Origin: Lachnospiraceae bacterium
Lineage (GTDB): Bacteria; Bacillota; Clostridia; Lachnospirales; Lachnospiraceae
DNA: 64,000 bases
NCBI GenBank assembly: GCA_015056865.1
Contig: SVFM01000002.1
Span: 129,791-193,790 of the forward strand
Reading direction: 5' to 3'
Shown: positions 1 to 64,000 of the stretch, piece by piece
Numbering within the stretch: position 1 is the first letter of the stretch
Layout: the number at the start of each line of letters is the position of its first letter
Notes under the pieces: generated by a model
The model's input: the letters and a program-made list of their open reading frames with translations, nothing else
Database searches by the model: none
What the model was told of the DNA's origin: nothing
Program-made: the position numbers and the translations under genes

Positions 1-492
1 AGGCCCTGTGGATGCCCTGTGCGCTGCAGGATTGGCAGGATTGTCAAACTGCCCCAGGATCACTGCGCCGGGAATGGAATCACGCAATTCCTCCGCCTTG
101 GCAATGGCTCCCTTCATCCCCTTTGCCCCTTCCGTCAGCACCAGCTTGGCACCATATGCCCCCAGCAAAGTACGCCGCTCCACACTCATGGTATCCGGCA
201 GTGTAAGAATCGCCTGATACCCCTTGGAGGCAGCTACCGCCGCCAAACCAATCCCTGTATTACCGGAAGTAGGCTCAATAATGGTTGCTCCAGGCTTTAA
301 AATTCCATTTCGCTCTCCATCCTCTATCATCTCCAGCGCCACCCTGTCCTTTACAGAACCGGCCGGGTTTAAATATTCCAATTTAGCAAGAAGGGATACC
401 CCTTTCGCCCCTATCCGTTTTGCATAACGATCTGCCTGCAAAAGCGGTGTATTTCCTATCAGCTCCAATGCACTCTTTTTGATATCAGCCAT
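1..492 (-). CDS. cysK: Cysteine synthase (O-acetylserine sulfhydrylase), N-terminal part
   Basis: PLP enzyme that makes L-cysteine from O-acetylserine and sulfide in the cytoplasm. The gene runs off the left edge; 164 codons are visible. Motifs seen: ELIGNTPLL near the N-terminus, the PLP-lysine motif PAGSVKDR, the phosphate/substrate loop TSGNTG, and GQFDNPANP near the edge, in the usual CysK order. The ATG at 492 is preferred over an in-frame ATG at 504 because GGAG lies 8 bases before it. A strong promoter lies just upstream. CysK and cystathionine beta-synthase-like paralogs share these motifs, but length and order fit CysK. Confidence 0.93.
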   Translation of the reverse strand, partial: MADIKKSALELIGNTPLLQADRYAKRIGAKGVSLLAKLEYLNPAGSVKDRVALEMIEDGERNGILKPGATIIEPTSGNTGIGLAAVAASKGYQAILTLPDTMSVERRTLLGAYGAKLVLTEGAKGMKGAIAKAEELRDSIPGAVILGQFDNPANPAAHRASTGP

Positions 493-535
493 AATATTCT
501 CCATTTCATATTGATTTACTAGGAATTCTGTTTTG

Positions 536-564
536 ATTATAACAACCCATATATTTGATGTCAA
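536..564 (-). promoter_or_regulatory. Promoter of cysK
   Basis: On the minus strand TTGACA (564-559) and TATAAT (541-536) are separated by exactly 17 bases: a perfect sigma-A consensus match about 45 bases before the cysK start. No S-box or T-box leader fits in the short leader. Confidence 0.85.
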
Positions 565-586
565 TACATGTGGAATCAAATTTATA

Positions 587-615
587 GTTACATCCGCTTT
601 GCATTGTGCTATACT
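587..615 (+). promoter_or_regulatory. Possible promoter of the GNAT gene
   Basis: GTTACA (587-592), 17-base spacer, TATACT (610-615), upstream of the acetyltransferase start at 661. The -35 box matches at only 4 of 6 positions. Confidence 0.4.
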
Positions 616-660
616 AAAGACAATCTTTGCAACACACCACTGACAGAAAGGCGATGTATC

Positions 661-1155
661 ATGGAAAAAGATCATATTTTCACATCCACACGCCTCACCT
701 TCCGGGGCATCAACGAGACAGACACCAAACTTTTGGTCAAATGGCGCTCTGACGAAACAGTGATACGATATTTTCGTAATCCTGTACCTGTCACCGAAGC
801 CGGACACACAAAATGGTACCGGGAATCCTATTCCTCCAATCCAAACCGATATGATTTTATCATTTTCGAAAAAAAATTCGGTCAGGCCATTGGCACTGTA
901 GGGGTCAATGACCTGAACCGGGAATCCGAATCCTGCGAAATATCATATATGATTGCCGAGTCCGCTTTTCAACGCAAAGGCTATGCAGTGGAAGCAATCG
1001 GCGCCATGATGGACTTCATGCTAACGGAAGATATCCGGCACTTTTTTGCCGAGATCCATTCGGATAATCTGGCCTCCATCCGAACCATAAAAAAACTGGG
1101 GTATGAAGCTTATACACAGCGCCCGCCGTTTCTCATTTACCACAAAGTGTACTAA
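661..1155 (+). CDS. GNAT family N-acetyltransferase (RimJ/RimL-like)
   Basis: Predicted acetyl-CoA-dependent N-acetyltransferase, 164 residues; the substrate cannot be read from sequence. N-terminal strand STRLTFRGINETD and the acetyl-CoA-binding segment around QRKGYAVEAIGAM follow the RimJ/RimL pattern, with SDNLASIRTIKKLGYE as the typical last helix-strand. The ATG at 661 follows a GAAAGG element; the longer open frame starting at 568 lacks one and includes the promoter. It is divergent from cysK and convergent with the racemase gene, so it is probably monocistronic. Confidence 0.85.
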   Translation: MEKDHIFTSTRLTFRGINETDTKLLVKWRSDETVIRYFRNPVPVTEAGHTKWYRESYSSNPNRYDFIIFEKKFGQAIGTVGVNDLNRESESCEISYMIAESAFQRKGYAVEAIGAMMDFMLTEDIRHFFAEIHSDNLASIRTIKKLGYEAYTQRPPFLIYHKVY

Positions 1156-1185
1156 GGGCTTTTCCTCACAAAGCGAAATGCTTTC

Positions 1186-2304
1186 TTATACCACCACTCG
1201 CTCCAGTCGGCCGCCCAGCCGGCTGAAGACTTCATTGGTAATGGTGCCACACCACCCGGCAAACTGCTCCCCTGAGATACTTTCCTGCCCGGACTTGCCG
1301 ATCAGCACCGCTTCATCACCCTGGGAAATATCAGAAACCTCTGTCACATCTACCAACATCTGATCCATGCACACTCTGCCTATGATAGGCGCCCTCTTTC
1401 CACGAATGAGAACATATCCGCGTCCGGCAATCTCCCGGAATACGCCATCTGCATAGCCAATGGAAAGGGCTGCGATCCTGGTATCTTCTCCGGCCCTAAA
1501 GACAAGGCCGTACCCTGCCCCTTCACCCTTATTGACCTTTCTCACACTCTGCACCCGGGTCTTTAGTTCCAACACCGGCAAAAGGGAAATGCCACTACTA
1601 TTCCAATCTCCCTCCTGACTAAGTAGCCCGTAAAGTGCAATGCCGGGGCGACAATAATCATACTGCAACCAGGGATAATTCAGCATCCCGTAGCTGCCCT
1701 GCAGATGCCTGGAAAATCCTTTGATCCCCTGCCTGTGCAGCCAGGCAGTCACCTGTTCAAAGCGCCCTATCTGCTCCAGAGTAAATGCCCTGTCTTTCTC
1801 CTTACAGCTGTCAGACACACACAGCTGTGAAAAAATCCCACCCACCCGGATACCGGGTGTCTGAAATATCTCTGCAATACGTTCTGCTTCCTCATAAGAA
1901 ACTCCCAACCTGTGCATTCCTGTATCAATTCCCACGTGTACCTTGAAGCCTCCGCCTACCCGCTGCAATTCATTGGCATATTCCCGGTCCACCAATGTCT
2001 GGGTAAGATCATAATCAAGCAGATCCTGAAACCTGGCCGGATAGGTATAGCCCAGCACCAGAATCAGGCCTTTTACCCCTGCCTTTCGCAGGCGTACCCC
2101 TTCTTCTGCGCAGGCCACACAATAATCCTCTATTCCCAGCTCAGTAAGCTTTTCTACCATAGGAAGCATCCCATGTCCATAGGCGTCTGCCTTTACTGCC
2201 GGCATCAATCTGCAGGTTTCCGGCACCAGGCTGCGCAGCTGTTCCACATTGTGCTGCAAATGATCCATATTTAATTCCACCCAGGCTCTGCTCTTTCCGC
2301 TCAT
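1186..2304 (-). CDS. VanT-type serine/alanine racemase, soluble half (VanTr-like)
   Basis: Fold-type III PLP racemase of 372 residues, the alanine racemase family. PLP lysine K38 lies in MPAVKADAYGHG, the second catalytic Tyr is in AGYGLVF, and RVCMDQ is present. The C-terminal motif reads TITNEV, with Asn357 where alanine racemases have Tyr (Tyr354 of Geobacillus Alr). Asn there is known from VanT serine racemases and from a Y354N mutant that gains serine racemization. It follows the membrane gene by one base and lies downstream of a VanG-like ligase, so D-Ser supply is the likely role. Known VanT is one membrane-racemase chain; the vanL operon has the same split. A housekeeping alanine racemase is the alternative. 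Confidence 0.82.
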   Translation of the reverse strand: MSGKSRAWVELNMDHLQHNVEQLRSLVPETCRLMPAVKADAYGHGMLPMVEKLTELGIEDYCVACAEEGVRLRKAGVKGLILVLGYTYPARFQDLLDYDLTQTLVDREYANELQRVGGGFKVHVGIDTGMHRLGVSYEEAERIAEIFQTPGIRVGGIFSQLCVSDSCKEKDRAFTLEQIGRFEQVTAWLHRQGIKGFSRHLQGSYGMLNYPWLQYDYCRPGIALYGLLSQEGDWNSSGISLLPVLELKTRVQSVRKVNKGEGAGYGLVFRAGEDTRIAALSIGYADGVFREIAGRGYVLIRGKRAPIIGRVCMDQMLVDVTEVSDISQGDEAVLIGKSGQESISGEQFAGWCGTITNEVFSRLGGRLERVVV

Positions 2305-2305
2305 A

Positions 2306-3346
2306 CTATTCCTTCCCTCTTCCTTTCCCCTGCCAATGCCTGATCCGCTCCACCAACAAGCAAATCACTGCGGATACACCTACACTGATGGCACATACTG
2401 CCAGGTAGTGCAACATGGTATTTTCTACTAAAACCTTTGTCAATCCTACCGTCCTTGCCATCCCGCGGACCAATATTATACAAAGAGGATGTAGCAAATA
2501 AATCCACAAAGACAATTCACGCCATTTTTTATCCATGGTCCCTTTTCTTTTATTGCTATGAGCGGCCCCGGAAAGCAGAATCGAAAACAAAAAGTACATG
2601 ACCAAAGGCAGCGCAAAATACATACTATTATGCCTCTGCCAGCCTTTTTCATAGGTCAGTGCTCCCTCTGTCAGCATCAGGAGCAACGATATTCCAAGTC
2701 CTATCAAATCCTTTGGCCAGTTCTGGCCTTTCTTTCTTCTGAATATCACGCCCATCCACAAAAACAGAGGAGCATAAAAAAGACCGTTTCTTGTATAATC
2801 GCTGATGGAAAATATCTGATCATAGAAATTCCTGCCTATATCTGTCCCCATCACCAACCCACCGTAGCTGTCCCCCAAAGTTCCAGCTATGTAAAGGATG
2901 GACACAAGGATACCACTTTGCAATTCACCACACAACCTGATCAAAGCCATTACGATCAAACATCCCAAAATGACTGCCGGAAAATACCACAGATGATAAA
3001 AGGTTCCATCTAAAAAAATATCCCGCAAAACTCCGGTGATTCCTCCTATCTGTTTACCGGCATACCAATTTACGGGCAGATAAAGGATTGTGGCAAAAGC
3101 ATACAAACGGATCATCTTGGCCACATAATTTCCCACCTGCCCCGGTGCACTCAGCACAAAATAACCTGCAACCATCAGGAAAAAGGGAACTGCAACCCGA
3201 AACAGACAATAGGTGATCAAATAATCCGCCGTCTCATTCACAACCATAAAAGGTCCGATATGTATTGCCACCACCATCAAGGCGGCAGCCAAGCGAAATC
3301 TATGGATCCACTGATTCTCTTTTCTGCTTTCCATCTCTCCTGTCAT
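2306..3346 (-). CDS. Membrane acyltransferase-3 domain protein, VanT membrane half (VanTm-like)
   Basis: Polytopic membrane protein (346 residues, about 10 hydrophobic segments) of the acyltransferase-3 family, with the family's N-terminal RLAAALMVVAIHIGPF segment. The same domain forms the N-terminal half of VanT serine racemases, where it is thought to aid serine uptake or membrane location. The start at 3346 has GGAG 10 bases upstream; a start at 3385 would overlap the ligase by 35 bases. The stop is one base before the racemase start and in another frame, so this is a genuine split, not one ORF with an in-frame stop. An O-acetyltransferase role cannot be excluded. Confidence 0.78.
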   Translation of the reverse strand: MTGEMESRKENQWIHRFRLAAALMVVAIHIGPFMVVNETADYLITYCLFRVAVPFFLMVAGYFVLSAPGQVGNYVAKMIRLYAFATILYLPVNWYAGKQIGGITGVLRDIFLDGTFYHLWYFPAVILGCLIVMALIRLCGELQSGILVSILYIAGTLGDSYGGLVMGTDIGRNFYDQIFSISDYTRNGLFYAPLFLWMGVIFRRKKGQNWPKDLIGLGISLLLMLTEGALTYEKGWQRHNSMYFALPLVMYFLFSILLSGAAHSNKRKGTMDKKWRELSLWIYLLHPLCIILVRGMARTVGLTKVLVENTMLHYLAVCAISVGVSAVICLLVERIRHWQGKGRGKE

Positions 3347-3350
3347 CTCT

Positions 3351-4406
3351 CTACATCTCCTGCAAAGTCTGTCCGATAAGATCATTTACGATTTGGGCAA
3401 ATCCCAGACCAATCCCCTTCATCATGTTAGGGAACCTGCTGTGGGAGGTAAAGCCCGGTATGGTATTGACCTCGTTAAAATAAATCTCTCCCGTAGGTGT
3501 CAAAAACATATCTACCCTGGAAAAGCCACTGCACCGCAGTGCCCGGTAAATGGTCCCTGCAGTCCTTTTAATCTCTTCTGCCTTCTGACTGCTTATCCGA
3601 GCCGGCACATGAATACTGGACGTCTTTAAAGTATATTTCTCTGTATAGTCAAAAAATCCCTCAGAAAGCTCAATTTCATCTACCACACCTATGGTCAGCT
3701 CCTCATCCCCCATCACAGCGCAGCCCACTTCGAAGCCCTCTATCATTTGCTCCATCAGGATCAAACTGTCATGCGCAAATGCCTCTTTCACCGCTTTTTC
3801 CAGTTCTGCCTCGCACATTACCTTGGTAATCCCGAAGGAAGAACCGGCTCTTAAAGGTTTTACAAAAACAGGATAGCCCAGTTCCTCAGCCAGCTCCTTT
3901 GCCTGCTCCTTCTCCTTGACTGTCAGTAGTACGGAGGCCGGAACTTTTACCCCCGCAGCGGCAGCCATCCGATGTGCCATATCCTTATCCATACAAAGGG
4001 CAGATGCCAGCACATTACATCCCACTATGGGAATCCCTGCCAGCTCCAACACCCCCTGCACGGTGCCATCCTCCCCATTTTTGCCGTGAAGCACAGGAAA
4101 AGCCGCATCCAACGATAGGGTTTTGATTCCTTCCTCTTCCCGGATCCAAAGGCCATGCAGCTGCCTGTCCGGAGACACAACAACCGGAACGCATCCGGAA
4201 TCCTCCTCCCAGGTATTCTCTAAGATCTTATCCGTTTGTCCCCGATATATCAGCCATTTCCCTTCTCTTGTGATACCGATCAGTACCGGTTCGTACTTCT
4301 CTCTATTTATATGCGTGATCACCGCATGTGCGGACTGTAAAGACACCCCATATTCCGAGGAGCATCCTCCGAACAAAACTGCTATTTTTTTCTTCTCTGT
4401 CTGCAT
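3351..4406 (-). CDS. VanG-like D-alanine:D-serine (or D-Ala) ligase
   Basis: ATP-grasp ligase of 351 residues joining D-Ala to a second D-amino acid for peptidoglycan precursors. Family motifs: FGGCSSEYGVSL (1-25 region), HGKNGEDGTVQG (107-118), GCNVLASALCMDK, and the metal-binding NEVNTIPGFTSHSRFPNMM end. The omega loop reads FFDYTEKYT (251-259). The E-K-Y triad extended in this way recalls VanC/E/G D-Ser ligases, and the whole sequence reads closer to VanG than to typical Ddl. It is first in a tight unit with VanT-like membrane and racemase genes. No VanXY, VanY, VanW or VanRS is in view, so it may be a cryptic or housekeeping relative. AGGGGG precedes the ATG. Confidence 0.85.
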   Translation of the reverse strand: MQTEKKKIAVLFGGCSSEYGVSLQSAHAVITHINREKYEPVLIGITREGKWLIYRGQTDKILENTWEEDSGCVPVVVSPDRQLHGLWIREEEGIKTLSLDAAFPVLHGKNGEDGTVQGVLELAGIPIVGCNVLASALCMDKDMAHRMAAAAGVKVPASVLLTVKEKEQAKELAEELGYPVFVKPLRAGSSFGITKVMCEAELEKAVKEAFAHDSLILMEQMIEGFEVGCAVMGDEELTIGVVDEIELSEGFFDYTEKYTLKTSSIHVPARISSQKAEEIKRTAGTIYRALRCSGFSRVDMFLTPTGEIYFNEVNTIPGFTSHSRFPNMMKGIGLGFAQIVNDLIGQTLQEM

Positions 4407-4563
4407 GATAAAAGCCCCCTTTTTCTATCTAATATATAGACTCCCATAAGCTTCTGAAGGTTACGGACATCTGATACCAGTGTAACAGACCTCCATTTGC
4501 TTTTCTTTAACATGAGATTGAGATTTTTTTAAGAATGTCTTAAATTTTTTCTTTCCTGAAATC

Positions 4564-4592
4564 TTGCATCACTCCACAACTTTCGCTATAAT
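4564..4592 (+). promoter_or_regulatory. Promoter of the DAHP synthase gene
   Basis: TTGCAT (4564-4569), 17-base spacer, TATAAT (4587-4592), about 40 bases before the start codon. The leader is too short for a T-box or attenuator, so control is more likely allosteric or at initiation. Confidence 0.75.
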
Positions 4593-4631
4593 AGTAAAAG
4601 CAAATTTATAGAAGAAAGAAGGTTTTCAACC

Positions 4632-5660
4632 ATGGCTTTTGAATTTATAAAAAAATTACCCACCCCCGAGGAGATCCGCCAGCAGCTTCCCCTTCCCGCC
4701 GAACTGGCAGAATTAAAAGTAAAAAGGGATGCTGAAATTCGAGACGTTCTCACCGGCAAGAGCAATAAATTTCTGGTGATCGTAGGACCCTGTTCTGCCG
4801 ACAATGAGGATGCCGTCTGCGACTATGTTAGCCGACTGGGCAAAGTAAACGAAAAGGTAAAGGACAGGCTTGTTCTGATTCCCAGAATCTACACCAACAA
4901 GCCCCGCACCACAGGAGACGGCTACAAGGGTATTGCCTCCCAGCCTGATCCGGAGAAAAAGCCCGACTTTCTGGCCGGATTGATCGCCCTTCGCAAAATG
5001 CAGATACGCGCTATCACAGAAAGCGGTCTGACTTCTGCGGACGAAATGCTCTATCCGGAAAATTGGCTCTATGTATCAGATCTTCTGTCTTACGTTGCCA
5101 TCGGAGCCCGCTCCGTGGAAGACCAGCTACACCGCCTGACCGTCAGCGGTTTTGATGTGGCTGCCGGTATGAAGAATCCTACCAGTGGCGATTTTGCCGT
5201 TATGCTTAATTCTGTATATGCTGCTCAGCACCCTCACTCCTTCACCTATCGGGGCTGGGAAGTAAATACCACCGGCAACGATCTGGCACACACCGTACTG
5301 CGCGGCGCAGTCAATAAGCATGGCAATTCCATCCCCAACTACCATTATGAGGATCTTAATTTCCTTCTGAATCTGTACAATGAACGTGATCTGAAGAATC
5401 CTGCCTGCATTATCGACTCCAACCACAGCAACTCCGATAAAAAATATGCACAGCAGATCCGCATTGTCAAAGAGGTCATGCACAGCCGCAAACTGAACCC
5501 GGACATCCACTCTCTGGTCAAGGGCGTTATGATCGAAAGCTACATCGAGGAAGGATGCCAGAAGGTAGGCGGAGGTGTGTACGGCAAATCCATTACCGAT
5601 CCCTGCCTGGGCTGGGCTGATACGGAAAAGTTGATTTATGATATTGCAGACTATGAATAA
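4632..5660 (+). CDS. aroF: 3-deoxy-7-phosphoheptulonate synthase (DAHP synthase, AroG/F/H class I)
   Basis: First step of the shikimate pathway: condenses phosphoenolpyruvate and erythrose-4-phosphate. The 342-residue sequence has the class I signature IVGPCSADNEDAV, the PEP-binding region RIYTNKPRTTGDGYKG, GMKNPTSGDFAVM, the metal/active-site DSNHSNSDKK, and the ending GVYGKSITDPCLGW. Length equals the feedback-regulated E. coli enzymes, whose N-terminal arm is present here; which aromatic amino acid inhibits it cannot be told, so the symbol is nominal. AGAAGG lies upstream of the ATG. A small gene follows after 14 bases. Confidence 0.94.
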   Translation: MAFEFIKKLPTPEEIRQQLPLPAELAELKVKRDAEIRDVLTGKSNKFLVIVGPCSADNEDAVCDYVSRLGKVNEKVKDRLVLIPRIYTNKPRTTGDGYKGIASQPDPEKKPDFLAGLIALRKMQIRAITESGLTSADEMLYPENWLYVSDLLSYVAIGARSVEDQLHRLTVSGFDVAAGMKNPTSGDFAVMLNSVYAAQHPHSFTYRGWEVNTTGNDLAHTVLRGAVNKHGNSIPNYHYEDLNFLLNLYNERDLKNPACIIDSNHSNSDKKYAQQIRIVKEVMHSRKLNPDIHSLVKGVMIESYIEEGCQKVGGGVYGKSITDPCLGWADTEKLIYDIADYE

Positions 5661-5674
5661 TAGGAGAACTGACT

Positions 5675-5848
5675 GTGAATCGTTTTGAATATGTTGTAGA
5701 AAATATAGACGGCGACTATGCCCACCTGCGCAGAACAGACGACCCCGATGCCGAATTGAAACTGGTGGCAAGGGCTCTCCTGCCCCCGGAGATCACTGAG
5801 GGCGCAGAATTGATCTATGAATGGATGCAGTACAGTATAAAAGAATAA
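5675..5848 (+). CDS. Small acidic protein of unknown function, 57 residues (GTG start)
   Basis: Not recognised with certainty. GTG at 5675 has AGGAG exactly 8 bases upstream, and the 57-codon frame ends at 5848, just before a strong terminator. The protein starts NRFEYVVENIDGDYAHLRR, then has ARALLPPEITEG and ends EWMQYSIKE. This strand-rich 'IDGDYA...LLP..I.EG' pattern faintly recalls DUF3006-type small proteins. It is 14 bases downstream of aroF and probably co-transcribed; a role linked to aromatic biosynthesis is only a guess. Confidence 0.72.
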   Translation: MNRFEYVVENIDGDYAHLRRTDDPDAELKLVARALLPPEITEGAELIYEWMQYSIKE

Positions 5849-5858
5849 AATTAATTTT

Positions 5859-5899
5859 AAAGGACATAGCAAATTTTTAGGCTATGTCCTTTCTTTTGA
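5859..5899 (+). terminator. Terminator of the aroF unit
   Basis: A perfect 12-bp stem (AAAGGACATAGC, 5859-5870, with its complement at 5881-5892) closes a 10-base AT-rich loop and is followed by CTTTTG. AT-rich flanks on both sides could also stop the convergent xerD transcript. Confidence 0.85.
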
Positions 5900-5937
5900 C
5901 AAATTTAATTATTAAGTTGAGGAGAATAAAAATACGC

Positions 5938-6822
5938 TCATCCTCTTGGATGTGCCTTCTCATACACTTCCCGGATGCGGCTATGATTCATGTTGGCATA
6001 AATCTGAGTGGTAGAAATATCCGAGTGCCCCAGCATTTCCTGCACACTCCTTAAGTCAGCACCGTTTTCCACCAGATGTGCCGCAAAGGAATGCCTGAGG
6101 GTATGAGGTGCGATCTCATCCTCTATACCGGCCTTCCGGGCATAATACTTGATCAGCTTCCAAAATCCCTGTCTGCTCATGGCACTGCCGGAACAATTGA
6201 CAAACAACAGCGGATCATTCTTATCCTGCAAAAGCGTCTCTCTGGCATCCTCCATATACTGAAGTAAGGCTTTCCTGGCCTGTTTCCCAAAAGGGATGAT
6301 TCGCTCCTTGTCAGCATCCCTGCAGACAATAAACCCCATTTGCAAATTTATGTCCATAATCCTTAACGAGATCAGTTCCGAAACACGGATCCCTGTGGCA
6401 TACAAAAGCTCTAACATGGCCTTGTCCCGACGTTCCTTCGGACTTGTACCGGAGGGTTGTTCCAACAACTTCACCACCTGCTTCGCACTCATGATCCCCG
6501 GTATCTTCTTTTCAATCTTGGGAGCACGCAGCACATCAGAGATATCTTCTGCCACCATACCCTCTCGAAACAAAAAATGATAAAAGGCCTTAATAGATGC
6601 AATATTTCTGGAAACTGTAGCAGGGGTAAATCCCTCCTTCTCCAGATAAAGCACATAAGAATTCAAATTGGTCTGTGTAACCCGCTTCATGTCCAAAACA
6701 TCCTGCGCTTGCAAAAAGGCTACAAACTTCTTAAGATCGCGCTGATATGACACCATGGTATTCTCAGACGCTTTCTTCACATTATGTAAATAAAAAACAA
6801 ACGCATCCAATGCTCTTTCCAT
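5938..6822 (-). CDS. xerD: Site-specific tyrosine recombinase XerD
   Basis: Tyrosine recombinase of 294 residues that resolves chromosome dimers at dif. The N-terminal SAM-like core-binding domain covers about residues 1-90. Catalytic residues are visible: Arg in ATGIRVSEL, Lys in the DADKERIIPFG hairpin, HTLRHSFAAHL, LGHSDISTTQIYAN with the terminal His and nucleophile Tyr. Length and the full R-K-H-R-H-Y set fit XerC/D, and the adjacent spoIIM gene is a Firmicutes arrangement for xerD. No integrase-type N-terminal arm or att-like repeat was seen, so a mobile-element integrase is unlikely. Confidence 0.9.
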   Translation of the reverse strand: MERALDAFVFYLHNVKKASENTMVSYQRDLKKFVAFLQAQDVLDMKRVTQTNLNSYVLYLEKEGFTPATVSRNIASIKAFYHFLFREGMVAEDISDVLRAPKIEKKIPGIMSAKQVVKLLEQPSGTSPKERRDKAMLELLYATGIRVSELISLRIMDINLQMGFIVCRDADKERIIPFGKQARKALLQYMEDARETLLQDKNDPLLFVNCSGSAMSRQGFWKLIKYYARKAGIEDEIAPHTLRHSFAAHLVENGADLRSVQEMLGHSDISTTQIYANMNHSRIREVYEKAHPRG

Positions 6823-6895
6823 GAAAAAATGAACCTTCTCTCTAAATCGTTAGAATTACATTATAATCAGAAAATCACGGAAAAGCAATCATAAT

Positions 6896-7507
6896 TTAAA
6901 AAATTTTTAACAATCCTATCACCAACATAGGATTTACATAACTTTCCAATACCGCTCCTATTATGACAACCACTGCTACTTTTGAAAAATGCAGGATCCA
7001 TTTTTGAATTTCCTGCCGTTTATTTCCGATGTATGTGCCGGATACCTTTCCCGGAAAGTAGATGCTCCTGCACAGCTCAGCCCCCTCATGCAGCAGTAAA
7101 ATCCATGCCGGCACGTAAAAAATATACTGTGGAAAAGCCATAACCACCATCAACACAATCCCCTTAATACCATAGCGCATAATGGAGACAGACAAGATCA
7201 TTCCCAAAGAACACCCCAGCCAACCTGCATAAGTATATACGGCAGCCACACCTAAATAGGTAGACGCCAGCAAAATAATTCCGATAACAAAGCCCAGCCT
7301 CTTTTTTAACACATATACCAAAAAACTACTGTTCTCCACAGACATATATTTCATTTGATACAGAGAAGACTCGTCCAACAGTCCAATCTTAGCCAAAAGA
7401 GAGCTTCCACCAGCATTAATGATAAATATGCCTAAAAGTACACCTGCCAAAAAAGCAGCTAGAAGCGGCACATTTCTATGGAACCTTATTGCACGAAAAA
7501 ACCTCAT
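6896..7507 (-). CDS. spoIIM: Stage II sporulation protein M-like membrane protein
   Basis: Integral membrane protein of 203 residues with about five hydrophobic helices, of the SpoIIM/DUF95 family. In sporulating Firmicutes SpoIIM works with SpoIID and SpoIIP to degrade septal peptidoglycan during engulfment. Seen here: LLAAFLAGVLLGIFIINAG at the N-terminus, a central GWLGCSLGMILSV helix, FPQYIFYVPAWILL, and a final helix with a short cytoplasmic tail. GAGGTG lies five bases before the ATG. Position beside xerD supports the name. Family members without a sporulation role exist. Confidence 0.83.
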   Translation of the reverse strand: MRFFRAIRFHRNVPLLAAFLAGVLLGIFIINAGGSSLLAKIGLLDESSLYQMKYMSVENSSFLVYVLKKRLGFVIGIILLASTYLGVAAVYTYAGWLGCSLGMILSVSIMRYGIKGIVLMVVMAFPQYIFYVPAWILLLHEGAELCRSIYFPGKVSGTYIGNKRQEIQKWILHFSKVAVVVIIGAVLESYVNPMLVIGLLKIF

Positions 7508-7583
7508 GTATTCACCTCAATGGTATTATTTCAGAACTTCCCTACCATTTTATGATGAAAACATGAGGTTCATGCCACTGGAC

Positions 7584-8864
7584 TTACTGTTCCAGAAGCT
7601 TATTTACACTTACCAGTTTTACACAGAGAACAAACAAGTCTGTTGCCTGTGCAAGTTCTTCCGGCACGGGCAGTGAAGGTGCCAGACGAATATTACTGTC
7701 TTTCGGATCTTTGCCATAAGGATAAGTAGCTCCTGCACCGGTCAGGACAACACCTGCCTCTTTACATCTGGCCACAGTCTCCTTGGCACATCCATCCATG
7801 GTCTCAAAGGAAATGAAATAACCACCCTTAGGAGTCGTCCAGCTACCGATCCCCAGACCACCCAATTCTCTTTGCAGAACTTCCAGCACCGCTTCAAACT
7901 TAGGTCTCATAATATCGGCATGCTTTTTCATATGTGCGCGAACACCATTCACATCCTTGAAATATTTAACGTGTCTCAGCTGATTGACCTTATCATGACT
8001 GATGGTTTGGATAGTCATAGATTTTTTCACAAAATCCAGGTTCTTCTTGGATGCCGCCATAGCTGAGATACCTGCTCCGGCAAAACTGATCTTGGATGTG
8101 GAAGTAAACTCAAAAACCATATCCGGATTTCCGGCCTTTTCACATTCACTTAAGATCTCTAACAACTGATCCCCTTCCTCATAGAGGTCGTGAATAATAT
8201 AGGCGTTGTCCCAGTAAATCCTAAAATCTTCTGCCGCCGGTTTCAACGCCGCAAATCTTTTTACCGTTGCATCACTGTAAGTATATCCCTGAGGATTGGA
8301 ATACTTCGGAACGCACCAGATACCCTTTACTGCGGGATCATTATTCACATACTCTTCCACCATGTCCATATCCGGTCCATCTGCTGTCATAGGTATGGTG
8401 ATCATTTCGATACCAAAATGCTGGGTGATCGCAAAATGTCTGTCATATCCCGGTGCAGGGCAAAGAAATTTCACATTCTCCAATTTGCACCAGGGAGTGC
8501 TGCCGCACACACCGTGTGTCATGGAACGAGATACAGTATCGTACATAATGGTAAGACTGGCATTGCCAAATACGATCACGTTGTCCGCCGGTACACCCAT
8601 GATCTCTCCCATAAATGCCTTTGCCTCCGGAATACCATCCATCAAGCCATAGTTTCTGCAATCCATGCCGCCCTCTGTCTTTACCTGACTGTGGCTGTCA
8701 AGCACATCCATCATATCCATTGCCAGATCCAACTGAACAGATGCGGGCTTGCCTCTGGACATATCCAGTTTTAACCCTTTTGCCTTGGCCTCCTCATACT
8801 GTTTTTCCAATTCAGCCTTTAATACCTGCAATTCTTCTTTGCTCATCGCCTTATACGACTTCAT
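7584..8864 (-). CDS. Aspartate aminotransferase-like PLP enzyme (MocR-type aminotransferase subfamily)
   Basis: Fold-type I aminotransferase of 426 residues, of the branch related to PF12897 and the corynebacterial AspT. It probably interconverts aspartate/oxaloacetate and glutamate/2-oxoglutarate. Visible motifs: LDMSRGKP near residue 35, CPAPGYDRHF, PKYSNPQGYTYS, YWDNAY, and the PLP lysine about position 258 in TSTSKISFAGAG. There is no N-terminal winged helix, so it is an enzyme rather than a MocR regulator. GGAG is close to the ATG. Substrate preference is inferred from the family. Confidence 0.85.
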   Translation of the reverse strand: MKSYKAMSKEELQVLKAELEKQYEEAKAKGLKLDMSRGKPASVQLDLAMDMMDVLDSHSQVKTEGGMDCRNYGLMDGIPEAKAFMGEIMGVPADNVIVFGNASLTIMYDTVSRSMTHGVCGSTPWCKLENVKFLCPAPGYDRHFAITQHFGIEMITIPMTADGPDMDMVEEYVNNDPAVKGIWCVPKYSNPQGYTYSDATVKRFAALKPAAEDFRIYWDNAYIIHDLYEEGDQLLEILSECEKAGNPDMVFEFTSTSKISFAGAGISAMAASKKNLDFVKKSMTIQTISHDKVNQLRHVKYFKDVNGVRAHMKKHADIMRPKFEAVLEVLQRELGGLGIGSWTTPKGGYFISFETMDGCAKETVARCKEAGVVLTGAGATYPYGKDPKDSNIRLAPSLPVPEELAQATDLFVLCVKLVSVNKLLEQ

Positions 8865-9023
8865 CTCACTCCACCATCCTTATTTCATTTTGTACATTCT
8901 ACTATAATATGATTTATAACACAATACCCAATTCTATTTTTTTGCTGTAGTATCAAATAAAAGAACTGCCGGGAAACAATTCATTCCATTTCCGCAGCAG
9001 CCCCTCATATCTACTATTCTGTT

Positions 9024-10574
9024 TTATTTTGCGTAGTCAATTACGCGGCTCTCACGGATAACATTTACTTTGATCTGGCCCGGATATTCCAATTCAGCCT
9101 CAATCTGCTTGGAAATATCTCTGGCAAGCAGAATCATATCTGCATCCGAAATTTGCTCAGGAACCACCATTACGCGAACTTCCCTACCTGCCTGAATAGC
9201 AAAAGATTTGTCAACACCTTTGAAATTGTTTGTGATTTCTTCCAGCTGTCTAAGTCTGCTGGTATAAGTCTCTAATGTTTCTCTTCTGGCGCCCGGTCTT
9301 GCAGCAGATATTGTATCAGCAGCTTGTACAATACATGCGATCAAAGAGGTCGCCTCCACATCTCCATGATGTGATTCAACCGCGTTAATAACGGTTGCGT
9401 TTTCTTTGTATTTTCTACAAAGTTCCGAACCCAACTGAATATGAGAACCTTCCATCTCGTGGTCAACTGCTTTACCTATGTCATGAAGCAGGCCTGCTCT
9501 CTTTGCAAGTCTGACATCCAAGCCCATCTCTGCCGCCAAAAGTCCGGACAGCTGTGCTACCTCTACCGAATGTTTTAAAGCATTCTGACCATAACTGGTT
9601 CTGAATCTCATCTTTCCCAGTAATCTCACAAGTTCAGGATGTATGCCATGTACACCAACCTCCAGGGTTGCAGCTTCTCCTTCTTCCTTGATCATTACTT
9701 CCACTTCTTTTTGTGCCTTCTCCACCATCTCCTCAATGCGGGCAGGATGGATACGGCCATCGACAATCAGCTTCTCAAGCGCAATTCTTGCAACTTCTCG
9801 ACGAATCGGATCGAATCCGGAAAGGATAACTGCTTCCGGTGTGTCATCAATGATTAGATCCACACCTGTCATGGTCTCGAGTGTACGGATATTTCGACCC
9901 TCTCTACCAATGATCCTTCCTTTCATCTCATCGTTGGGAAGCGGTACCACAGATATGGTCGTCTCGGACACATGGTCTGCCGCACACTTCTGAATAGCGG
10001 TTACTACATACTCCTTTGCCTTCTTGTCTGCTTCTTCCTTGGCGCGACTCTCTAATTCCTTGATCATCATCGCCGTTTCATGTTTCACTTCATCTTCAAC
10101 AATTTTCAATAAGTATTCTTTTGCCTGTTCAGAGGTTAACCCGGAAATACGCTCCAGTTCCTGTACACGTTGTTCGTTCAGCTTGGAAATCTCTTCCTTC
10201 ATCTTGTTCAGGTTTTCTTCCTTGGCTGCCAAACTTGTTTCTTTTCTCTCGATAGCTTCTGTCTTCTTCTCGATTGCTTCTTCCTTCTGCTGAATACGCC
10301 GCTCAGAACGCTGCACTTCTGCTCTGCGTTCCTTGACCTCTTTGTCCAATTCGTTCTTAGTACGAATGGACTCTTCCTTAACCTCAAGCAGCGCTTCACG
10401 TTTCTTGGCCTCTGCAACCTTCAACGCCTCATCAATAATCTGTCTCGCCTTGGCATCCGCATCGCCGATCTTAGCTTCCACAAGCTTCTTGCGACGATTG
10501 GTTGCCACTACTGCTGTAACGGGAACAGAAATTAGAAGAGTGACCACTACCGCTCCTAAAATGTAGGGAAACAT
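9024..10574 (-). CDS. rny: Ribonuclease Y
   Basis: Membrane-anchored endoribonuclease that starts decay of many mRNAs in Firmicutes. Order: N-terminal transmembrane helix (about residues 1-24), a long charged coiled coil (about 30-190), KH domain with [15 protein letters not shown], and HD domain with [12 protein letters not shown], then the conserved end [25 protein letters not shown] chose ATG 10574 (516 residues): the in-frame GTG at 10586 abuts the AAGGAGG itself and leaves no spacing, whereas the ATG is 11 bases away. It has its own promoter. Confidence 0.95.
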
Positions 10575-10667
10575 ATACAGGAGCACCTCCTTATTAAGTT
10601 TTCATTGTAATAATATCTAATATAGAATGCAAAAAACACATTCTAATAAGCAATATACAACATATCA

Positions 10668-10696
10668 ATTGTAAAATAAAATGATATTTATGTCAA
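10668..10696 (-). promoter_or_regulatory. Promoter of rny
   Basis: TTGACA (10696-10691), 17-base spacer, TACAAT (10673-10668) on the minus strand. The -35 box overlaps the 3' end of recX. The roughly 90-base leader holds a 7-bp hairpin (TAGAATG/CATTCTA) around 10622-10645. Confidence 0.78.
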
Positions 10697-11335
10697 GTAG
10701 AAGTCATCACACAGATGATTTTTCATTGCTTTTCTGATACTTTCTGCAGAAAATCCCCGCCTCAGTAAAAAAGAATAGAAATTTCCCCACGCCTTTCGAT
10801 CCGCTGTCTGTGCGTCAAAGTGTCGCTTTTCTGCCAATCGCCTGATCTGGTCGGTTTCATCCTGTTCGTTCCCTTCTTCTCTCCAGCTTTGCCAGGCTGT
10901 TTCCACCACAACCTTGGCCACACCTTTCCTGCGCAAATCAGCTTCCAGGCGTACTCTGCTCTTCCTGTCATGATAACATCGAATATAGTCCAGCGCATAC
11001 CTTGCATCATCCAGATAACCAAAGGACAACAGATACGCAATAGCCTCCTCAATGACCGCTTCCGGATAAAGATCCCGGCACAGTTTATCTCGCAGTCCCG
11101 CACAGGTGTAATCCCGCGCTTTTAGCAGATGCATGCTGCGCAGCTTGGCCCTTCTGGGCAACACCTCACCCAAAATCTGCCTATATACTAAGGTGCTGAC
11201 TTCTTTGCCCTGCTCTATGCCATAGATGCGTAATTCGCCTTTGTATAATACAAAGGCGAATTCCTGATCAATGTAAACTTTACTCTTAGATTTTGTAAAT
11301 TCCTCAATCTGTGTCACGATCATTGCAGATTTCAT
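10688..11335 (-). CDS. recX: Regulatory protein RecX
   Basis: RecX family modulator (215 residues) that binds RecA filaments and limits recombinase activity. It is rich in three-helix repeats: [46 protein letters not shown], and a C-terminal [19 protein letters not shown]. The start overlaps the recA stop by four bases (ATGA), so translation is probably coupled and RecX is made from the SOS-controlled recA transcript. Confidence 0.9.
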
Positions 11336-12354
11336 TCCTCTTTTGTTGCCGTATTATTTCCGGTCAAGCCGTAATGCTGACGCACCTTGGCTTCCACCTC
11401 GTCGCATACAGCCTGATTGTCCCTCAGGTACTGCTTTGCATTCTCACGGCCCTGACCGATCTTGTTGCCCTGATAGGCGTACCAGGCACCGGACTTGTTG
11501 ATAATGCCTGTTTCTGCGGCAAGATCCAGGATATCTCCGACGCCGGATATTCCTTCGCCAAACATAATATCAAACTCGGCTTCCTTAAAAGGAGGTGCTA
11601 CCTTATTTTTCACCACTTTAACTTTGGTACGGTTACCGATCACCTCACCGCCCTGCTTCAGCGACTCAATGCGCCTTACATCCATTCTTACAGAAGCATA
11701 AAATTTCAGTGCCCGCCCACCTGTGGTGGTCTCCGGGTTTCCAAACATCACACCAATCTTCTCACGCAGCTGGTTGATAAATACTACCGTACAGTTTGAC
11801 TTGCTGACGATACTGGTCAGTTTCCGCAGCGCCTGGGACATCAGACGTGCCTGCAGGCCCACGTGGTTATCCCCCATGTCACCGTCAATCTCCGCCTTGG
11901 GCACCAGTGCTGCCACAGAGTCCACGATCACAATATCAATAGCTCCGGAGCGCACCATGGTCTCTGCTATTTCCAGAGCCTGTTCACCATTGTCAGGCTG
12001 TGAAATATACAAATTGTCAATATCCACGCCTATATTTTTAGCATAGACGGGATCCAACGCATGCTCCGCATCTATAAAACCTGCAATACCGCCCCGTTTC
12101 TGTACCTCTGCAATCATATGTAGGGTAACAGTGGTCTTACCGCTGGATTCCGGTCCGTATATCTCGATGATCCTTCCCTTGGGAATACCTCCCAGTCCCA
12201 GTGCAATATCCAGACTTAAAGATCCGGTGGGAATAGTCTCCACATTCATCTGGTTCATGGGATCTCCCAGCTTCATAACAGCTCCTTTGCCGAACTGCTT
12301 CTCAATCTGCACCAGTGCGGCATCCAATGCTTTCTGTTTTTCTTCTCTTTCCAT
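11332..12354 (-). CDS. recA: Recombinase RecA
   Basis: DNA strand-exchange ATPase and LexA co-protease. The 340-residue sequence has Walker [13 protein letters not shown]-like [13 protein letters not shown], Walker [10 protein letters not shown], loop 2 [36 protein letters not shown], and a short acidic end. ATG 12354 is chosen because AGGAG is 9 bases upstream; the in-frame GTG at 12360 would be only 3 bases away. The promoter carries two LexA boxes, and recX overlaps the 3' end. Confidence 0.97.
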
Positions 12355-12376
12355 CTTCACATTCTCCTTTTATCAA

Positions 12377-12390
12377 GGAACATTTGTTCT
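12377..12390 (-). promoter_or_regulatory. LexA (SOS) box 1 of recA
   Basis: On the minus strand AGAACAAATGTTCC matches the Gram-positive SOS consensus CGAACRNRYGTTYC at 13 of 14 positions, with a perfect GAAC-N4-GTTC core. It lies downstream of the -10 box in the leader. Confidence 0.82.
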
Positions 12391-12400
12391 GTATGTACTT

Positions 12401-12429
12401 AATATAAAACAAACGTTCGATTTTGTCAA
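12401..12429 (-). promoter_or_regulatory. Promoter of recA
   Basis: TTGACA (12429-12424), 17-base spacer, TATATT (12406-12401) on the minus strand, about 50 bases before the start codon. A second SOS-like box fills the spacer. Confidence 0.88.
12406..12419 (-). promoter_or_regulatory. LexA (SOS) box 2 of recA
   Basis: CGAACGTTTGTTTT on the minus strand matches CGAACRNRYGTTYC at 12 of 14 positions and sits between the -35 and -10 boxes, where LexA would block RNA polymerase directly. Confidence 0.7.
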
Positions 12430-12572
12430 CCACTTTTATTATATATTATTTACTGTCCAATAAACCACCCTCAAAGGCATCCCTCCCAACGTTTCTATAT
12501 TTTCACTTACTTTGAGATATATGGCGAAACGCCGGACTTGCCTCCAGATAAGTGTGATTTGATACTGCCATA

Positions 12573-12627
12573 TAAAAAATGTACCACATCCCTGCCGTTA
12601 TGGCAAGAGCTGCGGTACATTTTTATT
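12573..12627 (-). terminator. Terminator after the cinA-domain gene
   Basis: Inverted repeat AAAAATGTACC / GGTACATTTTT with an inner TGCC/GGCA stem. On the minus strand it ends in a run of T, which separates the rimO-pgsA-cinA unit from recA. It looks nearly symmetrical. Confidence 0.8.
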
Positions 12628-12642
12628 TCTAACTATTTTTGT

Positions 12643-13119
12643 CTAAAAGTGTTCTTCCAACCGTTTCAACAAAAATTCCAGAGCCTCCCTTGCGGCACTC
12701 TCCCGCACTGCCCTGCGTGTTCCTGTAAATAGACATTTTTTCACAGTTGTTTTTCCTTTCACATAACAACCGATATACACCAGACCCACCGGTTTTTCCG
12801 GCGTTCCCCCGTCCGGACCTGCAATCCCGGTAGTTACCACAGCACAATCTGCACCGGCTGCTTTCGCAGCGCCCTCCGCCATCTTCCGGGCTGTTTGTTC
12901 ACTGACAGCACCAAAGCTGCTCAAAGTTTCCTTTCGAACTCCCAGCAGCCTTTCTTTTGCCTCATTTGCATAAGTAATATATCCTTCGTTAAACGCACCG
13001 GACACCCCCGGCACATCCACTAAGGTAGCAGCAACCAGCCCTCCTGTACAAGACTCGGCAGTTGCCACGGTAATACCTTCCCGAAGCAGGATTTCCACAA
13101 TTTTCTCTTCCACTTTCAT
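12643..13119 (-). CDS. CinA C-terminal domain protein (nicotinamide-nucleotide amidohydrolase, PncC-type)
   Basis: 158-residue protein made only of the CinA C-terminal domain. The domain deamidates nicotinamide mononucleotide in NAD recycling. Signature motifs: TVATAESCTGGLVAATLVDVPG, FNEGYITYANEAK, VVTTGIAGPDGGTPEKPVGLV, and a C-terminal helix AAREALEFLLKRLE. The molybdopterin-binding-like N-terminal half of full CinA is absent, as in E. coli PncC. It lies 6 bases after pgsA and before recA, the classic cinA-recA neighbourhood. Confidence 0.9.
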   Translation of the reverse strand: MKVEEKIVEILLREGITVATAESCTGGLVAATLVDVPGVSGAFNEGYITYANEAKERLLGVRKETLSSFGAVSEQTARKMAEGAAKAAGADCAVVTTGIAGPDGGTPEKPVGLVYIGCYVKGKTTVKKCLFTGTRRAVRESAAREALEFLLKRLEEHF

Positions 13120-13125
13120 CTTGGA

Positions 13126-13722
13126 TCAATCCTTATCTGCCATGACCGCCCTGTTCGTCCATACATAATCAACCAGGGAGATCACAGTCAAGGCCAATGC
13201 GATCCACATGATCACATCTGTCAGTATCTGCAGGACATTGGCGTACTGTCCCAGAAAATGACCATTATTCACGATCATCAGGCAGATCATGATCATCTGG
13301 AAGGTGGTCTTAAACTTGCCCCAATAATTTGCCGCGATCACCACACCCTTATCGGAAGCCACCAATCTGAATCCATTTATGATAAATTCTCTGCTGATAA
13401 TAATGATCACTACCCAGGAAGGAATTCTGCCCATCTCCACCAGACAGATCATAGCCGCACAAACCAGCAGCTTGTCTGCAATGGGATCCATAAACTTCCC
13501 AAAATTGGTCACCAGATTGTATTTTCTGGCAATATGTCCATCCACCAGGTCTGTCAGGCTGGCTGCAATGAACAGTACCAATGCAATATAATCCACATAC
13601 TCCAGAATGCCGCCGAAAACAGCGGTAAACCACCCCCACTGGTGAAAGCCGCCAAGGAGCAGCAACACAAATGGAACAATCATGATCATTCTGATTACAG
13701 TCAACTTATTCGGTAAATTCAT
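13126..13722 (-). CDS. pgsA: CDP-diacylglycerol-glycerol-3-phosphate 3-phosphatidyltransferase
   Basis: Membrane enzyme (198 residues) making phosphatidylglycerophosphate, the committed step to phosphatidylglycerol. The CDP-alcohol phosphotransferase motif D-G-x2-A-R-x8-G-x3-D-x3-D is visible as LVDGHIARKYNLVTNFGKFMDPIADK (written here in two parts: DGHIARKYN and GKFMDPIAD). It starts with NLPNKLTVIRM and has about five hydrophobic segments. AGGAGA precedes the start, which overlaps the rimO end by 17 bases. Confidence 0.94.
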   Translation of the reverse strand: MNLPNKLTVIRMIMIVPFVLLLLGGFHQWGWFTAVFGGILEYVDYIALVLFIAASLTDLVDGHIARKYNLVTNFGKFMDPIADKLLVCAAMICLVEMGRIPSWVVIIIISREFIINGFRLVASDKGVVIAANYWGKFKTTFQMIMICLMIVNNGHFLGQYANVLQILTDVIMWIALALTVISLVDYVWTNRAVMADKD

Positions 13723-15043
13723 GATATATCTCTCCTATCAAATCATATTCATTGGCTCCGGTTACCAGTACCTTGACGAAATCTCCCGTCATCAGATTTG
13801 CCCTGGTATTTACAAACAGATATCCATCCACATTGGGGGCATCCCGATAGGTACGGGCCACATAAGCATCTTCCTCTGCCACCTTACCCTCTATCATACA
13901 AAGCAAAACTTTGCCCGTCATATCTTCCGCCTTTTCAAAGGCAATGGCCTGCTGCAGTTCCATCAATTCTTCCTGACGCTGTAACTTTACCTCTTCCGGT
14001 ATTTGATCCGGCATCAGAGCCGCCGGTGTATCCTCCTCCTGAGAGTAGGTAAACACCCCAAGTCTGTCAAACTCCATCTCATCCACAAAGTGAAACAGCT
14101 CTTCGTGATCTTCCTGGGTCTCCCCCGGGAAACCGGTGATCAGTGTGGTCCGAAGACAAATGTCCGGAATCTCCAAACGGAGTTTTGCAATGATATCTCT
14201 CAGCTGTTTCTGATCCGTCCTGCGCCCCATGCGCTTTAATATACTGTCTTCTGCATGTTGGATGGGAATGTCCAGATAGTTACATACCTTTTCCTCTTCC
14301 TTGATCACCTGTATCAGTTCTTCGTCTATCTCCTCCGGATAACAATATAGCAGGCGGATCCAATAAATCTCCGGAATCTGTGCCAGCCTGCGCAGCAGCT
14401 CCGGCAGACTCTTTTTGCCATACAGATCCTTGCCATAAAGGGTGGTCTCCTGGGCCACCAGAATCAACTCCCTGACACCGCCCCGGGCAAGTTCCCGGGC
14501 CTCCCGCACCAGTTCCTCCATAGGTACGGATCGATAGGTGCCCCGCACCTTGGGTATAATACAATAGGTACAGTGCTTATCACACCCCTCTGAAATCTTC
14601 AGATAGGCATAGTGCCCGCCGGTGGTCACCACTCTTTTGGTGCCACAGACCGGTGCAGCATTAATATCCTCATAATGGGCTCCCATCTGTCCGGCCAGTG
14701 CCTCCTCCACCGCCTCTACAATAGATGCTGTGGCAGTGGTGCCAATGACCACATCCACCTCCGGGATCTCCTTTTGTATTTCTTCTTTATAACGCTGTGC
14801 CAGACATCCGGCCGCTACCAGTGCTTTCAGCCTGCCGCTGTTTTTCAGTTCCGCCATCTCCAAAAGGACACCAATACTTTCCTCCTTGGCATCGCCGATA
14901 AAGCAACAGGTATTGACCACCACCACGTCCGCCTGGGTTTCATCATCTGTGAACTCATATCCACGCTGACGCAGCATCCCCAGCATCTGCTCCGAATCCA
15001 CCAGATTCTTGTCACAGCCCAGTGATACAAACATTATTTTCAT
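13706..15043 (-). CDS. rimO: Ribosomal protein S12 methylthiotransferase RimO
   Basis: Radical-SAM enzyme that methylthiolates Asp in ribosomal protein S12. Domains of the 445-residue chain: N-terminal UPF0004 [4Fe-4S] domain (FVSLGCDKNLVDSE, NTCCFIGDAKEES, AAGCLAQRY cysteines), radical SAM cluster CDKHCTYCIIP with three Cys, and a C-terminal TRAM domain. ATG 15043 is preferred over TTG 15049 since AAGG is 6 bases before it. Other methylthiotransferases (MiaB, MtaB) share the layout; the S12-type N-terminus and neighbours favour RimO. Confidence 0.93.
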   Translation of the reverse strand: MKIMFVSLGCDKNLVDSEQMLGMLRQRGYEFTDDETQADVVVVNTCCFIGDAKEESIGVLLEMAELKNSGRLKALVAAGCLAQRYKEEIQKEIPEVDVVIGTTATASIVEAVEEALAGQMGAHYEDINAAPVCGTKRVVTTGGHYAYLKISEGCDKHCTYCIIPKVRGTYRSVPMEELVREARELARGGVRELILVAQETTLYGKDLYGKKSLPELLRRLAQIPEIYWIRLLYCYPEEIDEELIQVIKEEEKVCNYLDIPIQHAEDSILKRMGRRTDQKQLRDIIAKLRLEIPDICLRTTLITGFPGETQEDHEELFHFVDEMEFDRLGVFTYSQEEDTPAALMPDQIPEEVKLQRQEELMELQQAIAFEKAEDMTGKVLLCMIEGKVAEEDAYVARTYRDAPNVDGYLFVNTRANLMTGDFVKVLVTGANEYDLIGEIYHEFTE

Positions 15044-15116
15044 GGACAACCTTACCCCTTACAACTTTTGAAAAAAGAGAAATCCCGGCGACGGTCTTTC
15101 CCTTTTTGCGTTGTTT

Positions 15117-15350
15117 TTATTCCTCGTCACTTAAAATTTTAATCTTACCCTGGTTCATCTCTTCCACTGCGACAGACAAGGGTTTCTTGCCTGCGCCGTT
15201 TACCATAGGCTCATCACCTGATATGATCTGTCTGGCTCTCTTGGACGTAGCCATCACAATAGAATATCTGCTGCTTACTACCGGCTCCTCCCCGGGTTCC
15301 ACCTCACTGTTTACAACTTTCATCAAATCGGTATAAGACGGATGTAACAT
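15117..15350 (-). CDS. rpoZ: DNA-directed RNA polymerase omega subunit
   Basis: 77-residue omega subunit that helps RNA polymerase assembly. LHPSYTDLMKVV, SSRYSIVMATSKRARQI and KKPLSVAVEEMNQGKI match the family. The frame stays open far upstream, but the true ATG is at 15350, where it overlaps the gmk stop (TAATG). Order remA-gmk-rpoZ is conserved in Firmicutes. Confidence 0.93.
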   Translation of the reverse strand: MLHPSYTDLMKVVNSEVEPGEEPVVSSRYSIVMATSKRARQIISGDEPMVNGAGKKPLSVAVEEMNQGKIKILSDEE

Positions 15351-15985
15351 TATTCTTCTCCTTTCCAAAGCTCTCTCAATTCTCGTCTGATCTGTTCTAT
15401 GAACTCTGTATTGCGCGCTGCTGCATTTCTGGCAGTACGCACAATACCATGAATCTCCTCCGTACACTTCTGCAGGTCATCATTGATCACCAGATAATCA
15501 TAGGCCTCAATGCCCTCAGATTCCTCAGCTGCACGCTGCAGGCGCCGGTCAATCACCTCTGCCGTCTCCGTTCCTCTGCCGATGAGCCTTCTCTTCAGCT
15601 CATGGGCGCTGGGCGGCATGACAAACAAAAGCAACGCATCCGGAAATTTCTTCTTTACCTTTAACGCTCCCTGAATCTCAATTTCCAAGATCACATCCTT
15701 GCCGCAGTTTAACTGCTGCTCCACATATGCCCTGGGGGTGCCATAATAATTACCACAATATTCAGCATACTCTATTAAGCCGTCTTCTGCAATCTTTTTT
15801 TCAAAATTTTCCCTGGTGGAAAAGAAATATTCCACACCGTCCGTCTCTCCCTGGCGGGGAGATCTGGTAGTCATGGAGATGGAAAGAGCATAATTGTCAT
15901 AGGTCCTTAAAAGCTCCTTCATCAACGTCCCTTTGCCTGCACCGGAAAATCCCGAAACCACGATCAAAATCCCTTTATGCCTCAT
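15350..15985 (-). CDS. gmk: Guanylate kinase
   Basis: Converts GMP to GDP. The 211-residue protein has P-loop GFSGAGKGTL, GMP-binding SMTTRSPRQGETDGVEYFF, EYCGNYYGTP, and the ILEIEIQGALKVKKKFPDALLLFV core. The open frame extends to 16075, but the conserved N-terminus and a GGTGG element place the start at 15985, overlapping remA by 11 bases; coupling with remA and rpoZ is likely. Confidence 0.95.
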   Translation of the reverse strand: MRHKGILIVVSGFSGAGKGTLMKELLRTYDNYALSISMTTRSPRQGETDGVEYFFSTRENFEKKIAEDGLIEYAEYCGNYYGTPRAYVEQQLNCGKDVILEIEIQGALKVKKKFPDALLLFVMPPSAHELKRRLIGRGTETAEVIDRRLQRAAEESEGIEAYDYLVINDDLQKCTEEIHGIVRTARNAAARNTEFIEQIRRELRELWKGEE

Positions 15986-16259
15986 CACTGTCACCACCCT
16001 CAGCTGCATTTTCTGCAGGGCTCTGCATCTGTGCTCTGCCTGCAATGGTCTCCGGCAATAACGCAGACAAAACAATCTGGCTGTTCTCCATCACCAACAC
16101 AGCCTTGGTCTTTCTGCCCTGTGTGGCATCAATGGCCGTCCCGTTCTCCCGGGCCCCCTGCACCATGCGTTTGATGGGTGCTGAATCCGGGCTGACAATG
16201 GCCACGATCTTGCCTGTGTTTACCATATTTCCAAAACCGATATGTATCAGTTTGCCCAT
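15975..16259 (-). CDS. remA: RemA family protein (DUF370, extracellular matrix/biofilm regulator)
   Basis: 94-residue small DNA-binding protein family; RemA activates matrix operons in Bacillus subtilis. LIHIGFGNMVNTGKIVAIVSPDSAPIKR is its N-terminal signature and RKTKAVLVMENSQIVLSAL its second half. A 15-residue acidic tail is longer than in many members. It sits between yicC and gmk, the standard Firmicutes order. AAAGGGG precedes the ATG. Confidence 0.9.
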   Translation of the reverse strand: MGKLIHIGFGNMVNTGKIVAIVSPDSAPIKRMVQGARENGTAIDATQGRKTKAVLVMENSQIVLSALLPETIAGRAQMQSPAENAAEGGDSDEA

Positions 16260-16274
16260 ACTATCCCCTTTTGC

Positions 16275-17153
16275 CTATTCAATATTTTGAATCTGTTCAC
16301 GGATCTTTTCAATCTCTGTCTTCAGTTCGATGCCCCGGTTGCCGATCTCCAGATCTGTCACCTTGGACAAAGTGGTATTGGCCTCCCGGTTCATCTCCTG
16401 GGCAATAAAATCCAACTTACGTCCTATGCTTCCGCCCTCAATCAGCGCATTCTTGGTGGCCTGTATGTGACTGCGCAGACGGACGATCTCTTCATCCACG
16501 CATACCTTGTCCGCAAAAATCGTTACCTCCGTCAGTAACCGGCTCTCATCAACCTTGCTGTCTTCCAAAAGTTCTTTCACCTTATCATACAGCTTCTGCC
16601 TGTACTCTTCCACAATGCCGGGAGCCCGTCCACTGATAAAGTCCACGTGCTCTGTCATGCCATCCAGCTTTGCAAGCAGGTCGTTCTTTAAATTCTCCCC
16701 CTCACGGATCCGGGATGCCACGAATTCCTCTGCCGCGCCCTTCAGTACACGCTGCAAGGCCTTCCAGAGTTCCTCCTCGTCCACAGTCTGCTCCTCCATA
16801 GAAAACACCTCAGGATATCTGGAAAGGGAAGAAACCTTCACATCATTTTCCATTCCGAACTCCTGGGCCATCTGATTCAGATACTGCAGATAAGCAGCTG
16901 CAACCTCCCGGTTATATTTCACACTGACATTGCTCTCAGAAAAATCCTCGTACGAAATAAAGACATCCACCTTGCCGCGCTGAATATAATTTTTCAATTC
17001 ATTACGAATGGCTGCCTCGAAAAAATTCAGTTTCTTCGGCATCTTGATACTCACATCAAGGTATCTGTGGTTTACCGATTTCATCTCCACCGTGATCTTA
17101 CGGTTTCCCTCCAGGATCTCACATCTGCCGAAGCCTGTCATACTCTTTATCAT
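16275..17153 (-). CDS. yicC: YicC family endoribonuclease
   Basis: 292-residue member of the YicC/YloC family, recently described as endoribonucleases acting on RNA. Begins IKSMTGFGRCE, has SVNHRYLDVSIKMPKKLNFFE, and ends with the conserved DUF1732 part KLDFIAQEMNREANTTLSKV and EKIREQIQNIE. The ATG at 17153 has AAGG 8 bases upstream; the longer frame to 17192 is not supported. A consensus promoter lies just before it, so it starts the yicC-remA-gmk-rpoZ unit. Confidence 0.92.
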   Translation of the reverse strand: MIKSMTGFGRCEILEGNRKITVEMKSVNHRYLDVSIKMPKKLNFFEAAIRNELKNYIQRGKVDVFISYEDFSESNVSVKYNREVAAAYLQYLNQMAQEFGMENDVKVSSLSRYPEVFSMEEQTVDEEELWKALQRVLKGAAEEFVASRIREGENLKNDLLAKLDGMTEHVDFISGRAPGIVEEYRQKLYDKVKELLEDSKVDESRLLTEVTIFADKVCVDEEIVRLRSHIQATKNALIEGGSIGRKLDFIAQEMNREANTTLSKVTDLEIGNRGIELKTEIEKIREQIQNIE

Positions 17154-17206
17154 ATCAATACCTTCTTTTTTCACCTGCGGCTGCTCTGGCACCGCGTATT
17201 TCTTTT

Positions 17207-17235
17207 ATTATAGTAAATCCCCGCACTTTCGTCAA
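17207..17235 (-). promoter_or_regulatory. Promoter of yicC-remA-gmk-rpoZ
   Basis: TTGACG (17235-17230), 17-base spacer, TATAAT (17212-17207) on the minus strand, immediately after the upstream GNAT gene stop. Confidence 0.85.
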
Positions 17236-17237
17236 GT

Positions 17238-17837
17238 TCACTCTGATTTTGTCTGGATCTTTACCCATTCCTTATAGGTATCCGGAAACATGACCCGGTA
17301 GATCTGTTCCAAAGCATCCAGCACCCGGATTTCATCCTTCTGTTCCTGAATGGGAAGATAGAACACCTGATAATCCGCCCCGCAGTAGGAAACATGAATC
17401 CGGGTTTCCCGCACACCGTTTCGCAGATAAAAATCATTGCGCCGGCTTCGAAGCTGCTTCTCCTTATCATCCGCCGCCAGCAGCACGTCTTCCGTCTCCA
17501 GCAAAATGCTCTGCCGGTCTGCATACCACCGGCTCATGCGCTGCAAAAAGATACTCCCTATGCCTTTTCCTCTGTGATCCTCCAGCACTGCATAGTAATC
17601 CAAAAGCAGATTCTGCCCATCCGGTGCCACTACGTACAGCGCATAGGCCACAAGGGCCTCCCCTTCAAAAAGCCCCAGCCCCTCATAGGCTCCGGCCTGA
17701 TACATGCGCCTGATCGCCTTCATGGGCTTTCTCTCATTTGCAGGAAAATGCCTGACCGCCGGTCCCATATAGATTTCTTCAATTTCTTCTAATCCAAGTA
17801 CCTTGATATCAAATTGTTGATCCACTTTTGTCATCAT
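17238..17837 (-). CDS. GNAT family N-acetyltransferase
   Basis: 199-residue predicted acetyltransferase. The acetyl-CoA loop is seen in DYYAVLEDHRGKGIGSIFLQRM (R-G-K-G-I-G), followed by a family-variable C-terminus with RSRRNDFYLRNGVRET. Substrate unknown. The start overlaps the rqcH stop by four bases, so it is co-translated with rqcH; whether it modifies a ribosome-quality-control component is speculation. Confidence 0.85.
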   Translation of the reverse strand: MMTKVDQQFDIKVLGLEEIEEIYMGPAVRHFPANERKPMKAIRRMYQAGAYEGLGLFEGEALVAYALYVVAPDGQNLLLDYYAVLEDHRGKGIGSIFLQRMSRWYADRQSILLETEDVLLAADDKEKQLRSRRNDFYLRNGVRETRIHVSYCGADYQVFYLPIQEQKDEIRVLDALEQIYRVMFPDTYKEWVKIQTKSE

Positions 17838-19576
17838 TCCACCTGTTCCATGCCGGAAATATCCGTATCTATCATCATAGAATAATTGGTATAATACACC
17901 ACAAACCCGGGCTTTGCACCGGCTGGTTTCTTCACATGCTTTTTCTGGATGTAATCGATCTCCACCTTCTCCTGCTGTCTTCCTCTGGAATAATACGCCG
18001 CCAGTCTGGCTGCCTCCTCAAAGGTTTGATCCGGCAGTTCTCCCTCCCCCACCTTGACGATCACATGGGAACCGGGCATGCCTTTGGCATGAAACCACCA
18101 GTCGTTTCCTGATGCGAATTTAAAGGTCAGCTCGTCATTCTGAAAATTGTTTTTCCCCACATAGATGTGATACCCATCACTGCTGATATAATGGAAGGGC
18201 CTGCTGGTGATCTTTTCTTTCTTGCCGCCGCTGGTCTTTCGAAGGTAGCCGCTTTGAACCAACTCCTGCCTGATCTGCACCAGATCCTCCTCTGCCACCG
18301 CAATATCAAGGGCTGCGCTAACAGATTCCAGGTGCTCAATCTCCTCCTTCACCTCTGCTGTCAATTCAGAGAGTGCCTCATAGGTTCTCTTCAGCTTAGC
18401 ATATTTATCAAAATATTTTTTGGCATTCTCCAAAGGAGAAATGGTTTCGTCCAGAGGAATTTCCACGGGATCTCCGGTATAGTAATTGATGGCGGTAAAA
18501 GACTTGCTCCCCTGGGGCACATTGTACCCGTAGGTGTTGATCAATTCCCCATAGATCCGATATTTATCACGCTTTTGTGTGTCCTGCATCTGCCGAAGCT
18601 GCAGGTCGTATTTTTTCACAGTTCTCTCCAGGGCAGTCTGAACAATCTTGCGCAGATCAGCAGACTTCTGACGAATTCTGGTCAGGGCATTTTTCTCTGC
18701 ATAATAGTGCTCCAAAAGGGCAGACATGCTTTCACAGTATTCCAAATGATCCTCTCCCTGGCTGTACATGGTCAGTGCAAAAGCCCCGAACTCCACCGGC
18801 TCCTTACCGGTGTAGGCGATACAGGGTGCAAACTCCCCGGCCCGTATCTGTTTCATCACATTCTCAAATTCCCAGTACAGCCTGTCCATATCCTCCATAC
18901 CCATAGAGGCCACGGGCATCTCCCCATCCACTTTGGCCCGATAACACAATTCCTGGGCTACCACAGGAGAGATTCCTGTAAAACTTTGGTACAAAGCCTT
19001 AAAAGCAGGCATAGGTTTGGCCCACAGACGCTCCCCAAAACCGTCTGCCCCTACCGTCAAAGGATCCCCTTTCTCCACGGTCTGCGGCATAAAATAAGGT
19101 TTCCCCGGCAACACCTCCCGGACACTGCTGACCAGTGCCGATACTCTCTTGATGCTGTCAATGATAGTGCCGTCACTACCGCAAAAAATAATATTACTGT
19201 GCTTTCCCATGATCTCCACGATCAGGGTCTTGCGGCACAGATCCCCCATTTCATCCAGATGTTCCAGTTCTATGTGCACAGCCCGTTCCAGCCCGGGCTG
19301 CGTAATGGACAAGATCCTGCCGTTTTGCAAATGCTTCCTAAGGAGCATACAAAAGTTAGGTGCAGTCAGCGGGCTGGGTTTATTTTTCTCTGTCAAATAG
19401 ATCAGGGGCAAAGAGGCATCTGCTGAGATCAGCAGACGATATTGACCTCCCGCTGCCTTTACGGTAAGAAGCAGTTCGTCCTCCTCAGGCTGGGCGATCT
19501 TATATAATCTGCCTCCTGTCAGGCAGTCATTTAATTCCTTTACAATATTTGCTATGGTGATTCCGTCAAAAGCCAT
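17834..19576 (-). CDS. rqcH: Ribosome quality-control protein RqcH (NFACT, formerly FbpA)
   Basis: 580-residue NFACT protein that binds stalled 50S subunits and adds C-terminal alanine tails to nascent chains. NFACT-N begins with MAFDGITIANIVKEL and has GKHSNIIF, then a helix-hairpin-helix region near GISPVVAQEL, a coiled coil (about 300-440), and the NFACT-R domain with HYISSDGYHIYVGKNN..NDELTFK and DWWFHAKGMPGSHVIVK. These fit RqcH; older annotation called it fibronectin-binding. It lies in an apparent glgA-flippase-rqcH-GNAT unit. Confidence 0.93.
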   Translation of the reverse strand: MAFDGITIANIVKELNDCLTGGRLYKIAQPEEDELLLTVKAAGGQYRLLISADASLPLIYLTEKNKPSPLTAPNFCMLLRKHLQNGRILSITQPGLERAVHIELEHLDEMGDLCRKTLIVEIMGKHSNIIFCGSDGTIIDSIKRVSALVSSVREVLPGKPYFMPQTVEKGDPLTVGADGFGERLWAKPMPAFKALYQSFTGISPVVAQELCYRAKVDGEMPVASMGMEDMDRLYWEFENVMKQIRAGEFAPCIAYTGKEPVEFGAFALTMYSQGEDHLEYCESMSALLEHYYAEKNALTRIRQKSADLRKIVQTALERTVKKYDLQLRQMQDTQKRDKYRIYGELINTYGYNVPQGSKSFTAINYYTGDPVEIPLDETISPLENAKKYFDKYAKLKRTYEALSELTAEVKEEIEHLESVSAALDIAVAEEDLVQIRQELVQSGYLRKTSGGKKEKITSRPFHYISSDGYHIYVGKNNFQNDELTFKFASGNDWWFHAKGMPGSHVIVKVGEGELPDQTFEEAARLAAYYSRGRQQEKVEIDYIQKKHVKKPAGAKPGFVVYYTNYSMMIDTDISGMEQVE

Positions 19577-19591
19577 GGTGCCATCCTCTCC

Positions 19592-21373
19592 TTACATGAT
19601 CCTGCACTTCTTTGCAATCTTTACCAACAGGTATCCCTTGGGAATAGACCGAAGTTCCGTCTCTGTTACTCCCCGCAGTACGATCTCCAACACAAAATAG
19701 GCCACTGCACCTGCAATCACTGCACACACCAGCGCGATCACATTGGAGCTGGCCAGATAATAGACACCCTGGTATACACCCCAGGCCACCAGTCCCATCA
19801 CCGCTGAAGCCACAGCCGGAACAATAAAGCTTCTCAAAAGCTCCTGCCTGTAACCCATGAATCTGCGCAACGCTCTCTGATTCAACACACACATCAACCC
19901 GGAATAGATCAGATCTGTAAAGACCAAAGCATACAGTCCCAGATCTGTAAAAAGAATCAGCAAGACTAGCACCAATGTCTGAGGGATCAATGCCAGCGCT
20001 GCATTTTTTACCGGCACATTTACCTTCCCGATGCCCTGCAGCACAGAGTTAGTCAAAGTGGACAATGCGTAAAACACCACGGATATGGCTATGGTGCGCA
20101 AAAGCATCGATGCCAGTTCCAAAGATTCCTTCTGAGGAAACAAAAGCTGCATAACCGGTTTTGCCAATACACCGATCCCTACCGCTGCAGGAATGCATAC
20201 CATCATGGTAACTTTCACCGCTTTATACACCTTCCCAATGGCATCCTCCTGATCCTGCCTTGCCCAGGCAGTAGAAATGGTGGGCAGTATGGCTGCCGAC
20301 ATGGCCGAGGAAAGTGCTACGGGAATGTTACGTATGACCACCGCCTTGCCTGCAAAAATGCCATAGTTGGTAAAGGCATCCTTCTCCGACATGTCTTTCA
20401 GAAACATATATAGTTTTGTATAAATCGTCTGATTCAGGGAAGTATTCACATTATAAATTGCCGTACTGAGTATGAAAGGCATTACCACCGAGGTGATCAT
20501 TCTAAGGATCGTACCATAAGAATCTACTTGCTCTGTCCTGTCACGCTGCATCCTTCGCTGTATGATCTGCCGGTTCATGCCATACACAGCCCACATGAAC
20601 AACAAGGCTGTCAACACGCCGGCTCCGGTTCCTATGGCACTGCCGATGGCACCGTAGGTAGCATGTTTCGTATTCCATTCCTCCTGCTCTGCTGTCAGGA
20701 TATACACAGTGGCCCCCGTCTCATCCGATACCGGAAGTCCATTCTCATCCACCAGCACGTCCGCCTGCTCTTCTATAACCTCCCCGCCAAAGGATACCGC
20801 TCCATCCGCTGAGATCACATAATAATCCGCATCTCCAAGAACACTCATAATCAGGAACAGGGCTGCTCCGATACTGACCGCAGCATTCAAAATCTGTTCC
20901 AATATCTGGGAAACAGAAGTCTGGGCCATGGATCTGTGGGCCTGGAAATATCCTCTAAGCACCCCCAGAATACCGTATAAGAAAATGGTTGGCGCAAACA
21001 CCCGAAGAACCGTGACTGCCGGTCCATCCAACAAAATACCGGCACCGAAAAACAGTACAAGTCCCGCGGCGCCTCCTACTACCATGGCATACCACATGGC
21101 ACACACAAAGATCCGGTGGGCATTTCTGTATTCCCGCAGGGACAGCTTTTGCGCAATCACTTTGGAGATAGCCGCCGGAATACTGTAGGATGAGATCAGC
21201 AGAATAATAGTATAGATATTATAGGCCGACTGAAAATACCCCATTCCACGGTCTCCGATAACCGCAGTTAAAGGGCTCCTGTATAAGAGCCCTATCAGCC
21301 TGCATATGATCCCCGCAGCCGCCAAAATACCGGCCTGCAGGATAAATCCATCCTTTTTTTCCTTTTTGCCCAT
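19592..21373 (-). CDS. MOP-family flippase (MurJ/SpoVB-like polysaccharide/lipid exporter)
   Basis: 593-residue polytopic protein (about 14 helices) of the oligosaccharide flippase group; relatives move lipid-linked precursors such as lipid II, and SpoVB acts in spore cortex synthesis. N-terminal QAGILAAAGIICRLIGLLYRSPL and AYNIYTIILLISSYSIPAAISK are characteristic. Unusual is a roughly 60-residue polar, acidic insertion (about residues 190-250, from DADYYVISADG to EWNTKHATYG) between helices, making it longer than common SpoVB. ATG 21373 is preferred over TTG 21385; the ribosome-binding site is weak, and the gene is 22 bases downstream of glgA. Confidence 0.85.
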   Translation of the reverse strand: MGKKEKKDGFILQAGILAAAGIICRLIGLLYRSPLTAVIGDRGMGYFQSAYNIYTIILLISSYSIPAAISKVIAQKLSLREYRNAHRIFVCAMWYAMVVGGAAGLVLFFGAGILLDGPAVTVLRVFAPTIFLYGILGVLRGYFQAHRSMAQTSVSQILEQILNAAVSIGAALFLIMSVLGDADYYVISADGAVSFGGEVIEEQADVLVDENGLPVSDETGATVYILTAEQEEWNTKHATYGAIGSAIGTGAGVLTALLFMWAVYGMNRQIIQRRMQRDRTEQVDSYGTILRMITSVVMPFILSTAIYNVNTSLNQTIYTKLYMFLKDMSEKDAFTNYGIFAGKAVVIRNIPVALSSAMSAAILPTISTAWARQDQEDAIGKVYKAVKVTMMVCIPAAVGIGVLAKPVMQLLFPQKESLELASMLLRTIAISVVFYALSTLTNSVLQGIGKVNVPVKNAALALIPQTLVLVLLILFTDLGLYALVFTDLIYSGLMCVLNQRALRRFMGYRQELLRSFIVPAVASAVMGLVAWGVYQGVYYLASSNVIALVCAVIAGAVAYFVLEIVLRGVTETELRSIPKGYLLVKIAKKCRIM

Positions 21374-21395
21374 CACGAATACCAACCATAAGATC

Positions 21396-22841
21396 TTAAC
21401 CGATCAGCCAGTCATACATCTCCTGATACTTTCCGGCGGACACATGCCAGGAAAAATCCGCCTTCATGGCACGATCCACGATCTTATTCCACTCTCTTTT
21501 TTTCTTATAGTATATTGCTTCAGCATACCGGACAGTCCCCAGCATCTCATGTGCGTTATAATTGGCAAAGCTGAAACCTGTACCGCTGCCTTCATACTCA
21601 TTATATGGCTGTACCGTGTCCTTCAGACCACCTGTCTCCCTCACAATAGGTACCGTACCATAACGCAGGGCCATCAACTGACTCAAACCGCAGGGTTCAA
21701 ACAGGGAGGGCATCAGAAACGCATCGCACCCTGCATATACCTTGTGAGACAAGGCTTCGGAATAATAAATATTGGCCGACACCTTATCTCCATACTTCCA
21801 ATCGAAATGCCGGAACATATTCTCATAGCGTTCCTCTCCGGTACCCAGCACCACAATCTGTATATCATCCTGACAAAGCTCATCCATCACACAATCGATC
21901 AGATCAAACCCTTTCTGATCCGTCAGTCTGGACACAATTCCGATCATGAATTTCTTATCATCTTCCGCAAGTCCCAGTTCCTTCTGCAGCGCACGCTTAT
22001 TCTTGATCTTCCTTTCACGGAAATTTTCCTGATTGTAATGATACTTGATATGAGGATCTGTTTCCGGATTAAAGTCTTCACAATCAATCCCGTTGACAAT
22101 GCCCCTAAGATCCCCGCTTCTGGCACTCAACAGGCCATCCAGGCCCTCCCCGTAAAAGGATGTCTTGATCTCCTCAGCATAAGTATTGCTGACTGTGGTC
22201 AACGCGTCCGCATATACCAACCCGCCCTTCAGCAAATTGGCTGCATTGTAGGCTTCCAGCTTATCGGCGGTAAAATAATGGTCCGGCAACCCAGAAATGC
22301 GCTTCACATCATCAATATTCCATCTTCCCTGGAATTTCAGATTGTGGATGGTCATTACGGACTTCATACCTCTGAAAAACGGATCCCCATAGAAACGTTC
22401 CTTCAAAAATACCGGGATCAGGCCTGTCTGCCAATCATGACAATGGATCAGGTCCGGCCGAAAATCAATGATCGGCAACGCGGAAAGAACTGCCTTGGAA
22501 AAATAAATATATTTCTCAATCTCGAAATAATGATTGTCCCCATAAGGCTTAAAGCCCCCAAAATACTTCTCATTGTCAATAAAGTAATAGGTGATTCCTC
22601 CTGCCTGTGCCTGCAGAACCCCCACATACTCCTCTTTCCAATTGAAATCCATATAAAAGTGTGTCATATAAGACAACTTTTCCTGCATTTCCTGACGCAT
22701 ACAGGTGTATCTGGGGATCATGATCCTGATATCATAATGCTCCCTGTCAATACATTTCGGCAAAGAACCTATTACATCCGCCAATCCCCCGGTCTTAATA
22801 AATGGTACTCCCTCTGATGCCACAAATAAGATCTTCTTCAT
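21396..22841 (-). CDS. glgA: Glycogen synthase (ADP-glucose)
   Basis: 481-residue GT5 glycosyltransferase that elongates alpha-1,4-glucan from ADP-glucose. N-terminal KKILFVASEGVPFIKTGGLADVIGSLPK includes the K-T-G-G-L ADP-glucose site; HCHDWQTGLIPVFLKE and the C-terminal LMPSLFEPCGLSQLMALRYGTVPIVRETGGL complete the GT-B core. AGGAGG precedes ATG 22841; the frame upstream to 22955 is leader. No other glg genes are nearby. Confidence 0.95.
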   Translation of the reverse strand: MKKILFVASEGVPFIKTGGLADVIGSLPKCIDREHYDIRIMIPRYTCMRQEMQEKLSYMTHFYMDFNWKEEYVGVLQAQAGGITYYFIDNEKYFGGFKPYGDNHYFEIEKYIYFSKAVLSALPIIDFRPDLIHCHDWQTGLIPVFLKERFYGDPFFRGMKSVMTIHNLKFQGRWNIDDVKRISGLPDHYFTADKLEAYNAANLLKGGLVYADALTTVSNTYAEEIKTSFYGEGLDGLLSARSGDLRGIVNGIDCEDFNPETDPHIKYHYNQENFRERKIKNKRALQKELGLAEDDKKFMIGIVSRLTDQKGFDLIDCVMDELCQDDIQIVVLGTGEERYENMFRHFDWKYGDKVSANIYYSEALSHKVYAGCDAFLMPSLFEPCGLSQLMALRYGTVPIVRETGGLKDTVQPYNEYEGSGTGFSFANYNAHEMLGTVRYAEAIYYKKKREWNKIVDRAMKADFSWHVSAGKYQEMYDWLIG

Positions 22842-22929
22842 CAAAACCTCCTGAAAACGTTTACCATACCACTCTCGAATGCAAGCATTCGGCGTGCACC
22901 AAGGCACGGGGCTGCATGGCTCTGAGTTT
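22842..22929 (-). promoter_or_regulatory. Structured 5' leader of glgA
   Basis: The leader of about 88 bases holds two adjacent perfect hairpins: CGAATGC/GCATTCG (22876-22882 and 22885-22891) and CGTGC/GCACG (22893-22897 and 22904-22908). Neither has a T-run. They may protect the mRNA or affect translation; I do not recognise a riboswitch. Confidence 0.4.
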
Positions 22930-22935
22930 AGGTAT

Positions 22936-22964
22936 ATTATACACCACCGGGACAAGGTTTTAAA
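22936..22964 (-). promoter_or_regulatory. Promoter of glgA
   Basis: TATAAT (22941-22936) with TTTAAA (22964-22959) 17 bases upstream on the minus strand. The -35 box matches at 4 of 6. Confidence 0.6.
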
Positions 22965-22992
22965 GTGATTTTTGTAATCTTGGCTTCGGAAT

Positions 22993-23511
22993 CTAAGATC
23001 TGTACTGCAATCTGATGCGGTCGGCGATCAGTGCAATAAATTCTGAGTTTGTAGGTTTTCCTTTCCCGGTATTTACAGTATACCCAAACAGTGCATCTAA
23101 AGTCTCCATCTTGCCGCGGGACCAGGCCACCTCAATAGCATGTCGGATAGCCCGCTCCACCCGGCTTGGTGTTGTCTGGAACTTTTTGGCTATGGTGGGA
23201 TAGAGGATTTTGGTGATGGAACTTAACATAGCTGTATCCTCCACCGACATCATAATGGCTTCCCGCAAATACTGGTATCCTTTAATATGTGCCGGGACCC
23301 CGATCTCATGAATCATATCTGTCACGTCTTTTTCCAAATCCCGACTGACTTTATTCTCCTGTACCCTTGTATCTATTGTACCTTTTTGCTCCTTCTTACC
23401 GCCCGGAACAGTTATCATAATCTGAAATTCCTTGTCCGCATTCATCAAATCTCCTAGAATTTTGTATACCTTTTCGTTGTCCTTTGCAGTTATGAGATTT
23501 AATTGTTCCAT
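22993..23511 (-). CDS. Spo0A DNA-binding domain protein without a receiver domain
   Basis: 172 residues. From about residue 60 to the end the sequence is a clear Spo0A effector domain: [35 protein letters not shown], recognition helix [17 protein letters not shown], and [21 protein letters not shown]. Normal Spo0A is about 260 residues with an N-terminal phospho-acceptor receiver. Here the first 60 residues ([20 protein letters not shown]...) lack the acidic pocket and phospho-Asp, and no receiver is encoded upstream. The domain therefore may act constitutively or compete for 0A boxes. The ATG follows GGAGGAG. Divergent from the DUF4317 gene. Confidence 0.88.
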
Positions 23512-23548
23512 GAAAAACTCCTCCTTTTTTACAAAAAACTGTCTTATA

Positions 23549-23578
23549 CATTATAATGTTATCCCGATTTTCGATTCA
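23549..23578 (-). promoter_or_regulatory. Promoter of the Spo0A-like gene
   Basis: TTGAAT (23578-23573), 18-base spacer, TATAAT (23554-23549) on the minus strand, about 40 bases before the start. Confidence 0.6.
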
Positions 23579-23674
23579 ACCTCAACGTATCGCGGTTTTC
23601 TATGCTTTTCGCCAACCTCACCCACGTTTAATCCTATTTATCTTTTATGCGACAGATTTTACCCTTTTGTGCAC

Positions 23675-23703
23675 TTGTCGATTTTCCAAATTTGTTCTAT
23701 ACT
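23675..23703 (+). promoter_or_regulatory. Promoter of the DUF4317-AraC unit, with 0A-box-like sequence
   Basis: TTGTCG (23675-23680), 17-base spacer, TATACT (23698-23703). The -35 box is embedded in TGTCGAT, one mismatch from the Spo0A box TGTCGAA, across from the divergent Spo0A-like gene. Confidence 0.65.
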
Positions 23704-23738
23704 TGAGAAAGAAAAAAGAAAAAGAAGGGATATGCAAC

Positions 23739-24890
23739 ATGAATAAACAGGAAATATCGGAGATCAAGAAATTATTTACCCCCAGAAATTGCTCCATCAC
23801 CCGTATCTGTGGCTGTTATGTGGATGGTGAAAAAAATAAAAAATCAAGCTTTCGGGAGGCATTCTTGGCTCTTCCGGAGGAAGAAATGTTCAAATATTTT
23901 CAGATTTTGCGAAAAAATCTATCCGGCACACCGGGGCGCAACCTGCTGACACTAGAGTTTCCGCTGACCTGCGAGGAGTCCGGTGGGACTCAGGAGTTCC
24001 TGCTGCGCCTTCGGGACAGCAAGCTGAAGGACGATGAACTGTTGGATCAGTTCTATGACAAAGTCATCGAAGCCTTTACCTACGTGGGGAATTACCTGAT
24101 CCTTCTGATACACGACGCCTATGATGTTCCGGGAAAAACCACAGATAATATCATTATGGAGGATGCCTCCGATGAAGTTTATGAATATATTATGTGCTGT
24201 ATCTGCCCCGTCAATCTCTCCAAACCGGGGCTAAGCTATGACGACCAAACCGGCGTCTTTCGCAACCGCATCCGGGACTGGGTGGTAGATATGCCGGAAG
24301 CCGGCTTCCTTTTCCCTGCCTTTACAGACCGAACCAGTGACATCCACAGCCTGCTGTATTACACAAAGGATGCCAACGAATTCAATCTCTCCTTTATGGA
24401 CACCCTGTTTGCCTGCCCCATCCCCCTGGCTGCCGGCTCCCAAAAGGAAACCTTTCAGGCCATTGTGGAGGATACTTTAGGGGAACAGTGCGACCTGGAA
24501 ACCGTAAAGAATATCCATGATAAACTAAATGAAATGATAGAAGAAAACAAGGACAATCCCCAGCCCCTTTCCCTGGATAAAAAGGAAGTGCGAAGCCTCC
24601 TCTTAAACAGCGGGGTAAAGGATGAAAAACTAGAAGTGTTTGACCGTTGCTACGACGCCGCAGCAGGAGAACAGACTTCTCTGCTGGTCTCCAACGTGGC
24701 AAACACCAGAACCTTTGAAGTGAAAACTCCGGATGTGGTAATCAAGGTCAACCCTGAGCGTACAGATCTGGTGGAAACCGCTGTCATTAATGGACGTCGT
24801 TGTCTGGTCATCCAGATCACCGACCAGGTGGAAGTCAACGGCATCCAGATCCGAAACAACTGTACCGATGATGACGAGGATATTTTATGA
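23739..24890 (+). CDS. DUF4317 family protein
   Basis: 383-residue cytoplasmic protein of a family common in Lachnospiraceae and without a known function. It begins NKQEISEIKKLFTPRNCSITRICGCYVDGEK, typical of DUF4317, and ends in an acidic tail DDDEDIL. No signal peptide, membrane segment or nucleotide-binding loop is visible. GAAGGGA lies 8 bases before ATG 23739; the open frame upstream includes the promoter. The AraC gene overlaps its stop by four bases, so both are one unit. Confidence 0.82.
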   Translation: MNKQEISEIKKLFTPRNCSITRICGCYVDGEKNKKSSFREAFLALPEEEMFKYFQILRKNLSGTPGRNLLTLEFPLTCEESGGTQEFLLRLRDSKLKDDELLDQFYDKVIEAFTYVGNYLILLIHDAYDVPGKTTDNIIMEDASDEVYEYIMCCICPVNLSKPGLSYDDQTGVFRNRIRDWVVDMPEAGFLFPAFTDRTSDIHSLLYYTKDANEFNLSFMDTLFACPIPLAAGSQKETFQAIVEDTLGEQCDLETVKNIHDKLNEMIEENKDNPQPLSLDKKEVRSLLLNSGVKDEKLEVFDRCYDAAAGEQTSLLVSNVANTRTFEVKTPDVVIKVNPERTDLVETAVINGRRCLVIQITDQVEVNGIQIRNNCTDDDEDIL

Positions 24891-25702
24891 TCAAAAAGAT
24901 GACGAATGATGACTTCCTGGAAAAGGGACCAATCGCCTGTACCGTACGAAATATACAGAATGAAGCTTTCGCCACACACTGGCATGACTTCTTAGAGCTG
25001 GAATACATCCTATCCGGAAGCGGCAGTTATATCATAGACGGTAAAAAATACGACATCGAACCGGGAATGGTCTTTTTGACCTCCCCCTATAACATCCATA
25101 TGGTGATCGCACGGAATCTTCACCTGATCAATATTTCTTTTTCCGTCAACAAGTGTGACCCTTCCATTTTGGCCAGGCTAAGCCTGACGGAAGCTGCCAT
25201 TGCGCACAAGCTTTGCCATAACGACCGCAACTTCATAAAAACCCTCTCCCTGGAACTTCTGGCACACCTGACGGATGACTCCTATACTACTTTGCTTTTA
25301 AACTGTATCCTGGAAAAACTGCAGAAAAGCGCTGCTTCGGAATCCTCCTGGCAGCCCGGCTTTTCTGCAGTTCAAAAAGCAAGACTCTATATCATCAATC
25401 ATTTTAAAAGTCCCCTCTCACAGGGAGAAGTTGCCGCATATGTGGGCTTGACGCCCTCCTACTTTTCCGCCTTGTTCAAGAAAGAAACGGGTATGAATTT
25501 TAAAGAATACCTGGATCAACTACGTCTGGAATATGCCAAAAAGTTGATCTGCGTTTCCGATATGACTATACAACAGGTCTGTACTGAGAGCGGATTTGGA
25601 TGTTATGAAAATTTCCTCCGTAGATTCAAGTCCCACTTTGGCGTTTCTCCGGGTCAGTTCAAATCTGCTGCCGCCGGATACTCGTTGCACAACAACCGAT
25701 AA
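24887..25702 (+). CDS. AraC family transcriptional regulator
   Basis: 271 residues: N-terminal cupin sensing domain (HWHDFLELEYILSGSGSYIIDGK, residues about 25-50) and C-terminal double helix-turn-helix (ARLYIINHFKSPLSQGEVAAYVGLTPSYFSALFKKETG and TIQQVCTESGFGCYENFLRRFKSHFGVSPGQF). Likely binds a sugar. It is co-translated with DUF4317 and convergent with the hydrolase/isomerase operon; its 3' end overlaps the isomerase 3' end by 49 bases. Control of that operon is a reasonable inference. Confidence 0.9.
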   Translation: MIKKMTNDDFLEKGPIACTVRNIQNEAFATHWHDFLELEYILSGSGSYIIDGKKYDIEPGMVFLTSPYNIHMVIARNLHLINISFSVNKCDPSILARLSLTEAAIAHKLCHNDRNFIKTLSLELLAHLTDDSYTTLLLNCILEKLQKSAASESSWQPGFSAVQKARLYIINHFKSPLSQGEVAAYVGLTPSYFSALFKKETGMNFKEYLDQLRLEYAKKLICVSDMTIQQVCTESGFGCYENFLRRFKSHFGVSPGQFKSAAAGYSLHNNR

Positions 25703-26349
25703 GGCCCCTCGTCCTCCTCAATCTCCGGGAAACGGCCTACCGGCGGATTGAACCGGTTATCCGTATTATCATCATTGCACTGGCTTACCTCACCCAGCAG
25801 CACAGGCCCTGTTCCTTCCTCCACTGCAAAGTCATGGTACATGCCCTGGGTCACAAAGATACTTTCCCCTGGGGTCAGCCTGATCACAGTTCCTGCCGGC
25901 ACCACTTTGGCGCATCCGTCCAAGTGCACTGTTACGTCGCTCTCATAATCAATCTCCTCATTAGGAAGTCTGTTATACACCCGGATCAGCACATTCCCTC
26001 CACCTCGATTGATGATATCCTCTGTTTTGAACCAGTGAAAATGATTGGGGGCTGTTTGCCCTTCCTTCAAATATAATAGCTTTTCTGCGTATACCTTGGG
26101 ATACTTTTCCTCCATTTTCCGATTGCCGTTGCGGATGGTGATCAAGGAAAAGCCAAATTTATCAAACTCTCCTCTGCCGTAATCTGTGATATCCCAGCCC
26201 AGCATGCAGTCTCTCACCTCGTCATACTCATGTCCCTTTTTCTGCCACTCCTCGGGTGTAAAATGGCAAAAGGGCGGCAGATAACAGTGATACTTTTCAC
26301 ACATTCCTTCCAGTTCTTTTAATGCTTTGTTGATTTCAGATCTCTTCAT
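25654..26349 (-). CDS. D-lyxose/D-mannose isomerase family protein
   Basis: 231-residue cupin-fold sugar isomerase (PF07385-like), interconverting D-lyxose/D-xylulose or D-mannose/D-fructose. Metal ligands fit the pattern NHFHWFKTEDI (two His and Glu) and a second His in TQGMYHDFAVEEG. The start overlaps the glycoside hydrolase stop by four bases. With a mannanase-like hydrolase upstream, mannose isomerization is the plausible job. The last 49 bases overlap the convergent AraC gene. Confidence 0.8.
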   Translation of the reverse strand: MKRSEINKALKELEGMCEKYHCYLPPFCHFTPEEWQKKGHEYDEVRDCMLGWDITDYGRGEFDKFGFSLITIRNGNRKMEEKYPKVYAEKLLYLKEGQTAPNHFHWFKTEDIINRGGGNVLIRVYNRLPNEEIDYESDVTVHLDGCAKVVPAGTVIRLTPGESIFVTQGMYHDFAVEEGTGPVLLGEVSQCNDDNTDNRFNPPVGRFPEIEEDEGPYRLLCNEYPAAADLN

Positions 26350-28292
26350 GATTCTCTGTTCTCCTCTCCTGATTCATCCATAATTTCAAATACCACGGTG
26401 CTGTTTGGTGCCATGATCATGTTCACACAGTTCTTGTCACTCTCTATGCGCGTGCCCTGATTTTTCAGCGTCCGGACATATCCACATCCCTCAAAGACAA
26501 AGCGCACGTGACTCTCTCTGGGCACGCAGTTGACAGCCACCACAATCCTTGTTTTTCCCTCCGCCATGTGCTCTGTATGGGCTACAAAGGGATTGTCCTT
26601 TGCGACCTTCCTATCCGGATGATACAACTCCTTCATCTCTTGATAGAACTTGTAGTAGGGCACAAAACCGGTACCGCTGACCACGCCTGGTACACTGCCT
26701 GCAATATCTTCCAAGGGGTAGCCCAGATAATAAACGGTTCCTTTTCCATACCTATAGCTTCCCATAACGGGTCTGCCGCCATCATCCCGGGCAAGGACCT
26801 TAGCATCTGCGGCCTCATAATCCACCTTATAGTTAGACCGGAAGGTAAAACGCTCCTCACCGAGCTGCACCCGGTCACTGCTGAGCGGTTTGTACCGACA
26901 CAGCGGTTTCATCCCTGTATATCTTTCAAAAGGGGAAAGCATCCCATCTCCCATGGAAAGATACAATATAGCCCCCTGCTCCACACGAGAGAAGATCTCC
27001 TGCAGCACATGTGCCGGTAAATTACCATGCGCAATGGAGGGCAATATATAAGCTCTTGCCTCAGGAATTTCATCTGATATGTAACAAAATTCCATATCCA
27101 GCCCTGCCTGTTTTGCCAAAATAAAAGCACCGTAAGCTGCCAGCCAGGTATCTCCCTCGGCACTCAAAATACACACCGCATCCACGATTCTGGGCGAAAG
27201 CTTTTCATAAGGGAATTTTTCTGTAAATTCTGCAAAAGCTGTCATCTCCCGGAGCACAGGTTTGGGCCCATAGTCCTCTCTAAAGAGCCCCAGTTCCCGC
27301 TCCATTGCTTCCCAATCATAGGGCGTATGTTTCAAAGCAAGTTGGTCAAAGCCGCACCACCACATCAGTCCCAGGCAATTGTGGGACCAGAGAAGATGCA
27401 AAACAGTATTTAAGTAGGCCGCAGCATTTTCCTCACTGGCGATAAAAGGGCCGTGAGTGCCGGCCTCCTCCACAAAAGCAGGCTTACCGCTAAGCCCCCG
27501 ATAAAGCACCGTCTCCGCCGCTGCATGAAGGACTGACTTTTGTTCCGTAATGGGATCCGTCATGCAGTGAGCGGTAAACAAGGGATAGGGATGAGTACAA
27601 AGCACATCCAAAATCTCCCCCAGATCCTGCGCCCGAAACTCTGCTTCCGGAAAGGAGCCGTGCATGCCGGAAATAACAGGCCTGGTCCTGTCCCGGGTCT
27701 GAATCGCCATGGCAATGGCACTTGCCCACACATATCCTTCCTCACTGTTTCTGACCTGCCCCATACAGTTGCATTCATTTCCCAGATCCCAAGCCACAAT
27801 AGCCGGATGGGATTTGAACCGGTTCACCATATACTTTACAAACTTAATCTGCCATTTGATCGCCCTGGGGTCCCTGAGCACATCCATGTCCTCAAGCAGC
27901 GGCGGAACATGCATCCTACCGCTCATCCAACCTGTGAGCAGTCCCACCACTAATTTCAGGTCGTACTTCCGGGCCAGATCACAGAGCATTTCAAACCGAT
28001 CGGCCATCTCCTGAGAAACCCCGGCTCTTCCCGCCTCAGTAAAAGGCAAGGGCTCTTCTCCCATACGGATCTCCTTGGGAATCCCCGCTCCTCTTCTGTG
28101 CATCTTAATGGGCTGAAAATCCGACCAAAGGGGAAAAACACGCAAATACTGAATCTTTGCCTCTGCCAACAGGGCAAAATCCCGCTGGATCACCTCCGGC
28201 CTCCAGTCGCGCCACATATTGGTCCCTGCATGGGAAGCCCAATAATTACACCCTATAAAAAATTTTCCGTCCTTTAAAAAAGATTGACTCAT
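26346..28292 (-). CDS. Intracellular glycoside hydrolase, clan A (GH5-like/COG3934 beta-mannanase-type)
   Basis: 648 residues, no signal peptide. N-terminal (beta/alpha)8 barrel, about residues 1-370: KFFIGCNYWASHAGTNMW, YLRVFPLWSDFQP, general acid/base in WDLGNECNC (E173) and likely nucleophile in FVEEAGT (E275/E276). About residues 370-560 look like a GATase/beta-galactosidase trimerization-type domain and the end like a small beta domain (VVFEIMDESG). Exact family and substrate are uncertain; the co-translated isomerase suggests beta-mannosides. ATG 28292 has AAGGA upstream; ATG 28310 does not. Confidence 0.8.
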   Translation of the reverse strand: MSQSFLKDGKFFIGCNYWASHAGTNMWRDWRPEVIQRDFALLAEAKIQYLRVFPLWSDFQPIKMHRRGAGIPKEIRMGEEPLPFTEAGRAGVSQEMADRFEMLCDLARKYDLKLVVGLLTGWMSGRMHVPPLLEDMDVLRDPRAIKWQIKFVKYMVNRFKSHPAIVAWDLGNECNCMGQVRNSEEGYVWASAIAMAIQTRDRTRPVISGMHGSFPEAEFRAQDLGEILDVLCTHPYPLFTAHCMTDPITEQKSVLHAAAETVLYRGLSGKPAFVEEAGTHGPFIASEENAAAYLNTVLHLLWSHNCLGLMWWCGFDQLALKHTPYDWEAMERELGLFREDYGPKPVLREMTAFAEFTEKFPYEKLSPRIVDAVCILSAEGDTWLAAYGAFILAKQAGLDMEFCYISDEIPEARAYILPSIAHGNLPAHVLQEIFSRVEQGAILYLSMGDGMLSPFERYTGMKPLCRYKPLSSDRVQLGEERFTFRSNYKVDYEAADAKVLARDDGGRPVMGSYRYGKGTVYYLGYPLEDIAGSVPGVVSGTGFVPYYKFYQEMKELYHPDRKVAKDNPFVAHTEHMAEGKTRIVVAVNCVPRESHVRFVFEGCGYVRTLKNQGTRIESDKNCVNMIMAPNSTVVFEIMDESGEENRES

Positions 28293-28322
28293 TTTAGATA
28301 TCCTTTCCATAAATATATCTAC

Positions 28323-28350
28323 ATTATATCAAGGCTCCTAAGACCATCAA
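28323..28350 (-). promoter_or_regulatory. Promoter of the glycoside hydrolase operon
   Basis: TTGATG (28350-28345), 16-base spacer, TATAAT (28328-28323) on the minus strand, with a TG one base before the -10 box (extended -10). Confidence 0.7.
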
Positions 28351-28656
28351 TAAACCGGACCAATGGTTTTCTCACAATGACTGACTTTTTTTACGATTTT
28401 TAATAAAGCTGGCAACAAAATGCTTTCAGTAAAGATGGATTCTAAAAACAAGATTTTTCCCCATAAACCCTTACACAGAGGTCTGGGACATCTTTTTTTC
28501 CGTCCGGATCCCTGCAACCGCAAAAAAAGTATCCCAGGCACACCTTCCTAGCTCTCAGAATCCTGTCGCAGGAGTCTGAGAGTCCTTTTCTTCTTACCCA
28601 GATCCCCTACAAAAAAGGAGCGGAATCCTCATGAATTCCACCCCTACTATTGAATA
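28351..28656. other. Gene-poor spacer with two hairpin structures
   Basis: No convincing gene. It holds a loose inverted repeat with CTGGGA...T7 and A7...TCCCAG arms (28483-28537) and the terminator-like hairpin at 28552-28582. A minus-strand 64-codon frame here lacks a ribosome-binding site and looks random. Confidence 0.5.
28552..28593 (+). terminator. Terminator-like hairpin in the spacer
   Basis: CTCTCAGA (28552-28559) pairs with TCTGAGAG (28575-28582), continued by TCCTG/CAGGA around a TCG loop, then TCCTTTTCTTCTT on the plus strand. No plus-strand gene ends nearby, so its partner transcript is unknown. Confidence 0.5.
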
Positions 28657-28855
28657 AACTTAAGGTGCCAGGGACTACCGGTGTAGGGAATACATCTCAA
28701 TGAAGAACCCTTGAAAGGCGTTGGCGCTTGACGAGGTCAGCCGCTGCATAATGCGCTGCGGCTCGAGTCTAGCGTCCACTACGTCCTTTCACGGAGCGAA
28801 AGCGTGTTCAAGTGAGATGTATTCCCTGCACCGGTAGCCCCCGGCATCTCAAGTT
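28657..28855. repeat. 199-bp imperfect palindrome with 43-nt arms (foldback element or structured RNA)
   Basis: Left arm 28657-28699 and right arm 28813-28855 are complementary at most of 43 positions; the inner GGGAATACATCTCA/TGAGATGTATTCCC part is perfect. The 113-base centre folds further: GAAC/GTTC, CCTTGAAAGG against CCTTTCACGG, AGCCGC/GCGGCT, and a GC-GAAA-GC tetraloop hairpin. The right tip includes the stop codon of the ABC permease gene. It could be a MITE-like repeat, an unusually large terminator or an RNA gene; I cannot tell. Confidence 0.75.
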
Positions 28856-30114
28856 CACTTTTTCCTAATCTCCTTCAGCGCTGTGCGAAGTTTAATCGGA
28901 TTGCCATAACGCAGTGTGCCCATGCGGTACAACTTTGCCCCCAGTACACCGGCGCCAAAGATAGAGGCTACCAGGATCACAAAAGAAAGGATCACCTCCC
29001 AGGGTGCTACCGTGCCCATAGCTATCCGGGCAAACATGGTACTGTAGGAGCTGATGGGCAGGAAGGACAACACTTTGATCACAGGTCCTTCTACATCTGT
29101 CAACTGAATCAAGGAAAAGAAATATACCACCATGACTACCACCATCAGGCCACTGGAACTTTTGCTCACATCCTCTGTCTTGCTGACCAGTGCCCCCATG
29201 GCTCCATATAAAAATCCATAAAAGAGATAGCCGCCCAGCCCAAAGAAGGCAAATGTGATCAACACATTGGCCGGAATATGGAACAGCATATCCAGCATAC
29301 CGCCCCACTGAGCCCGGTTAAACTGATAGGACAGCAGTATCGACCCAAGGATCACACCGGTCTGAAAAAGGCCGCCTATGGCTCCGGCGATCACTTTGCC
29401 AAACAAAAGACTGTTAGGGCTGGTAGATGTGACCAGCACTTCAATGGCCCTGTTACTCTTTTCATTGGTCACAGAAACTGCGATCATCTGGCCATATAAT
29501 GTGATCAACATGAACACAATGATCACCAGGAAATAACAATACCAGTAATTACTGCCCGTGTCCTTGTTCAATATCTGCACATCCGACTGGATGGGCATTT
29601 CCAGCATAGCGGAAACCTCCTGCAGATCCAGACCGTGCTTTGCGCAGTAATCAATCCGGTAAAACATCCGCATAGCCTCATCAAAAATCGGAACGTTAGA
29701 ATCTGTCATGGATTTATTGTAGACATAGTAGTCATATTCCGCAGCTGACTTTACCACAAATCCTGCTTCAGCCGTCTGATCTTCCACAGCACCTATCAGT
29801 TCTTCTACGTCCGCAGCCTCCTGCCATTTTGTTCCCGGGAAAAACTGTTCCAGTACGGACACCTCAACAGTACCTGCCTGATCCAGAAATAACATCAGAG
29901 GCATATCTTCTTCCTTCGGGGCCTCCTCTTGCTTGTCATCGCCCTGCTGGGTGCCGGGTTTTTCCACACCGGTAAAATCCGACATATCAATCACTCTGGG
30001 CAAAAACAAAAGAATGATCCCTGCCAGCGCAAACAAAATGGTCATGACCATAAATGCCTTACTGCTGAAATACTCTTTCAATTCATATTTTAAGACAATC
30101 CCGAATTTTCTCAT
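28855..30114 (-). CDS. ABC-2 type transporter permease (NatB-like)
   Basis: 419-residue membrane protein: one helix near residues 20-40, a large extracytoplasmic domain (about 45-190) and about five C-terminal helices, as in Na+ exporter subunit NatB. Seen: KYELKEYFSSKAFMVMTILFALAG, then VTNEKSNRAIEVLVTSTSPNSLLFGKVIAGA, the conserved cytoplasmic coupling segment. Start overlaps the ATPase stop by four bases. Its stop codon lies inside a large palindrome. Exported substrate unknown. Confidence 0.88.
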   Translation of the reverse strand: MRKFGIVLKYELKEYFSSKAFMVMTILFALAGIILLFLPRVIDMSDFTGVEKPGTQQGDDKQEEAPKEEDMPLMLFLDQAGTVEVSVLEQFFPGTKWQEAADVEELIGAVEDQTAEAGFVVKSAAEYDYYVYNKSMTDSNVPIFDEAMRMFYRIDYCAKHGLDLQEVSAMLEMPIQSDVQILNKDTGSNYWYCYFLVIIVFMLITLYGQMIAVSVTNEKSNRAIEVLVTSTSPNSLLFGKVIAGAIGGLFQTGVILGSILLSYQFNRAQWGGMLDMLFHIPANVLITFAFFGLGGYLFYGFLYGAMGALVSKTEDVSKSSSGLMVVVMVVYFFSLIQLTDVEGPVIKVLSFLPISSYSTMFARIAMGTVAPWEVILSFVILVASIFGAGVLGAKLYRMGTLRYGNPIKLRTALKEIRKK

Positions 30115-31028
30115 GCCTCCTCACCTACCTTCGCCACAAAAATATCATTCAAAGAAGGCTCATATCGACCGAACCTTTCCACTTCTATATCTGAGCCGGC
30201 CAACCGCTCCATGATCTGCCTGCTGCTCACACCCTCCCTGCGCTCCAGGATCAGGAAATCCTTCTTCCTGCCGGAAACAGTAACCAGATCTCCATATTCT
30301 GCAGAGATCCTGGTTTCCAGCTCCGGTTGTTTCAAATTATCCGCAGACAGCACCAGGCGGTTTTTACCATAGTCTTTTTTTATCTCCTTCAGCTCCCCGG
30401 ACAACACCACCTGTCCCTGATTGATGATCGCAATATGATCGCAGAATTCTTCCACATAGTTCATCTGATGGCTGGAAAAAATAACCAGACGTTTATCTGT
30501 GATCAACTCATTTACCACATCCTTCAGTATCTGTGAATTCACAGGATCTAGGCCACTGAAAGGTTCATCCAGAATCACAATCTCAGGATCACAGACCAAA
30601 GTAGCCGCCAGCTGGACCTTCTGCTGATTTCCTTTAGAAAGAGTCTCCAGCTTTCTGTTTGCATATTCTTCTACTTCCAGACGCTTCAACCACTTCAGAG
30701 CACTGACTTTGGCATCCTTTGTCTTCATACCCCGCAGGTTTGCCAAAAAGATCATCTGATCGATCACTGTCCTCTTGGGGTACAAGCCCCGTTCCTCTGG
30801 AAGATAGCCGATCTGATGCTTTGCGGGTACAAATTGGGCACCGTCCAGTAAAATCTCTCCGCTATTAGGATGAAAAACATCCATCAAAATACGGATCGTT
30901 GTGGTCTTGCCGGCTCCGTTTCTTCCAAGCAGGCCCAAGGCTTTACCGCTCTCCACATGAAAGCTGACGCCATGAAGGATCTCCGTCTCTCCAAAACTCT
31001 TACGTATCTCTTTTACTTCCAGTTTCAT
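30111..31028 (-). CDS. ABC transporter ATP-binding protein (NatA-like)
   Basis: 305-residue ATPase: Walker A LGRNGAGKTT, Q-loop region QIGYLPEERGLYPKRTV, signature LSKGNQQKVQLAATL, Walker B VILDEPFSGLDPV, switch His in IFSSHQM. The C-terminal about 80 residues form the extra domain seen in NatA-type exporters. Overlaps both its neighbours by four bases (CPBP-ATPase-permease). Confidence 0.93.
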   Translation of the reverse strand: MKLEVKEIRKSFGETEILHGVSFHVESGKALGLLGRNGAGKTTTIRILMDVFHPNSGEILLDGAQFVPAKHQIGYLPEERGLYPKRTVIDQMIFLANLRGMKTKDAKVSALKWLKRLEVEEYANRKLETLSKGNQQKVQLAATLVCDPEIVILDEPFSGLDPVNSQILKDVVNELITDKRLVIFSSHQMNYVEEFCDHIAIINQGQVVLSGELKEIKKDYGKNRLVLSADNLKQPELETRISAEYGDLVTVSGRKKDFLILERREGVSSRQIMERLAGSDIEVERFGRYEPSLNDIFVAKVGEEA

Positions 31029-31909
31029 ACCTTTTTCTTACCTCCCCAAATAAGCATTCCTCCGATCAGCACGGAAGGCACAATGACCAGGATCAAACCT
31101 GACACCAGATTCATAGGAACCGGCCCCAGCACATAGCCCACCCATACAGTGGAGCTGAAATTCACCACACAGTGGAGCAAAATGGCAGGCAGGATGGTAT
31201 CGTATCTTTCCACCAGCCACCCCAGCACCAGACCGATGGCAAAGGCGTAAATGCCCTGCACCCAATTCATGTGGATCAGCCCAAACAGCAGCGCCTGCAG
31301 CAGATTGGCAATCCAAAACCTCCCAAAGCACTTCTTAGCATATTTCTGGGCCAGTCCCCGACATATAAACTCCTCACCGATGGGGGCCAAAACGACAGAT
31401 GCCACGATGGTCAGCACATTGGTACCAAGTCCGGCAGTCTCTGCCATCTCTATATAATCTTCCACGATTTCCGGCATCAATACTGCCTCAATGCACACCG
31501 TTCCGTTGGCAAAAAAGCAAAGCCCCACGCCGCAAACCACGGTAATAATAAGATTCTTCAGATTCAATTTGCGGATAGAGTCAAGCAGCCTGGGTCTAGG
31601 CCTTCTAAAGCTAAAATAGTACCATATGCCAAACACCAAGGTGCCCACCACGTGGTAGGCCAACATTCCTGCCGGTGCACTTCCCAGTGCCACCTCCATA
31701 TACATAGCTTCCACCGCAGCTATGTCCGTATAATCAATGGGTGTTTTCAACAATGCCAGAACAAGCGCCCCTACCAAAACCACAAACACACAGATAACCT
31801 GCAATACAACACAAGCTGCCACCGGTGCAAGAGATAAAAAGAAATACCCGGTTCTGGCACCCATGGACGGTTTCCTTACTGTTACTCTATTTTCATATTC
31901 CTGCATCAT
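31025..31909 (-). CDS. CPBP family intramembrane glutamic metalloprotease
   Basis: 294-residue protein with about eight membrane helices and the Rce1/CPBP (Abi) motifs: motif 1 APIGEEFICRGLAQKYAKK (E-E-x3-R), motif 2 QALLFGLIHMNWVQ (F-x3-H), motif 3 near ILLHCVVN. Roles of such proteases include bacteriocin immunity and protein processing. It is first in the operon with a NatAB-like exporter, so processing or protection linked to export is possible. GGGGG is just before the ATG. Confidence 0.88.
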   Translation of the reverse strand: MMQEYENRVTVRKPSMGARTGYFFLSLAPVAACVVLQVICVFVVLVGALVLALLKTPIDYTDIAAVEAMYMEVALGSAPAGMLAYHVVGTLVFGIWYYFSFRRPRPRLLDSIRKLNLKNLIITVVCGVGLCFFANGTVCIEAVLMPEIVEDYIEMAETAGLGTNVLTIVASVVLAPIGEEFICRGLAQKYAKKCFGRFWIANLLQALLFGLIHMNWVQGIYAFAIGLVLGWLVERYDTILPAILLHCVVNFSSTVWVGYVLGPVPMNLVSGLILVIVPSVLIGGMLIWGGKKKV

Positions 31910-31976
31910 CTTTCCCCCTTATTCCAACGTACTTCTGCTGTCATACTTCACCGCCGCTTAATATGCGGTGGTTAAT

Positions 31977-32005
31977 ATTATAACATAAACAGAGAACCAT
32001 GTAAA
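31977..32005 (-). promoter_or_regulatory. Promoter of the CPBP-ABC operon, inside the upstream terminator
   Basis: TTTACA (32005-32000), 17-base spacer, TATAAT (31982-31977) on the minus strand. The -35 box lies in the distal arm of the terminator of the sigma/anti-sigma operon. A small hairpin (CCGC/GCGG) follows in the leader around 31950-31972. Confidence 0.75.
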
Positions 32006-32027
32006 AAAGAATTTTACATGGTTCTCT
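31991..32027 (-). terminator. Terminator of the sigma/anti-sigma operon
   Basis: Perfect 16-bp stem (31991-32006 with 32012-32027) and a 5-base loop, followed on the minus strand by a T-rich stretch. Symmetry would allow action on both strands. Confidence 0.8.
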
Positions 32028-32044
32028 TCAGCTAAGCAAGCTCC

Positions 32045-33607
32045 CTACCTTGCGTAATTTACGACCTCCCCGGTCTTTTCCTGTCCTACCAGCATCCCCC
32101 TTGTGTCAAAGGTGTATCGAAATACATAACCGGTTCCTCCAATGGTAAAAGCACTGGTCATAGGCGAAAAGAAGGTGGTCTCAATACTCTCCACACCCCA
32201 CAGCAGGTTTCCTGCCTCGTTGATTCCAAGCTTACCCCCCATACAGCCTTTAACCGAATAAAACTCCTGAGGTATTCCTGTCTGCATATCACATACAAGT
32301 AATACTGCAGTATAGTTTTCTCTTACCATAGGCGTCAGTTCCTCACTGGAAATCTTTAAAATCTTATTGTCAAACAGATAGTTCAGTACAGGAGCGATCT
32401 CGTATCTGCCGCCGGCACTCTGCTCCTTATCTACCTTAGGCACCTCGTAGGCGGACAGATAAATATTGCCCTCAAACTCTATCATATCTGTAATATAGTA
32501 ATAACTGTCTTCACCGCTATAGGAAAAAGCATCTGTGATATTCCCCACACTGTTCACCTTTATAATTTTGGCATACTCATCCTCCACATAGCTGCCAAGC
32601 TGCACAAGGTACCCATCCCCAAGCCGTGCCACATTCCAGATACCGTAGTTGCCCACATGTGTTTTTTGGAAACTCATCTGTTTTCCCTTTCGGTTGTAGT
32701 GGCTCAGACAAAAATATGCAAAGTCACCCCTGCTGATTACCGTATAGCCTTCCTCATCCTCCAAAACCGCGCTGATATATTCATCCTCAAATCCATTCTC
32801 CAGCTCACACTTCCACAAAATCTTCCCTTCACTGCTTACCATGGCCAGCCAGGCATGACAGGTCTGACGGCTGGACCAGGTGGGCGTCCGTCCATAAACC
32901 ATCACGCCCCCCTCAACACGCTCATACCCTTCCATTTCAAACTCTGTAAAGGACACTCTCCACTGCCAAACATCGCCGACGTATTTTTCCAGATAACTAT
33001 TATCATGTACATCGAAGCCAAGCTCGCTATCCAATTGATATTCGGAACCATATTGATATGTGGCTTCCTCTGCATCCCAGGAACCTTTTTCCGCAATGTT
33101 TTCACTGAAATTCTTATAGTTCCACAGATTTTCCACCTTCTCCGGTATGGAACCTGCCTGAAATATCTCATATCCTTCCACCACTTCATCAGCCAGACTA
33201 TTCTCCAACACCTGCGCTGTCTTAGAATAAACAAAGGCCTTCGTGGTAATGTCGCGGTAGACTGCCTTGATCTCCCCTCTGGAGAGCCCCTCCGTGGACA
33301 GTTCATACTCCTCAAAGAAACCCACTGCAGTTTGATATTCCTGCCTTTCGGCGGCATAGGCGTAAGTTCCTGCACTGACAGTGGCAAGCAGGCCGATACT
33401 TGCTGCAGCGGTAACTGCAAATCGCCATTGTTTTCCCTTCTTCTTTTTCGGCGTCGACAAAGGTGAATTCACCTTGGCCCACACTTTTTCCTGTACTCTT
33501 TTCAGCGCATCCTCCTTAAGAGGATCCAGTTCCAACTTGTCATCCAGTACCATATCCAATTCTTCTGCACTGACCTGATCAAAAAAATCCGATAAATTCG
33601 TTTTCAT
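32045..33607 (-). CDS. Anti-sigma factor-like single-pass membrane protein with large extracellular domain
   Basis: 520 residues: a cytoplasmic N-terminus of about 80 residues (acidic, DFFDQVSAEELDMVLDDKLELDPLKEDALKR), one transmembrane helix (about 66-90, AVTAAASIGLLATVSAGTYAYA), and an extracellular part of about 430 residues rich in strands and aromatic residues, with repeated G-W/Y and D-x-G elements resembling a beta-propeller. Its start overlaps the stop of the sigma gene by four bases, the standard pairing of ECF sigma and anti-sigma. The extracellular domain is probably a ligand or damage sensor; the ligand is unknown. Confidence 0.75.
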   Translation of the reverse strand: MKTNLSDFFDQVSAEELDMVLDDKLELDPLKEDALKRVQEKVWAKVNSPLSTPKKKKGKQWRFAVTAAASIGLLATVSAGTYAYAAERQEYQTAVGFFEEYELSTEGLSRGEIKAVYRDITTKAFVYSKTAQVLENSLADEVVEGYEIFQAGSIPEKVENLWNYKNFSENIAEKGSWDAEEATYQYGSEYQLDSELGFDVHDNSYLEKYVGDVWQWRVSFTEFEMEGYERVEGGVMVYGRTPTWSSRQTCHAWLAMVSSEGKILWKCELENGFEDEYISAVLEDEEGYTVISRGDFAYFCLSHYNRKGKQMSFQKTHVGNYGIWNVARLGDGYLVQLGSYVEDEYAKIIKVNSVGNITDAFSYSGEDSYYYITDMIEFEGNIYLSAYEVPKVDKEQSAGGRYEIAPVLNYLFDNKILKISSEELTPMVRENYTAVLLVCDMQTGIPQEFYSVKGCMGGKLGINEAGNLLWGVESIETTFFSPMTSAFTIGGTGYVFRYTFDTRGMLVGQEKTGEVVNYAR

Positions 33608-34161
33608 GAGCAGTCACCTCCAAATTTCTGACGAAGCTTTTTTAACGCTCTGTGTGTACGGGTATCGATGTTTGACACTGTCAGGTTCATCTTCTCCCCA
33701 ATCTCCTTGGAAGACTGGGACAAGTAAAATTTCCTGACAATGATCTCCCTGTCCGGCTCTCCCAGATCTCTGATGGCTTTCATCAATTCCAACCTCAGTT
33801 CCTTGTCCTCAACATCCCCCTCTACCGAAAATCCATCCGCATATTGCGCCAGGTCCTCCTCGAGAGCACAGGCTTCCGCCTCCCTGTAATACTTGCGCAG
33901 ATGATCCAGCGCATTGTTCTTTGCAATGACACAAAGCCAGGCTTTGATACTGCCCAAGGCAGGATCGTATTTGCTCAGATCACAGTAAAACTCACTAAAC
34001 GTATCCGCAACACAGCTTTCCACATCTGCCTCACAAAACACCGAAGAAGAAAGTTTGCCCTTTACCACCGCATAAACAAGCCCGGCATATTGCCTGAGCA
34101 ACAGCTTCATCCCTGCCTCCGGCTCTGTCTGCAATTTTTCAAGTAGCTCTGCGTCCCGCAT
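33604..34161 (-). CDS. RNA polymerase sigma factor, sigma-70 family (ECF-type)
   Basis: 185 residues: region 2 (LLRQYAGLVYAVVKGKL, AFSEFYCDLSKYDPALGSIKAWLCVIAKNNALDHLRKY-like segment) and region 4 (LGEPDREIIVRKFYLSQSSKEIGEKMNLTVSNIDTRTHRALKKLRQ). AGGAGG lies 7 bases before the ATG. It is co-translated with the membrane anti-sigma-like gene. No clear autoregulatory ECF promoter was found. Confidence 0.9.
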   Translation of the reverse strand: MRDAELLEKLQTEPEAGMKLLLRQYAGLVYAVVKGKLSSSVFCEADVESCVADTFSEFYCDLSKYDPALGSIKAWLCVIAKNNALDHLRKYYREAEACALEEDLAQYADGFSVEGDVEDKELRLELMKAIRDLGEPDREIIVRKFYLSQSSKEIGEKMNLTVSNIDTRTHRALKKLRQKFGGDCS

Positions 34162-34275
34162 ATGGGTTCCTCCTGCCGCCTCGTATCACTTTAATCATTA
34201 GTGCGCCGCAACAATAAAAATCTTACAGATATTATAAAAAATTTTTTTATATCGTGAAGTTCTCCGCCTACGGAA

Positions 34276-34326
34276 TCAAAAAAGGCTGCCGCATCCGTGA
34301 TCAATTAACCATAGATACGACAGCCT
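34276..34326 (-). terminator. Terminator after the first MATE gene
   Basis: AGGCTGTCGTATC pairs (with G-T wobbles) with GATGCGGCAGCCT, ending in a run of T on the minus strand; 12 bases after the MATE stop. Confidence 0.85.
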
Positions 34327-34337
34327 CAAATCTGTCA

Positions 34338-35717
34338 TCATGAAAATGCTTTCTTCTTCCATCTGCCCACACGATAGAAAATACCCGTGAGCACCGCACC
34401 CATAACCCAGGATACCAACAGGGAAATCTGGATACACTCGCTGCGGCCGTAGGGAAGCTCCGGTGTCCTGGTCAGCCAGGATATTCCGTAAGCCACCGGC
34501 ACGCGGATCAAAACTGTGGTGCAAAGAGAAATCCACATAGGCGTCACTGTATCACCGGCTCCGCGCATGACTCCGGACAGACTCTGTGTAACCGCCATGG
34601 CTATGTAACCCACCGCCAAGATCTGCATCATATAGTAGCTTTGGTTCACCAGATCCTGCGTATCAGAAAAGATTCCCATCAAAAACTTGCCAAAGAACAA
34701 AATTGCCATTGTGATGGCTGTAGAACAGGCTATCGCCATCAAGGTTCCCTGCTTGGCGCCCTGCTTCACCCGATCCAGCCTTCTGGCACCTACATTCTGC
34801 CCTGCATAGGTGGTCATCGCCATACCAAAGGAGAAGTTCGGCATCATGGCAAACCCGTCTACTCTCATAACGATAACATTGGCTGCAATAAACTGCTCGC
34901 CAAAACTGTTAGTCAGAGACTGCACCACGATCATCGCAGAGGAAAAGATCGCCTGGGTCACACCGGAGGGAAGTCCCAGCCGAACAATCTGCCCCACATA
35001 CTGCTTAGACAATTGCAGTTGCTCCCTGCCCAGATCAAACACCGCCTTCATACGCATCAGCTTAAACGCACACATAATGGAGGAAACCGCCTGAGCAATC
35101 ACGGTTGCAAGGGCAACACCGGCAACACCTATATCAAAGACTGCCACAAAAAGCACATCCAGCACAATATTGATCACAGTTGCAATGAGCAGATATACCA
35201 AGGCAGAAAAGGAATCTCCCATACCCCGCAGGATACCGCTCAAAATATTATAAAATGCCAGACCCGCTATACCCACCATCAAAATAACCAGATAGGCAGT
35301 ACAGTCATTGATGATCGTATCCGGCGTCTTGAGCAGCTTCAACATAGGCCGAACGATCAGCGGGGCTACCACCATCAGCACCAAAGATACCAGGCCTGTC
35401 AGAACAATACCGTTTCCGATGGTCTTGGACAACTCTTCCCTTGACTTGGCTCCAAAATACTGAGATACCATAATTCCAATACCGGAAGAAATTCCCACAA
35501 ACAAAACCAACAACAGATTAAACAAGGGACCTGCACTTCCTACAGCTGCCAAAGCATTATCTCCTTCATAATGTCCCACTACAATACTGTCCACCGTATT
35601 GTAAAGCTGCTGTGCAATGTTTCCGATCAGCATGGGGATGGAGAACATCAATATACTCTTCCACGGAGTCCCCACCGTCATATCTGTGGGCTCAAATAGT
35701 TTCTTAACATTTACCAT
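34338..35717 (-). CDS. MATE family multidrug/toxin efflux protein
   Basis: 459-residue 12-helix antiporter. N-terminal MTVGTPWKSILMFSIPMLIGNIAQQLYNTVDSIVVGHY and AALGNA-like SAGPLFNLLLVLFVGISSGIGIMVSQYFGA are characteristic, and the second half repeats the pattern (MRVDGFAMMPNFSFGMAMTTYAGQNVGA). Probably couples Na+ or H+ entry to export of organic cations; substrates unknown. Divergent from glutamine synthetase. Confidence 0.92.
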   Translation of the reverse strand: MVNVKKLFEPTDMTVGTPWKSILMFSIPMLIGNIAQQLYNTVDSIVVGHYEGDNALAAVGSAGPLFNLLLVLFVGISSGIGIMVSQYFGAKSREELSKTIGNGIVLTGLVSLVLMVVAPLIVRPMLKLLKTPDTIINDCTAYLVILMVGIAGLAFYNILSGILRGMGDSFSALVYLLIATVINIVLDVLFVAVFDIGVAGVALATVIAQAVSSIMCAFKLMRMKAVFDLGREQLQLSKQYVGQIVRLGLPSGVTQAIFSSAMIVVQSLTNSFGEQFIAANVIVMRVDGFAMMPNFSFGMAMTTYAGQNVGARRLDRVKQGAKQGTLMAIACSTAITMAILFFGKFLMGIFSDTQDLVNQSYYMMQILAVGYIAMAVTQSLSGVMRGAGDTVTPMWISLCTTVLIRVPVAYGISWLTRTPELPYGRSECIQISLLVSWVMGAVLTGIFYRVGRWKKKAFS

Positions 35718-35868
35718 AGCTGTCTTCTCTGGTTCCTTTCTACAGTTTTTCCTTGATTTTTCGCAAGATACGCCATAGCAAGCGCAACCAGAGTATTATA
35801 CCATCTGTATCCCTAAAAATCAATCCCTGATACTTCAAAGGTGTTGTTCACTTATGATAACGGATAAC

Positions 35869-35896
35869 TTGATATATCTTAATTTTATGTTATAAT
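35869..35896 (+). promoter_or_regulatory. Promoter of glutamine synthetase gene
   Basis: TTGATA (35869-35874), 16-base spacer, TATAAT (35891-35896), about 37 bases before the start codon. Confidence 0.8.
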
Positions 35897-35933
35897 CAAT
35901 ATCATGACAATGAACCTATGAAGGGAGACAAAG

Positions 35934-37358
35934 ATGAAAAGAACTGTAGAAGATTTCATGTCCATGATTCGTGAACATGATATCAAGATGATTGATTTTA
36001 AGATTGTGGACATCAATGGCCAATATCGCCATGTTACCATCCCTGCCGGATATTTTTCCGAAGAGACCTTGACAAACGGTATCGGTTTCGATGCCTCTAA
36101 CTACGGATACGCCGTTGTGGAAAAGAGCGATATGGTATTTATACCCGATCTGGACACTGCCATCGTAGATCCTTTCTGCGAAATCCCCACCCTGTCCGTA
36201 ACCGGTAACGCCATGATCATCGACTATCCTGCCAACCGTCCTCTGGACCAGTATCCCCGCAACATCGTGCTTGCTGCCGAGCAGTACATGCGTGACAGCG
36301 GTATTGCCGACACCATGCTGATCCTGCCCGAGTTTGAGTTCCACGTATTTGACAACGTAGGTTGGAATGTACAGCCCAACGATATCAGTCTGTACATGGA
36401 TGTGGATCAGGCATACTGGAACAGCGCCGAAGAAGGCAAGGGCCGCGTGGTTGCCCATCAGAAAGCTTACCATATAGCAAAACCCTTTGACCGTACCTAT
36501 GAATGTCGTTCTGAAATGTGTATGTTGATGGAAGAGGCGGGAATCCCCATCAAGTACCATCATCCCGAAGTAGGTGCCGCCGGTCAGTTTGAGATAGAGC
36601 CTATGCTGGGCGAAATGTCCAAGATGGCAGATGCCACCATGATGATCAAATACATTATCCACAACACAGCCCTGAAATACGGCAAGGTTGCCACCTTCAT
36701 GCCCAAGCCTGTTTACAAGGAAGCCGGCAACGGCATGCATGTGCATATGTTGCTCCTTAAAGACGGTCAGCCGGTATTCTCTGATGACGAGGGCTACTCC
36801 CACCTGAGCAAAACTGCTCATTATTTCATGGGTGGACTGTTAAAGCATATCGCTTCCCTGTGCGCACTGACCAACCCCAGCACCAACTCCTTTAAAAGAC
36901 TGGTTCCGGGCTTTGAGGCTCCTGTCACCGTGGGCTATGCTACCTCCAACCGCAGCGCTGTCATCCGTATCCCTGCATACGCAAAGACTCCTGCAGAGCG
37001 CCGCTTTGAGCTGCGCAATCCGGATGCCACCTGCAATCCTTACTTCTGCTACGCTGCTATCCTGATGGCAGGTCTGGACGGTGTCAAGAATCAGATCGAC
37101 CCTCATGAAAACGGCTGGGGGCCTTATGATGTAAACCTCTACTCTCTTCCCGAGGAAGAAAAGGCCAAACTAAAAGGTTTGCCCACCTCTCTGGAGGCTG
37201 CTTTGGACGCATTGGAGGCAGATCACGATTACCTGACCGCCGGCGGCGTATTCCCGGAGCATCTGCTGAAAAACTACATTGCACGCAAGCGCAAAGAATG
37301 CCGGGAACTTTCACAGATTCCTACCCCTGCAGAGTTCCAGCAGTATTTTAATCTGTAA
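35934..37358 (+). CDS. glnA: Glutamine synthetase, type I
   Basis: Makes glutamine from glutamate, ammonia and ATP. The 474-residue protein has the beta-grasp start (IKMIDFKIVDINGQYRHVTIP), the metal-binding catalytic domain with EFEFHVFD, HHPEVGAAGQFEIEP, the GNGMHVHMLL loop, PVTVGYATSNRSAVIRIP and RRFELRNPDATCNPYF. No adenylylation-type tyrosine motif was identified. AAGGGAG precedes the ATG. Flanked by a promoter and a strong terminator: monocistronic. Confidence 0.95.
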   Translation: MKRTVEDFMSMIREHDIKMIDFKIVDINGQYRHVTIPAGYFSEETLTNGIGFDASNYGYAVVEKSDMVFIPDLDTAIVDPFCEIPTLSVTGNAMIIDYPANRPLDQYPRNIVLAAEQYMRDSGIADTMLILPEFEFHVFDNVGWNVQPNDISLYMDVDQAYWNSAEEGKGRVVAHQKAYHIAKPFDRTYECRSEMCMLMEEAGIPIKYHHPEVGAAGQFEIEPMLGEMSKMADATMMIKYIIHNTALKYGKVATFMPKPVYKEAGNGMHVHMLLLKDGQPVFSDDEGYSHLSKTAHYFMGGLLKHIASLCALTNPSTNSFKRLVPGFEAPVTVGYATSNRSAVIRIPAYAKTPAERRFELRNPDATCNPYFCYAAILMAGLDGVKNQIDPHENGWGPYDVNLYSLPEEEKAKLKGLPTSLEAALDALEADHDYLTAGGVFPEHLLKNYIARKRKECRELSQIPTPAEFQQYFNL

Positions 37359-37382
37359 AATATTATAGAGGCACAAAATTTT

Positions 37383-37428
37383 CGGACGGGTATCAACTCA
37401 CCATGAGTCAATACCCGCCCGATTTTTT
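37383..37428 (+). terminator. Terminator of glnA (likely bidirectional)
   Basis: CGGACGGGTAT with ATACCCGCCCG forms the stem, with an inner ACTCA/TGAGT pair, followed by six T. It also lies 20 bases past the stop of the minus-strand ceramidase-like gene and can end that transcript. Confidence 0.88.
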
Positions 37429-37447
37429 CACAGTTCTTTATATCTTT

Positions 37448-38809
37448 TTAAAGCGATCTTGCAATCTCCAGGGCCTTATCTGCCATCTTATCCCCTGCAG
37501 CTGTTTCCAGCGGTGCACTGTAGATGGAAGACTCATACACATAGGGCAGGAACATCTCCGGGATTGGAATATAGCAGTAGGTCTCCAGCGTGTGAGCCAT
37601 AGACACCAACAGGTTCTTCTTGGTAGGCGAGCCTGCTTTGATCTTCTCGCCAAACTGGGAGAACACTTCACCCACCAGAGAATAGATCATGCAGTCACCG
37701 ATCTGGATCACCTGTACCGGCACATCGTACTCTGTCTTAGTGTCTGTGATGTAACGGGCGATCACACCGTTGGAGGCCAGATACTGCATGATATCACTGT
37801 AGGGATCTTCAATGGAGATCGGTCCGGGTGCTGGAGGATTTTCCCTGTTACGCACTACACTGTCCAGAAAATCCTGATCCACCACTCGCTTTTTCACCTT
37901 TACCGTATCCATCTTCACCGCAAACTCATCTGTCTGCACGGGCTCTGCCTTGGCAATGGTATACAAAAGTTCCTTGGTCAACACATCGCTGATCTCCCGG
38001 GTGGTAAGACCTGCGGGGCCCTCACCCGGTGCACAATAATCCAGATGATTGATATTGCCGCAAAATCCCTGATAAAATACGGTCACAAACTGATCCCCAA
38101 ACACTCGCTTCATCTGCTTGCCAACCAGTCCGGAATAATCCGAGCTGATCTGGCTGCCGCCCACTGTATCATGGTGTAACGCAAAGCTGGTGATGGCACC
38201 TACAGGCTTTCCCTCTTCATCCGTAAAGAAAAACACCGGCAGATCCGTATCCGGATCAGAATAAGACTTCACTGCCTCTGACTTGCAATAAAAAGGATTG
38301 GTGCGAACGGTACCGTCCTTCAGATAATATTCTCTTACGAAAGAGATTCCCTCTGCCTGACCCATACCAAAGCGCACATTCACCGGCTGCAACCGCTGAA
38401 AGGCCAGGATTACCGCATCTGCCGCCAGCAGAGCCGTTCTGTCGATAGTAGCATTGTCCAGCTCCACATTCAAAACCGGATCCTGCTCAGACAATCTGAT
38501 TCCCTTATAACCACCACCATCTTTGTACACCGGGCCACTGGTATGGGAGTGAGTAGCTGCAATCAGGATGGCATTTTCATCTATGCCGGTCTTTTCATTG
38601 ACACGCTTTCTTACCACCTCTGTCAAACCTTCGGGAAGACACATGGCATCCACTGCCAAAAATGCTGCATAGACTCCTCCCTGCTCCAAAACTGCTGCCT
38701 TGGCATACAGCTTTTCATCGATCCCATCACTCACACGAGGAATAAAATAACCAAATATAGTTGTTCCAAGGGGTGGTGTGATCTCCACCTCATAAAATCC
38801 ACATTTCAT
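37448..38809 (-). CDS. Neutral ceramidase N-domain-like hydrolase, copy 1
   Basis: 453 residues, no signal peptide. Resembles the N-terminal domain of neutral/alkaline ceramidases (PF04734): VEITPPLGTTIFGY start and the His-rich active-site stretch ATHSHTSGP (about 85-95), plus SFALHHDTVGG and FCGNINHLDY as further metal/catalytic positions. True neutral ceramidases are secreted and about 650 residues long with a C-terminal beta domain, absent here. An amidase or deacylase on another substrate is therefore as likely. AAGGA precedes the ATG. Third gene of a unit with a paralog and an oxidoreductase. Confidence 0.75.
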   Translation of the reverse strand: MKCGFYEVEITPPLGTTIFGYFIPRVSDGIDEKLYAKAAVLEQGGVYAAFLAVDAMCLPEGLTEVVRKRVNEKTGIDENAILIAATHSHTSGPVYKDGGGYKGIRLSEQDPVLNVELDNATIDRTALLAADAVILAFQRLQPVNVRFGMGQAEGISFVREYYLKDGTVRTNPFYCKSEAVKSYSDPDTDLPVFFFTDEEGKPVGAITSFALHHDTVGGSQISSDYSGLVGKQMKRVFGDQFVTVFYQGFCGNINHLDYCAPGEGPAGLTTREISDVLTKELLYTIAKAEPVQTDEFAVKMDTVKVKKRVVDQDFLDSVVRNRENPPAPGPISIEDPYSDIMQYLASNGVIARYITDTKTEYDVPVQVIQIGDCMIYSLVGEVFSQFGEKIKAGSPTKKNLLVSMAHTLETYCYIPIPEMFLPYVYESSIYSAPLETAAGDKMADKALEIARSL

Positions 38810-38860
38810 AAGCTATCCTTTCTGACGGCTGCATATCCAGTAACAACCGCCCAATACTTT

Positions 38861-40189
38861 TTAGTTTTCAATCAACTGATGCGCCAGCTCCAGTGCCTTT
38901 TCTACCATCATATCACCTGCTGCAGGCTCCAAAGTCGCGCTATACAGGGAAGCTTCATATACAGTTGGCAAAAACATTTCCTGAATGGGTATATAGGGCT
39001 TATTCTCATGGGAATGGGCACAGGAAACCAACAGATTTTTCTTGCTGGGAGATGCCGCCCGAAGCCTATCCGCAAACTGCGAGAATACCTCTCCAATAAA
39101 TGCATAGATCAAGCACTCACCCAGCTTAATCACCTGTACCGGAATATCAAACACTTCATTGGGATTTTCTCCATACATCCTTAGCAAAAACTTGGACTGC
39201 GTATATTTCATGCGATCACTGTAGGGATCTGCAATCGACATGGGTCCAGGTCCGGGAGGATTTTTCACCAACTCTCTCACACTATCTAAAAAGCCCGGTT
39301 CCAACTCTCTCTTTTTAATTTTGATGGTTTCCATCTTAACTGCCAGACTATCACCTCCGATAGGCTCCGCCTTGGAAATGGTTGCTAGCAACTCCTTCGT
39401 CAGCACATCTGCAATCTCTTGGGCAGTATGCTTAAAAGGCTCTCCACAGTAATTCAGATGATTGATATTGCCACAAAAACCCGCAAAGAACAGGGTAATA
39501 AACTGATCTCCGAAGGTGCGCTTCAGGTTCTGCGCTACATAACCGGAAAAGTCTGCACTGATCTCAGAACCGCTCACCGTGTCATGATGCAAAGCAAAGC
39601 TGGTGATCGCACCAACAGGTTTGCCTTCTGCATCCGTAAAGAAAAACGCCGGCAGATCCGTATCGGGATCGGAATAAGGCTTTACCACATCTTCCATGCA
39701 ATATCCGGGATTGGTCCGAATGGTACCGTCCTTGATGTGATATTCCCGCACAAAAGAAATTCCCTCCGCTTGGCCAATACCAAAACGGACATTTACAGGC
39801 TGCAGACGCTGATAGGCCAAAATCACCGCATCTGCCGCCAAAAGCGCAGCCATATCCATAGCCACCTGATCCAGTTCGGGATCCTGCTCCGGGGCCGTTC
39901 CCTGTTGCACCGGCATACTGGTGTGTGAATGTGTGGCGGCAATCAAGATTGCGTTCTCATCTATCCCTGTCTTTTCTACAACGCGCCTGCGTACAACCTC
40001 CGGCATTCCCTTAGGAATTCTGGTCGCGTCTACCACCAACATGGCTGCGTATCTGCCGTCCTGCTCCAGAACCGCTGCCTTTGCATATAATTTTGATTTT
40101 ACACCCTGAGCTGTTCTCTTGGTTGCATAGCCAAACATAGAACACCCCAAAGGAGGAGTAATCTCGGTTTCATAAAATCCACATCTCAT
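38861..40189 (-). CDS. Neutral ceramidase N-domain-like hydrolase, copy 2
   Basis: 442 residues, closely similar along its length to the downstream copy: VEITPP-like TEITPPLGCSMFGY, AATHSHTSMPV, SFALHHDTVSG, GFCGNINHLNY. A tandem duplication followed by divergence is evident; copy 1 has SGP and an extra glycine-rich insertion after ATHSHT where this has SMP. ATG 40189 has AAAGGTGG upstream; GTG 40201 is not needed. 79 bases after the oxidoreductase gene. Confidence 0.75.
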   Translation of the reverse strand: MRCGFYETEITPPLGCSMFGYATKRTAQGVKSKLYAKAAVLEQDGRYAAMLVVDATRIPKGMPEVVRRRVVEKTGIDENAILIAATHSHTSMPVQQGTAPEQDPELDQVAMDMAALLAADAVILAYQRLQPVNVRFGIGQAEGISFVREYHIKDGTIRTNPGYCMEDVVKPYSDPDTDLPAFFFTDAEGKPVGAITSFALHHDTVSGSEISADFSGYVAQNLKRTFGDQFITLFFAGFCGNINHLNYCGEPFKHTAQEIADVLTKELLATISKAEPIGGDSLAVKMETIKIKKRELEPGFLDSVRELVKNPPGPGPMSIADPYSDRMKYTQSKFLLRMYGENPNEVFDIPVQVIKLGECLIYAFIGEVFSQFADRLRAASPSKKNLLVSCAHSHENKPYIPIQEMFLPTVYEASLYSATLEPAAGDMMVEKALELAHQLIEN

Positions 40190-40268
40190 GCCCAAACCCA
40201 CCTTTCATATTATTATAGGTATAACATGAGGCCAAAAAGCACCATGCCTTTTGACCTCGATCCAATCA

Positions 40269-41306
40269 TTACAGATCGTATTTGATCTCCACTTTCTCAC
40301 CCTTGCGAGCAGACTCAACAATCGCTAAGCAGGCTGCAACAGTAACTGCACCCTCTTCGCCGGTACACTGAACCAGACGGCCTTCTATCACAGCGTTACA
40401 GAAGTCTGTAACCTCTCCCATGAAGTTATGATCATCGATGGGCACCTGGATCTCCATACCGATCTCCTGCTGCCATCTGTCCTTCAGATGCTCCTCATCA
40501 GAGAAGTGATCCCGGTACAGGGTTATGTAAGGAAGCTTGGAGTCAACGATCAACGTACCCTTGCTGCCGTAGATCACGGTACGCATTGTGTATTTACGCT
40601 TACAGCCGATAGAGCACATTACCTTACCGATCACATTGTTGGGGAACTTCATAACAGCAACGGTACAGTCCTCAACGGGCCAGTCTTTCAATACCTTATG
40701 GTTTGCATAAGCAAATACTTCCTGAGGATTACCGGCGATTCTGCGTAGCAGATCCACTGCATGACAGCCACCGCCAACCACGGGATGACGCTCAGGGGTT
40801 ACACGCCAGCCGCCTGCACCGCCGATGTGTGCATAATCATGTGCATACTCAGATTCTACAAAGAACAGCTCACCGATCTCACCGCTGTTTACCATTTCAA
40901 TTGCCTTGTTAAAGCAAGGAGTATAACGACCGATCTGACCTACCATCAAAAGCTTACCGGTTTCTTTCGCTGCATCGATCATTTCCTTACAATCTTCCAA
41001 ACTAAGAGCCATAGGCTTCTCACAAAGCACATGCTTGCCTGCACGAAGTGCATCCACTGTGATCTGCTTATGAACCTGATCCGGCAAAGGCAAGGTTACC
41101 GCTTCAATGTCCTCACGAGCCAACAACTCATGATAGTCCTGATAAACACTTTCGATCTTGTACTTTTCGGCCTGTTTTTTCGCCTTGTCCAGGTCTACAT
41201 CGCAGATAGCAATTGCTTCACAATTCTCTGCCAGACGGATTCCGTCCAAATGATAGGTTGAAAACCCACCGGCGCCGATGACGCCCAACTTCACTTTTCT
41301 TTGCAT
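40269..41306 (-). CDS. Gfo/Idh/MocA family NAD(P)-dependent oxidoreductase
   Basis: 345 residues. Rossmann motif LGVIGAGGFSTYHLDG, the conserved CEKPMALSLEDCKEMIDAA with catalytic Lys, and VGGGCHAVDLLRRI with the catalytic His. Acts on sugars or cyclitols. GAGGAGG is 8 bases before ATG 41306, so the longer frame to 41327 is rejected. It leads the unit with two ceramidase-like genes, suggesting catabolism of a glycosylated or amide-linked compound. Confidence 0.88.
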   Translation of the reverse strand: MQRKVKLGVIGAGGFSTYHLDGIRLAENCEAIAICDVDLDKAKKQAEKYKIESVYQDYHELLAREDIEAVTLPLPDQVHKQITVDALRAGKHVLCEKPMALSLEDCKEMIDAAKETGKLLMVGQIGRYTPCFNKAIEMVNSGEIGELFFVESEYAHDYAHIGGAGGWRVTPERHPVVGGGCHAVDLLRRIAGNPQEVFAYANHKVLKDWPVEDCTVAVMKFPNNVIGKVMCSIGCKRKYTMRTVIYGSKGTLIVDSKLPYITLYRDHFSDEEHLKDRWQQEIGMEIQVPIDDHNFMGEVTDFCNAVIEGRLVQCTGEEGAVTVAACLAIVESARKGEKVEIKYDL

Positions 41307-41806
41307 GTCATTTTCCTCCTCAACCATATAAATAGTTTCTCGGAATCTTTAAGCCAGAAAAATCAAGGCTTTCAGATTCTTTATTTATTAAAATCCCCCT
41401 TCCGATCGGAGGCGATTTTAATTGTAACCTGTTAATTCCGGCGGACATTCCGCCTTTGGTCCCAGCCCAAGAACACCTTCGAATCCTAGCGATTATATGT
41501 AGATATTAAATAAAATAACAGAGTCAATGAAACAGTTGGATATCATTGGCTCTGTGTCACATTTTAGCATCTGGCTCTTTGACTATATTAAGTTTTGAAT
41601 TCTTAAGGGATATTATAAGAGTAACTTCTTGCTTCGCTCTGCTTATCCCACATCTTTTTTCATGCTAACATAAATCATAGATTTTTTCGATATCTAAAAT
41701 TACTGTCTAGGTTAAAAAAATGATTTTTTTATTATATTGCATAACTAAACTAATATCTTTCAACAAACCCTTTCGCTCAGTTCTTTGACATAGTTAGAAA
41801 AAGCTG
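41307..41806. other. Intergenic region with orphan hairpins
   Basis: About 500 bases with no gene. It holds a palindrome AAAATC...TCCGATCGGA...GATTTT near 41390-41420 and a 13-bp stem with one G-T-type mismatch (41518-41530 with 41543-41555) followed on the minus strand by a T-rich run, i.e. terminator-like, although no minus-strand gene precedes it. The rest is AT-rich. Confidence 0.5.
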
Positions 41807-41835
41807 TTGCTTTGCCTCCTGGAAAGTGGCATAAT
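41807..41835 (+). promoter_or_regulatory. Promoter of rpiB
   Basis: TTGCTT (41807-41812), 17-base spacer, CATAAT (41830-41835) preceded by TGG (extended -10 feature). Confidence 0.6.
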
Positions 41836-41870
41836 ATATATGTATTTTAATCAGCAAATAGGAGGACTAT

Positions 41871-42317
41871 ATGAACATTGCAATTGGAAATGACCACGCT
41901 GCTGTAGAATTAAAAAATCATATAAAGAAGTATTTGGAAGAAAAAGGCCACTGTGTGATCGACTTAGGAGACAACGGTACTGCCCGTCTGGACTATCCCG
42001 TCTACGCCAAGAAGGTCGCTGATGCCGTGGTAACCGGCCAAAGCGATCTGGGTGTGTTGATCTGCGGAACCGGTATCGGTATGTCACTGGCTGCCAACAA
42101 GGTGCCCGGCATTCGTGCAGCCGTATGCTCCGAGCCTTACAGTGCCAGACTTACCCGCCAACACAACAATGCCAACATCATTGCCTTTGGCGCCAGAGTT
42201 GTAGGCCCTGCTATGGCCGAGATGATCGTGGATGAGTTCTTAAATGCTGAATTTGAAGGCGGCAGACATCAAAGAAGAATCGATATGATAACAGCGATTG
42301 AGCAGGGAAACATGTAA
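41871..42317 (+). CDS. rpiB: Ribose-5-phosphate isomerase B
   Basis: Interconverts ribulose-5-phosphate and ribose-5-phosphate (or allose-6-phosphate). 148 residues: NIAIGNDHAAVELKNHI start, catalytic Cys in LICGTGIGMSLAANK, and RQHNNANIIAFGARVVG with the substrate-binding His and Arg. GGAGG lies just before the ATG. Flanked by promoter and terminator, hence alone. Related LacAB galactose-6-phosphate isomerases share the fold. Confidence 0.93.
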   Translation: MNIAIGNDHAAVELKNHIKKYLEEKGHCVIDLGDNGTARLDYPVYAKKVADAVVTGQSDLGVLICGTGIGMSLAANKVPGIRAAVCSEPYSARLTRQHNNANIIAFGARVVGPAMAEMIVDEFLNAEFEGGRHQRRIDMITAIEQGNM

Positions 42318-42334
42318 AACACTATGCACTAATT

Positions 42335-42378
42335 AAAAAGGAACTCCCAAACAGCTTTGGTTTGGAAGTTCCTTTTTT
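42335..42378 (+). terminator. Bidirectional terminator between rpiB and the lipoprotein gene
   Basis: AAAAAGGAACT...CCAAAC / GGTTTGG...AGTTCCTTTTTT stem and loop, with A-run on one side and T-run on the other, 7 bases before the convergent lipoprotein gene stop. Confidence 0.9.
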
Positions 42379-42384
42379 CAGTTC

Positions 42385-43098
42385 TTATTCAACAACAGTC
42401 ACGGATGTGATGTGAGGGTTCACATTCTGGTACCAGTATAGAAAGCCCTCCATATCAATCTTATCGCCAACCTTCAGGTTCTTTACTGCCGCATATACAG
42501 GTGTGGTTTTGTCACAAAGATAGCTCTCCACAGTAAAGGTATAGGTCTGTCCATCCAAAGAAGCATTGAAATACAGATCGTCTCCGTCCTGACCGGAACC
42601 ATCGTAGCCGTAAAGGAACGCAGCCTCGTTGCCATCAGCGTCCTCAGAAGCCTCAACCGTCATACCCTTGAAGGATACAAACTCGTTCTGATGCTTGATC
42701 AGATCGTCTGTGCCAAGCCATGCGGTAGCATCTGCCGGCTCTGCCACATAGGTATCACCCTTCAGAATCTTAAAAGTTCCCTCCATGATCTCTACTTCGC
42801 CTTCCCACTCTTTCTTGATACCGGTTACACGGATCTTGGTGCCGGGAACCAGCTTCTCATAGTCCTTCTCGGAGCAAGCCATCTTGTACACAAAATACGC
42901 ACCGTCTTTGTCCTGCGTGTAAATGGTAGCCTCATCCTGCCACCAGGACTGTTTTGCCTGCACATAAGTGTCTACAACCACCTTGGTCTCAAGCTCTGCT
43001 GCCACATACTCATCATAGGTCATTGCCTTCTCAGAACCGCAGCCAGCCAGCGCCAAAGTCAGTACAAGTGCAGATAACATAGTTACAATCTTTTTCAT
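42385..43098 (-). CDS. Lipoprotein with OB-fold-like domains, unknown function
   Basis: 237 residues. Signal peptide MKKIVTMLSALVLTLALAGC with lipobox LALAGC, Cys20 for lipidation. The mature part looks like two OB-fold-like units (VPGTKIRVTGIKKEWEGEVEIMEGTFKIL and LKVGDKIDMEGFLYWYQNVNPHITSVTVVE), a pattern of nucleic-acid or ligand binding domains. GAGGAG precedes ATG 43098. 76 bases downstream of the solute-binding protein, so it may be read with the ABC importer. Confidence 0.72.
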   Translation of the reverse strand: MKKIVTMLSALVLTLALAGCGSEKAMTYDEYVAAELETKVVVDTYVQAKQSWWQDEATIYTQDKDGAYFVYKMACSEKDYEKLVPGTKIRVTGIKKEWEGEVEIMEGTFKILKGDTYVAEPADATAWLGTDDLIKHQNEFVSFKGMTVEASEDADGNEAAFLYGYDGSGQDGDDLYFNASLDGQTYTFTVESYLCDKTTPVYAAVKNLKVGDKIDMEGFLYWYQNVNPHITSVTVVE

Positions 43099-43174
43099 TT
43101 CTTCATTCTCCTCTTTCAAGTGAAAATATGTTGCCAAAAGCACAAAACATATTATACATCAAATTTTAAAGAAA

Positions 43175-44803
43175 TCAATGCTTATCTGGTATATTTTTCT
43201 TATGTTTTCTAATTCCACTCACGATTACATACAAAAGGATCAGTATCCAGGCTGCCGCCAGTGAGGCCAGCAGCACCACCGCCGTGGCAGGCATACTTCC
43301 CTGTTCTTCCTGTCCGCCTCCGGATAGTGACACTTGTCCGCTCCCTCTGTTCAATCGGTATAAAGATGCCATATTACGGTACAGATCCCAGATATAGGCC
43401 TCATCTACCACTTCTTTTCGGCGAATGGAATTGGTCACCTTTTCGATCATCTGCCCTGCCGCATCCCGCAAAGAGGTGGAACCGTTGAATACCGGAGTCA
43501 CAAAGGTATGGTCCACATTGTCCAATAACAATTTAGAAGCTTTGATCTTCACATCATAATACGTCTTATTATCTTCTCCGCTGCGTGCCAGATAATCCTG
43601 ATACGCCGCACTGCCCTGGGCCTTACCGGTAACCGGCACATAACCTTCCGTTCCTGCATAGGCAATCTGCACCTTGTCTGTCAGCAGATACTGGGCAAAC
43701 AGCCAGGAGGCCATCACTTCCTGTGGATCTTCTTTATTAAAGACACACACGGAAGGCCCCTGGGAGATCATCTTAGGATTGTCCGGATCAAACTGTGGTA
43801 TGGTCATGACCGCAGTTTCAAATTCTACCAGCTTGTCCTCGCTGATATCAGATAGCGGCGCATGGGTTCCCATCCAGCTGGCTCCTGCGGTAGAATCAAT
43901 GGCAAACACACATTGACCCGCATTCAGGAAATTGGCTGGATAGCCGGATATTTTAAAGGTGGAAAATGCGCCCTCCTTTGTAGCCTCTGCAATATCAAAA
44001 AGCAATTCCTCTGTGGTCTCATTAAAGATCTGTATCTCTCCACTGGCCGTAGAATAACCCGCATCCCTCTGGCGCAGCATCTGGATCATCATATTGTCTG
44101 TGGATTTATAAATGAAGGGGATCAATACATTCTGTCCGTTGAGCACATACGTACCGTCTGCATTTTTTGCGGCTGCCGCCTTGGAAACCTCCCACACAAA
44201 ATCCCAAGTCAACACTTCCGGCAAAGTATATCCCAGTTTCTCCACGTATGTTTTATTTACATAGCAGGCCTCTGTAGAGCGCATAAAGGGCATGGCATAA
44301 TAGGTGCCATCCAGCTTACACTCCTCCAAAAACTGAGGGATGATCTCCTCCTTCCCAGGAGACTCAAACCGCACTTCACTGCCCCCAAGTCCATATCTGC
44401 TATCCGCAAACAGCTGATCCAAGGGCACCACACAGCCTGTTCCGGTCAGATAGGTTGCAATATGATCCGGATAGGTGATACACACATTTGGTGTTGTATT
44501 GGTGGAAATATTGGTGATCACATCATTGTAGATCCTGCCATAATCCGTGTACAGACGCAGGTTTACCTTGATATTGGGATACAGCGTCTGAAAATCTTCA
44601 ATAGCCTGTTTATATATATTGGTCTGAGCCTTATTGGTATCATTTTTCGCCCAAAAGGTAATCTCGTACTCTCTGGAGGTATCAAACTCCTCCGGGATCT
44701 CAAAGGGCTCCATCCCTTTTGAACCATGACATCCGGTGAAGATCACTGCACACAAAGCCGCAAGTATCCAAACAAGACCCAACTTTCTTACTGCCTTCCT
44801 CAT
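43175..44803 (-). CDS. Extracellular sugar-binding lipoprotein of an ABC importer, with C-terminal membrane anchor
   Basis: 542 residues. N-terminal lipoprotein signal (AALCAVIFTGC), family 1 solute-binding domain (YEITFWAKNDTNKAQTNIYKQAIEDFQTLYPNIKVNLRLY, about 45-465). Unusual is a C-terminal transmembrane helix (AVVLLASLAAAWILILLYVIV) with a basic tail RKHKKNIPDKH. Normal binding lipoproteins are held by lipid alone. It overlaps the permease stop by four bases. Substrate unknown, probably an oligosaccharide. Confidence 0.85.
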   Translation of the reverse strand: MRKAVRKLGLVWILAALCAVIFTGCHGSKGMEPFEIPEEFDTSREYEITFWAKNDTNKAQTNIYKQAIEDFQTLYPNIKVNLRLYTDYGRIYNDVITNISTNTTPNVCITYPDHIATYLTGTGCVVPLDQLFADSRYGLGGSEVRFESPGKEEIIPQFLEECKLDGTYYAMPFMRSTEACYVNKTYVEKLGYTLPEVLTWDFVWEVSKAAAAKNADGTYVLNGQNVLIPFIYKSTDNMMIQMLRQRDAGYSTASGEIQIFNETTEELLFDIAEATKEGAFSTFKISGYPANFLNAGQCVFAIDSTAGASWMGTHAPLSDISEDKLVEFETAVMTIPQFDPDNPKMISQGPSVCVFNKEDPQEVMASWLFAQYLLTDKVQIAYAGTEGYVPVTGKAQGSAAYQDYLARSGEDNKTYYDVKIKASKLLLDNVDHTFVTPVFNGSTSLRDAAGQMIEKVTNSIRRKEVVDEAYIWDLYRNMASLYRLNRGSGQVSLSGGGQEEQGSMPATAVVLLASLAAAWILILLYVIVSGIRKHKKNIPDKH

Positions 44804-45675
44804 CCCTTGGTCCCTCCTCTGGCCACACCTTCCATGATCTTCTTTCGAAATACCAAAAACAAAATGATCAGAGGTACGGAAATTACTACTACCGCTGCCA
44901 TCATGGCCGGAATATTTTCCCGCCCGAAGCCACTCTCCCGGATTTCCTGAATACCGTTGGAAACCAGATAATATGCCTGTTCATCCGTGATTAACCGGGG
45001 CCACACGTAAGAATTCCAACACTCGATGACCTTCAATATGGTAATGGTCACAACCGTAGGCTTGCAGATCGGCACCAGCACCTTGAGCAGATATTTTAAG
45101 TCTGAAGTTCCATCCACTTTAGCCGCATAATACAACTGGTCCGGTATCTGGGCAAAATTTTCCTTCAATAAATAAATATAAAACACTGATGTGACCGAAG
45201 GCAAAATCAATCCCTGAAAGGTATTGCGCATATCCAGATTGGTAATGGTCACATAATTGGTAATGATCACCAGCTCAGAAGGGATCATCATGAGCGACAA
45301 AAACAGTGTAAATGCAATATTTTTCCCTCTAAAATCCAGTCTGGCAAAGGCAAAGGCGGCAAGCACTGTCACCACCAGCATAAGGGCTGTAGTCCCTACA
45401 GTAAAAAGCAATGTATTCAGGAAATACCTTGCCAGCGGCACTGCCGTAAATGCATCTAAATAATTCTGCAAAGTGGGCGACAGGGTAAAAAGCTTGGGAA
45501 CAAACTCTCCATTATAAGCACTATAGCTTTTAAGGGAAGTCAAGATCATCCAGTAAAAAGGGAACAACACCAATACGCCCCAAAAAACCAGCAAGGCATA
45601 CACCAAAGCCTTCGTCACTCGCCTGCGGGTGTTGACGGACTTTTCCAGTTTTAAATAATCAACCTTTTTTTCCAT
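44800..45675 (-). CDS. Sugar ABC transporter permease (MalG-like)
   Basis: 291 residues, about six helices. The EAA motif is YYAAKVDGTSDLKYLLKVLVPICKPT, which contacts the ATPase. N-terminal basic segment then VYALLVFWGVLVLFPFYWMILTSLKS, characteristic of MalG-type. Paired with the MalF-like permease 12 bases upstream. Confidence 0.92.
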   Translation of the reverse strand: MEKKVDYLKLEKSVNTRRRVTKALVYALLVFWGVLVLFPFYWMILTSLKSYSAYNGEFVPKLFTLSPTLQNYLDAFTAVPLARYFLNTLLFTVGTTALMLVVTVLAAFAFARLDFRGKNIAFTLFLSLMMIPSELVIITNYVTITNLDMRNTFQGLILPSVTSVFYIYLLKENFAQIPDQLYYAAKVDGTSDLKYLLKVLVPICKPTVVTITILKVIECWNSYVWPRLITDEQAYYLVSNGIQEIRESGFGRENIPAMMAAVVVISVPLIILFLVFRKKIMEGVARGGTKG

Positions 45676-45687
45676 AAGTCAGCCCCC

Positions 45688-46578
45688 TTAATAGTGTACA
45701 TGTTTCCTGCTCACCAGCAGATTGATACAGGTAATGGTCAATACGATAACAAACAGTATGATGGCTGCCGCAGAAGCATAGGACGGATAACCGCCACTGT
45801 TTCCGTAAAGCATATCGTACACATAACCCACAATCGTATTCATCTCCGCTGCATTCAGGTCTGTGCCAAACAAGGCTACTGCATCACTGTAGGCCTTGAA
45901 GGCACCGATAAACCCTGTAATAATCAGGTAAAACATCATGGGAGAGATCATGGGCAACGTAATCTTTGTAAAGACTCTCAGCTTGGATGTGCCGTCCACT
46001 CTGGCCGCCTTGTAATACTCCTCATTCACGGAGGAAAGAGCACTGGTCAGCACCAATATCTTAAAAGGCATGACCACCCAGACCGTATAAAAGCACAACA
46101 CAAACATCTTGGCCCAGTACGGTCCCCCAATAAAGTCAATGGCTGAGCCGCCAAACCAGCTGATGATCAAATTTGCCAGACCGTCAGTGTATGGCGTCTT
46201 TTTAAACAGGATCATAAATACCAGCCCTACCGCCAGCGTATTGGTCACGTAAGGCAAAAAATATATGGTCTGAAACAGCTCTCTCAGCCGCTTAATAGAG
46301 CTTAGCGCCACAGAAATCAGCAATGCGATCCCGGTGGAAACAGGCACTGTGAAAATTACCAGAATAAAAGTATTCTTTACCGCCTGCAAAAAATAGGGGT
46401 CCCTCAAGACGTAGGAATAGTTGTTCCATCCAATCCCAAAATGTGTCTGGGAGGCAAAATTATACCCCTCCTCAAAGGAATAAATTAATACATCTATGAG
46501 GGGATATACCATAAAAAGGCCCAGAAAAAGAATTGCCGGTAACAAGTATAGCCAGCCCTTCATACTTTTTTTATCCAT
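45688..46578 (-). CDS. Sugar ABC transporter permease (MalF-like)
   Basis: 296 residues, six helices. N-terminal WLYLLPAILFLGLFMVYPLIDVLIYSF and EAA motif YYKAARVDGTSKLRVFTKITLPMISP. First permease after the ATPase gene (14-base gap). Confidence 0.92.
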   Translation of the reverse strand: MDKKSMKGWLYLLPAILFLGLFMVYPLIDVLIYSFEEGYNFASQTHFGIGWNNYSYVLRDPYFLQAVKNTFILVIFTVPVSTGIALLISVALSSIKRLRELFQTIYFLPYVTNTLAVGLVFMILFKKTPYTDGLANLIISWFGGSAIDFIGGPYWAKMFVLCFYTVWVVMPFKILVLTSALSSVNEEYYKAARVDGTSKLRVFTKITLPMISPMMFYLIITGFIGAFKAYSDAVALFGTDLNAAEMNTIVGYVYDMLYGNSGGYPSYASAAAIILFVIVLTITCINLLVSRKHVHY

Positions 46579-46592
46579 TGTCCCAATCTCCT

Positions 46593-47699
46593 CTATTGAT
46601 CCAGTTCATAATAGATTCTCTCTTCGGTGTCCCTGCCAAACACAAACACCTTGCCCGGTTTCAAAGAGAACCTAACAAACTCCGCTGCCACATCCACCTT
46701 GCTCTCCGCATTGATGATCGCCCGGACCTGGGACTCCTGTGCTGCTTCATGGGACGATACCAGACTGATGTCTCTCCCCATCACTTCCACGCCATGTAAT
46801 CTGCAGCATAACGTCCCTTCCTCATCCGGTACAAATCCCTCCGGACGGATGCCCACATATACCTCCTGATCCGCAATCCCTTTCACTTTCCACAATACAT
46901 CCTGCCCTATGCACAGTCTGCCTTCCCTGATCTTCCCCTGAAAAACATTGATAGGTGGTGTCCCCAGAAACTTTGCCACAAACAGGTTTGCCGGATCATC
47001 ATAAACCTCCTGGGGTCTGCCGGTCTGCTGCACCACTCCGGCCTTCATGACCACGATCACATCGGATATGCTCATAGCCTCCTCCTGATCATGGGTTACA
47101 AAAACCGTAGTGATCCCCGTCTCTCTCTGGATCCTCCGGATCTCTTCCCTGGTCTGTAACCGCAGCCTGGCGTCCAGATTGGACAAGGGCTCATCCATTA
47201 ACAATATGCGAGGCATTTTTACCAGTGCCCGGGCAATAGCCACCCGCTGCTGCTGTCCGCCGGAAAGTTCCCCGGGCTTTCGCTCCATCAGCTCATCAAT
47301 CTGAACCAACTTGGCCACCTGGTAGGCCTTCTTTTGCATTTCTTCCTTGGAAAGCTTGTCCTTCCCTTTCAGATTTTCCAGCGGAAACACTATATTTTGC
47401 ATAACGGTCAAATGAGGATAAAGCGCATAATTCTGAAATACCATGCCAACGCCTCTGTTCTCCGCCGGCAGATCGGTCACATCATCCTCACCAAAGTATA
47501 TTCTGCCGGACGTGGGTTTCAAAAGGCCGCACAACAAATTAAGGGCTGTACTCTTTCCACAGCCGGAGGGTCCAAGCAGTCCCACCAGCTTACCATTCGG
47601 TATCTCAAAGCTAAAATCATTGACCGCAACAACCTCATCCTTCACATGCTTTCCCCGTGCCGGAAATTTTTTTGTAAGATTTTGCAATACTACTTTCAT
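46593..47699 (-). CDS. Sugar ABC transporter ATP-binding protein (MsmX/UgpC-type)
   Basis: 368 residues: Walker [11 protein letters not shown]-loop [11 protein letters not shown], signature [15 protein letters not shown], Walker [12 protein letters not shown], switch [11 protein letters not shown], and a C-terminal MalK-like OB domain (about 240-368). Such ATPases often serve several importers; here it leads its own operon: ATPase, MalF-like, MalG-like, binding protein. Confidence 0.93.
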
Positions 47700-47744
47700 A
47701 ACTGATCTCCACGCCTTTCTGCGATTGTTTCCAAATATACCATA

Positions 47745-47773
47745 ATTTTAGACCATACCCGATTGCAAGTCAA
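47745..47773 (-). promoter_or_regulatory. Promoter of the sugar ABC operon
   Basis: TTGACT (47773-47768), 17-base spacer, TAAAAT (47750-47745) on the minus strand. It overlaps the last codons of the upstream MATE gene. Confidence 0.7.
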
Positions 47774-49098
47774 TGTCCAACGCGCCACTTTCCCCTTAAA
47801 TACAGATAAACACCCACTCCTGCATCAAACACCCAGGACATCACCCACCCCACATAGATCCCATGGATCCCCAAAGGTCCGATCAAAAGCAGACTGATCA
47901 CAATTCTTGCCAGAGAACCTGCCACCGTGGCAATGAGCAAGGCCTTCATTCGGGCAATTCCCCGGAAGAAATTGTGGAACAAGTTGGCAAATACATTTAA
48001 AAAGATAAATGGCAGGTAGTACTTCAAAAATAAAACAGTATACTCCACGGAGAGGCCCGGCGCATCCTCCTTGTAGAACAGACCCGACACCGTCTCCGGC
48101 AAACACACGCACACACCCAATACAGGCAGGACAAACAGCAGGCTCTGGATCACGCCTACCCTCATCCCCTTTCTGAAATTATGATACTTCTTTGCACCGT
48201 AACACTGGGCAATATAATTCCCCACCGTCTTAGAAGAATTCTGATAGATGGAAGCATTGATCTCATAAATCCTTAAAGTAACCGTATAACTTGCTGACGC
48301 CGCACTGCCGATTCCATTCACCATAGGGGAGAGCACCATGGAAGAAAAGTACATAACCGACTGCTGGATCATGGTGGAAAAGGAATAATGCCAGGTCTCC
48401 TTCAAGACCTGAAGATCATACCTTGCCTTTTGCCCGCCAAGTCCCAACTGTCTGAAATATCCGGCCAGCTTCAGACAATAACACAGCGCCACTATACACG
48501 CAGAAAGTACTGTGGACAGTGCCATGCCCTCCACACCCATTCCCAGCACCATAACAGTGAAGAAATTCCCTCCAATATTGCAAATAGCCGATATGAATGA
48601 CATGTAAAAAGGAAACGCTCCATCCCCCATGGCATTAAACACAAAAATAATGTTTACATTGAACAAAACCGCAACCTTTCCCAGCATGCTGATGGTAAAA
48701 TATCTGTCCGCCTCACGTAGAATATCTGTATCAATCTGCAGCAAGGAATACAGCGGTTCCTTACATATCAAAATCACTGCACTGATCAGAACAAGAATTC
48801 CGGAAAGCATGATCATGTTATTCAGGACCATCTGCTTTAATCGATAAAACTTTCCGGATCCAAACAGATTGGCTGCATAAATCCCCACGCCTCCCCCGTA
48901 TCCCCAGAATATGGAATTTAAGAAGGTCTCAAAAGGTGAAACCGCCCCTATTGCCGCAAGCGCACTCTCCCCGATCAGTTTTCCTGCGATCACTGTATTG
49001 ATAATAGAATATCCCTGGGACAATACACTGGACAGCACCATGGGAATGGCAAACAAGAGAAAGTTTTTATAAAGATTACCCTTGGTCAAATCTTTCAT
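47770..49098 (-). CDS. MATE family efflux protein, second copy
   Basis: 442-residue 12-helix antiporter: NLYKNFLLFAIPMVLSSVLSQGYSIINTVIAGKLIGESALAAIGAV at the start, and half-repeat around NSSKTVGNYIAQCYGAKKYHNFRKG. ATG 49098 has AGGAGG 6 bases upstream; the longer frame (49116) includes that site. Only distantly similar to the 34-kb MATE protein. Divergent from a DeoR regulator with overlapping promoters. Confidence 0.9.
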   Translation of the reverse strand: MKDLTKGNLYKNFLLFAIPMVLSSVLSQGYSIINTVIAGKLIGESALAAIGAVSPFETFLNSIFWGYGGGVGIYAANLFGSGKFYRLKQMVLNNMIMLSGILVLISAVILICKEPLYSLLQIDTDILREADRYFTISMLGKVAVLFNVNIIFVFNAMGDGAFPFYMSFISAICNIGGNFFTVMVLGMGVEGMALSTVLSACIVALCYCLKLAGYFRQLGLGGQKARYDLQVLKETWHYSFSTMIQQSVMYFSSMVLSPMVNGIGSAASASYTVTLRIYEINASIYQNSSKTVGNYIAQCYGAKKYHNFRKGMRVGVIQSLLFVLPVLGVCVCLPETVSGLFYKEDAPGLSVEYTVLFLKYYLPFIFLNVFANLFHNFFRGIARMKALLIATVAGSLARIVISLLLIGPLGIHGIYVGWVMSWVFDAGVGVYLYLRGKWRVGH

Positions 49099-49109
49099 AT
49101 CAGACCTCC

Positions 49110-49138
49110 TTGACATCTGGCTTTACAACTTATATCAT
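49110..49138 (+). promoter_or_regulatory. Promoter of the DeoR regulator gene
   Basis: TTGACA (49110-49115), 17-base spacer, TATCAT (49133-49138). The -35 box lies at the MATE ribosome-binding site and the -10 box overlaps the MATE -10 box. Confidence 0.65.
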
Positions 49139-49164
49139 TATATAAAAATCTCATATTTTTTCAA
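49137..49164 (-). promoter_or_regulatory. Promoter of the second MATE gene
   Basis: TTGAAA (49164-49159), 16-base spacer, TATAAT (49142-49137) on the minus strand. Shares two bases with the -10 box of the opposing deoR-type promoter. Confidence 0.7.
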
Positions 49165-49218
49165 TACACGGTTGCTTTATTGAAGATTTATCATTTTTTC
49201 TCAAAACGGAGGATTATA

Positions 49219-49980
49219 ATGCCTAAGAAAAGAATCGACATGATATTAGATATTTTAAATGAACAGGGCTATGTGACGGTCAAATATTTGACCGAGCAGC
49301 TCCACTTCAGTACCGCCACCATCAACCGGGACTTAAACCTTCTGCAAAAGCAGCAGCTGATCCACAGACATTACGGTGGTGCAGAACTGGTGAAAGCCCA
49401 GAGCACACCACTGGTATTTCGGTACCATAAAATGCGGCCGGTAAAAAAACTTATTGGCAAGAAAGCAGCTGAACTGATCAAAGACGGACAGACCATTTTT
49501 ATTGACGCCTCTACCACCGCCCAGTGCCTTGCTCCCTATATCACAAACCTAAAACATCTTACCGTCATCACCAACAACATGACCCTGGCTTCCCACTTAA
49601 GCGAACACAACATTAACTGCATCTGTCTGGGCGGACGTATTGTAGAGGTACCCTTTATGCTGGGCGGTATCGACACGGAAACCCAGGCCCGCAGCTACAC
49701 TGCAGATATCATGTTTTTTTCTACCAGCGGCATCTCAGAAAGCGGTAAGATTTATGACGATGACACCTATCTGAATCTTCACCGGATCATGACCGAAAAT
49801 TCCAAACAGGTCGTATATCTGGCGGATCACAACAAACTGAACGTACATACCGGCCGCATCCTATTTGACCTATCCGGTGTAGATGCCATTGTAACAGACC
49901 ATGTATTCAAGTCAGAAACTATGGAAAAATTCCACCGCACTAAATTTATCACAGTGGAAACACCCAAAACACAGAGATGA
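49219..49980 (+). CDS. DeoR/GlpR family transcriptional regulator
   Basis: 253 residues. N-terminal winged helix (RIDMILDILNEQGYVTVKYLTEQLHFSTATINRDLNLLQKQQLIHRHYGGA) and a C-terminal DeoR sensor of the sugar-isomerase-like fold (DGQTIFIDASTTAQCLAPYI). Usually represses sugar-phosphate-responsive genes. GGAGG lies before ATG 49219. It probably controls itself and the divergent MATE gene. Confidence 0.9.
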   Translation: MPKKRIDMILDILNEQGYVTVKYLTEQLHFSTATINRDLNLLQKQQLIHRHYGGAELVKAQSTPLVFRYHKMRPVKKLIGKKAAELIKDGQTIFIDASTTAQCLAPYITNLKHLTVITNNMTLASHLSEHNINCICLGGRIVEVPFMLGGIDTETQARSYTADIMFFSTSGISESGKIYDDDTYLNLHRIMTENSKQVVYLADHNKLNVHTGRILFDLSGVDAIVTDHVFKSETMEKFHRTKFITVETPKTQR

Positions 49981-50026
49981 AAATCCCCGGCAGCCTCACA
50001 AAGGTCCGCCGGGGATTTTCCCTTTT
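49979..50026. terminator. Bidirectional terminator between the DeoR gene and the zinc-ribbon gene
   Basis: 13-bp perfect stem GAAAATCCCCGGC / GCCGGGGATTTTC (49979-49991, 50008-50020) with 16-base loop, ending CCTTTT on plus. Confidence 0.85.
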
Positions 50027-52190
50027 AGTTCAAATATTTATAAGTACTTCCAACATATTCGCTGCACCAGAAATTGTTCACATCCCGGGTAATCCGTCTT
50101 GCCTCTTTTCCATCATAGATATACAGATCCTGACCATTGATAAATACCACGGTATTCTCATCGCAGAAATCTACAGAGTACATATCTACATCATCCTCGA
50201 TCTTGGCGGCTTTACCTTTTTTATCCAGCAAGGAGAATTCACCGCTACGATTGTAGGAATACTCTCTTGCCATTTCCACATCGGAAAGTGTGTAAACCTT
50301 CTCGCCAACCATGTATACAACGGAAACATCGGAAGCAATCTCCGTGCACTTACCATCACGATAGCTCATCAGATCCCCTTCCATTTTTTCCATATCAACA
50401 TTGGTAAAGAAGTAAAGGGTCTCCTCCGCGTGATTCAGGGAAAGATTTCTATATTCATCAGTAATCTCCTCCCCATTGACCAGTACATTATCCCGAACAG
50501 TGTATGCATAAAGATAAGAATCCTCTCCATCGTAAAGTGTCAGGATCACACTTTCATCATTCAGTTCATATACGCTGGATACCTGGAATTCTTCTTCCTC
50601 CAGATCCAGAACACTTTCTACGCCGCCGATGTTCTGATAATAAACCCGCCTGGTTTCTTCCTGGCTATCCATCAAGTCGTACACCTGATATGCATATTCC
50701 AGTTCGCTCACATCTGCAACCTTATCGGTGATAACCTCATCCGTTTTTTCATACACAAAAATATCACTGTAGTACCCACTTTTGATATTCAGGGCACGCT
50801 TGGCAATTTCTTTGCTTTCACCATCCTCATACACGTAGAGGGAATAATAGCTGTTGGTAGAAGTGATGTTCTTTAATTCCTGGGCAATGGTTTTGCGCTG
50901 TTCAATGGCATACCACTCGTTATAAGCTGTCTCATACTCAGCGTAGGCTGCTGCATAGAGATCTTCCGCCATTGCATATGCAACGTCCACATCACTCATA
51001 TCCGGATAGCTTTCAAAGTCCAGATAATATTTGATCCGGGAATAAGACTCATAATAAATACGACCGTTCTCATCCTCATAAAGGCCATACCACGGCGTAT
51101 AATCATTGCCTTTATCCGGCATGGCAGGCTCTGTCAGCGTACTTGCCGCATCACTGGCTTCCTGATCATAAGTCACATAATCAAACAGAGAGTAGGTTTC
51201 CTCCTGATATACGGTATAATAGAAAGAAACTTTTTCATCTTCCACAGTGCAATCCAACAAGGAAGCTACACCCTCCACCAGCTTTTCTTCCTTACCGTCA
51301 ACCGCTTTTGAATAAATCGTATAAATGCTTCTGTCATCCACATATTCCTCACGGCTGTACAATAAGACATCGTCCTGATATGAATTATAAATATTGTCAG
51401 CATCTTCTACTAACAATTCCTCTTTCCCTTCTCCGTCTAAGGTCGTGCGGTATAAACACTCTGTATAATCTTCATAATTGCGCTCTATGTAATAGACATA
51501 TTTCTCGTCTGCATCCACACCGCCGAAAGAAGTATAATCTTTGGCAATCCTCTCAGATTCTTTTCCGTCAAATACAAATAGTTCCGAACCACCTACATCC
51601 CTGGTTTCATAAAGAAGATTTCCGTTTTCCAATATTCTAAGAAGATAAGGATACACGTCCTTGTCAATTTTTTCCGGTCGTTCGCCCTTCTTACCAATCT
51701 TGGAGATCTGCATACGGTACAAGGTACCTGTATATTGGTTTTCTAATTCAGATACAAAATAAACATACTTTCCATCTTGACTAAACAAGAGGTATTCGGC
51801 CCCTTCATCATCGATTTCCACCGCTTCTGTCTTTTCACTTAAATTCTTTAAAAACATCAGCTCGCCATCCTCGGTGGTGTATGCCATCATAACATCATCA
51901 GAGCCTTTCAAAAGCAGAAGGCATCCCAGGATCACAGCGATCACAACCAGTCCCGCAGCCCCAAGAATGATGGGCAACAGGAATCCCCGTTTCTTCTTCG
52001 GTGCTGCCACAGGCGCAGCAGGTGGCACAGGTGCAACGGCTACCGGCGCAGGTGCAACGGGCTCAGCTGCTACCGGTGCAGGTGCGGGTGCAACAGGCTC
52101 AGTTACCGAAACTTCCGGCTGCTTGGCACCACAGTGAAAGCAAAACTTACTGCCATCTTCTAAATTTTGTTTACAATTAGGACAAATCAT
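50025..52190 (-). CDS. Zinc-ribbon, Pro/Ala-linker, membrane-anchored beta-propeller-like surface protein
   Basis: 721 residues, function not recognised. Layout: N-terminal zinc ribbon with CPNC and CFHC pairs (about 2-20), a Pro-Ala-Val-rich linker (about 30-65), KKKRGF then a transmembrane helix (about 71-95), and an extracellular domain of about 620 residues with repeated YVYFV..., L-Y-R, DGK and acidic stretches suggesting a propeller. Acidic content (DDEG, EEE) is high. ATG 52190 is preferred over 52199 for spacing from AGAGG. It could be a membrane sensor with a cytoplasmic zinc-binding head. Confidence 0.7.
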   Translation of the reverse strand: MICPNCKQNLEDGSKFCFHCGAKQPEVSVTEPVAPAPAPVAAEPVAPAPVAVAPVPPAAPVAAPKKKRGFLLPIILGAAGLVVIAVILGCLLLLKGSDDVMMAYTTEDGELMFLKNLSEKTEAVEIDDEGAEYLLFSQDGKYVYFVSELENQYTGTLYRMQISKIGKKGERPEKIDKDVYPYLLRILENGNLLYETRDVGGSELFVFDGKESERIAKDYTSFGGVDADEKYVYYIERNYEDYTECLYRTTLDGEGKEELLVEDADNIYNSYQDDVLLYSREEYVDDRSIYTIYSKAVDGKEEKLVEGVASLLDCTVEDEKVSFYYTVYQEETYSLFDYVTYDQEASDAASTLTEPAMPDKGNDYTPWYGLYEDENGRIYYESYSRIKYYLDFESYPDMSDVDVAYAMAEDLYAAAYAEYETAYNEWYAIEQRKTIAQELKNITSTNSYYSLYVYEDGESKEIAKRALNIKSGYYSDIFVYEKTDEVITDKVADVSELEYAYQVYDLMDSQEETRRVYYQNIGGVESVLDLEEEEFQVSSVYELNDESVILTLYDGEDSYLYAYTVRDNVLVNGEEITDEYRNLSLNHAEETLYFFTNVDMEKMEGDLMSYRDGKCTEIASDVSVVYMVGEKVYTLSDVEMAREYSYNRSGEFSLLDKKGKAAKIEDDVDMYSVDFCDENTVVFINGQDLYIYDGKEARRITRDVNNFWCSEYVGSTYKYLN

Positions 52191-52300
52191 TTGTAACATC
52201 CTCTCTTTCCTTGCGCAACTCTAAAGAATATGCGCATACTTCAAATCATATACCACATATCAAAATAAATCAATCAAAAAATCAAAACTCCCTTCAAAGC

Positions 52301-53797
52301 TTACTTCAAGAAGGTATCAAACAGGCCACGAACAATTTTTTTACCGATCTCACGTCCAATCGTATTGGCTGTGCTGGAGACCGCCTTTTCAAATACACTG
52401 GTCTTTTTGCGGCCGGAGCTTTTTTTGACTGTCTTTTCTTTCTCTCTGGCCCTTTTTTCTGCCGCCTTCTCCGCTTCCTCTTTGGCCTTTTCTTCTGCCT
52501 CTGCTTCTTCCAGGCGCTGCTTTTGGATCACTTCGTAAGCTGATTCCCGATCCTCTTCCTCCATATATTTCTCTTTCAGCGCACTGGCAAGCACCACACT
52601 TTGCAGCATGATCCCATCCACTGCCTTCATGCTGCTGCGAGGCGGCAAAATATTGGCCCGCTGCACAATACCGGGAACACCGTCTTCATCCAAAACCGAA
52701 AGCACTGCCTCTCCCACGCCCAGCGCCTGAATGGCTTCCTCTGTATCAAATGCCGGATTCACCCGGAAAGAATTGGCAGCAGCCCGAAGATCCTTCTGAT
52801 CATTGGGCGTATAGGCACGAAGGGCGTGCTGCACCCGGTTGCCGATCTGTCCCAGCACACTGTCAGGTATATCCGTGGGATTCTGGGTAATAAACCATAC
52901 ACTGACACCCTTGGAACGGATCAAACGAACCACCTGCTCCACCTTCTCCACCAATGCCTTGGGTGCATCATCAAACAAAAGATGGGCCTCATCAAAGAAA
53001 AACGCCAGCTTAGGCTTATCCAGATCCCCTGCCTCCGGTAACATCTCGTAAATTTCGGACAACATCCACAACAGGAAGGTTCCATAAAGCAAGGGGTGCT
53101 GGAACAGCTCCTGACACTCCAGAATATTCATGACTCCCCGGCCATCTTCAGACCATTCCACCCAATCAGACAGTTCCAACGAAGGCTCTCCAAAGAAAAT
53201 TTCGCCTCCCTCATCCTCCAAGCTCAGCAGTGCCCGCTGAATGGCGCCCACAGACTGAGGCGAAATATTACCGTAGGTCAGTTTATACTCTTTGGCATTG
53301 TCACCTACATACTGCACCATGCTGCGAAGATCTTTAAGATCGATCAACAGCAGGTTCTGAGCATCCGCCACCCGAAATACGATCCGCAGCACACCGCTTT
53401 GGGTTTCATTCAGCCCCAACAAACGGGCCAGTAGCTCCGGTCCCATCTCCGATATGGTTGTACGCACAGGCAAGCCTTGCTTACCGTAAACATCCCAGAA
53501 TTGCACCGGGTAAGAGGTATATTGAAAGTCTTTAATACCCATGGTATCAATACTGCGGCGGATATGCTTGTTCTCACATCCGGCAACACACATACCACTT
53601 AGATCTCCTTTAATATCTGCCACAAATACAGGCACGCCCATGTCACTGAAAGACTCTGCCAAAACCTTCAATGTGACCGTCTTTCCGGTACCGGTGGCAC
53701 CTGCGATCAGCCCATGACGATTTGCCATAGAAGGCTCCAAATATACACGCTGATCCCCGGTGGCAAGCCAGATTTTATGCTCTTCCTTTATATACAT
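52301..53797 (-). CDS. HerA/DUF853-like ATPase
   Basis: 498 residues. Walker A GATGTGKT (about 32-39), Walker B LAFFFDEAHLLF, arginine-rich sensor region VWFITQNPTDIPDSVLGQIGNRVQHALRAYTPNDQKDL, as in the YjgR/DUF853 branch of HerA-FtsK ATPases. A charged Lys/Glu-rich coil (about 415-460) and a C-terminal segment EIGKKIVRGLFDTFLK follow. No partner nuclease (NurA) is nearby. GGGAGGA precedes the ATG. Confidence 0.88.
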   Translation of the reverse strand: MYIKEEHKIWLATGDQRVYLEPSMANRHGLIAGATGTGKTVTLKVLAESFSDMGVPVFVADIKGDLSGMCVAGCENKHIRRSIDTMGIKDFQYTSYPVQFWDVYGKQGLPVRTTISEMGPELLARLLGLNETQSGVLRIVFRVADAQNLLLIDLKDLRSMVQYVGDNAKEYKLTYGNISPQSVGAIQRALLSLEDEGGEIFFGEPSLELSDWVEWSEDGRGVMNILECQELFQHPLLYGTFLLWMLSEIYEMLPEAGDLDKPKLAFFFDEAHLLFDDAPKALVEKVEQVVRLIRSKGVSVWFITQNPTDIPDSVLGQIGNRVQHALRAYTPNDQKDLRAAANSFRVNPAFDTEEAIQALGVGEAVLSVLDEDGVPGIVQRANILPPRSSMKAVDGIMLQSVVLASALKEKYMEEEDRESAYEVIQKQRLEEAEAEEKAKEEAEKAAEKRAREKEKTVKKSSGRKKTSVFEKAVSSTANTIGREIGKKIVRGLFDTFLK

Positions 53798-53819
53798 TAT
53801 CCATTCCTCCCATGCTATC

Positions 53820-55583
53820 TCACTTTATAATGTTACAAATCAGATCGCTTTGCACCTCTGCACAATCACTCAATACGCAGGCCTCAAACTCTCCAAAATT
53901 ACCCACCCACTCGTTCTCTTTTACCACAGCTTTTTTGCAGTATTGGAGGCAAACAGCCGTCCTGCCTTTGTGCCAAGAATCCGCAGATGGACTTTTTAAA
54001 ATACGGTTGCGTGAAAACTCTAACCCTTCACAGGAATACCCATAAAGCACCGGTGTGTCCGCTGTGTCAAAAACATTGTCGGTAATACGGATGTTTGTGT
54101 GATAAGGCTTATCAATCACAGGCGCAGGCACAACGGGACTGATACTGATCACGCCATCACAGAATTGATATTCCGACGTGAGCGTGGCATCCGTAAAAAT
54201 ATTTCGGGTGATCTCCACATCATGACAAGCCCCTGACTCAAACCAAAAATTAGAATCGCCTGCTACCAGGATTGCAGAACCGGAGGACTCGAAATAATTG
54301 TCAGCAATGAGCACCTTCTTTGGCGTAGAAACCAGAATCCCCCGGGCCCGGCAACTGCCAAATCGATTCTTCGTACAGATGAACTGCGCAGTATGTGTCA
54401 AATTATCCAATGCCAACGCCTCTCCCTGCATGGCCATGGAACGAACCTGCTTGGAAAGGGGCTCCTGAAAAGTAAGCAGGAATGTCTCATGATCCTCCAG
54501 CACATAAGAAGCCACTTTAGCCTCTTCCACGGGCTCCATAGTATCTCTGGAAATAAATACCACTTGGTCTCCGGGCTCTGCCCAATAGTGAAATCCACAT
54601 GCATCCTTATGACGATATTTGCATCTGAGGGTTTTCTCATTTACCACTTGATTGGAGGTGACACAACACCCATGCACATTGATGGGATCATCCATGAGCG
54701 CATGAAACGTACATTCTGTGATCGTAATTGTTCCCGAATTGGAAGTCATATGCATGCCATCATCCCGTCCACTGGACACCTGACGTCCCCCAGCCCTATC
54801 CGGTACAAAATGCACACCCTTGTAGGTCAGATTATGGCAGAACTGGGCAAGGCACCCCAAACCTCCGCAGGAATAAAATGTCACATTCTCAACGGTAAGA
54901 TCTCTGCATTTTTCCGAAAAGATCCCTGCATGAATCCGCATATTATGTCTCAAATTCAGAAGGTCTCCTACCCGGATATCCTTCTTTTGGGTCAAAATAA
55001 GCCGATAATGATCCTTTTCAAGCTCTAAAACCTGGGTAAACTGAATGTCATCTGTTCCCCGGCGCACTCGGCAGCTATGAGGCTCAAAGGCAATGGTATA
55101 GGGAATGATCCTGTACCATTCATTGGCCCCCGTATCAAACTCAAGGGTTCCATTCGCATAACGATGAGGAAACTTCTCCGGATCAACATACACATCCACC
55201 GTTTCTCCGCTGCAGGCGGTTACCACCCCCTCAGCCACAAGGGGTTTCTTCCAATTTACCGTAAAATTCTCTATCTTTATGTTTTCGCACCTGTCAAGTG
55301 TAAAAACCTGCATTTGTCCTTCCAAGAACAACCGCGTATTATTTCCCCGCAAAATGCAGTTTTTCATTTCCTTCATCCAGATAGCCATAACCCGGTAGGC
55401 CATCCTATCCGAATTAGAGATGCGATAATCCGCCCGCATCTGCAGATGTGGGGAAAAGAAATAGTCTCCTTCATCAAAAACAAATTCCGTATCCTCCGGA
55501 TATTTTGAGAAAAGTTCCTGTAACGATAAGGTAATGTCTGTGTCCGGCAAAATACCATATTCCGCCAATCGGACCGTTCTCAT
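53820..55583 (-). CDS. Right-handed beta-helix protein, GH110-like (alpha-1,3-galactosidase family candidate)
   Basis: 587 residues, no signal peptide. Parallel beta-helix with strand repeats (FTLDRCENIKIENFTV, LTVENVTFYSCGGLG, TITITECTFHALMDDPINVHG). The motif DDPINVHG (298-305) and RDDGMHM (273-279) resemble the catalytic region of GH110 alpha-1,3-galactosidases that cleave blood-group-B type galactose, but this is by eye. The start overlaps the stop of the membrane protein gene by four bases. Pectate-lyase relatives share the helix fold and are the main alternative. Confidence 0.6.
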   Translation of the reverse strand: MRTVRLAEYGILPDTDITLSLQELFSKYPEDTEFVFDEGDYFFSPHLQMRADYRISNSDRMAYRVMAIWMKEMKNCILRGNNTRLFLEGQMQVFTLDRCENIKIENFTVNWKKPLVAEGVVTACSGETVDVYVDPEKFPHRYANGTLEFDTGANEWYRIIPYTIAFEPHSCRVRRGTDDIQFTQVLELEKDHYRLILTQKKDIRVGDLLNLRHNMRIHAGIFSEKCRDLTVENVTFYSCGGLGCLAQFCHNLTYKGVHFVPDRAGGRQVSSGRDDGMHMTSNSGTITITECTFHALMDDPINVHGCCVTSNQVVNEKTLRCKYRHKDACGFHYWAEPGDQVVFISRDTMEPVEEAKVASYVLEDHETFLLTFQEPLSKQVRSMAMQGEALALDNLTHTAQFICTKNRFGSCRARGILVSTPKKVLIADNYFESSGSAILVAGDSNFWFESGACHDVEITRNIFTDATLTSEYQFCDGVISISPVVPAPVIDKPYHTNIRITDNVFDTADTPVLYGYSCEGLEFSRNRILKSPSADSWHKGRTAVCLQYCKKAVVKENEWVGNFGEFEACVLSDCAEVQSDLICNIIK

Positions 55584-56755
55584 GCCCTTTTCCTCCTCAC
55601 AATACATACCACAGCCACTCCTGCTACCGCAGCGATTACCAAGGCTACTACTATCAAATACAGGTAGCCGGCCAATACAGGGGCCGCTCCCGCAGCCGCC
55701 GTTCCCACAGCCTCTGCTCCCACACCATCCAATATCTGTGCAGCCTGCTCCCTGCTGGTCTCCATATAAAAATATACACTGAAGTGATCTGTAAGGAAAG
55801 TCACATATCTGTTCCCCGGATCCTCCCCGTGATAGGTAGTAACACAGGGCTCCGTTTCGCCCTCTTCGGAAAGATAGTATACAACTACCGTGTTATCCTC
55901 TCCGATAATATAGTCTTTCGGAACTTCCATCCTCACTTCCACATAATCATCCAGCTGATGAATGGTGCCGCCATCCTCTTTTTGCAATTCAATATCAAAT
56001 ACTCTGATGTTCTCCGTCTTGGCAATCACCTTAGCGGCATAAAGAGCCTTCTCATAGTGCGTCCCCCGAAGTTCCTGCTCCACCACCAATGAAGTACCTT
56101 CCGGCAAAGCATCTGACAATGCCTGGATCTGGGTACGGTACACCGCATCCATAGCGGCAAGGGTTTTATCGTCCATCTCCCTATCCCCAGCACTGTTGCC
56201 GTTTCCTGTCTGGCCTCCCGCCTGATACTCATTCTTTTGATCGGTGAGCGGATTCTTATTCGGCTCTTTTTTCTCTTGCTCCTTCTGCTCTTCTTCCAGA
56301 CGCTCTTGTTCCTTACGTTCTTGCTCCTTCTTGGCCGCCTCCCGATTGGATACATCCTCCGGTGAAGAATCATTGATGCCATCCCCGTTCAGGTCGACAA
56401 ACTCTTCCTTTTGTTCTTCCTTCGGAAGGTCCGGTTCTGCCACAGAAGAAGTGGGCTTTTTGCCGCCGGTTTCTTCCTCGTCTACAGCTACAGACGGTTT
56501 TTCTATCACATCCTGCTCCGCTTCCGGTACTTCCACAGGTTCCTCCGGTTCCCGGGTGGTCGGGGCCTGTGTTGTCTCCGCTGCATTATATTGGGTTTTG
56601 CCTGCAGCATTCATGGCCTCCTGTCTCTTTCCGATCGCATCCGCAGCATTACTATTCTGCGTCGCATGCACTTCCAAGGCCCCAGGCAACAAAAGTCCGG
56701 CTATCAGCAGCGCGGCCAGTCCTTTCGCGATTTTTTTACAATATTGATTCCTCAT
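55580..56755 (-). CDS. Secreted, C-terminally membrane-anchored protein with Glu-rich stalk
   Basis: 391 residues. Signal peptide (IAKGLAALLIAGLLLPGALEVHA), low-complexity Pro/Thr/Glu region (about 40-105), calcium-loop-like DLNGDGINDS (about 128), a Glu/Lys/Gln-rich coiled stalk, a beta-rich domain (about 230-345), and a C-terminal helix (YLIVVALVIAAVAGVAVVCIV) followed by RRKRA. No LPXTG. Likely an extracellular surface protein; co-translated with the beta-helix protein. Confidence 0.68.
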   Translation of the reverse strand: MRNQYCKKIAKGLAALLIAGLLLPGALEVHATQNSNAADAIGKRQEAMNAAGKTQYNAAETTQAPTTREPEEPVEVPEAEQDVIEKPSVAVDEEETGGKKPTSSVAEPDLPKEEQKEEFVDLNGDGINDSSPEDVSNREAAKKEQERKEQERLEEEQKEQEKKEPNKNPLTDQKNEYQAGGQTGNGNSAGDREMDDKTLAAMDAVYRTQIQALSDALPEGTSLVVEQELRGTHYEKALYAAKVIAKTENIRVFDIELQKEDGGTIHQLDDYVEVRMEVPKDYIIGEDNTVVVYYLSEEGETEPCVTTYHGEDPGNRYVTFLTDHFSVYFYMETSREQAAQILDGVGAEAVGTAAAGAAPVLAGYLYLIVVALVIAAVAGVAVVCIVRRKRA

Positions 56756-56932
56756 AACCTCTTACCTCGCAAAATAATCTTTGAAATACAGTTACCTATA
56801 TTATACAATCTTGTCTCAAAAAGTCACTATGTTTTTATGATAAGTTTGCTGGTGCTTTTCACTTACATTCAACTGCCGCGCAAATCTTTGTCACATAAAA
56901 TTCTTTTTTTAGGATTGCATACTATGATATCT

Positions 56933-57259
56933 TTATTGTTTTCTTTTATGTATCATAACAGATGACACAATCGCATACAGTATCGCAAAGATTATAATTC
57001 CTATCACGAAATAGAAAAGCCAATCCGTTTGCAGGATCATATCAATCGCATTAATCAAGAATAAGATTCCTATTAGTACAAAGACAACCCCCGATTGCTT
57101 GTAATATGGTTTTTTATCCATCGTCTCCCGTTCTTTCTTTGAAGCATAGATATAAGCATTATTAAATAGAAACCCTTTCTGCTGAAACTGCAAATAACTA
57201 AATACAAAGCAAACAATTGCTATTACACCTAATATGACTGCACCTATTATATTTTCCAT
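56933..57259 (-). CDS. DUF3784 family membrane protein
   Basis: 108 residues with three hydrophobic segments and the family pattern GFLFNNAYIYASKKERETMDKKPYYKQSG between helices 1 and 2. Function unknown. The 177-base gap before it (56756-56932) holds no gene. Confidence 0.75.
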   Translation of the reverse strand: MENIIGAVILGVIAIVCFVFSYLQFQQKGFLFNNAYIYASKKERETMDKKPYYKQSGVVFVLIGILFLINAIDMILQTDWLFYFVIGIIIFAILYAIVSSVMIHKRKQ

Positions 57260-57326
57260 CGTCTTACTCCCCTACAACTTTCGATCCATCTCATTGATTG
57301 ATAAAAACATCACATCGGTACAATAC

Positions 57327-58037
57327 TCAAGGCTCTGTAAACATCCAGCCGTGGTCACCATGATAGACCATCAGCTTTGTTTGACCGCCGTCAATACAGA
57401 TATTTTCGCCCGTGATAAATCCTGCTTTATCTGAAGCCAGGAATAGGATCATATTTGCAACGTCAAGGGGGTTACCAACCCGTCCTGCGGGCTGCTGTTT
57501 GGCATCGGGGCCTTCGTAAACCGTATACGCCGTATCGATCCACCCGGGAGAAATGGAGTTTACACGCACCCTTCCGGCAAAGCTGACCGCCAACGCGTGG
57601 GTCAGGGCGGCAATGCCTCCCTTGGCTGCCGTATAGCTTTCGGTTTGAGGTTGGCTCATACGATCCCGTGAGGAAGAAATATTGATGATGCTCCCGCCAT
57701 GAGAAAAATAAGGTGAAAACAACTTACACAGGTAAAAAGGTGCAGTAACCCCCACGTTCATGGCATTTTGAAACTGTTCCCATGTGCAGTTATCAATGCC
57801 ATGCATCTGCGGTGGCGCATTGTTAACCAGAACATCCACCCGACCGTATTTTTCAATCACCGTCCGTGCAAAAGCCTCCAGCTCATCCTTATTACCGATA
57901 TCACCCACGTAGTGGTCTCCCTCGGTGCAATCAATCACACAGACATGTGCACCGCATTTTTTGAATTCATCAGCAGCACAAAGACCTATACCATGAGCAC
58001 CGCCTGTAATTACAACAACTTTATTTTCGAAATTCAT
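57327..58037 (-). CDS. Short-chain dehydrogenase/reductase (SDR)
   Basis: 236 residues. NAD(P)-binding TGGAHGIG near the N-terminus, NNAPP for NNAG, catalytic Ser and Tyr-x3-Lys in SQPQTESYTAAKGG, and SPGWIDT. AAAGGAG lies 8 bases before ATG 58037; the upstream open frame is discarded. Substrate unknown. Confidence 0.92.
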   Translation of the reverse strand: MNFENKVVVITGGAHGIGLCAADEFKKCGAHVCVIDCTEGDHYVGDIGNKDELEAFARTVIEKYGRVDVLVNNAPPQMHGIDNCTWEQFQNAMNVGVTAPFYLCKLFSPYFSHGGSIINISSSRDRMSQPQTESYTAAKGGIAALTHALAVSFAGRVRVNSISPGWIDTAYTVYEGPDAKQQPAGRVGNPLDVANMILFLASDKAGFITGENICIDGGQTKLMVYHGDHGWMFTEP

Positions 58038-58101
58038 ATGTATAGCTCCTTTTATTGGAAAGTGTTTCCTGACGTATAACTTTTTGAAAGATGGGCTGTG
58101 G

Positions 58102-58530
58102 TTATCTGGAAAAATCAATCTCATAACGTGTTCCGTGAGAAAGTAATAAACCATCTATTAACTCAATACACAAGATACAAGTGTTTACATCATCAAAGTT
58201 ATTATGTCCGTTATCAATCCATTCAGAAAACGCTACTCGCATCTTCTCTGCAATGCCTCTATTTTCTTTTTTTCCGAAATACCCCAAATTAACACCTTTT
58301 CCATGGGCAGTGAACCAATCACCCGCAAGTGCTACAGTAGGATTTGTTTCAATCTGCTTCATTTTATTTGATAGTCCATAAGTAAGGACATAAAATGCAC
58401 AGTCAGAATAAAAAGCATTTACATTACGAACATAAGGAATCTCACCTACCGTTGTTGCCAACGCAATAATACTATCTTTACCAAATCGTTCAATTAGTAT
58501 TTCTTCTGCTTCCTTTGTTAATTTCTCCAT
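58102..58530 (-). CDS. Pyridoxamine 5'-phosphate oxidase-related flavoprotein
   Basis: 142 residues of the PPOX split-barrel fold (EEILIERFGKDSIIALATTVGEIPYVRNVNAFYSDCAFYVLTY). Such proteins bind FMN or F420. GAGGAGG is 6 bases before the ATG. 64 bases upstream of the SDR gene and on the same strand. Confidence 0.82.
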   Translation of the reverse strand: MEKLTKEAEEILIERFGKDSIIALATTVGEIPYVRNVNAFYSDCAFYVLTYGLSNKMKQIETNPTVALAGDWFTAHGKGVNLGYFGKKENRGIAEKMRVAFSEWIDNGHNNFDDVNTCILCIELIDGLLLSHGTRYEIDFSR

Positions 58531-58561
58531 GAGTTACCTCCTCATATTTCAATTTTACATA

Positions 58562-58768
58562 CTACGCTCTCATCTGTCCCATAATTATTTCTGAAATCTG
58601 GAAAACTGAAAATTTGCTTGTATCAATACAATTTTCCAACGTAGAAAAATAGGATAACGATTTTAAGCTGATATCGAGCAATTTGTCTGTTCGCCATTCG
58701 CATTTATCATCATTTTTCCATCGTCTGATCAATTCGTCTTTATCACATACCAAAGTAACATCAATTTT
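58562..58768 (-). pseudogene. C-terminal remnant of a P-loop nucleotide kinase-like gene
   Basis: Stop-to-stop frame of 68 codons without a good start or ribosome-binding site. It reads IDVTLVCDKDELIRRWKND, then SYFSTLENCIDTSKFSVFQISEIIM, the C-terminal pattern of P-loop kinases (lid Arg, then D-T/S near the end). It begins right at the stop codon of the DUF4143 gene (different frame, 8-base overlap). No N-terminal half is seen upstream, so the kinase gene seems truncated by an insertion or deletion. Confidence 0.5.
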
Positions 58769-60035
58769 TTAAGCAACCTATGGGAACTACGTATACGCCA
58801 TCTTGACGGCGATATGCGTAGTCGCCGGTTCCCGTCAAAACCATAAGGAAAGACGGTACATTCATCTTATCAGTATCAATTTTGGATTCCATTGATTTCA
58901 GACTTTTGGCGCCTTCCTCAATGAGCCTGTCTCCGCCAAGTTTGATCTCAAAAAGACCGTATTTTCCATTTCTTAAATGGATAACCGCATCACATTCCTG
59001 TCCGTCTTTATCTCGGTAGTGATAAACGCTACCATTTAGTGCATCTGCAAAAACACGAAGGTCTCGGATACAGAGCGTTTCAAAGAGGAAACCGAAGGTT
59101 TTCAAATCGTTTATCAAGTCGCTGGGACCGATCCCCAAAGCCGCAGCGGCAATAGAAGGGTCAATATAATACCGAGTGTCGGACGAACGAATAGCGGTTT
59201 TTGACCGCAGATTTGGATTCCATGCTGGCATATCCTCTACAACAAAAATTTTGCGGAGCGCATTGACATAAGATGCTACGGTTTCTTCACTAATCGGCGT
59301 TTCATCATTTGCCGCAATATCCTGGGCAAGTACGGTGTTGGGAACTTGACCGCCTTGGTTTCTTGCATAGGACCGCATGAGCCCACGAACTCTTTCGGGT
59401 TTTTTTTGTACATTGTCTGCCCGGTTAATATCCGAGTGTACAACCGCATCGTAGTAATCCATTGCTTGGTCTAACGCAATTTCATCACACATATCCACCG
59501 CTTGTGGCCATCCACCTCGACACACAAGGAAGGCCAGACGATCAATGTCCAGATTGGATTCTCCTTCAATCTCCATTTTACCATCAAACAAGTCTTTCAA
59601 ACTGACTTCACCTGTTGAATCGCCCGACTCATACAGGCTCATAGGTCTCATCGTCAGCCACGTGAAAAGCCCTGTACCGGAGTGAGTGATTTCCTTAGTA
59701 TCAGCGAGCACAGCAGAACCAGTAAGCACAAACTGCCCTAGCTCGCCACGATGGTCGACCTCAAAGCGGATAGCATCCCAAAGTTTAGGAGCAAGTTGCC
59801 ATTCGTCGATAAGTCTTGGTGTGGCACCCTTTAACAGTCGTTTGGGGTTCAACTCTGACATTGCAATGTTTTGTTCTTTCTTTTCCGGATCATCCATATA
59901 CAAAATACTTGCAGCAAGCTGTTCAGCAGTTGTGGTTTTGCCACACCATTTAGGCCCTTCAATAAGCACCGCACCTTTGCCTTCCAACTTCCGTTTCAGA
60001 ATATCGTCTGCAATTCTTTTTTTATAGTTTTTCAC
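58761..60035 (-). CDS. AAA ATPase with DUF4143
   Basis: 424 residues. Starts KNYKKRIADDILKRKLEGKGAVLIEGPKWCGKTTTAEQ with Walker A GPKWCGKTT, has LIDEWQLAPKLWDAIR (Walker B), FVLTGSA, and a C-terminal DUF4143 nuclease-like domain ending in ..YHYRDKDGQECDAVIHLRNGKYGLFEIKLGG (D-x-E-x-K pattern: EFD..E-K). GTG 60035 has GAGGTG just upstream and gives the family N-terminus; the frame continues to 60080. Cellular role unknown. Confidence 0.85.
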   Translation of the reverse strand: MKNYKKRIADDILKRKLEGKGAVLIEGPKWCGKTTTAEQLAASILYMDDPEKKEQNIAMSELNPKRLLKGATPRLIDEWQLAPKLWDAIRFEVDHRGELGQFVLTGSAVLADTKEITHSGTGLFTWLTMRPMSLYESGDSTGEVSLKDLFDGKMEIEGESNLDIDRLAFLVCRGGWPQAVDMCDEIALDQAMDYYDAVVHSDINRADNVQKKPERVRGLMRSYARNQGGQVPNTVLAQDIAANDETPISEETVASYVNALRKIFVVEDMPAWNPNLRSKTAIRSSDTRYYIDPSIAAAALGIGPSDLINDLKTFGFLFETLCIRDLRVFADALNGSVYHYRDKDGQECDAVIHLRNGKYGLFEIKLGGDRLIEEGAKSLKSMESKIDTDKMNVPSFLMVLTGTGDYAYRRQDGVYVVPIGCLKN

Positions 60036-60068
60036 GGGGAACACCTCGTTTCCATTGACTTTGATTAT

Positions 60069-60098
60069 ATTATACACCATAATTATAATTTTTTACAA
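60069..60098 (-). promoter_or_regulatory. Promoter of the DUF4143 ATPase gene
   Basis: TTGTAA (60098-60093), 18-base spacer, TATAAT (60074-60069) on the minus strand; a second overlapping TATAAT ends at 60064. Confidence 0.55.
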
Positions 60099-60106
60099 TA
60101 CTTTTC

Positions 60107-60165
60107 CGATGATTGGCGGATTATTTTTTCGACGATTGGCGGTAAAATTATACGAGAGTTGGCAT
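60107..60165 (-). repeat. Three direct repeats at a 23-bp period upstream of the DUF4143 gene
   Basis: On the plus strand CGATGATTGGCGG (60107), CGACGATTGGCGG (60130) and the weaker CGAGAGTTGGC (60153) lie at exactly 23-base intervals, about two helical turns, separated by AT-rich spacers. They sit just upstream of the -35 box. Regulator-binding sites are the simplest reading. Confidence 0.7.
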
Positions 60166-60621
60166 TCAATATATCTTCATTTTGTCTTCCGCTCTTTGCT
60201 GTTTTTGCTTTAATATTCTATTGAGTTTATCTGTCTTCCTTTTGATGATGGAATAAATGATCGCCCAGATCACCAAATAGCCCAAAACAAAAATACCGGA
60301 GAAAACTAAAATTGGAGTTACGCCCCATTCCAGCCAATCATTGAGCAGATAAGTGCCCAAATAGCTGATATATAAGACGACTCCATGAATTAAAATTGCC
60401 ACCATCAGGGGCATCTGTTCCATTTGATAGATGACATTCATGCCGCCCGCAATAAAGGCAAGTGCGGATAATGAAAATATCCCTATGCAGACCTGATTTA
60501 CAGTTAAAGTCTCTAGGGAAGCTTGATGCTGCAAAATCAAATATAATATAGCCAAAACAATAGGGCCGATACCACAAGCGATCAAACCACGGCGAAAAAA
60601 TTCCAAAATATACTTTTTCAT
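60166..60621 (-). CDS. DUF3021 family membrane protein
   Basis: 151 residues, four hydrophobic segments and a basic tail; IACGIGPIVLAILYLILQ start. DUF3021 proteins regularly accompany LytTR regulators and appear to modulate them. The start overlaps the LytTR stop by four bases. Last gene of the ABC-LytTR operon. Confidence 0.85.
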   Translation of the reverse strand: MKKYILEFFRRGLIACGIGPIVLAILYLILQHQASLETLTVNQVCIGIFSLSALAFIAGGMNVIYQMEQMPLMVAILIHGVVLYISYLGTYLLNDWLEWGVTPILVFSGIFVLGYLVIWAIIYSIIKRKTDKLNRILKQKQQRAEDKMKIY

Positions 60622-61061
60622 ATCCCTTCATACCTCCTTCTGATTTCCGCAAAACAACGTCTGGAAACATATTCCCGATAGCCGCACCGAAACACGGCAT
60701 CCACACCACCGCTGAACGCTGCATCAAACCGCAGAATGCGATGTTCATTGGCAAGAGTAGATTTGTTAATGCGGATAAAATAAGAGGGCAAAACATCCTC
60801 TAAATCACGAAGCCGCTCCTGGATGCGATAGTGATTGCCACCGGTATCAATGGCAATCACTTTTCTGTCAATTATGGTAACACATTCAATTTCCTGAAAT
60901 GCAAGCTTGCGCATCTCATCATCTCTGTATCCCATCATGCTGTCCGCGCCGGAATAACTGCAGACAAGATCTTCGATCTGCTGTGTCAAAGAGGAAGGAG
61001 CATGAACAATTGCTATGATTTCTTCTTCTACATTTTTGTCGATAATCAGTTTATATTTCAT
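60618..61061 (-). CDS. LytTR family DNA-binding transcriptional regulator
   Basis: 147 residues: an N-terminal about 45 residues then a LytTR domain (ITIIDRKVIAIDTGGNHYRIQERLRDLEDVLPSYFIRINKSTLANEHRILRFDAAFSGGV), with no receiver. Likely controls its own operon of ATPase, permease, LytTR and DUF3021; ACC-repeat motifs upstream support this. Confidence 0.9.
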   Translation of the reverse strand: MKYKLIIDKNVEEEIIAIVHAPSSLTQQIEDLVCSYSGADSMMGYRDDEMRKLAFQEIECVTIIDRKVIAIDTGGNHYRIQERLRDLEDVLPSYFIRINKSTLANEHRILRFDAAFSGGVDAVFRCGYREYVSRRCFAEIRRRYEGI

Positions 61062-61073
61062 CGCCTCAAATCC

Positions 61074-61805
61074 TTACTGTTTTTTCATTTGCCCCAGGAA
61101 ACTAAATACAGCAACCACCGTTATCAATACACTGTACCCAAGGACCGGCAGTATGTGGTGTGCTGCAAGTTCAAAATTTCCGCCACATAACGCTTTTTCC
61201 ATTTCCGCTGCGTGAACAAAGGGCAGCATATCCGCTAATTTCTCAAAAAATCCTCCCACAAGTTTCAGATCAAACCACACTCCTGAAAGCCATGCGGAAA
61301 GGTTGGTAAGCAATGCACCGCAAATACCGCCAACCTGTTTCACGCCAAAAATACTGCCACACAAAAGCCCCAATGCAATATTAAAAATGGCCATAGGGAT
61401 TATCCCAATCACAGCATAAACAACATTTACGCTAAAAGTCAATCCCAAAGGAATCGCAAACAGATAGCAGATTACTGTCTGTCCAAGGGCGATAGGTAAA
61501 ATCGGGAGCATATACCCTATGATAAAGTCAAATCCCGTAAGAGGTGTGGTGTACAATCTCTGTAAAAGGGCACTTTCCCGGTCTTTGGCAATCAATGATG
61601 CGGAAAAAAGTGTCATGAATGACAGTCCGAATACGGTAATGCCCGGAGTCAGTGTTTCGATTTCAAACAAGGGCACCGGAATGTTTGCCTGCAAAGCACT
61701 TAAAAGTAACAGTAAGACCAAAGGAAACCCCAGGCCAAAAACAAGATTGATTGGATCACGCAAAATCTCCTTTATACATCTTTTGGCAAAAGTCATCATT
61801 CTCAT
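61074..61805 (-). CDS. ABC-2 type transporter permease
   Basis: 243 residues, six hydrophobic segments: KRCIKEILRDPINLVFGLGFPLVLLLLL, ETLTPGITVFGLSFMTLFSASLIAKDRESALLQRL coupling region. Partner of the ATPase two bases upstream; exports an unknown substrate. Confidence 0.88.
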   Translation of the reverse strand: MRMMTFAKRCIKEILRDPINLVFGLGFPLVLLLLLSALQANIPVPLFEIETLTPGITVFGLSFMTLFSASLIAKDRESALLQRLYTTPLTGFDFIIGYMLPILPIALGQTVICYLFAIPLGLTFSVNVVYAVIGIIPMAIFNIALGLLCGSIFGVKQVGGICGALLTNLSAWLSGVWFDLKLVGGFFEKLADMLPFVHAAEMEKALCGGNFELAAHHILPVLGYSVLITVVAVFSFLGQMKKQ

Positions 61806-61807
61806 AC

Positions 61808-62530
61808 TTACGCCCCCTTCACAATGGAAACGAAGGCTGTTTCAAAATCCTTTGTTCCGGCCACCGCGTTCAATTCTTCTACCGTTCCTACCACAAGAAG
61901 GCGGCCACTTTTCATAATACCAATGCGGTCAGAGAGCGCCTCTGCTTCCTCCATGTAATGTGTAGTCAGAATAATGGTTATCTTACCTTTTAAAGAGCGA
62001 ATCATTTCCCAGAGATCGTGCCTTGCAATCACATCCAAGCCAAGGCTAGGTTCATCCAGGAATAGAATTTTAGGTTCACTAATCAGTGCCATTGCAATGC
62101 TTACACGGCGCTGTAGGCCGCCGGATAACTTGCCGGCTTTTCTATGCAAAACGGCTTCAAGGGTAAATTGCATATCCAGTTCTTTTATCTTCGCTTTTGT
62201 TTTTTCCTTCGAAAATCCGTGAATCCCGCAGATCAGTTCCAAGTTTTCTTTTACGGAAAGATTTGGAGCAACGGCGGTCTCCTGCGGGGACACACCGATC
62301 AACCCTTTTACCCGTTCCGGCTCCTTTGTAATGCTGTAGCCACCTACAATGGCATCTCCATCGGTTGGTTTTGTAAGACAGGAAAGCATTTTGATAGCCG
62401 TAGTTTTTCCTGCACCATTAACCCCCAGCAGGGAAAATAATTCTCCCTGTTTCATTTCTAAATGAAGTTTATCCACGGCTGTCAAATTTTTATACCGTTT
62501 AACAAGACCCATTATTTGAATTGCCTGCAT
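61808..62530 (-). CDS. ABC transporter ATP-binding protein
   Basis: 240 residues: Walker A GVNGAGKTT, Q-loop GVSPQETAVAPNL, signature LSGGLQRRVSIAMAL, Walker B LFLDEPSLGLD, switch LTTHYMEEAEAL. First gene of the LytTR operon. GGAGG lies 9 bases before the ATG. Confidence 0.92.
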   Translation of the reverse strand: MQAIQIMGLVKRYKNLTAVDKLHLEMKQGELFSLLGVNGAGKTTAIKMLSCLTKPTDGDAIVGGYSITKEPERVKGLIGVSPQETAVAPNLSVKENLELICGIHGFSKEKTKAKIKELDMQFTLEAVLHRKAGKLSGGLQRRVSIAMALISEPKILFLDEPSLGLDVIARHDLWEMIRSLKGKITIILTTHYMEEAEALSDRIGIMKSGRLLVVGTVEELNAVAGTKDFETAFVSIVKGA

Positions 62531-62577
62531 TTATGTTGTCCTCCATTTTGCTTTAATTTCTATTACTTGTATGTACC

Positions 62578-62637
62578 ATCATAGCAAATAAAAATGGAGA
62601 AATGTTGATTTTGGTCTATTCGGTCGTTTCCGGTGTC
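62578..62637 (-). promoter_or_regulatory. LytTR-type operator and promoter of the ABC-LytTR operon
   Basis: On the minus strand ACC-N7-ACC-N6-ACC repeats (ACCGGAAACG, ACCGAATAG, ACCAAAATC) cover 62636-62612, upstream of a TATGAT -10 (62583-62578). The -35 region is poor, as expected of an activator-dependent promoter. Confidence 0.45.
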
Positions 62638-62653
62638 TCATCGGAGATAAAAC

Positions 62654-62684
62654 AACCATGTACATCAAATACATGGTTATTTTT
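62654..62684 (-). terminator. Terminator after the glyoxalase-like gene
   Basis: AACCATGTA (62654-62662) pairs with TACATGGTT (62670-62678), with T-rich flanks on both strands. Confidence 0.55.
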
Positions 62685-62699
62685 TATGGCACACTTTAT

Positions 62700-63065
62700 T
62701 TATTTTTTAGATGGCACAATTTCCAGCCAATATCCGTCCGGGTCAGTAATGAAATAAATTCCCATTGACGGATTTTCATAGCAGATACAGCCCATTTCTT
62801 CGTGAAGTTTATGGGCTGTTTCGTAATCATCTGCCTCAAAAGCCAAATGAAATTCACACTCACCCAAATCGTACTCCTGAGGATGCTCTTCCAGCCATGT
62901 AAGTTCCAATTCAAAAGGACTATCTTCATTGCCCAAATAAACAATGATAAAACCGTTGCCGTTTTTACGTCTTATCTCATGCAGTCCCAGTGCTTTTTCA
63001 TAGAAAGCAATAGACTTGTTTAAATCTGCAACATTGTAGTTTTCGTGAACCATTTTAAACTTCAT
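62700..63065 (-). CDS. VOC/glyoxalase I family protein
   Basis: 121 residues in the vicinal-oxygen-chelate fold: KMVHENYNVADLNKSIAFYEKALG, ELELTWLEE, ECEFHLAFEADDYE, and IYFITDPDGYWLEIV. Metal ligands His and Glu are in place as in lactoylglutathione lyase. AGAGG precedes the ATG. Confidence 0.88.
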   Translation of the reverse strand: MKFKMVHENYNVADLNKSIAFYEKALGLHEIRRKNGNGFIIVYLGNEDSPFELELTWLEEHPQEYDLGECEFHLAFEADDYETAHKLHEEMGCICYENPSMGIYFITDPDGYWLEIVPSKK

Positions 63066-63098
63066 ATTAAACCTCTTTTCTGCCGGGCGCGAACTATT

Positions 63099-63770
63099 TT
63101 ATTCCATTCTATGAATCTGAAATGTATATTCCGGATGATCTTCTAAAAATGTTTCAATGATAGCAGAGTTTTCCCAATAATGCATGGGATAAACTTGTTT
63201 TACAAAAATGTGTTCCAAAAAATAGCAAAGTCCTCTGTCATAATCTTTTTCTTGTCTGGGATCCAGGACCACAAATGCCACATCTACTTTTCTATGATTT
63301 AATTCTTTAGCAAGAAGATCCATTTGTTTTCGATAATTTACGGTCATTTGTTCATTGTAAGAATCGCTTTCTTCTTCCCAAACCCAATCATTAAGATCCC
63401 CGGCATGGTAAATCAGGGTATTCTGATCTTCTATCAAAAAAGCGACCCCCAAATCTGTGGATTGAAAAGTGGTAAGCTTTTGCCGGGGCCCCAGATCATA
63501 TTTCTTTCCCGGAGATACATGCAGGGAATTAATATTTACAGGAACTTCGATGTCTTCTGATAAAATTGCCCGAATGTGTTGCATGCCTAAGGCAGCCAGC
63601 ATAGAAAAAACCTCTGGATTATAATGATCAGCATGACCATGGCTGGAAAGAACAATGATTGGCTTTGTAACTTCCATTTCGGGCAAGCGACCCTTTTCAT
63701 AATCAAATAAATAGTAAAGGCGATCGGTTTCGACAAGAAAACAGCTGTGATGAATATAGGTAACTTTCAT
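63099..63770 (-). CDS. MBL-fold metallo-hydrolase
   Basis: 223 residues of the UlaG/beta-lactamase-like fold: YIHHSCFLVETDRLYYLFDY start, HGHADHYN metal motif (H-x-H-x-D-H), YHAGDLNDW, VLDPRQEKDYDRG, MHYWENSAII. Substrate unknown. Confidence 0.88.
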   Translation of the reverse strand: MKVTYIHHSCFLVETDRLYYLFDYEKGRLPEMEVTKPIIVLSSHGHADHYNPEVFSMLAALGMQHIRAILSEDIEVPVNINSLHVSPGKKYDLGPRQKLTTFQSTDLGVAFLIEDQNTLIYHAGDLNDWVWEEESDSYNEQMTVNYRKQMDLLAKELNHRKVDVAFVVLDPRQEKDYDRGLCYFLEHIFVKQVYPMHYWENSAIIETFLEDHPEYTFQIHRME

Positions 63771-63897
63771 ATCTGTTATTTTCCCCCTATTATTAGATTT
63801 TTAATATCATTCCGCCTTTCTATTGCCGTCTTTATCAAAAGTCTTGTTGAGAGCTACTTCCTAAATCCCATGGTTTGGCCTCTTACTTTCTTAATGA

Positions 63898-64000
63898 TCA
63901 AAGCACCTTGCTCTTGCTCGGTTTATTTTCATTGTAGAGCACGTTTACTTTCGCACCTACTGTCGGTGGCTGATCACAGGCACGGATCCATTTTTTCTTG
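63898..64000 (-). CDS. C-terminal end of an unidentified protein (partial)
   Basis: Runs off the right edge; 33 codons and a stop are visible, reading CDQPPTVGAKVNVLYNENKP near the end. The 'VG.KV.V.YN...P' pattern occurs in DUF3592-type and similar small membrane proteins, but the evidence is thin. Confidence 0.35.
   Translation of the reverse strand, partial: KKKWIRACDQPPTVGAKVNVLYNENKPSKSKVL

What the first reader, a model, noticed from the sequence alone, without database searches (positions are those of the whole stretch)
1186..4406. VanG-like ligase with a split VanT: a D-Ala-D-Ser unit lacking VanXY and VanRS
Seen: a ligase with omega loop FFDYTEKYT, a membrane acyltransferase-3 gene and a racemase gene packed with 4-base and 1-base gaps. 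The racemase has Asn357 in TITNEV where alanine racemases have Tyr354, the residue whose change to Asn confers serine racemization. Known: vanG and vanL operons carry these functions, and vanL splits VanT into two genes. Missing here are the precursor-removing VanXY/VanY and the two-component regulators. Inference: D-Ser-ended precursors may be part of normal wall synthesis, or the unit is cryptic.
Basis: partly seen in the sequence, partly recalled or inferred. Interest (0 to 1): 0.78.

Follow-up and report, generated by a model that had tools for sequence, protein, structure and literature searches.

The report
D-serine wall-precursor unit lacking its peptidase
A gut bacterium carries genes that would end cell-wall building blocks in D-serine, as some vancomycin-resistance operons do, but without the peptidase and sensor those operons use; many related gut bacteria carry similarly pared-down sets, so it probably does something other than classic resistance.

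Summary
Window 1186-4406 (minus strand) is a three-gene operon: a VanG-type D-Ala:D-Ser ligase (562 bits, cut-off 495), the membrane half of VanT, and a VanT-type serine racemase (513, cut-off 460) with Asn357 where the genome's own alanine racemase has Tyr. The genome also has an ordinary Ddl and Alr. Three VanXY/VanY/VanX peptidase families give no match genome-wide, and no response regulator reaches the VanR cut-off (281 against 350).

It is not a one-off. VanXY is absent at 50 of 106 scorable VanG-type units, with at least 18 changes on the ligase tree, and at 34 of 59 units fetched from the window's genus. VanXY-less units show purifying selection (ligase median dN/dS 0.079, 11 pairs; 0.102 in 6 VanXY-bearing pairs), against cryptic decay. 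Most likely the unit makes D-Ala-D-Ser alongside D-Ala-D-Ala and is kept for something other than inducible high-level glycopeptide resistance. Enzyme activity, precursors and expression are untested. New variant of a known kind.

The parts
3351..4406 (-). VanG-type D-Ala:D-Ser ligase, 351 aa
   Evidence: NCBIfam NF000091 VanG 562.1 bits (cut-off 495); best solved relative 4fu0 (that it is VanG is recalled)
3630..3656 (-). omega-loop codons FFDYTEKYT (residues 251-259)
   Evidence: F252 in 112 of 114 VanG-type rows; own Ddl has Y
2306..3385 (-). membrane acyltransferase-3 half of VanT, 359 aa from the first ATG (alternative start 3346)
   Evidence: PF01757 94.5 bits, cut-off 31; NF033132 positions 1-329 254.6 bits (cut-off 900, for fused VanT), NF000033 vanT-L-mem 176.7 bits (cut-off 675)
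1186..2304 (-). VanT-type serine racemase catalytic subunit, 372 aa
   Evidence: NF033131 vanT-G-Cterm 512.8 bits (cut-off 460); best solved relative 4ecl, named serine racemase
1234..1236 (-). codon of Asn357
   Evidence: N in 85 of 96 VanT-type rows, H 3, X 1, gap 7; own Alr has Y
4407..4631 (.). divergent intergenic region, probable promoter of the operon; a weak -10-like TATATT lies upstream of the ligase
   Evidence: promoter matches at chance level; no Rfam match up to E 1 in 1-9000
4632..5660 (+). flanking gene: 3-deoxy-7-phosphoheptulonate synthase, also divergent beside the unit in G205
   Evidence: TIGR00034 246.8 bits; neighbour in G205 read by eye
568..1155 (+). flanking convergent GNAT acetyltransferase
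   Evidence: PF13302 101.6 bits

Best explanation
The racemase turns L-Ser into D-Ser, possibly helped by the separate membrane acyltransferase-3 protein. The VanG-type ligase joins D-Ala to D-Ser, and MurF adds the dipeptide to the wall precursor in competition with D-Ala-D-Ala from the genome's own Ddl. Because no VanXY/VanY removes D-Ala-D-Ala and no VanRS switches the genes, the cell would carry a mixed pool of D-Ala- and D-Ser-ended precursors under some other control. The unit descends from VanG-type operons that lost the peptidase and sensor many times, and it is retained for a role other than inducible high-level glycopeptide resistance. Shown: gene content, family membership, conserved residues, recurrence and purifying selection in the class. 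Inferred: the chemistry, the mixed pool, the regulation, the direction (loss) and the benefit.
For: Ligase and racemase pass VanG and VanT-G cut-offs. D243, F252 and R324 occur in 114/114, 112/114 and 112/112 (2 gaps) rows, against I, Y and L in the own Ddl, alike in VanXY-less and VanXY-bearing units. Asn357 is conserved in both groups. A second Ddl (before a MurF-like gene) and a second Alr are present. Zero matches to PF02557, PF13539 and PF01427. Best regulator 281 bits against the VanR cut-off of 350. VanXY absent at 50 of 106 units with at least 18 changes. In 57 of 59 VanXY-bearing rows the VanXY match starts in one slot, 1.0-1.3 kb from the ligase start, which favours repeated loss. 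All 34 genus genomes with a VanXY-less unit show at least two ligase-family matches. Ligase dN/dS median 0.079 in 11 VanXY-less pairs.
Against: No enzyme, expression or precursor data. In the window's own three-species clade dS is saturated, so selection there is inferred only from intact genes at 71-76% ligase identity. The link between losing VanXY and losing VanRS is not significant once the tree is used (median p 0.625). Of the 34 VanXY-less genus genomes 27 have a PF02557 match elsewhere, mostly in a frame of about 350-410 aa, 3 of them weak or partial, so lack of clean-up is not general. The own genome has S11 carboxypeptidases at four places. The own genome's best regulator has an 83% identical counterpart that lies 4.7 kb from the ligase start in two VanXY-less relatives (L202, L209), so some regulatory tie is not excluded.
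Confidence: 0.57

Rival explanations
1. A working low-level glycopeptide-resistance unit: the ligase out-competes Ddl, or another carboxypeptidase (S11 type, or a VanY-like protein elsewhere in relatives) does the clean-up, so enough termini end in D-Ser to lower drug binding.
For: Own genome has S11 carboxypeptidases; 27 of 34 VanXY-less genus genomes have some PF02557 match elsewhere; [quoted passage not shown]
Against: Another paper states that ligase, VanXYG and VanTG are strictly required for VanG resistance (PMC4405338, passage); no VanR at the curated cut-off; own genome has no PF02557 protein.
Confidence: 0.2
2. A cryptic relic of a resistance operon that lost VanXY and VanRS and is on its way out.
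For: Absence of genes said to be needed for VanG resistance; units in relatives range from complete to ligase plus racemase only; cryptic vanG-like operons are described in C. difficile (PMC4405338, passage).
Against: Ligase dN/dS 0.030-0.128 in 11 VanXY-less pairs, not higher than in 6 VanXY-bearing pairs; all three genes intact in the window and in two same-genus relatives at 71-76% ligase identity.
Confidence: 0.12
3. Both enzymes act mainly on D-Ala and serve as a second Ddl and second Alr.
For: VanT-type and Alr-type racemases are related; the racemase also passes TIGR00492 alr (302.5 against 168), and the ligase passes general Ddl subfamily models such as TIGR01205 (325.6 against 245.65).
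Against: Asn357 and the Van-type ligase residues are conserved in the class and differ from the own Alr and Ddl; scores favour the VanG and VanT-G models.
Confidence: 0.08
4. VanXY and VanRS exist but lie in an assembly gap.
For: 38 contigs, 97.8% complete.
Against: The operon is closed on both sides by unrelated genes; G205 shows the same unit and a shared neighbour.
Confidence: 0.03

Closest known systems
VanG operon (Enterococcus faecalis BM4518; C. difficile vanG cluster)
   Same: VanG-type ligase and VanT-type serine racemase; ligase first and VanT last, as in vanG relatives with VanXY taken out
   Different: No VanXY or VanY in the genome and no VanR at cut-off; no VanS near the unit; VanT split in two genes; VanU and VanW were not searched for; a Ddl gene is present too
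VanL operon (split VanT: VanTm and VanTr)
   Same: VanT as separate membrane and racemase proteins; the VanL membrane and catalytic models both match below their cut-offs (176.7/675 and 270.1/750)
   Different: Ligase scores 295 bits to VanL (cut-off 750) and 562 to VanG; no VanXY. That the split belongs to vanL is recalled; a review's figure legend names vanTm and vanTr without saying in which operon (PMC11597547, passages)
VanC/VanE/VanN operons
   Same: D-Ala-D-Ser chemistry expected
   Different: Ligase far below their cut-offs (341/650, 319/700, 304/700); that they carry VanXY is recalled
Housekeeping Ddl and Alr
   Same: Same enzyme families
   Different: Own Ddl and Alr are separate genes and differ at the specificity positions

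Membership tests
VanG-type D-Ala-D-Ser operon | VanG ligase | tested here: met
   562.1 bits against 495; with the VanG-type rows of the trees
VanG-type D-Ala-D-Ser operon | VanT serine racemase | tested here: met
   512.8 bits against 460, Asn357; but as a separate catalytic subunit
VanG-type D-Ala-D-Ser operon | VanXY peptidase | tested here: not met
   PF02557, PF13539, PF01427: 0 matches in the genome
VanG-type D-Ala-D-Ser operon | VanR/VanS (VanU) regulation | tested here: not met
   VanR: best 281 bits against 350; three VanRs beside vanG-type units score 363, 393 and 404. VanS looked for only near the unit; VanU not tested
VanG-type D-Ala-D-Ser operon | D-Ser ligation and glycopeptide resistance | not testable with these tools
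   needs enzymes and precursor analysis
VanL-type operon | split VanTm and VanTr | tested here: met
   two ORFs with a 1-base gap
VanL-type operon | VanL ligase | tested here: not met
   295 bits against 750
Housekeeping Ddl | clusters with Ddl, Tyr in omega loop | tested here: not met
   Phe252; outside the Ddl rows in the trees

The most novel reading that the evidence does not exclude
In Acetatifactor and other Lachnospiraceae, making D-Ala-D-Ser beside D-Ala-D-Ala is a resident branch of wall synthesis rather than drug resistance: the ligase-VanT core has been freed many times from its peptidase and its glycopeptide sensor, sits in different chromosomal settings, and is kept by selection, so these cells run walls with mixed stem-peptide ends.
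Probability: 0.35. Interest if true: 0.75.

Novelty: new variant of a known kind. Interest (0 to 1): 0.5.

Why it matters
Resistance-gene annotation treats vanG and vanT as resistance genes. If a large share of gut Clostridia keep them without VanXY or VanRS under purifying selection, such calls overstate resistance, and a non-resistance use of D-Ala-D-Ser becomes testable. The units also separate the acyltransferase-3 half of VanT, whose function a 2025 paper says has not been considered (PMC12423673, passage), from the racemase.

Tried and rejected
Rejected: the idea that this is a lone oddity. Rejected with a reserve: that a VanR is encoded elsewhere. The best regulator (C21) lies below the VanR cut-off and sits in a lepB/rnhB/yraN-like block (names by eye) that holds no van genes here. 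Its counterparts in L202 and L209 are 83% identical; there the same kind of block also holds the VanXY-less unit, with two other genes between the racemase and the regulator (read in L202), so I take it as a resident regulator of that block. Led nowhere: promoter and terminator scans at chance level; no Rfam match; inverted repeats unremarkable; upstream alignment of three relatives shows no clear conserved site; the correlation of VanXY and VanRS loss is not significant on the tree. The VanG structure paper was not held, so the meaning of D243, F252 and R324 is recalled. The VanA-type chain aligned (3se7) has the same Asp, Phe and Arg, so these residues separate Van ligases from Ddl, not D-Ser from D-Lac; the EKY stretch of the loop matches 4fu0 and not 3se7. 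Structure prediction was not run.
Full report
What is there. Window 1186-4406 holds three intact minus-strand ORFs. The first gene in reading order is a 351-aa ligase that passes the NCBIfam VanG model (562.1 bits, cut-off 495) and stays far below the cut-offs of the VanC, VanE, VanL, VanN and D-Lac ligase models listed; it also passes general Ddl subfamily models. The second is a 359-aa acyltransferase-3 membrane protein that matches the membrane half of VanT, below the curated cut-offs of those models. The third is a 372-aa racemase that passes the VanT-G catalytic-subunit model (512.8, cut-off 460) and the general alr model. The unit lies between a divergent DAHP synthase (4632-5660) and a convergent GNAT gene (568-1155), so no further gene seems to belong to the operon.

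Specificity residues. Asn357 of the racemase aligns with Tyr in the genome's own alanine racemase. The position is N in 85 of 96 VanT-type rows, H in 3, X in 1, with 7 gaps, alike in VanXY-bearing and VanXY-less units. In the ligase, D243, F252 and R324 are found in 114/114, 112/114 and 112/112 (2 gaps) rows, against I, Y and L in the own Ddl. The meaning of these residues is recalled; the VanG structure paper was not held. All this predicts D-Ser use but does not show it.

The genome. G000 has 2.53 Mb in 38 contigs and is 97.8% complete. It encodes an ordinary Ddl immediately before a MurF-like gene (C10; L038) and an ordinary Alr (C17; L039) (the MurF name is read from sequence by eye). PF02557 (VanY/VanXY), PF13539 and PF01427 (VanX) give no match. 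Of 20 genomes searched together it is the only one with no PF02557 match; of 58 further same-genus genomes 6 have none. The best VanR-model match is 281 bits, under the cut-off of 350; the three VanRs tested from units with VanRS score 363, 393 and 404. S11-family carboxypeptidases are present at four places, five matches.

Relatives. 62 of 101 same-genus genomes, the window's included, hold a VanG-type ligase of 53% identity or more; three of these (G216, G221, G239) show it in pieces or in part (counted). Of 150 family genomes, 20 including the own have one at 56% or more, and one more (G070) in two pieces. A contig of a same-genus genome (G248) is identical over 16 kb to a record titled uncultured Acetatifactor sp., and one of a same-family genome (G001) to a record titled Lachnospiraceae bacterium, so the window's genus is probably Acetatifactor. 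The two nearest, G205 (76%) and G174 (71%), carry the same three-gene split unit with no VanXY. G205 also has no VanRS in the stretch scanned and shares the DAHP synthase neighbour; the G174 contig ends 416 bases upstream, so VanRS cannot be scored there. The acyltransferase ORF of G174 is intact.

A class, not an oddity. Among 59 units fetched from the genus (window included; 59 of the 62 genomes), VanXY is absent at 34, present at 23 and undetermined at 2. On a ligase tree, 106 rows could be scored for VanXY: 56 with, 50 without, at least 19 changes. Of 95 scored for VanRS, 40 have it and 55 do not. Of 89 scored for both, 31 lack both. VanT is fused in 61 and split in 24 of 85, with at least 6 changes. 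Dropping one row with an in-frame stop gives at least 18, 17 and 6 changes for VanXY, VanRS and VanT. VanXY was called by tblastn with two VanXY queries at E 1e-5. At the 58 further same-genus genomes the PF02557 matches agree: each VanXY-bearing unit has one at the unit and none of the VanXY-less units does. One VanXY tested scores below the NCBIfam VanXY cut-offs (255 against 500, 205 against 250), so 'VanXY' here means VanXY-like by similarity. Absence of VanRS means absence within about 4.5 kb upstream and 6.5 kb downstream, by similarity to one VanRS pair, so distant pairs such as that of L068 are scored as absent. In 57 of 59 VanXY-bearing rows the match starts in one slot 1.0-1.3 kb from the ligase start, so repeated loss is likelier than repeated insertion; the counts alone cannot give the direction, and the tree's root rests on long outgroup branches (warning). 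The window sits in a 7-row clade (support 96/94) in which every unit has split VanT; one has VanXY (L043) and two have VanRS but no VanXY (L058, L060).

Is it decaying? For independent pairs at 80-99% ligase identity, the ligase dN/dS median is 0.079 (0.030-0.128, 11 pairs) in VanXY-less units and 0.102 (0.067-0.172, 6 pairs) in VanXY-bearing ones (p 0.18). The racemase gives 0.098 (9 pairs) against 0.159 (5), and the acyltransferase 0.153 (11) against 0.173 (4). Two further VanXY-less ratios could not be computed because dS was saturated (one ligase, one racemase), and two of the VanXY-less pairs do have VanRS (L181/L192 and L178/L197). So the class is under purifying selection with no sign of relaxation. 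For the window's own clade dS is saturated or near it, so no ratio is given.

Clean-up elsewhere. All 34 genus genomes with a VanXY-less unit have at least two ligase-family matches, so an ordinary Ddl is very likely kept beside VanG; this was read in sequence only for the window's genome. 27 of the 34 have some PF02557 match away from the unit, mostly in a frame of about 350-410 aa that many VanXY-bearing genomes also have; three of these are weak or partial (G174, G230, G154), and one genome (G187) has two VanXY-sized frames elsewhere. Seven, the window's included, have none. So lack of any VanY-type peptidase is true for this genome but not for the class.

How it most likely works. D-Ser from the racemase and D-Ala feed the VanG-type ligase; MurF uses the product beside D-Ala-D-Ala. 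Without VanXY or VanRS the expected result is a mixed precursor pool under some other control, not inducible resistance. A VanG paper says ligase, VanXYG and VanTG are strictly required for resistance (PMC4405338, passages); [quoted passage not shown] Incomplete sets have been seen in passing: PMC4405338 mentions a partial vanG operon in Ruminococcus bromii, and the MAG table passages seen in PMC12366002 list vanG and vanT, without a vanXY row, for one bin (coassembly.1). A description of VanXY-less units as a conserved class was not found in the searches (listings; passages read of seven papers: PMC12004154, PMC11326576, PMC4405338, PMC8431993, PMC12423673, PMC12366002, PMC11597547). The library is open-access only.

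The acyltransferase half. It keeps invariant or near-invariant positions (H42 88/88, R63 88/89, D172 89/89, E240 88/88, H252 88/88, H299 88/88) over all 89 rows, which mix split and fused, VanXY-bearing and VanXY-less units. That suggests a working role of its own, yet some units with a racemase have no detectable acyltransferase half.

Verdict.

Noticed in passing
L042 (G038), VanXY matches at about +1055..1474 and +3542..3853 from the ligase start: VanXY lies in two pieces separated by about 2 kb of other DNA, a possible loss in progress.
   Followed up: no
L063, L078, L084, L087, L088: Racemase present but no acyltransferase-3 half detected near the ligase, so the racemase may be soluble there.
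   Followed up: no
L202 and L171/L160: VanXY-less units sit in different chromosomal settings (lepB/rnhB/yraN-like block; after a DNA polymerase III delta'-like gene; names by eye), so the core unit has moved or been acquired more than once.
   Followed up: partly
L077 (Pseudoflavonifractor sp. An184): VanG-type ligase with an in-frame stop beside VanXY and a fused VanT.
   Followed up: partly
L138 (OY725857.1, recorded as a 335-kb Subdoligranulum plasmid): A vanG-vanXY-vanT set on a large circular record.
   Followed up: no
L060 downstream of the racemase: A VanRS-like pair follows the VanXY-less operon instead of preceding it.
   Followed up: no
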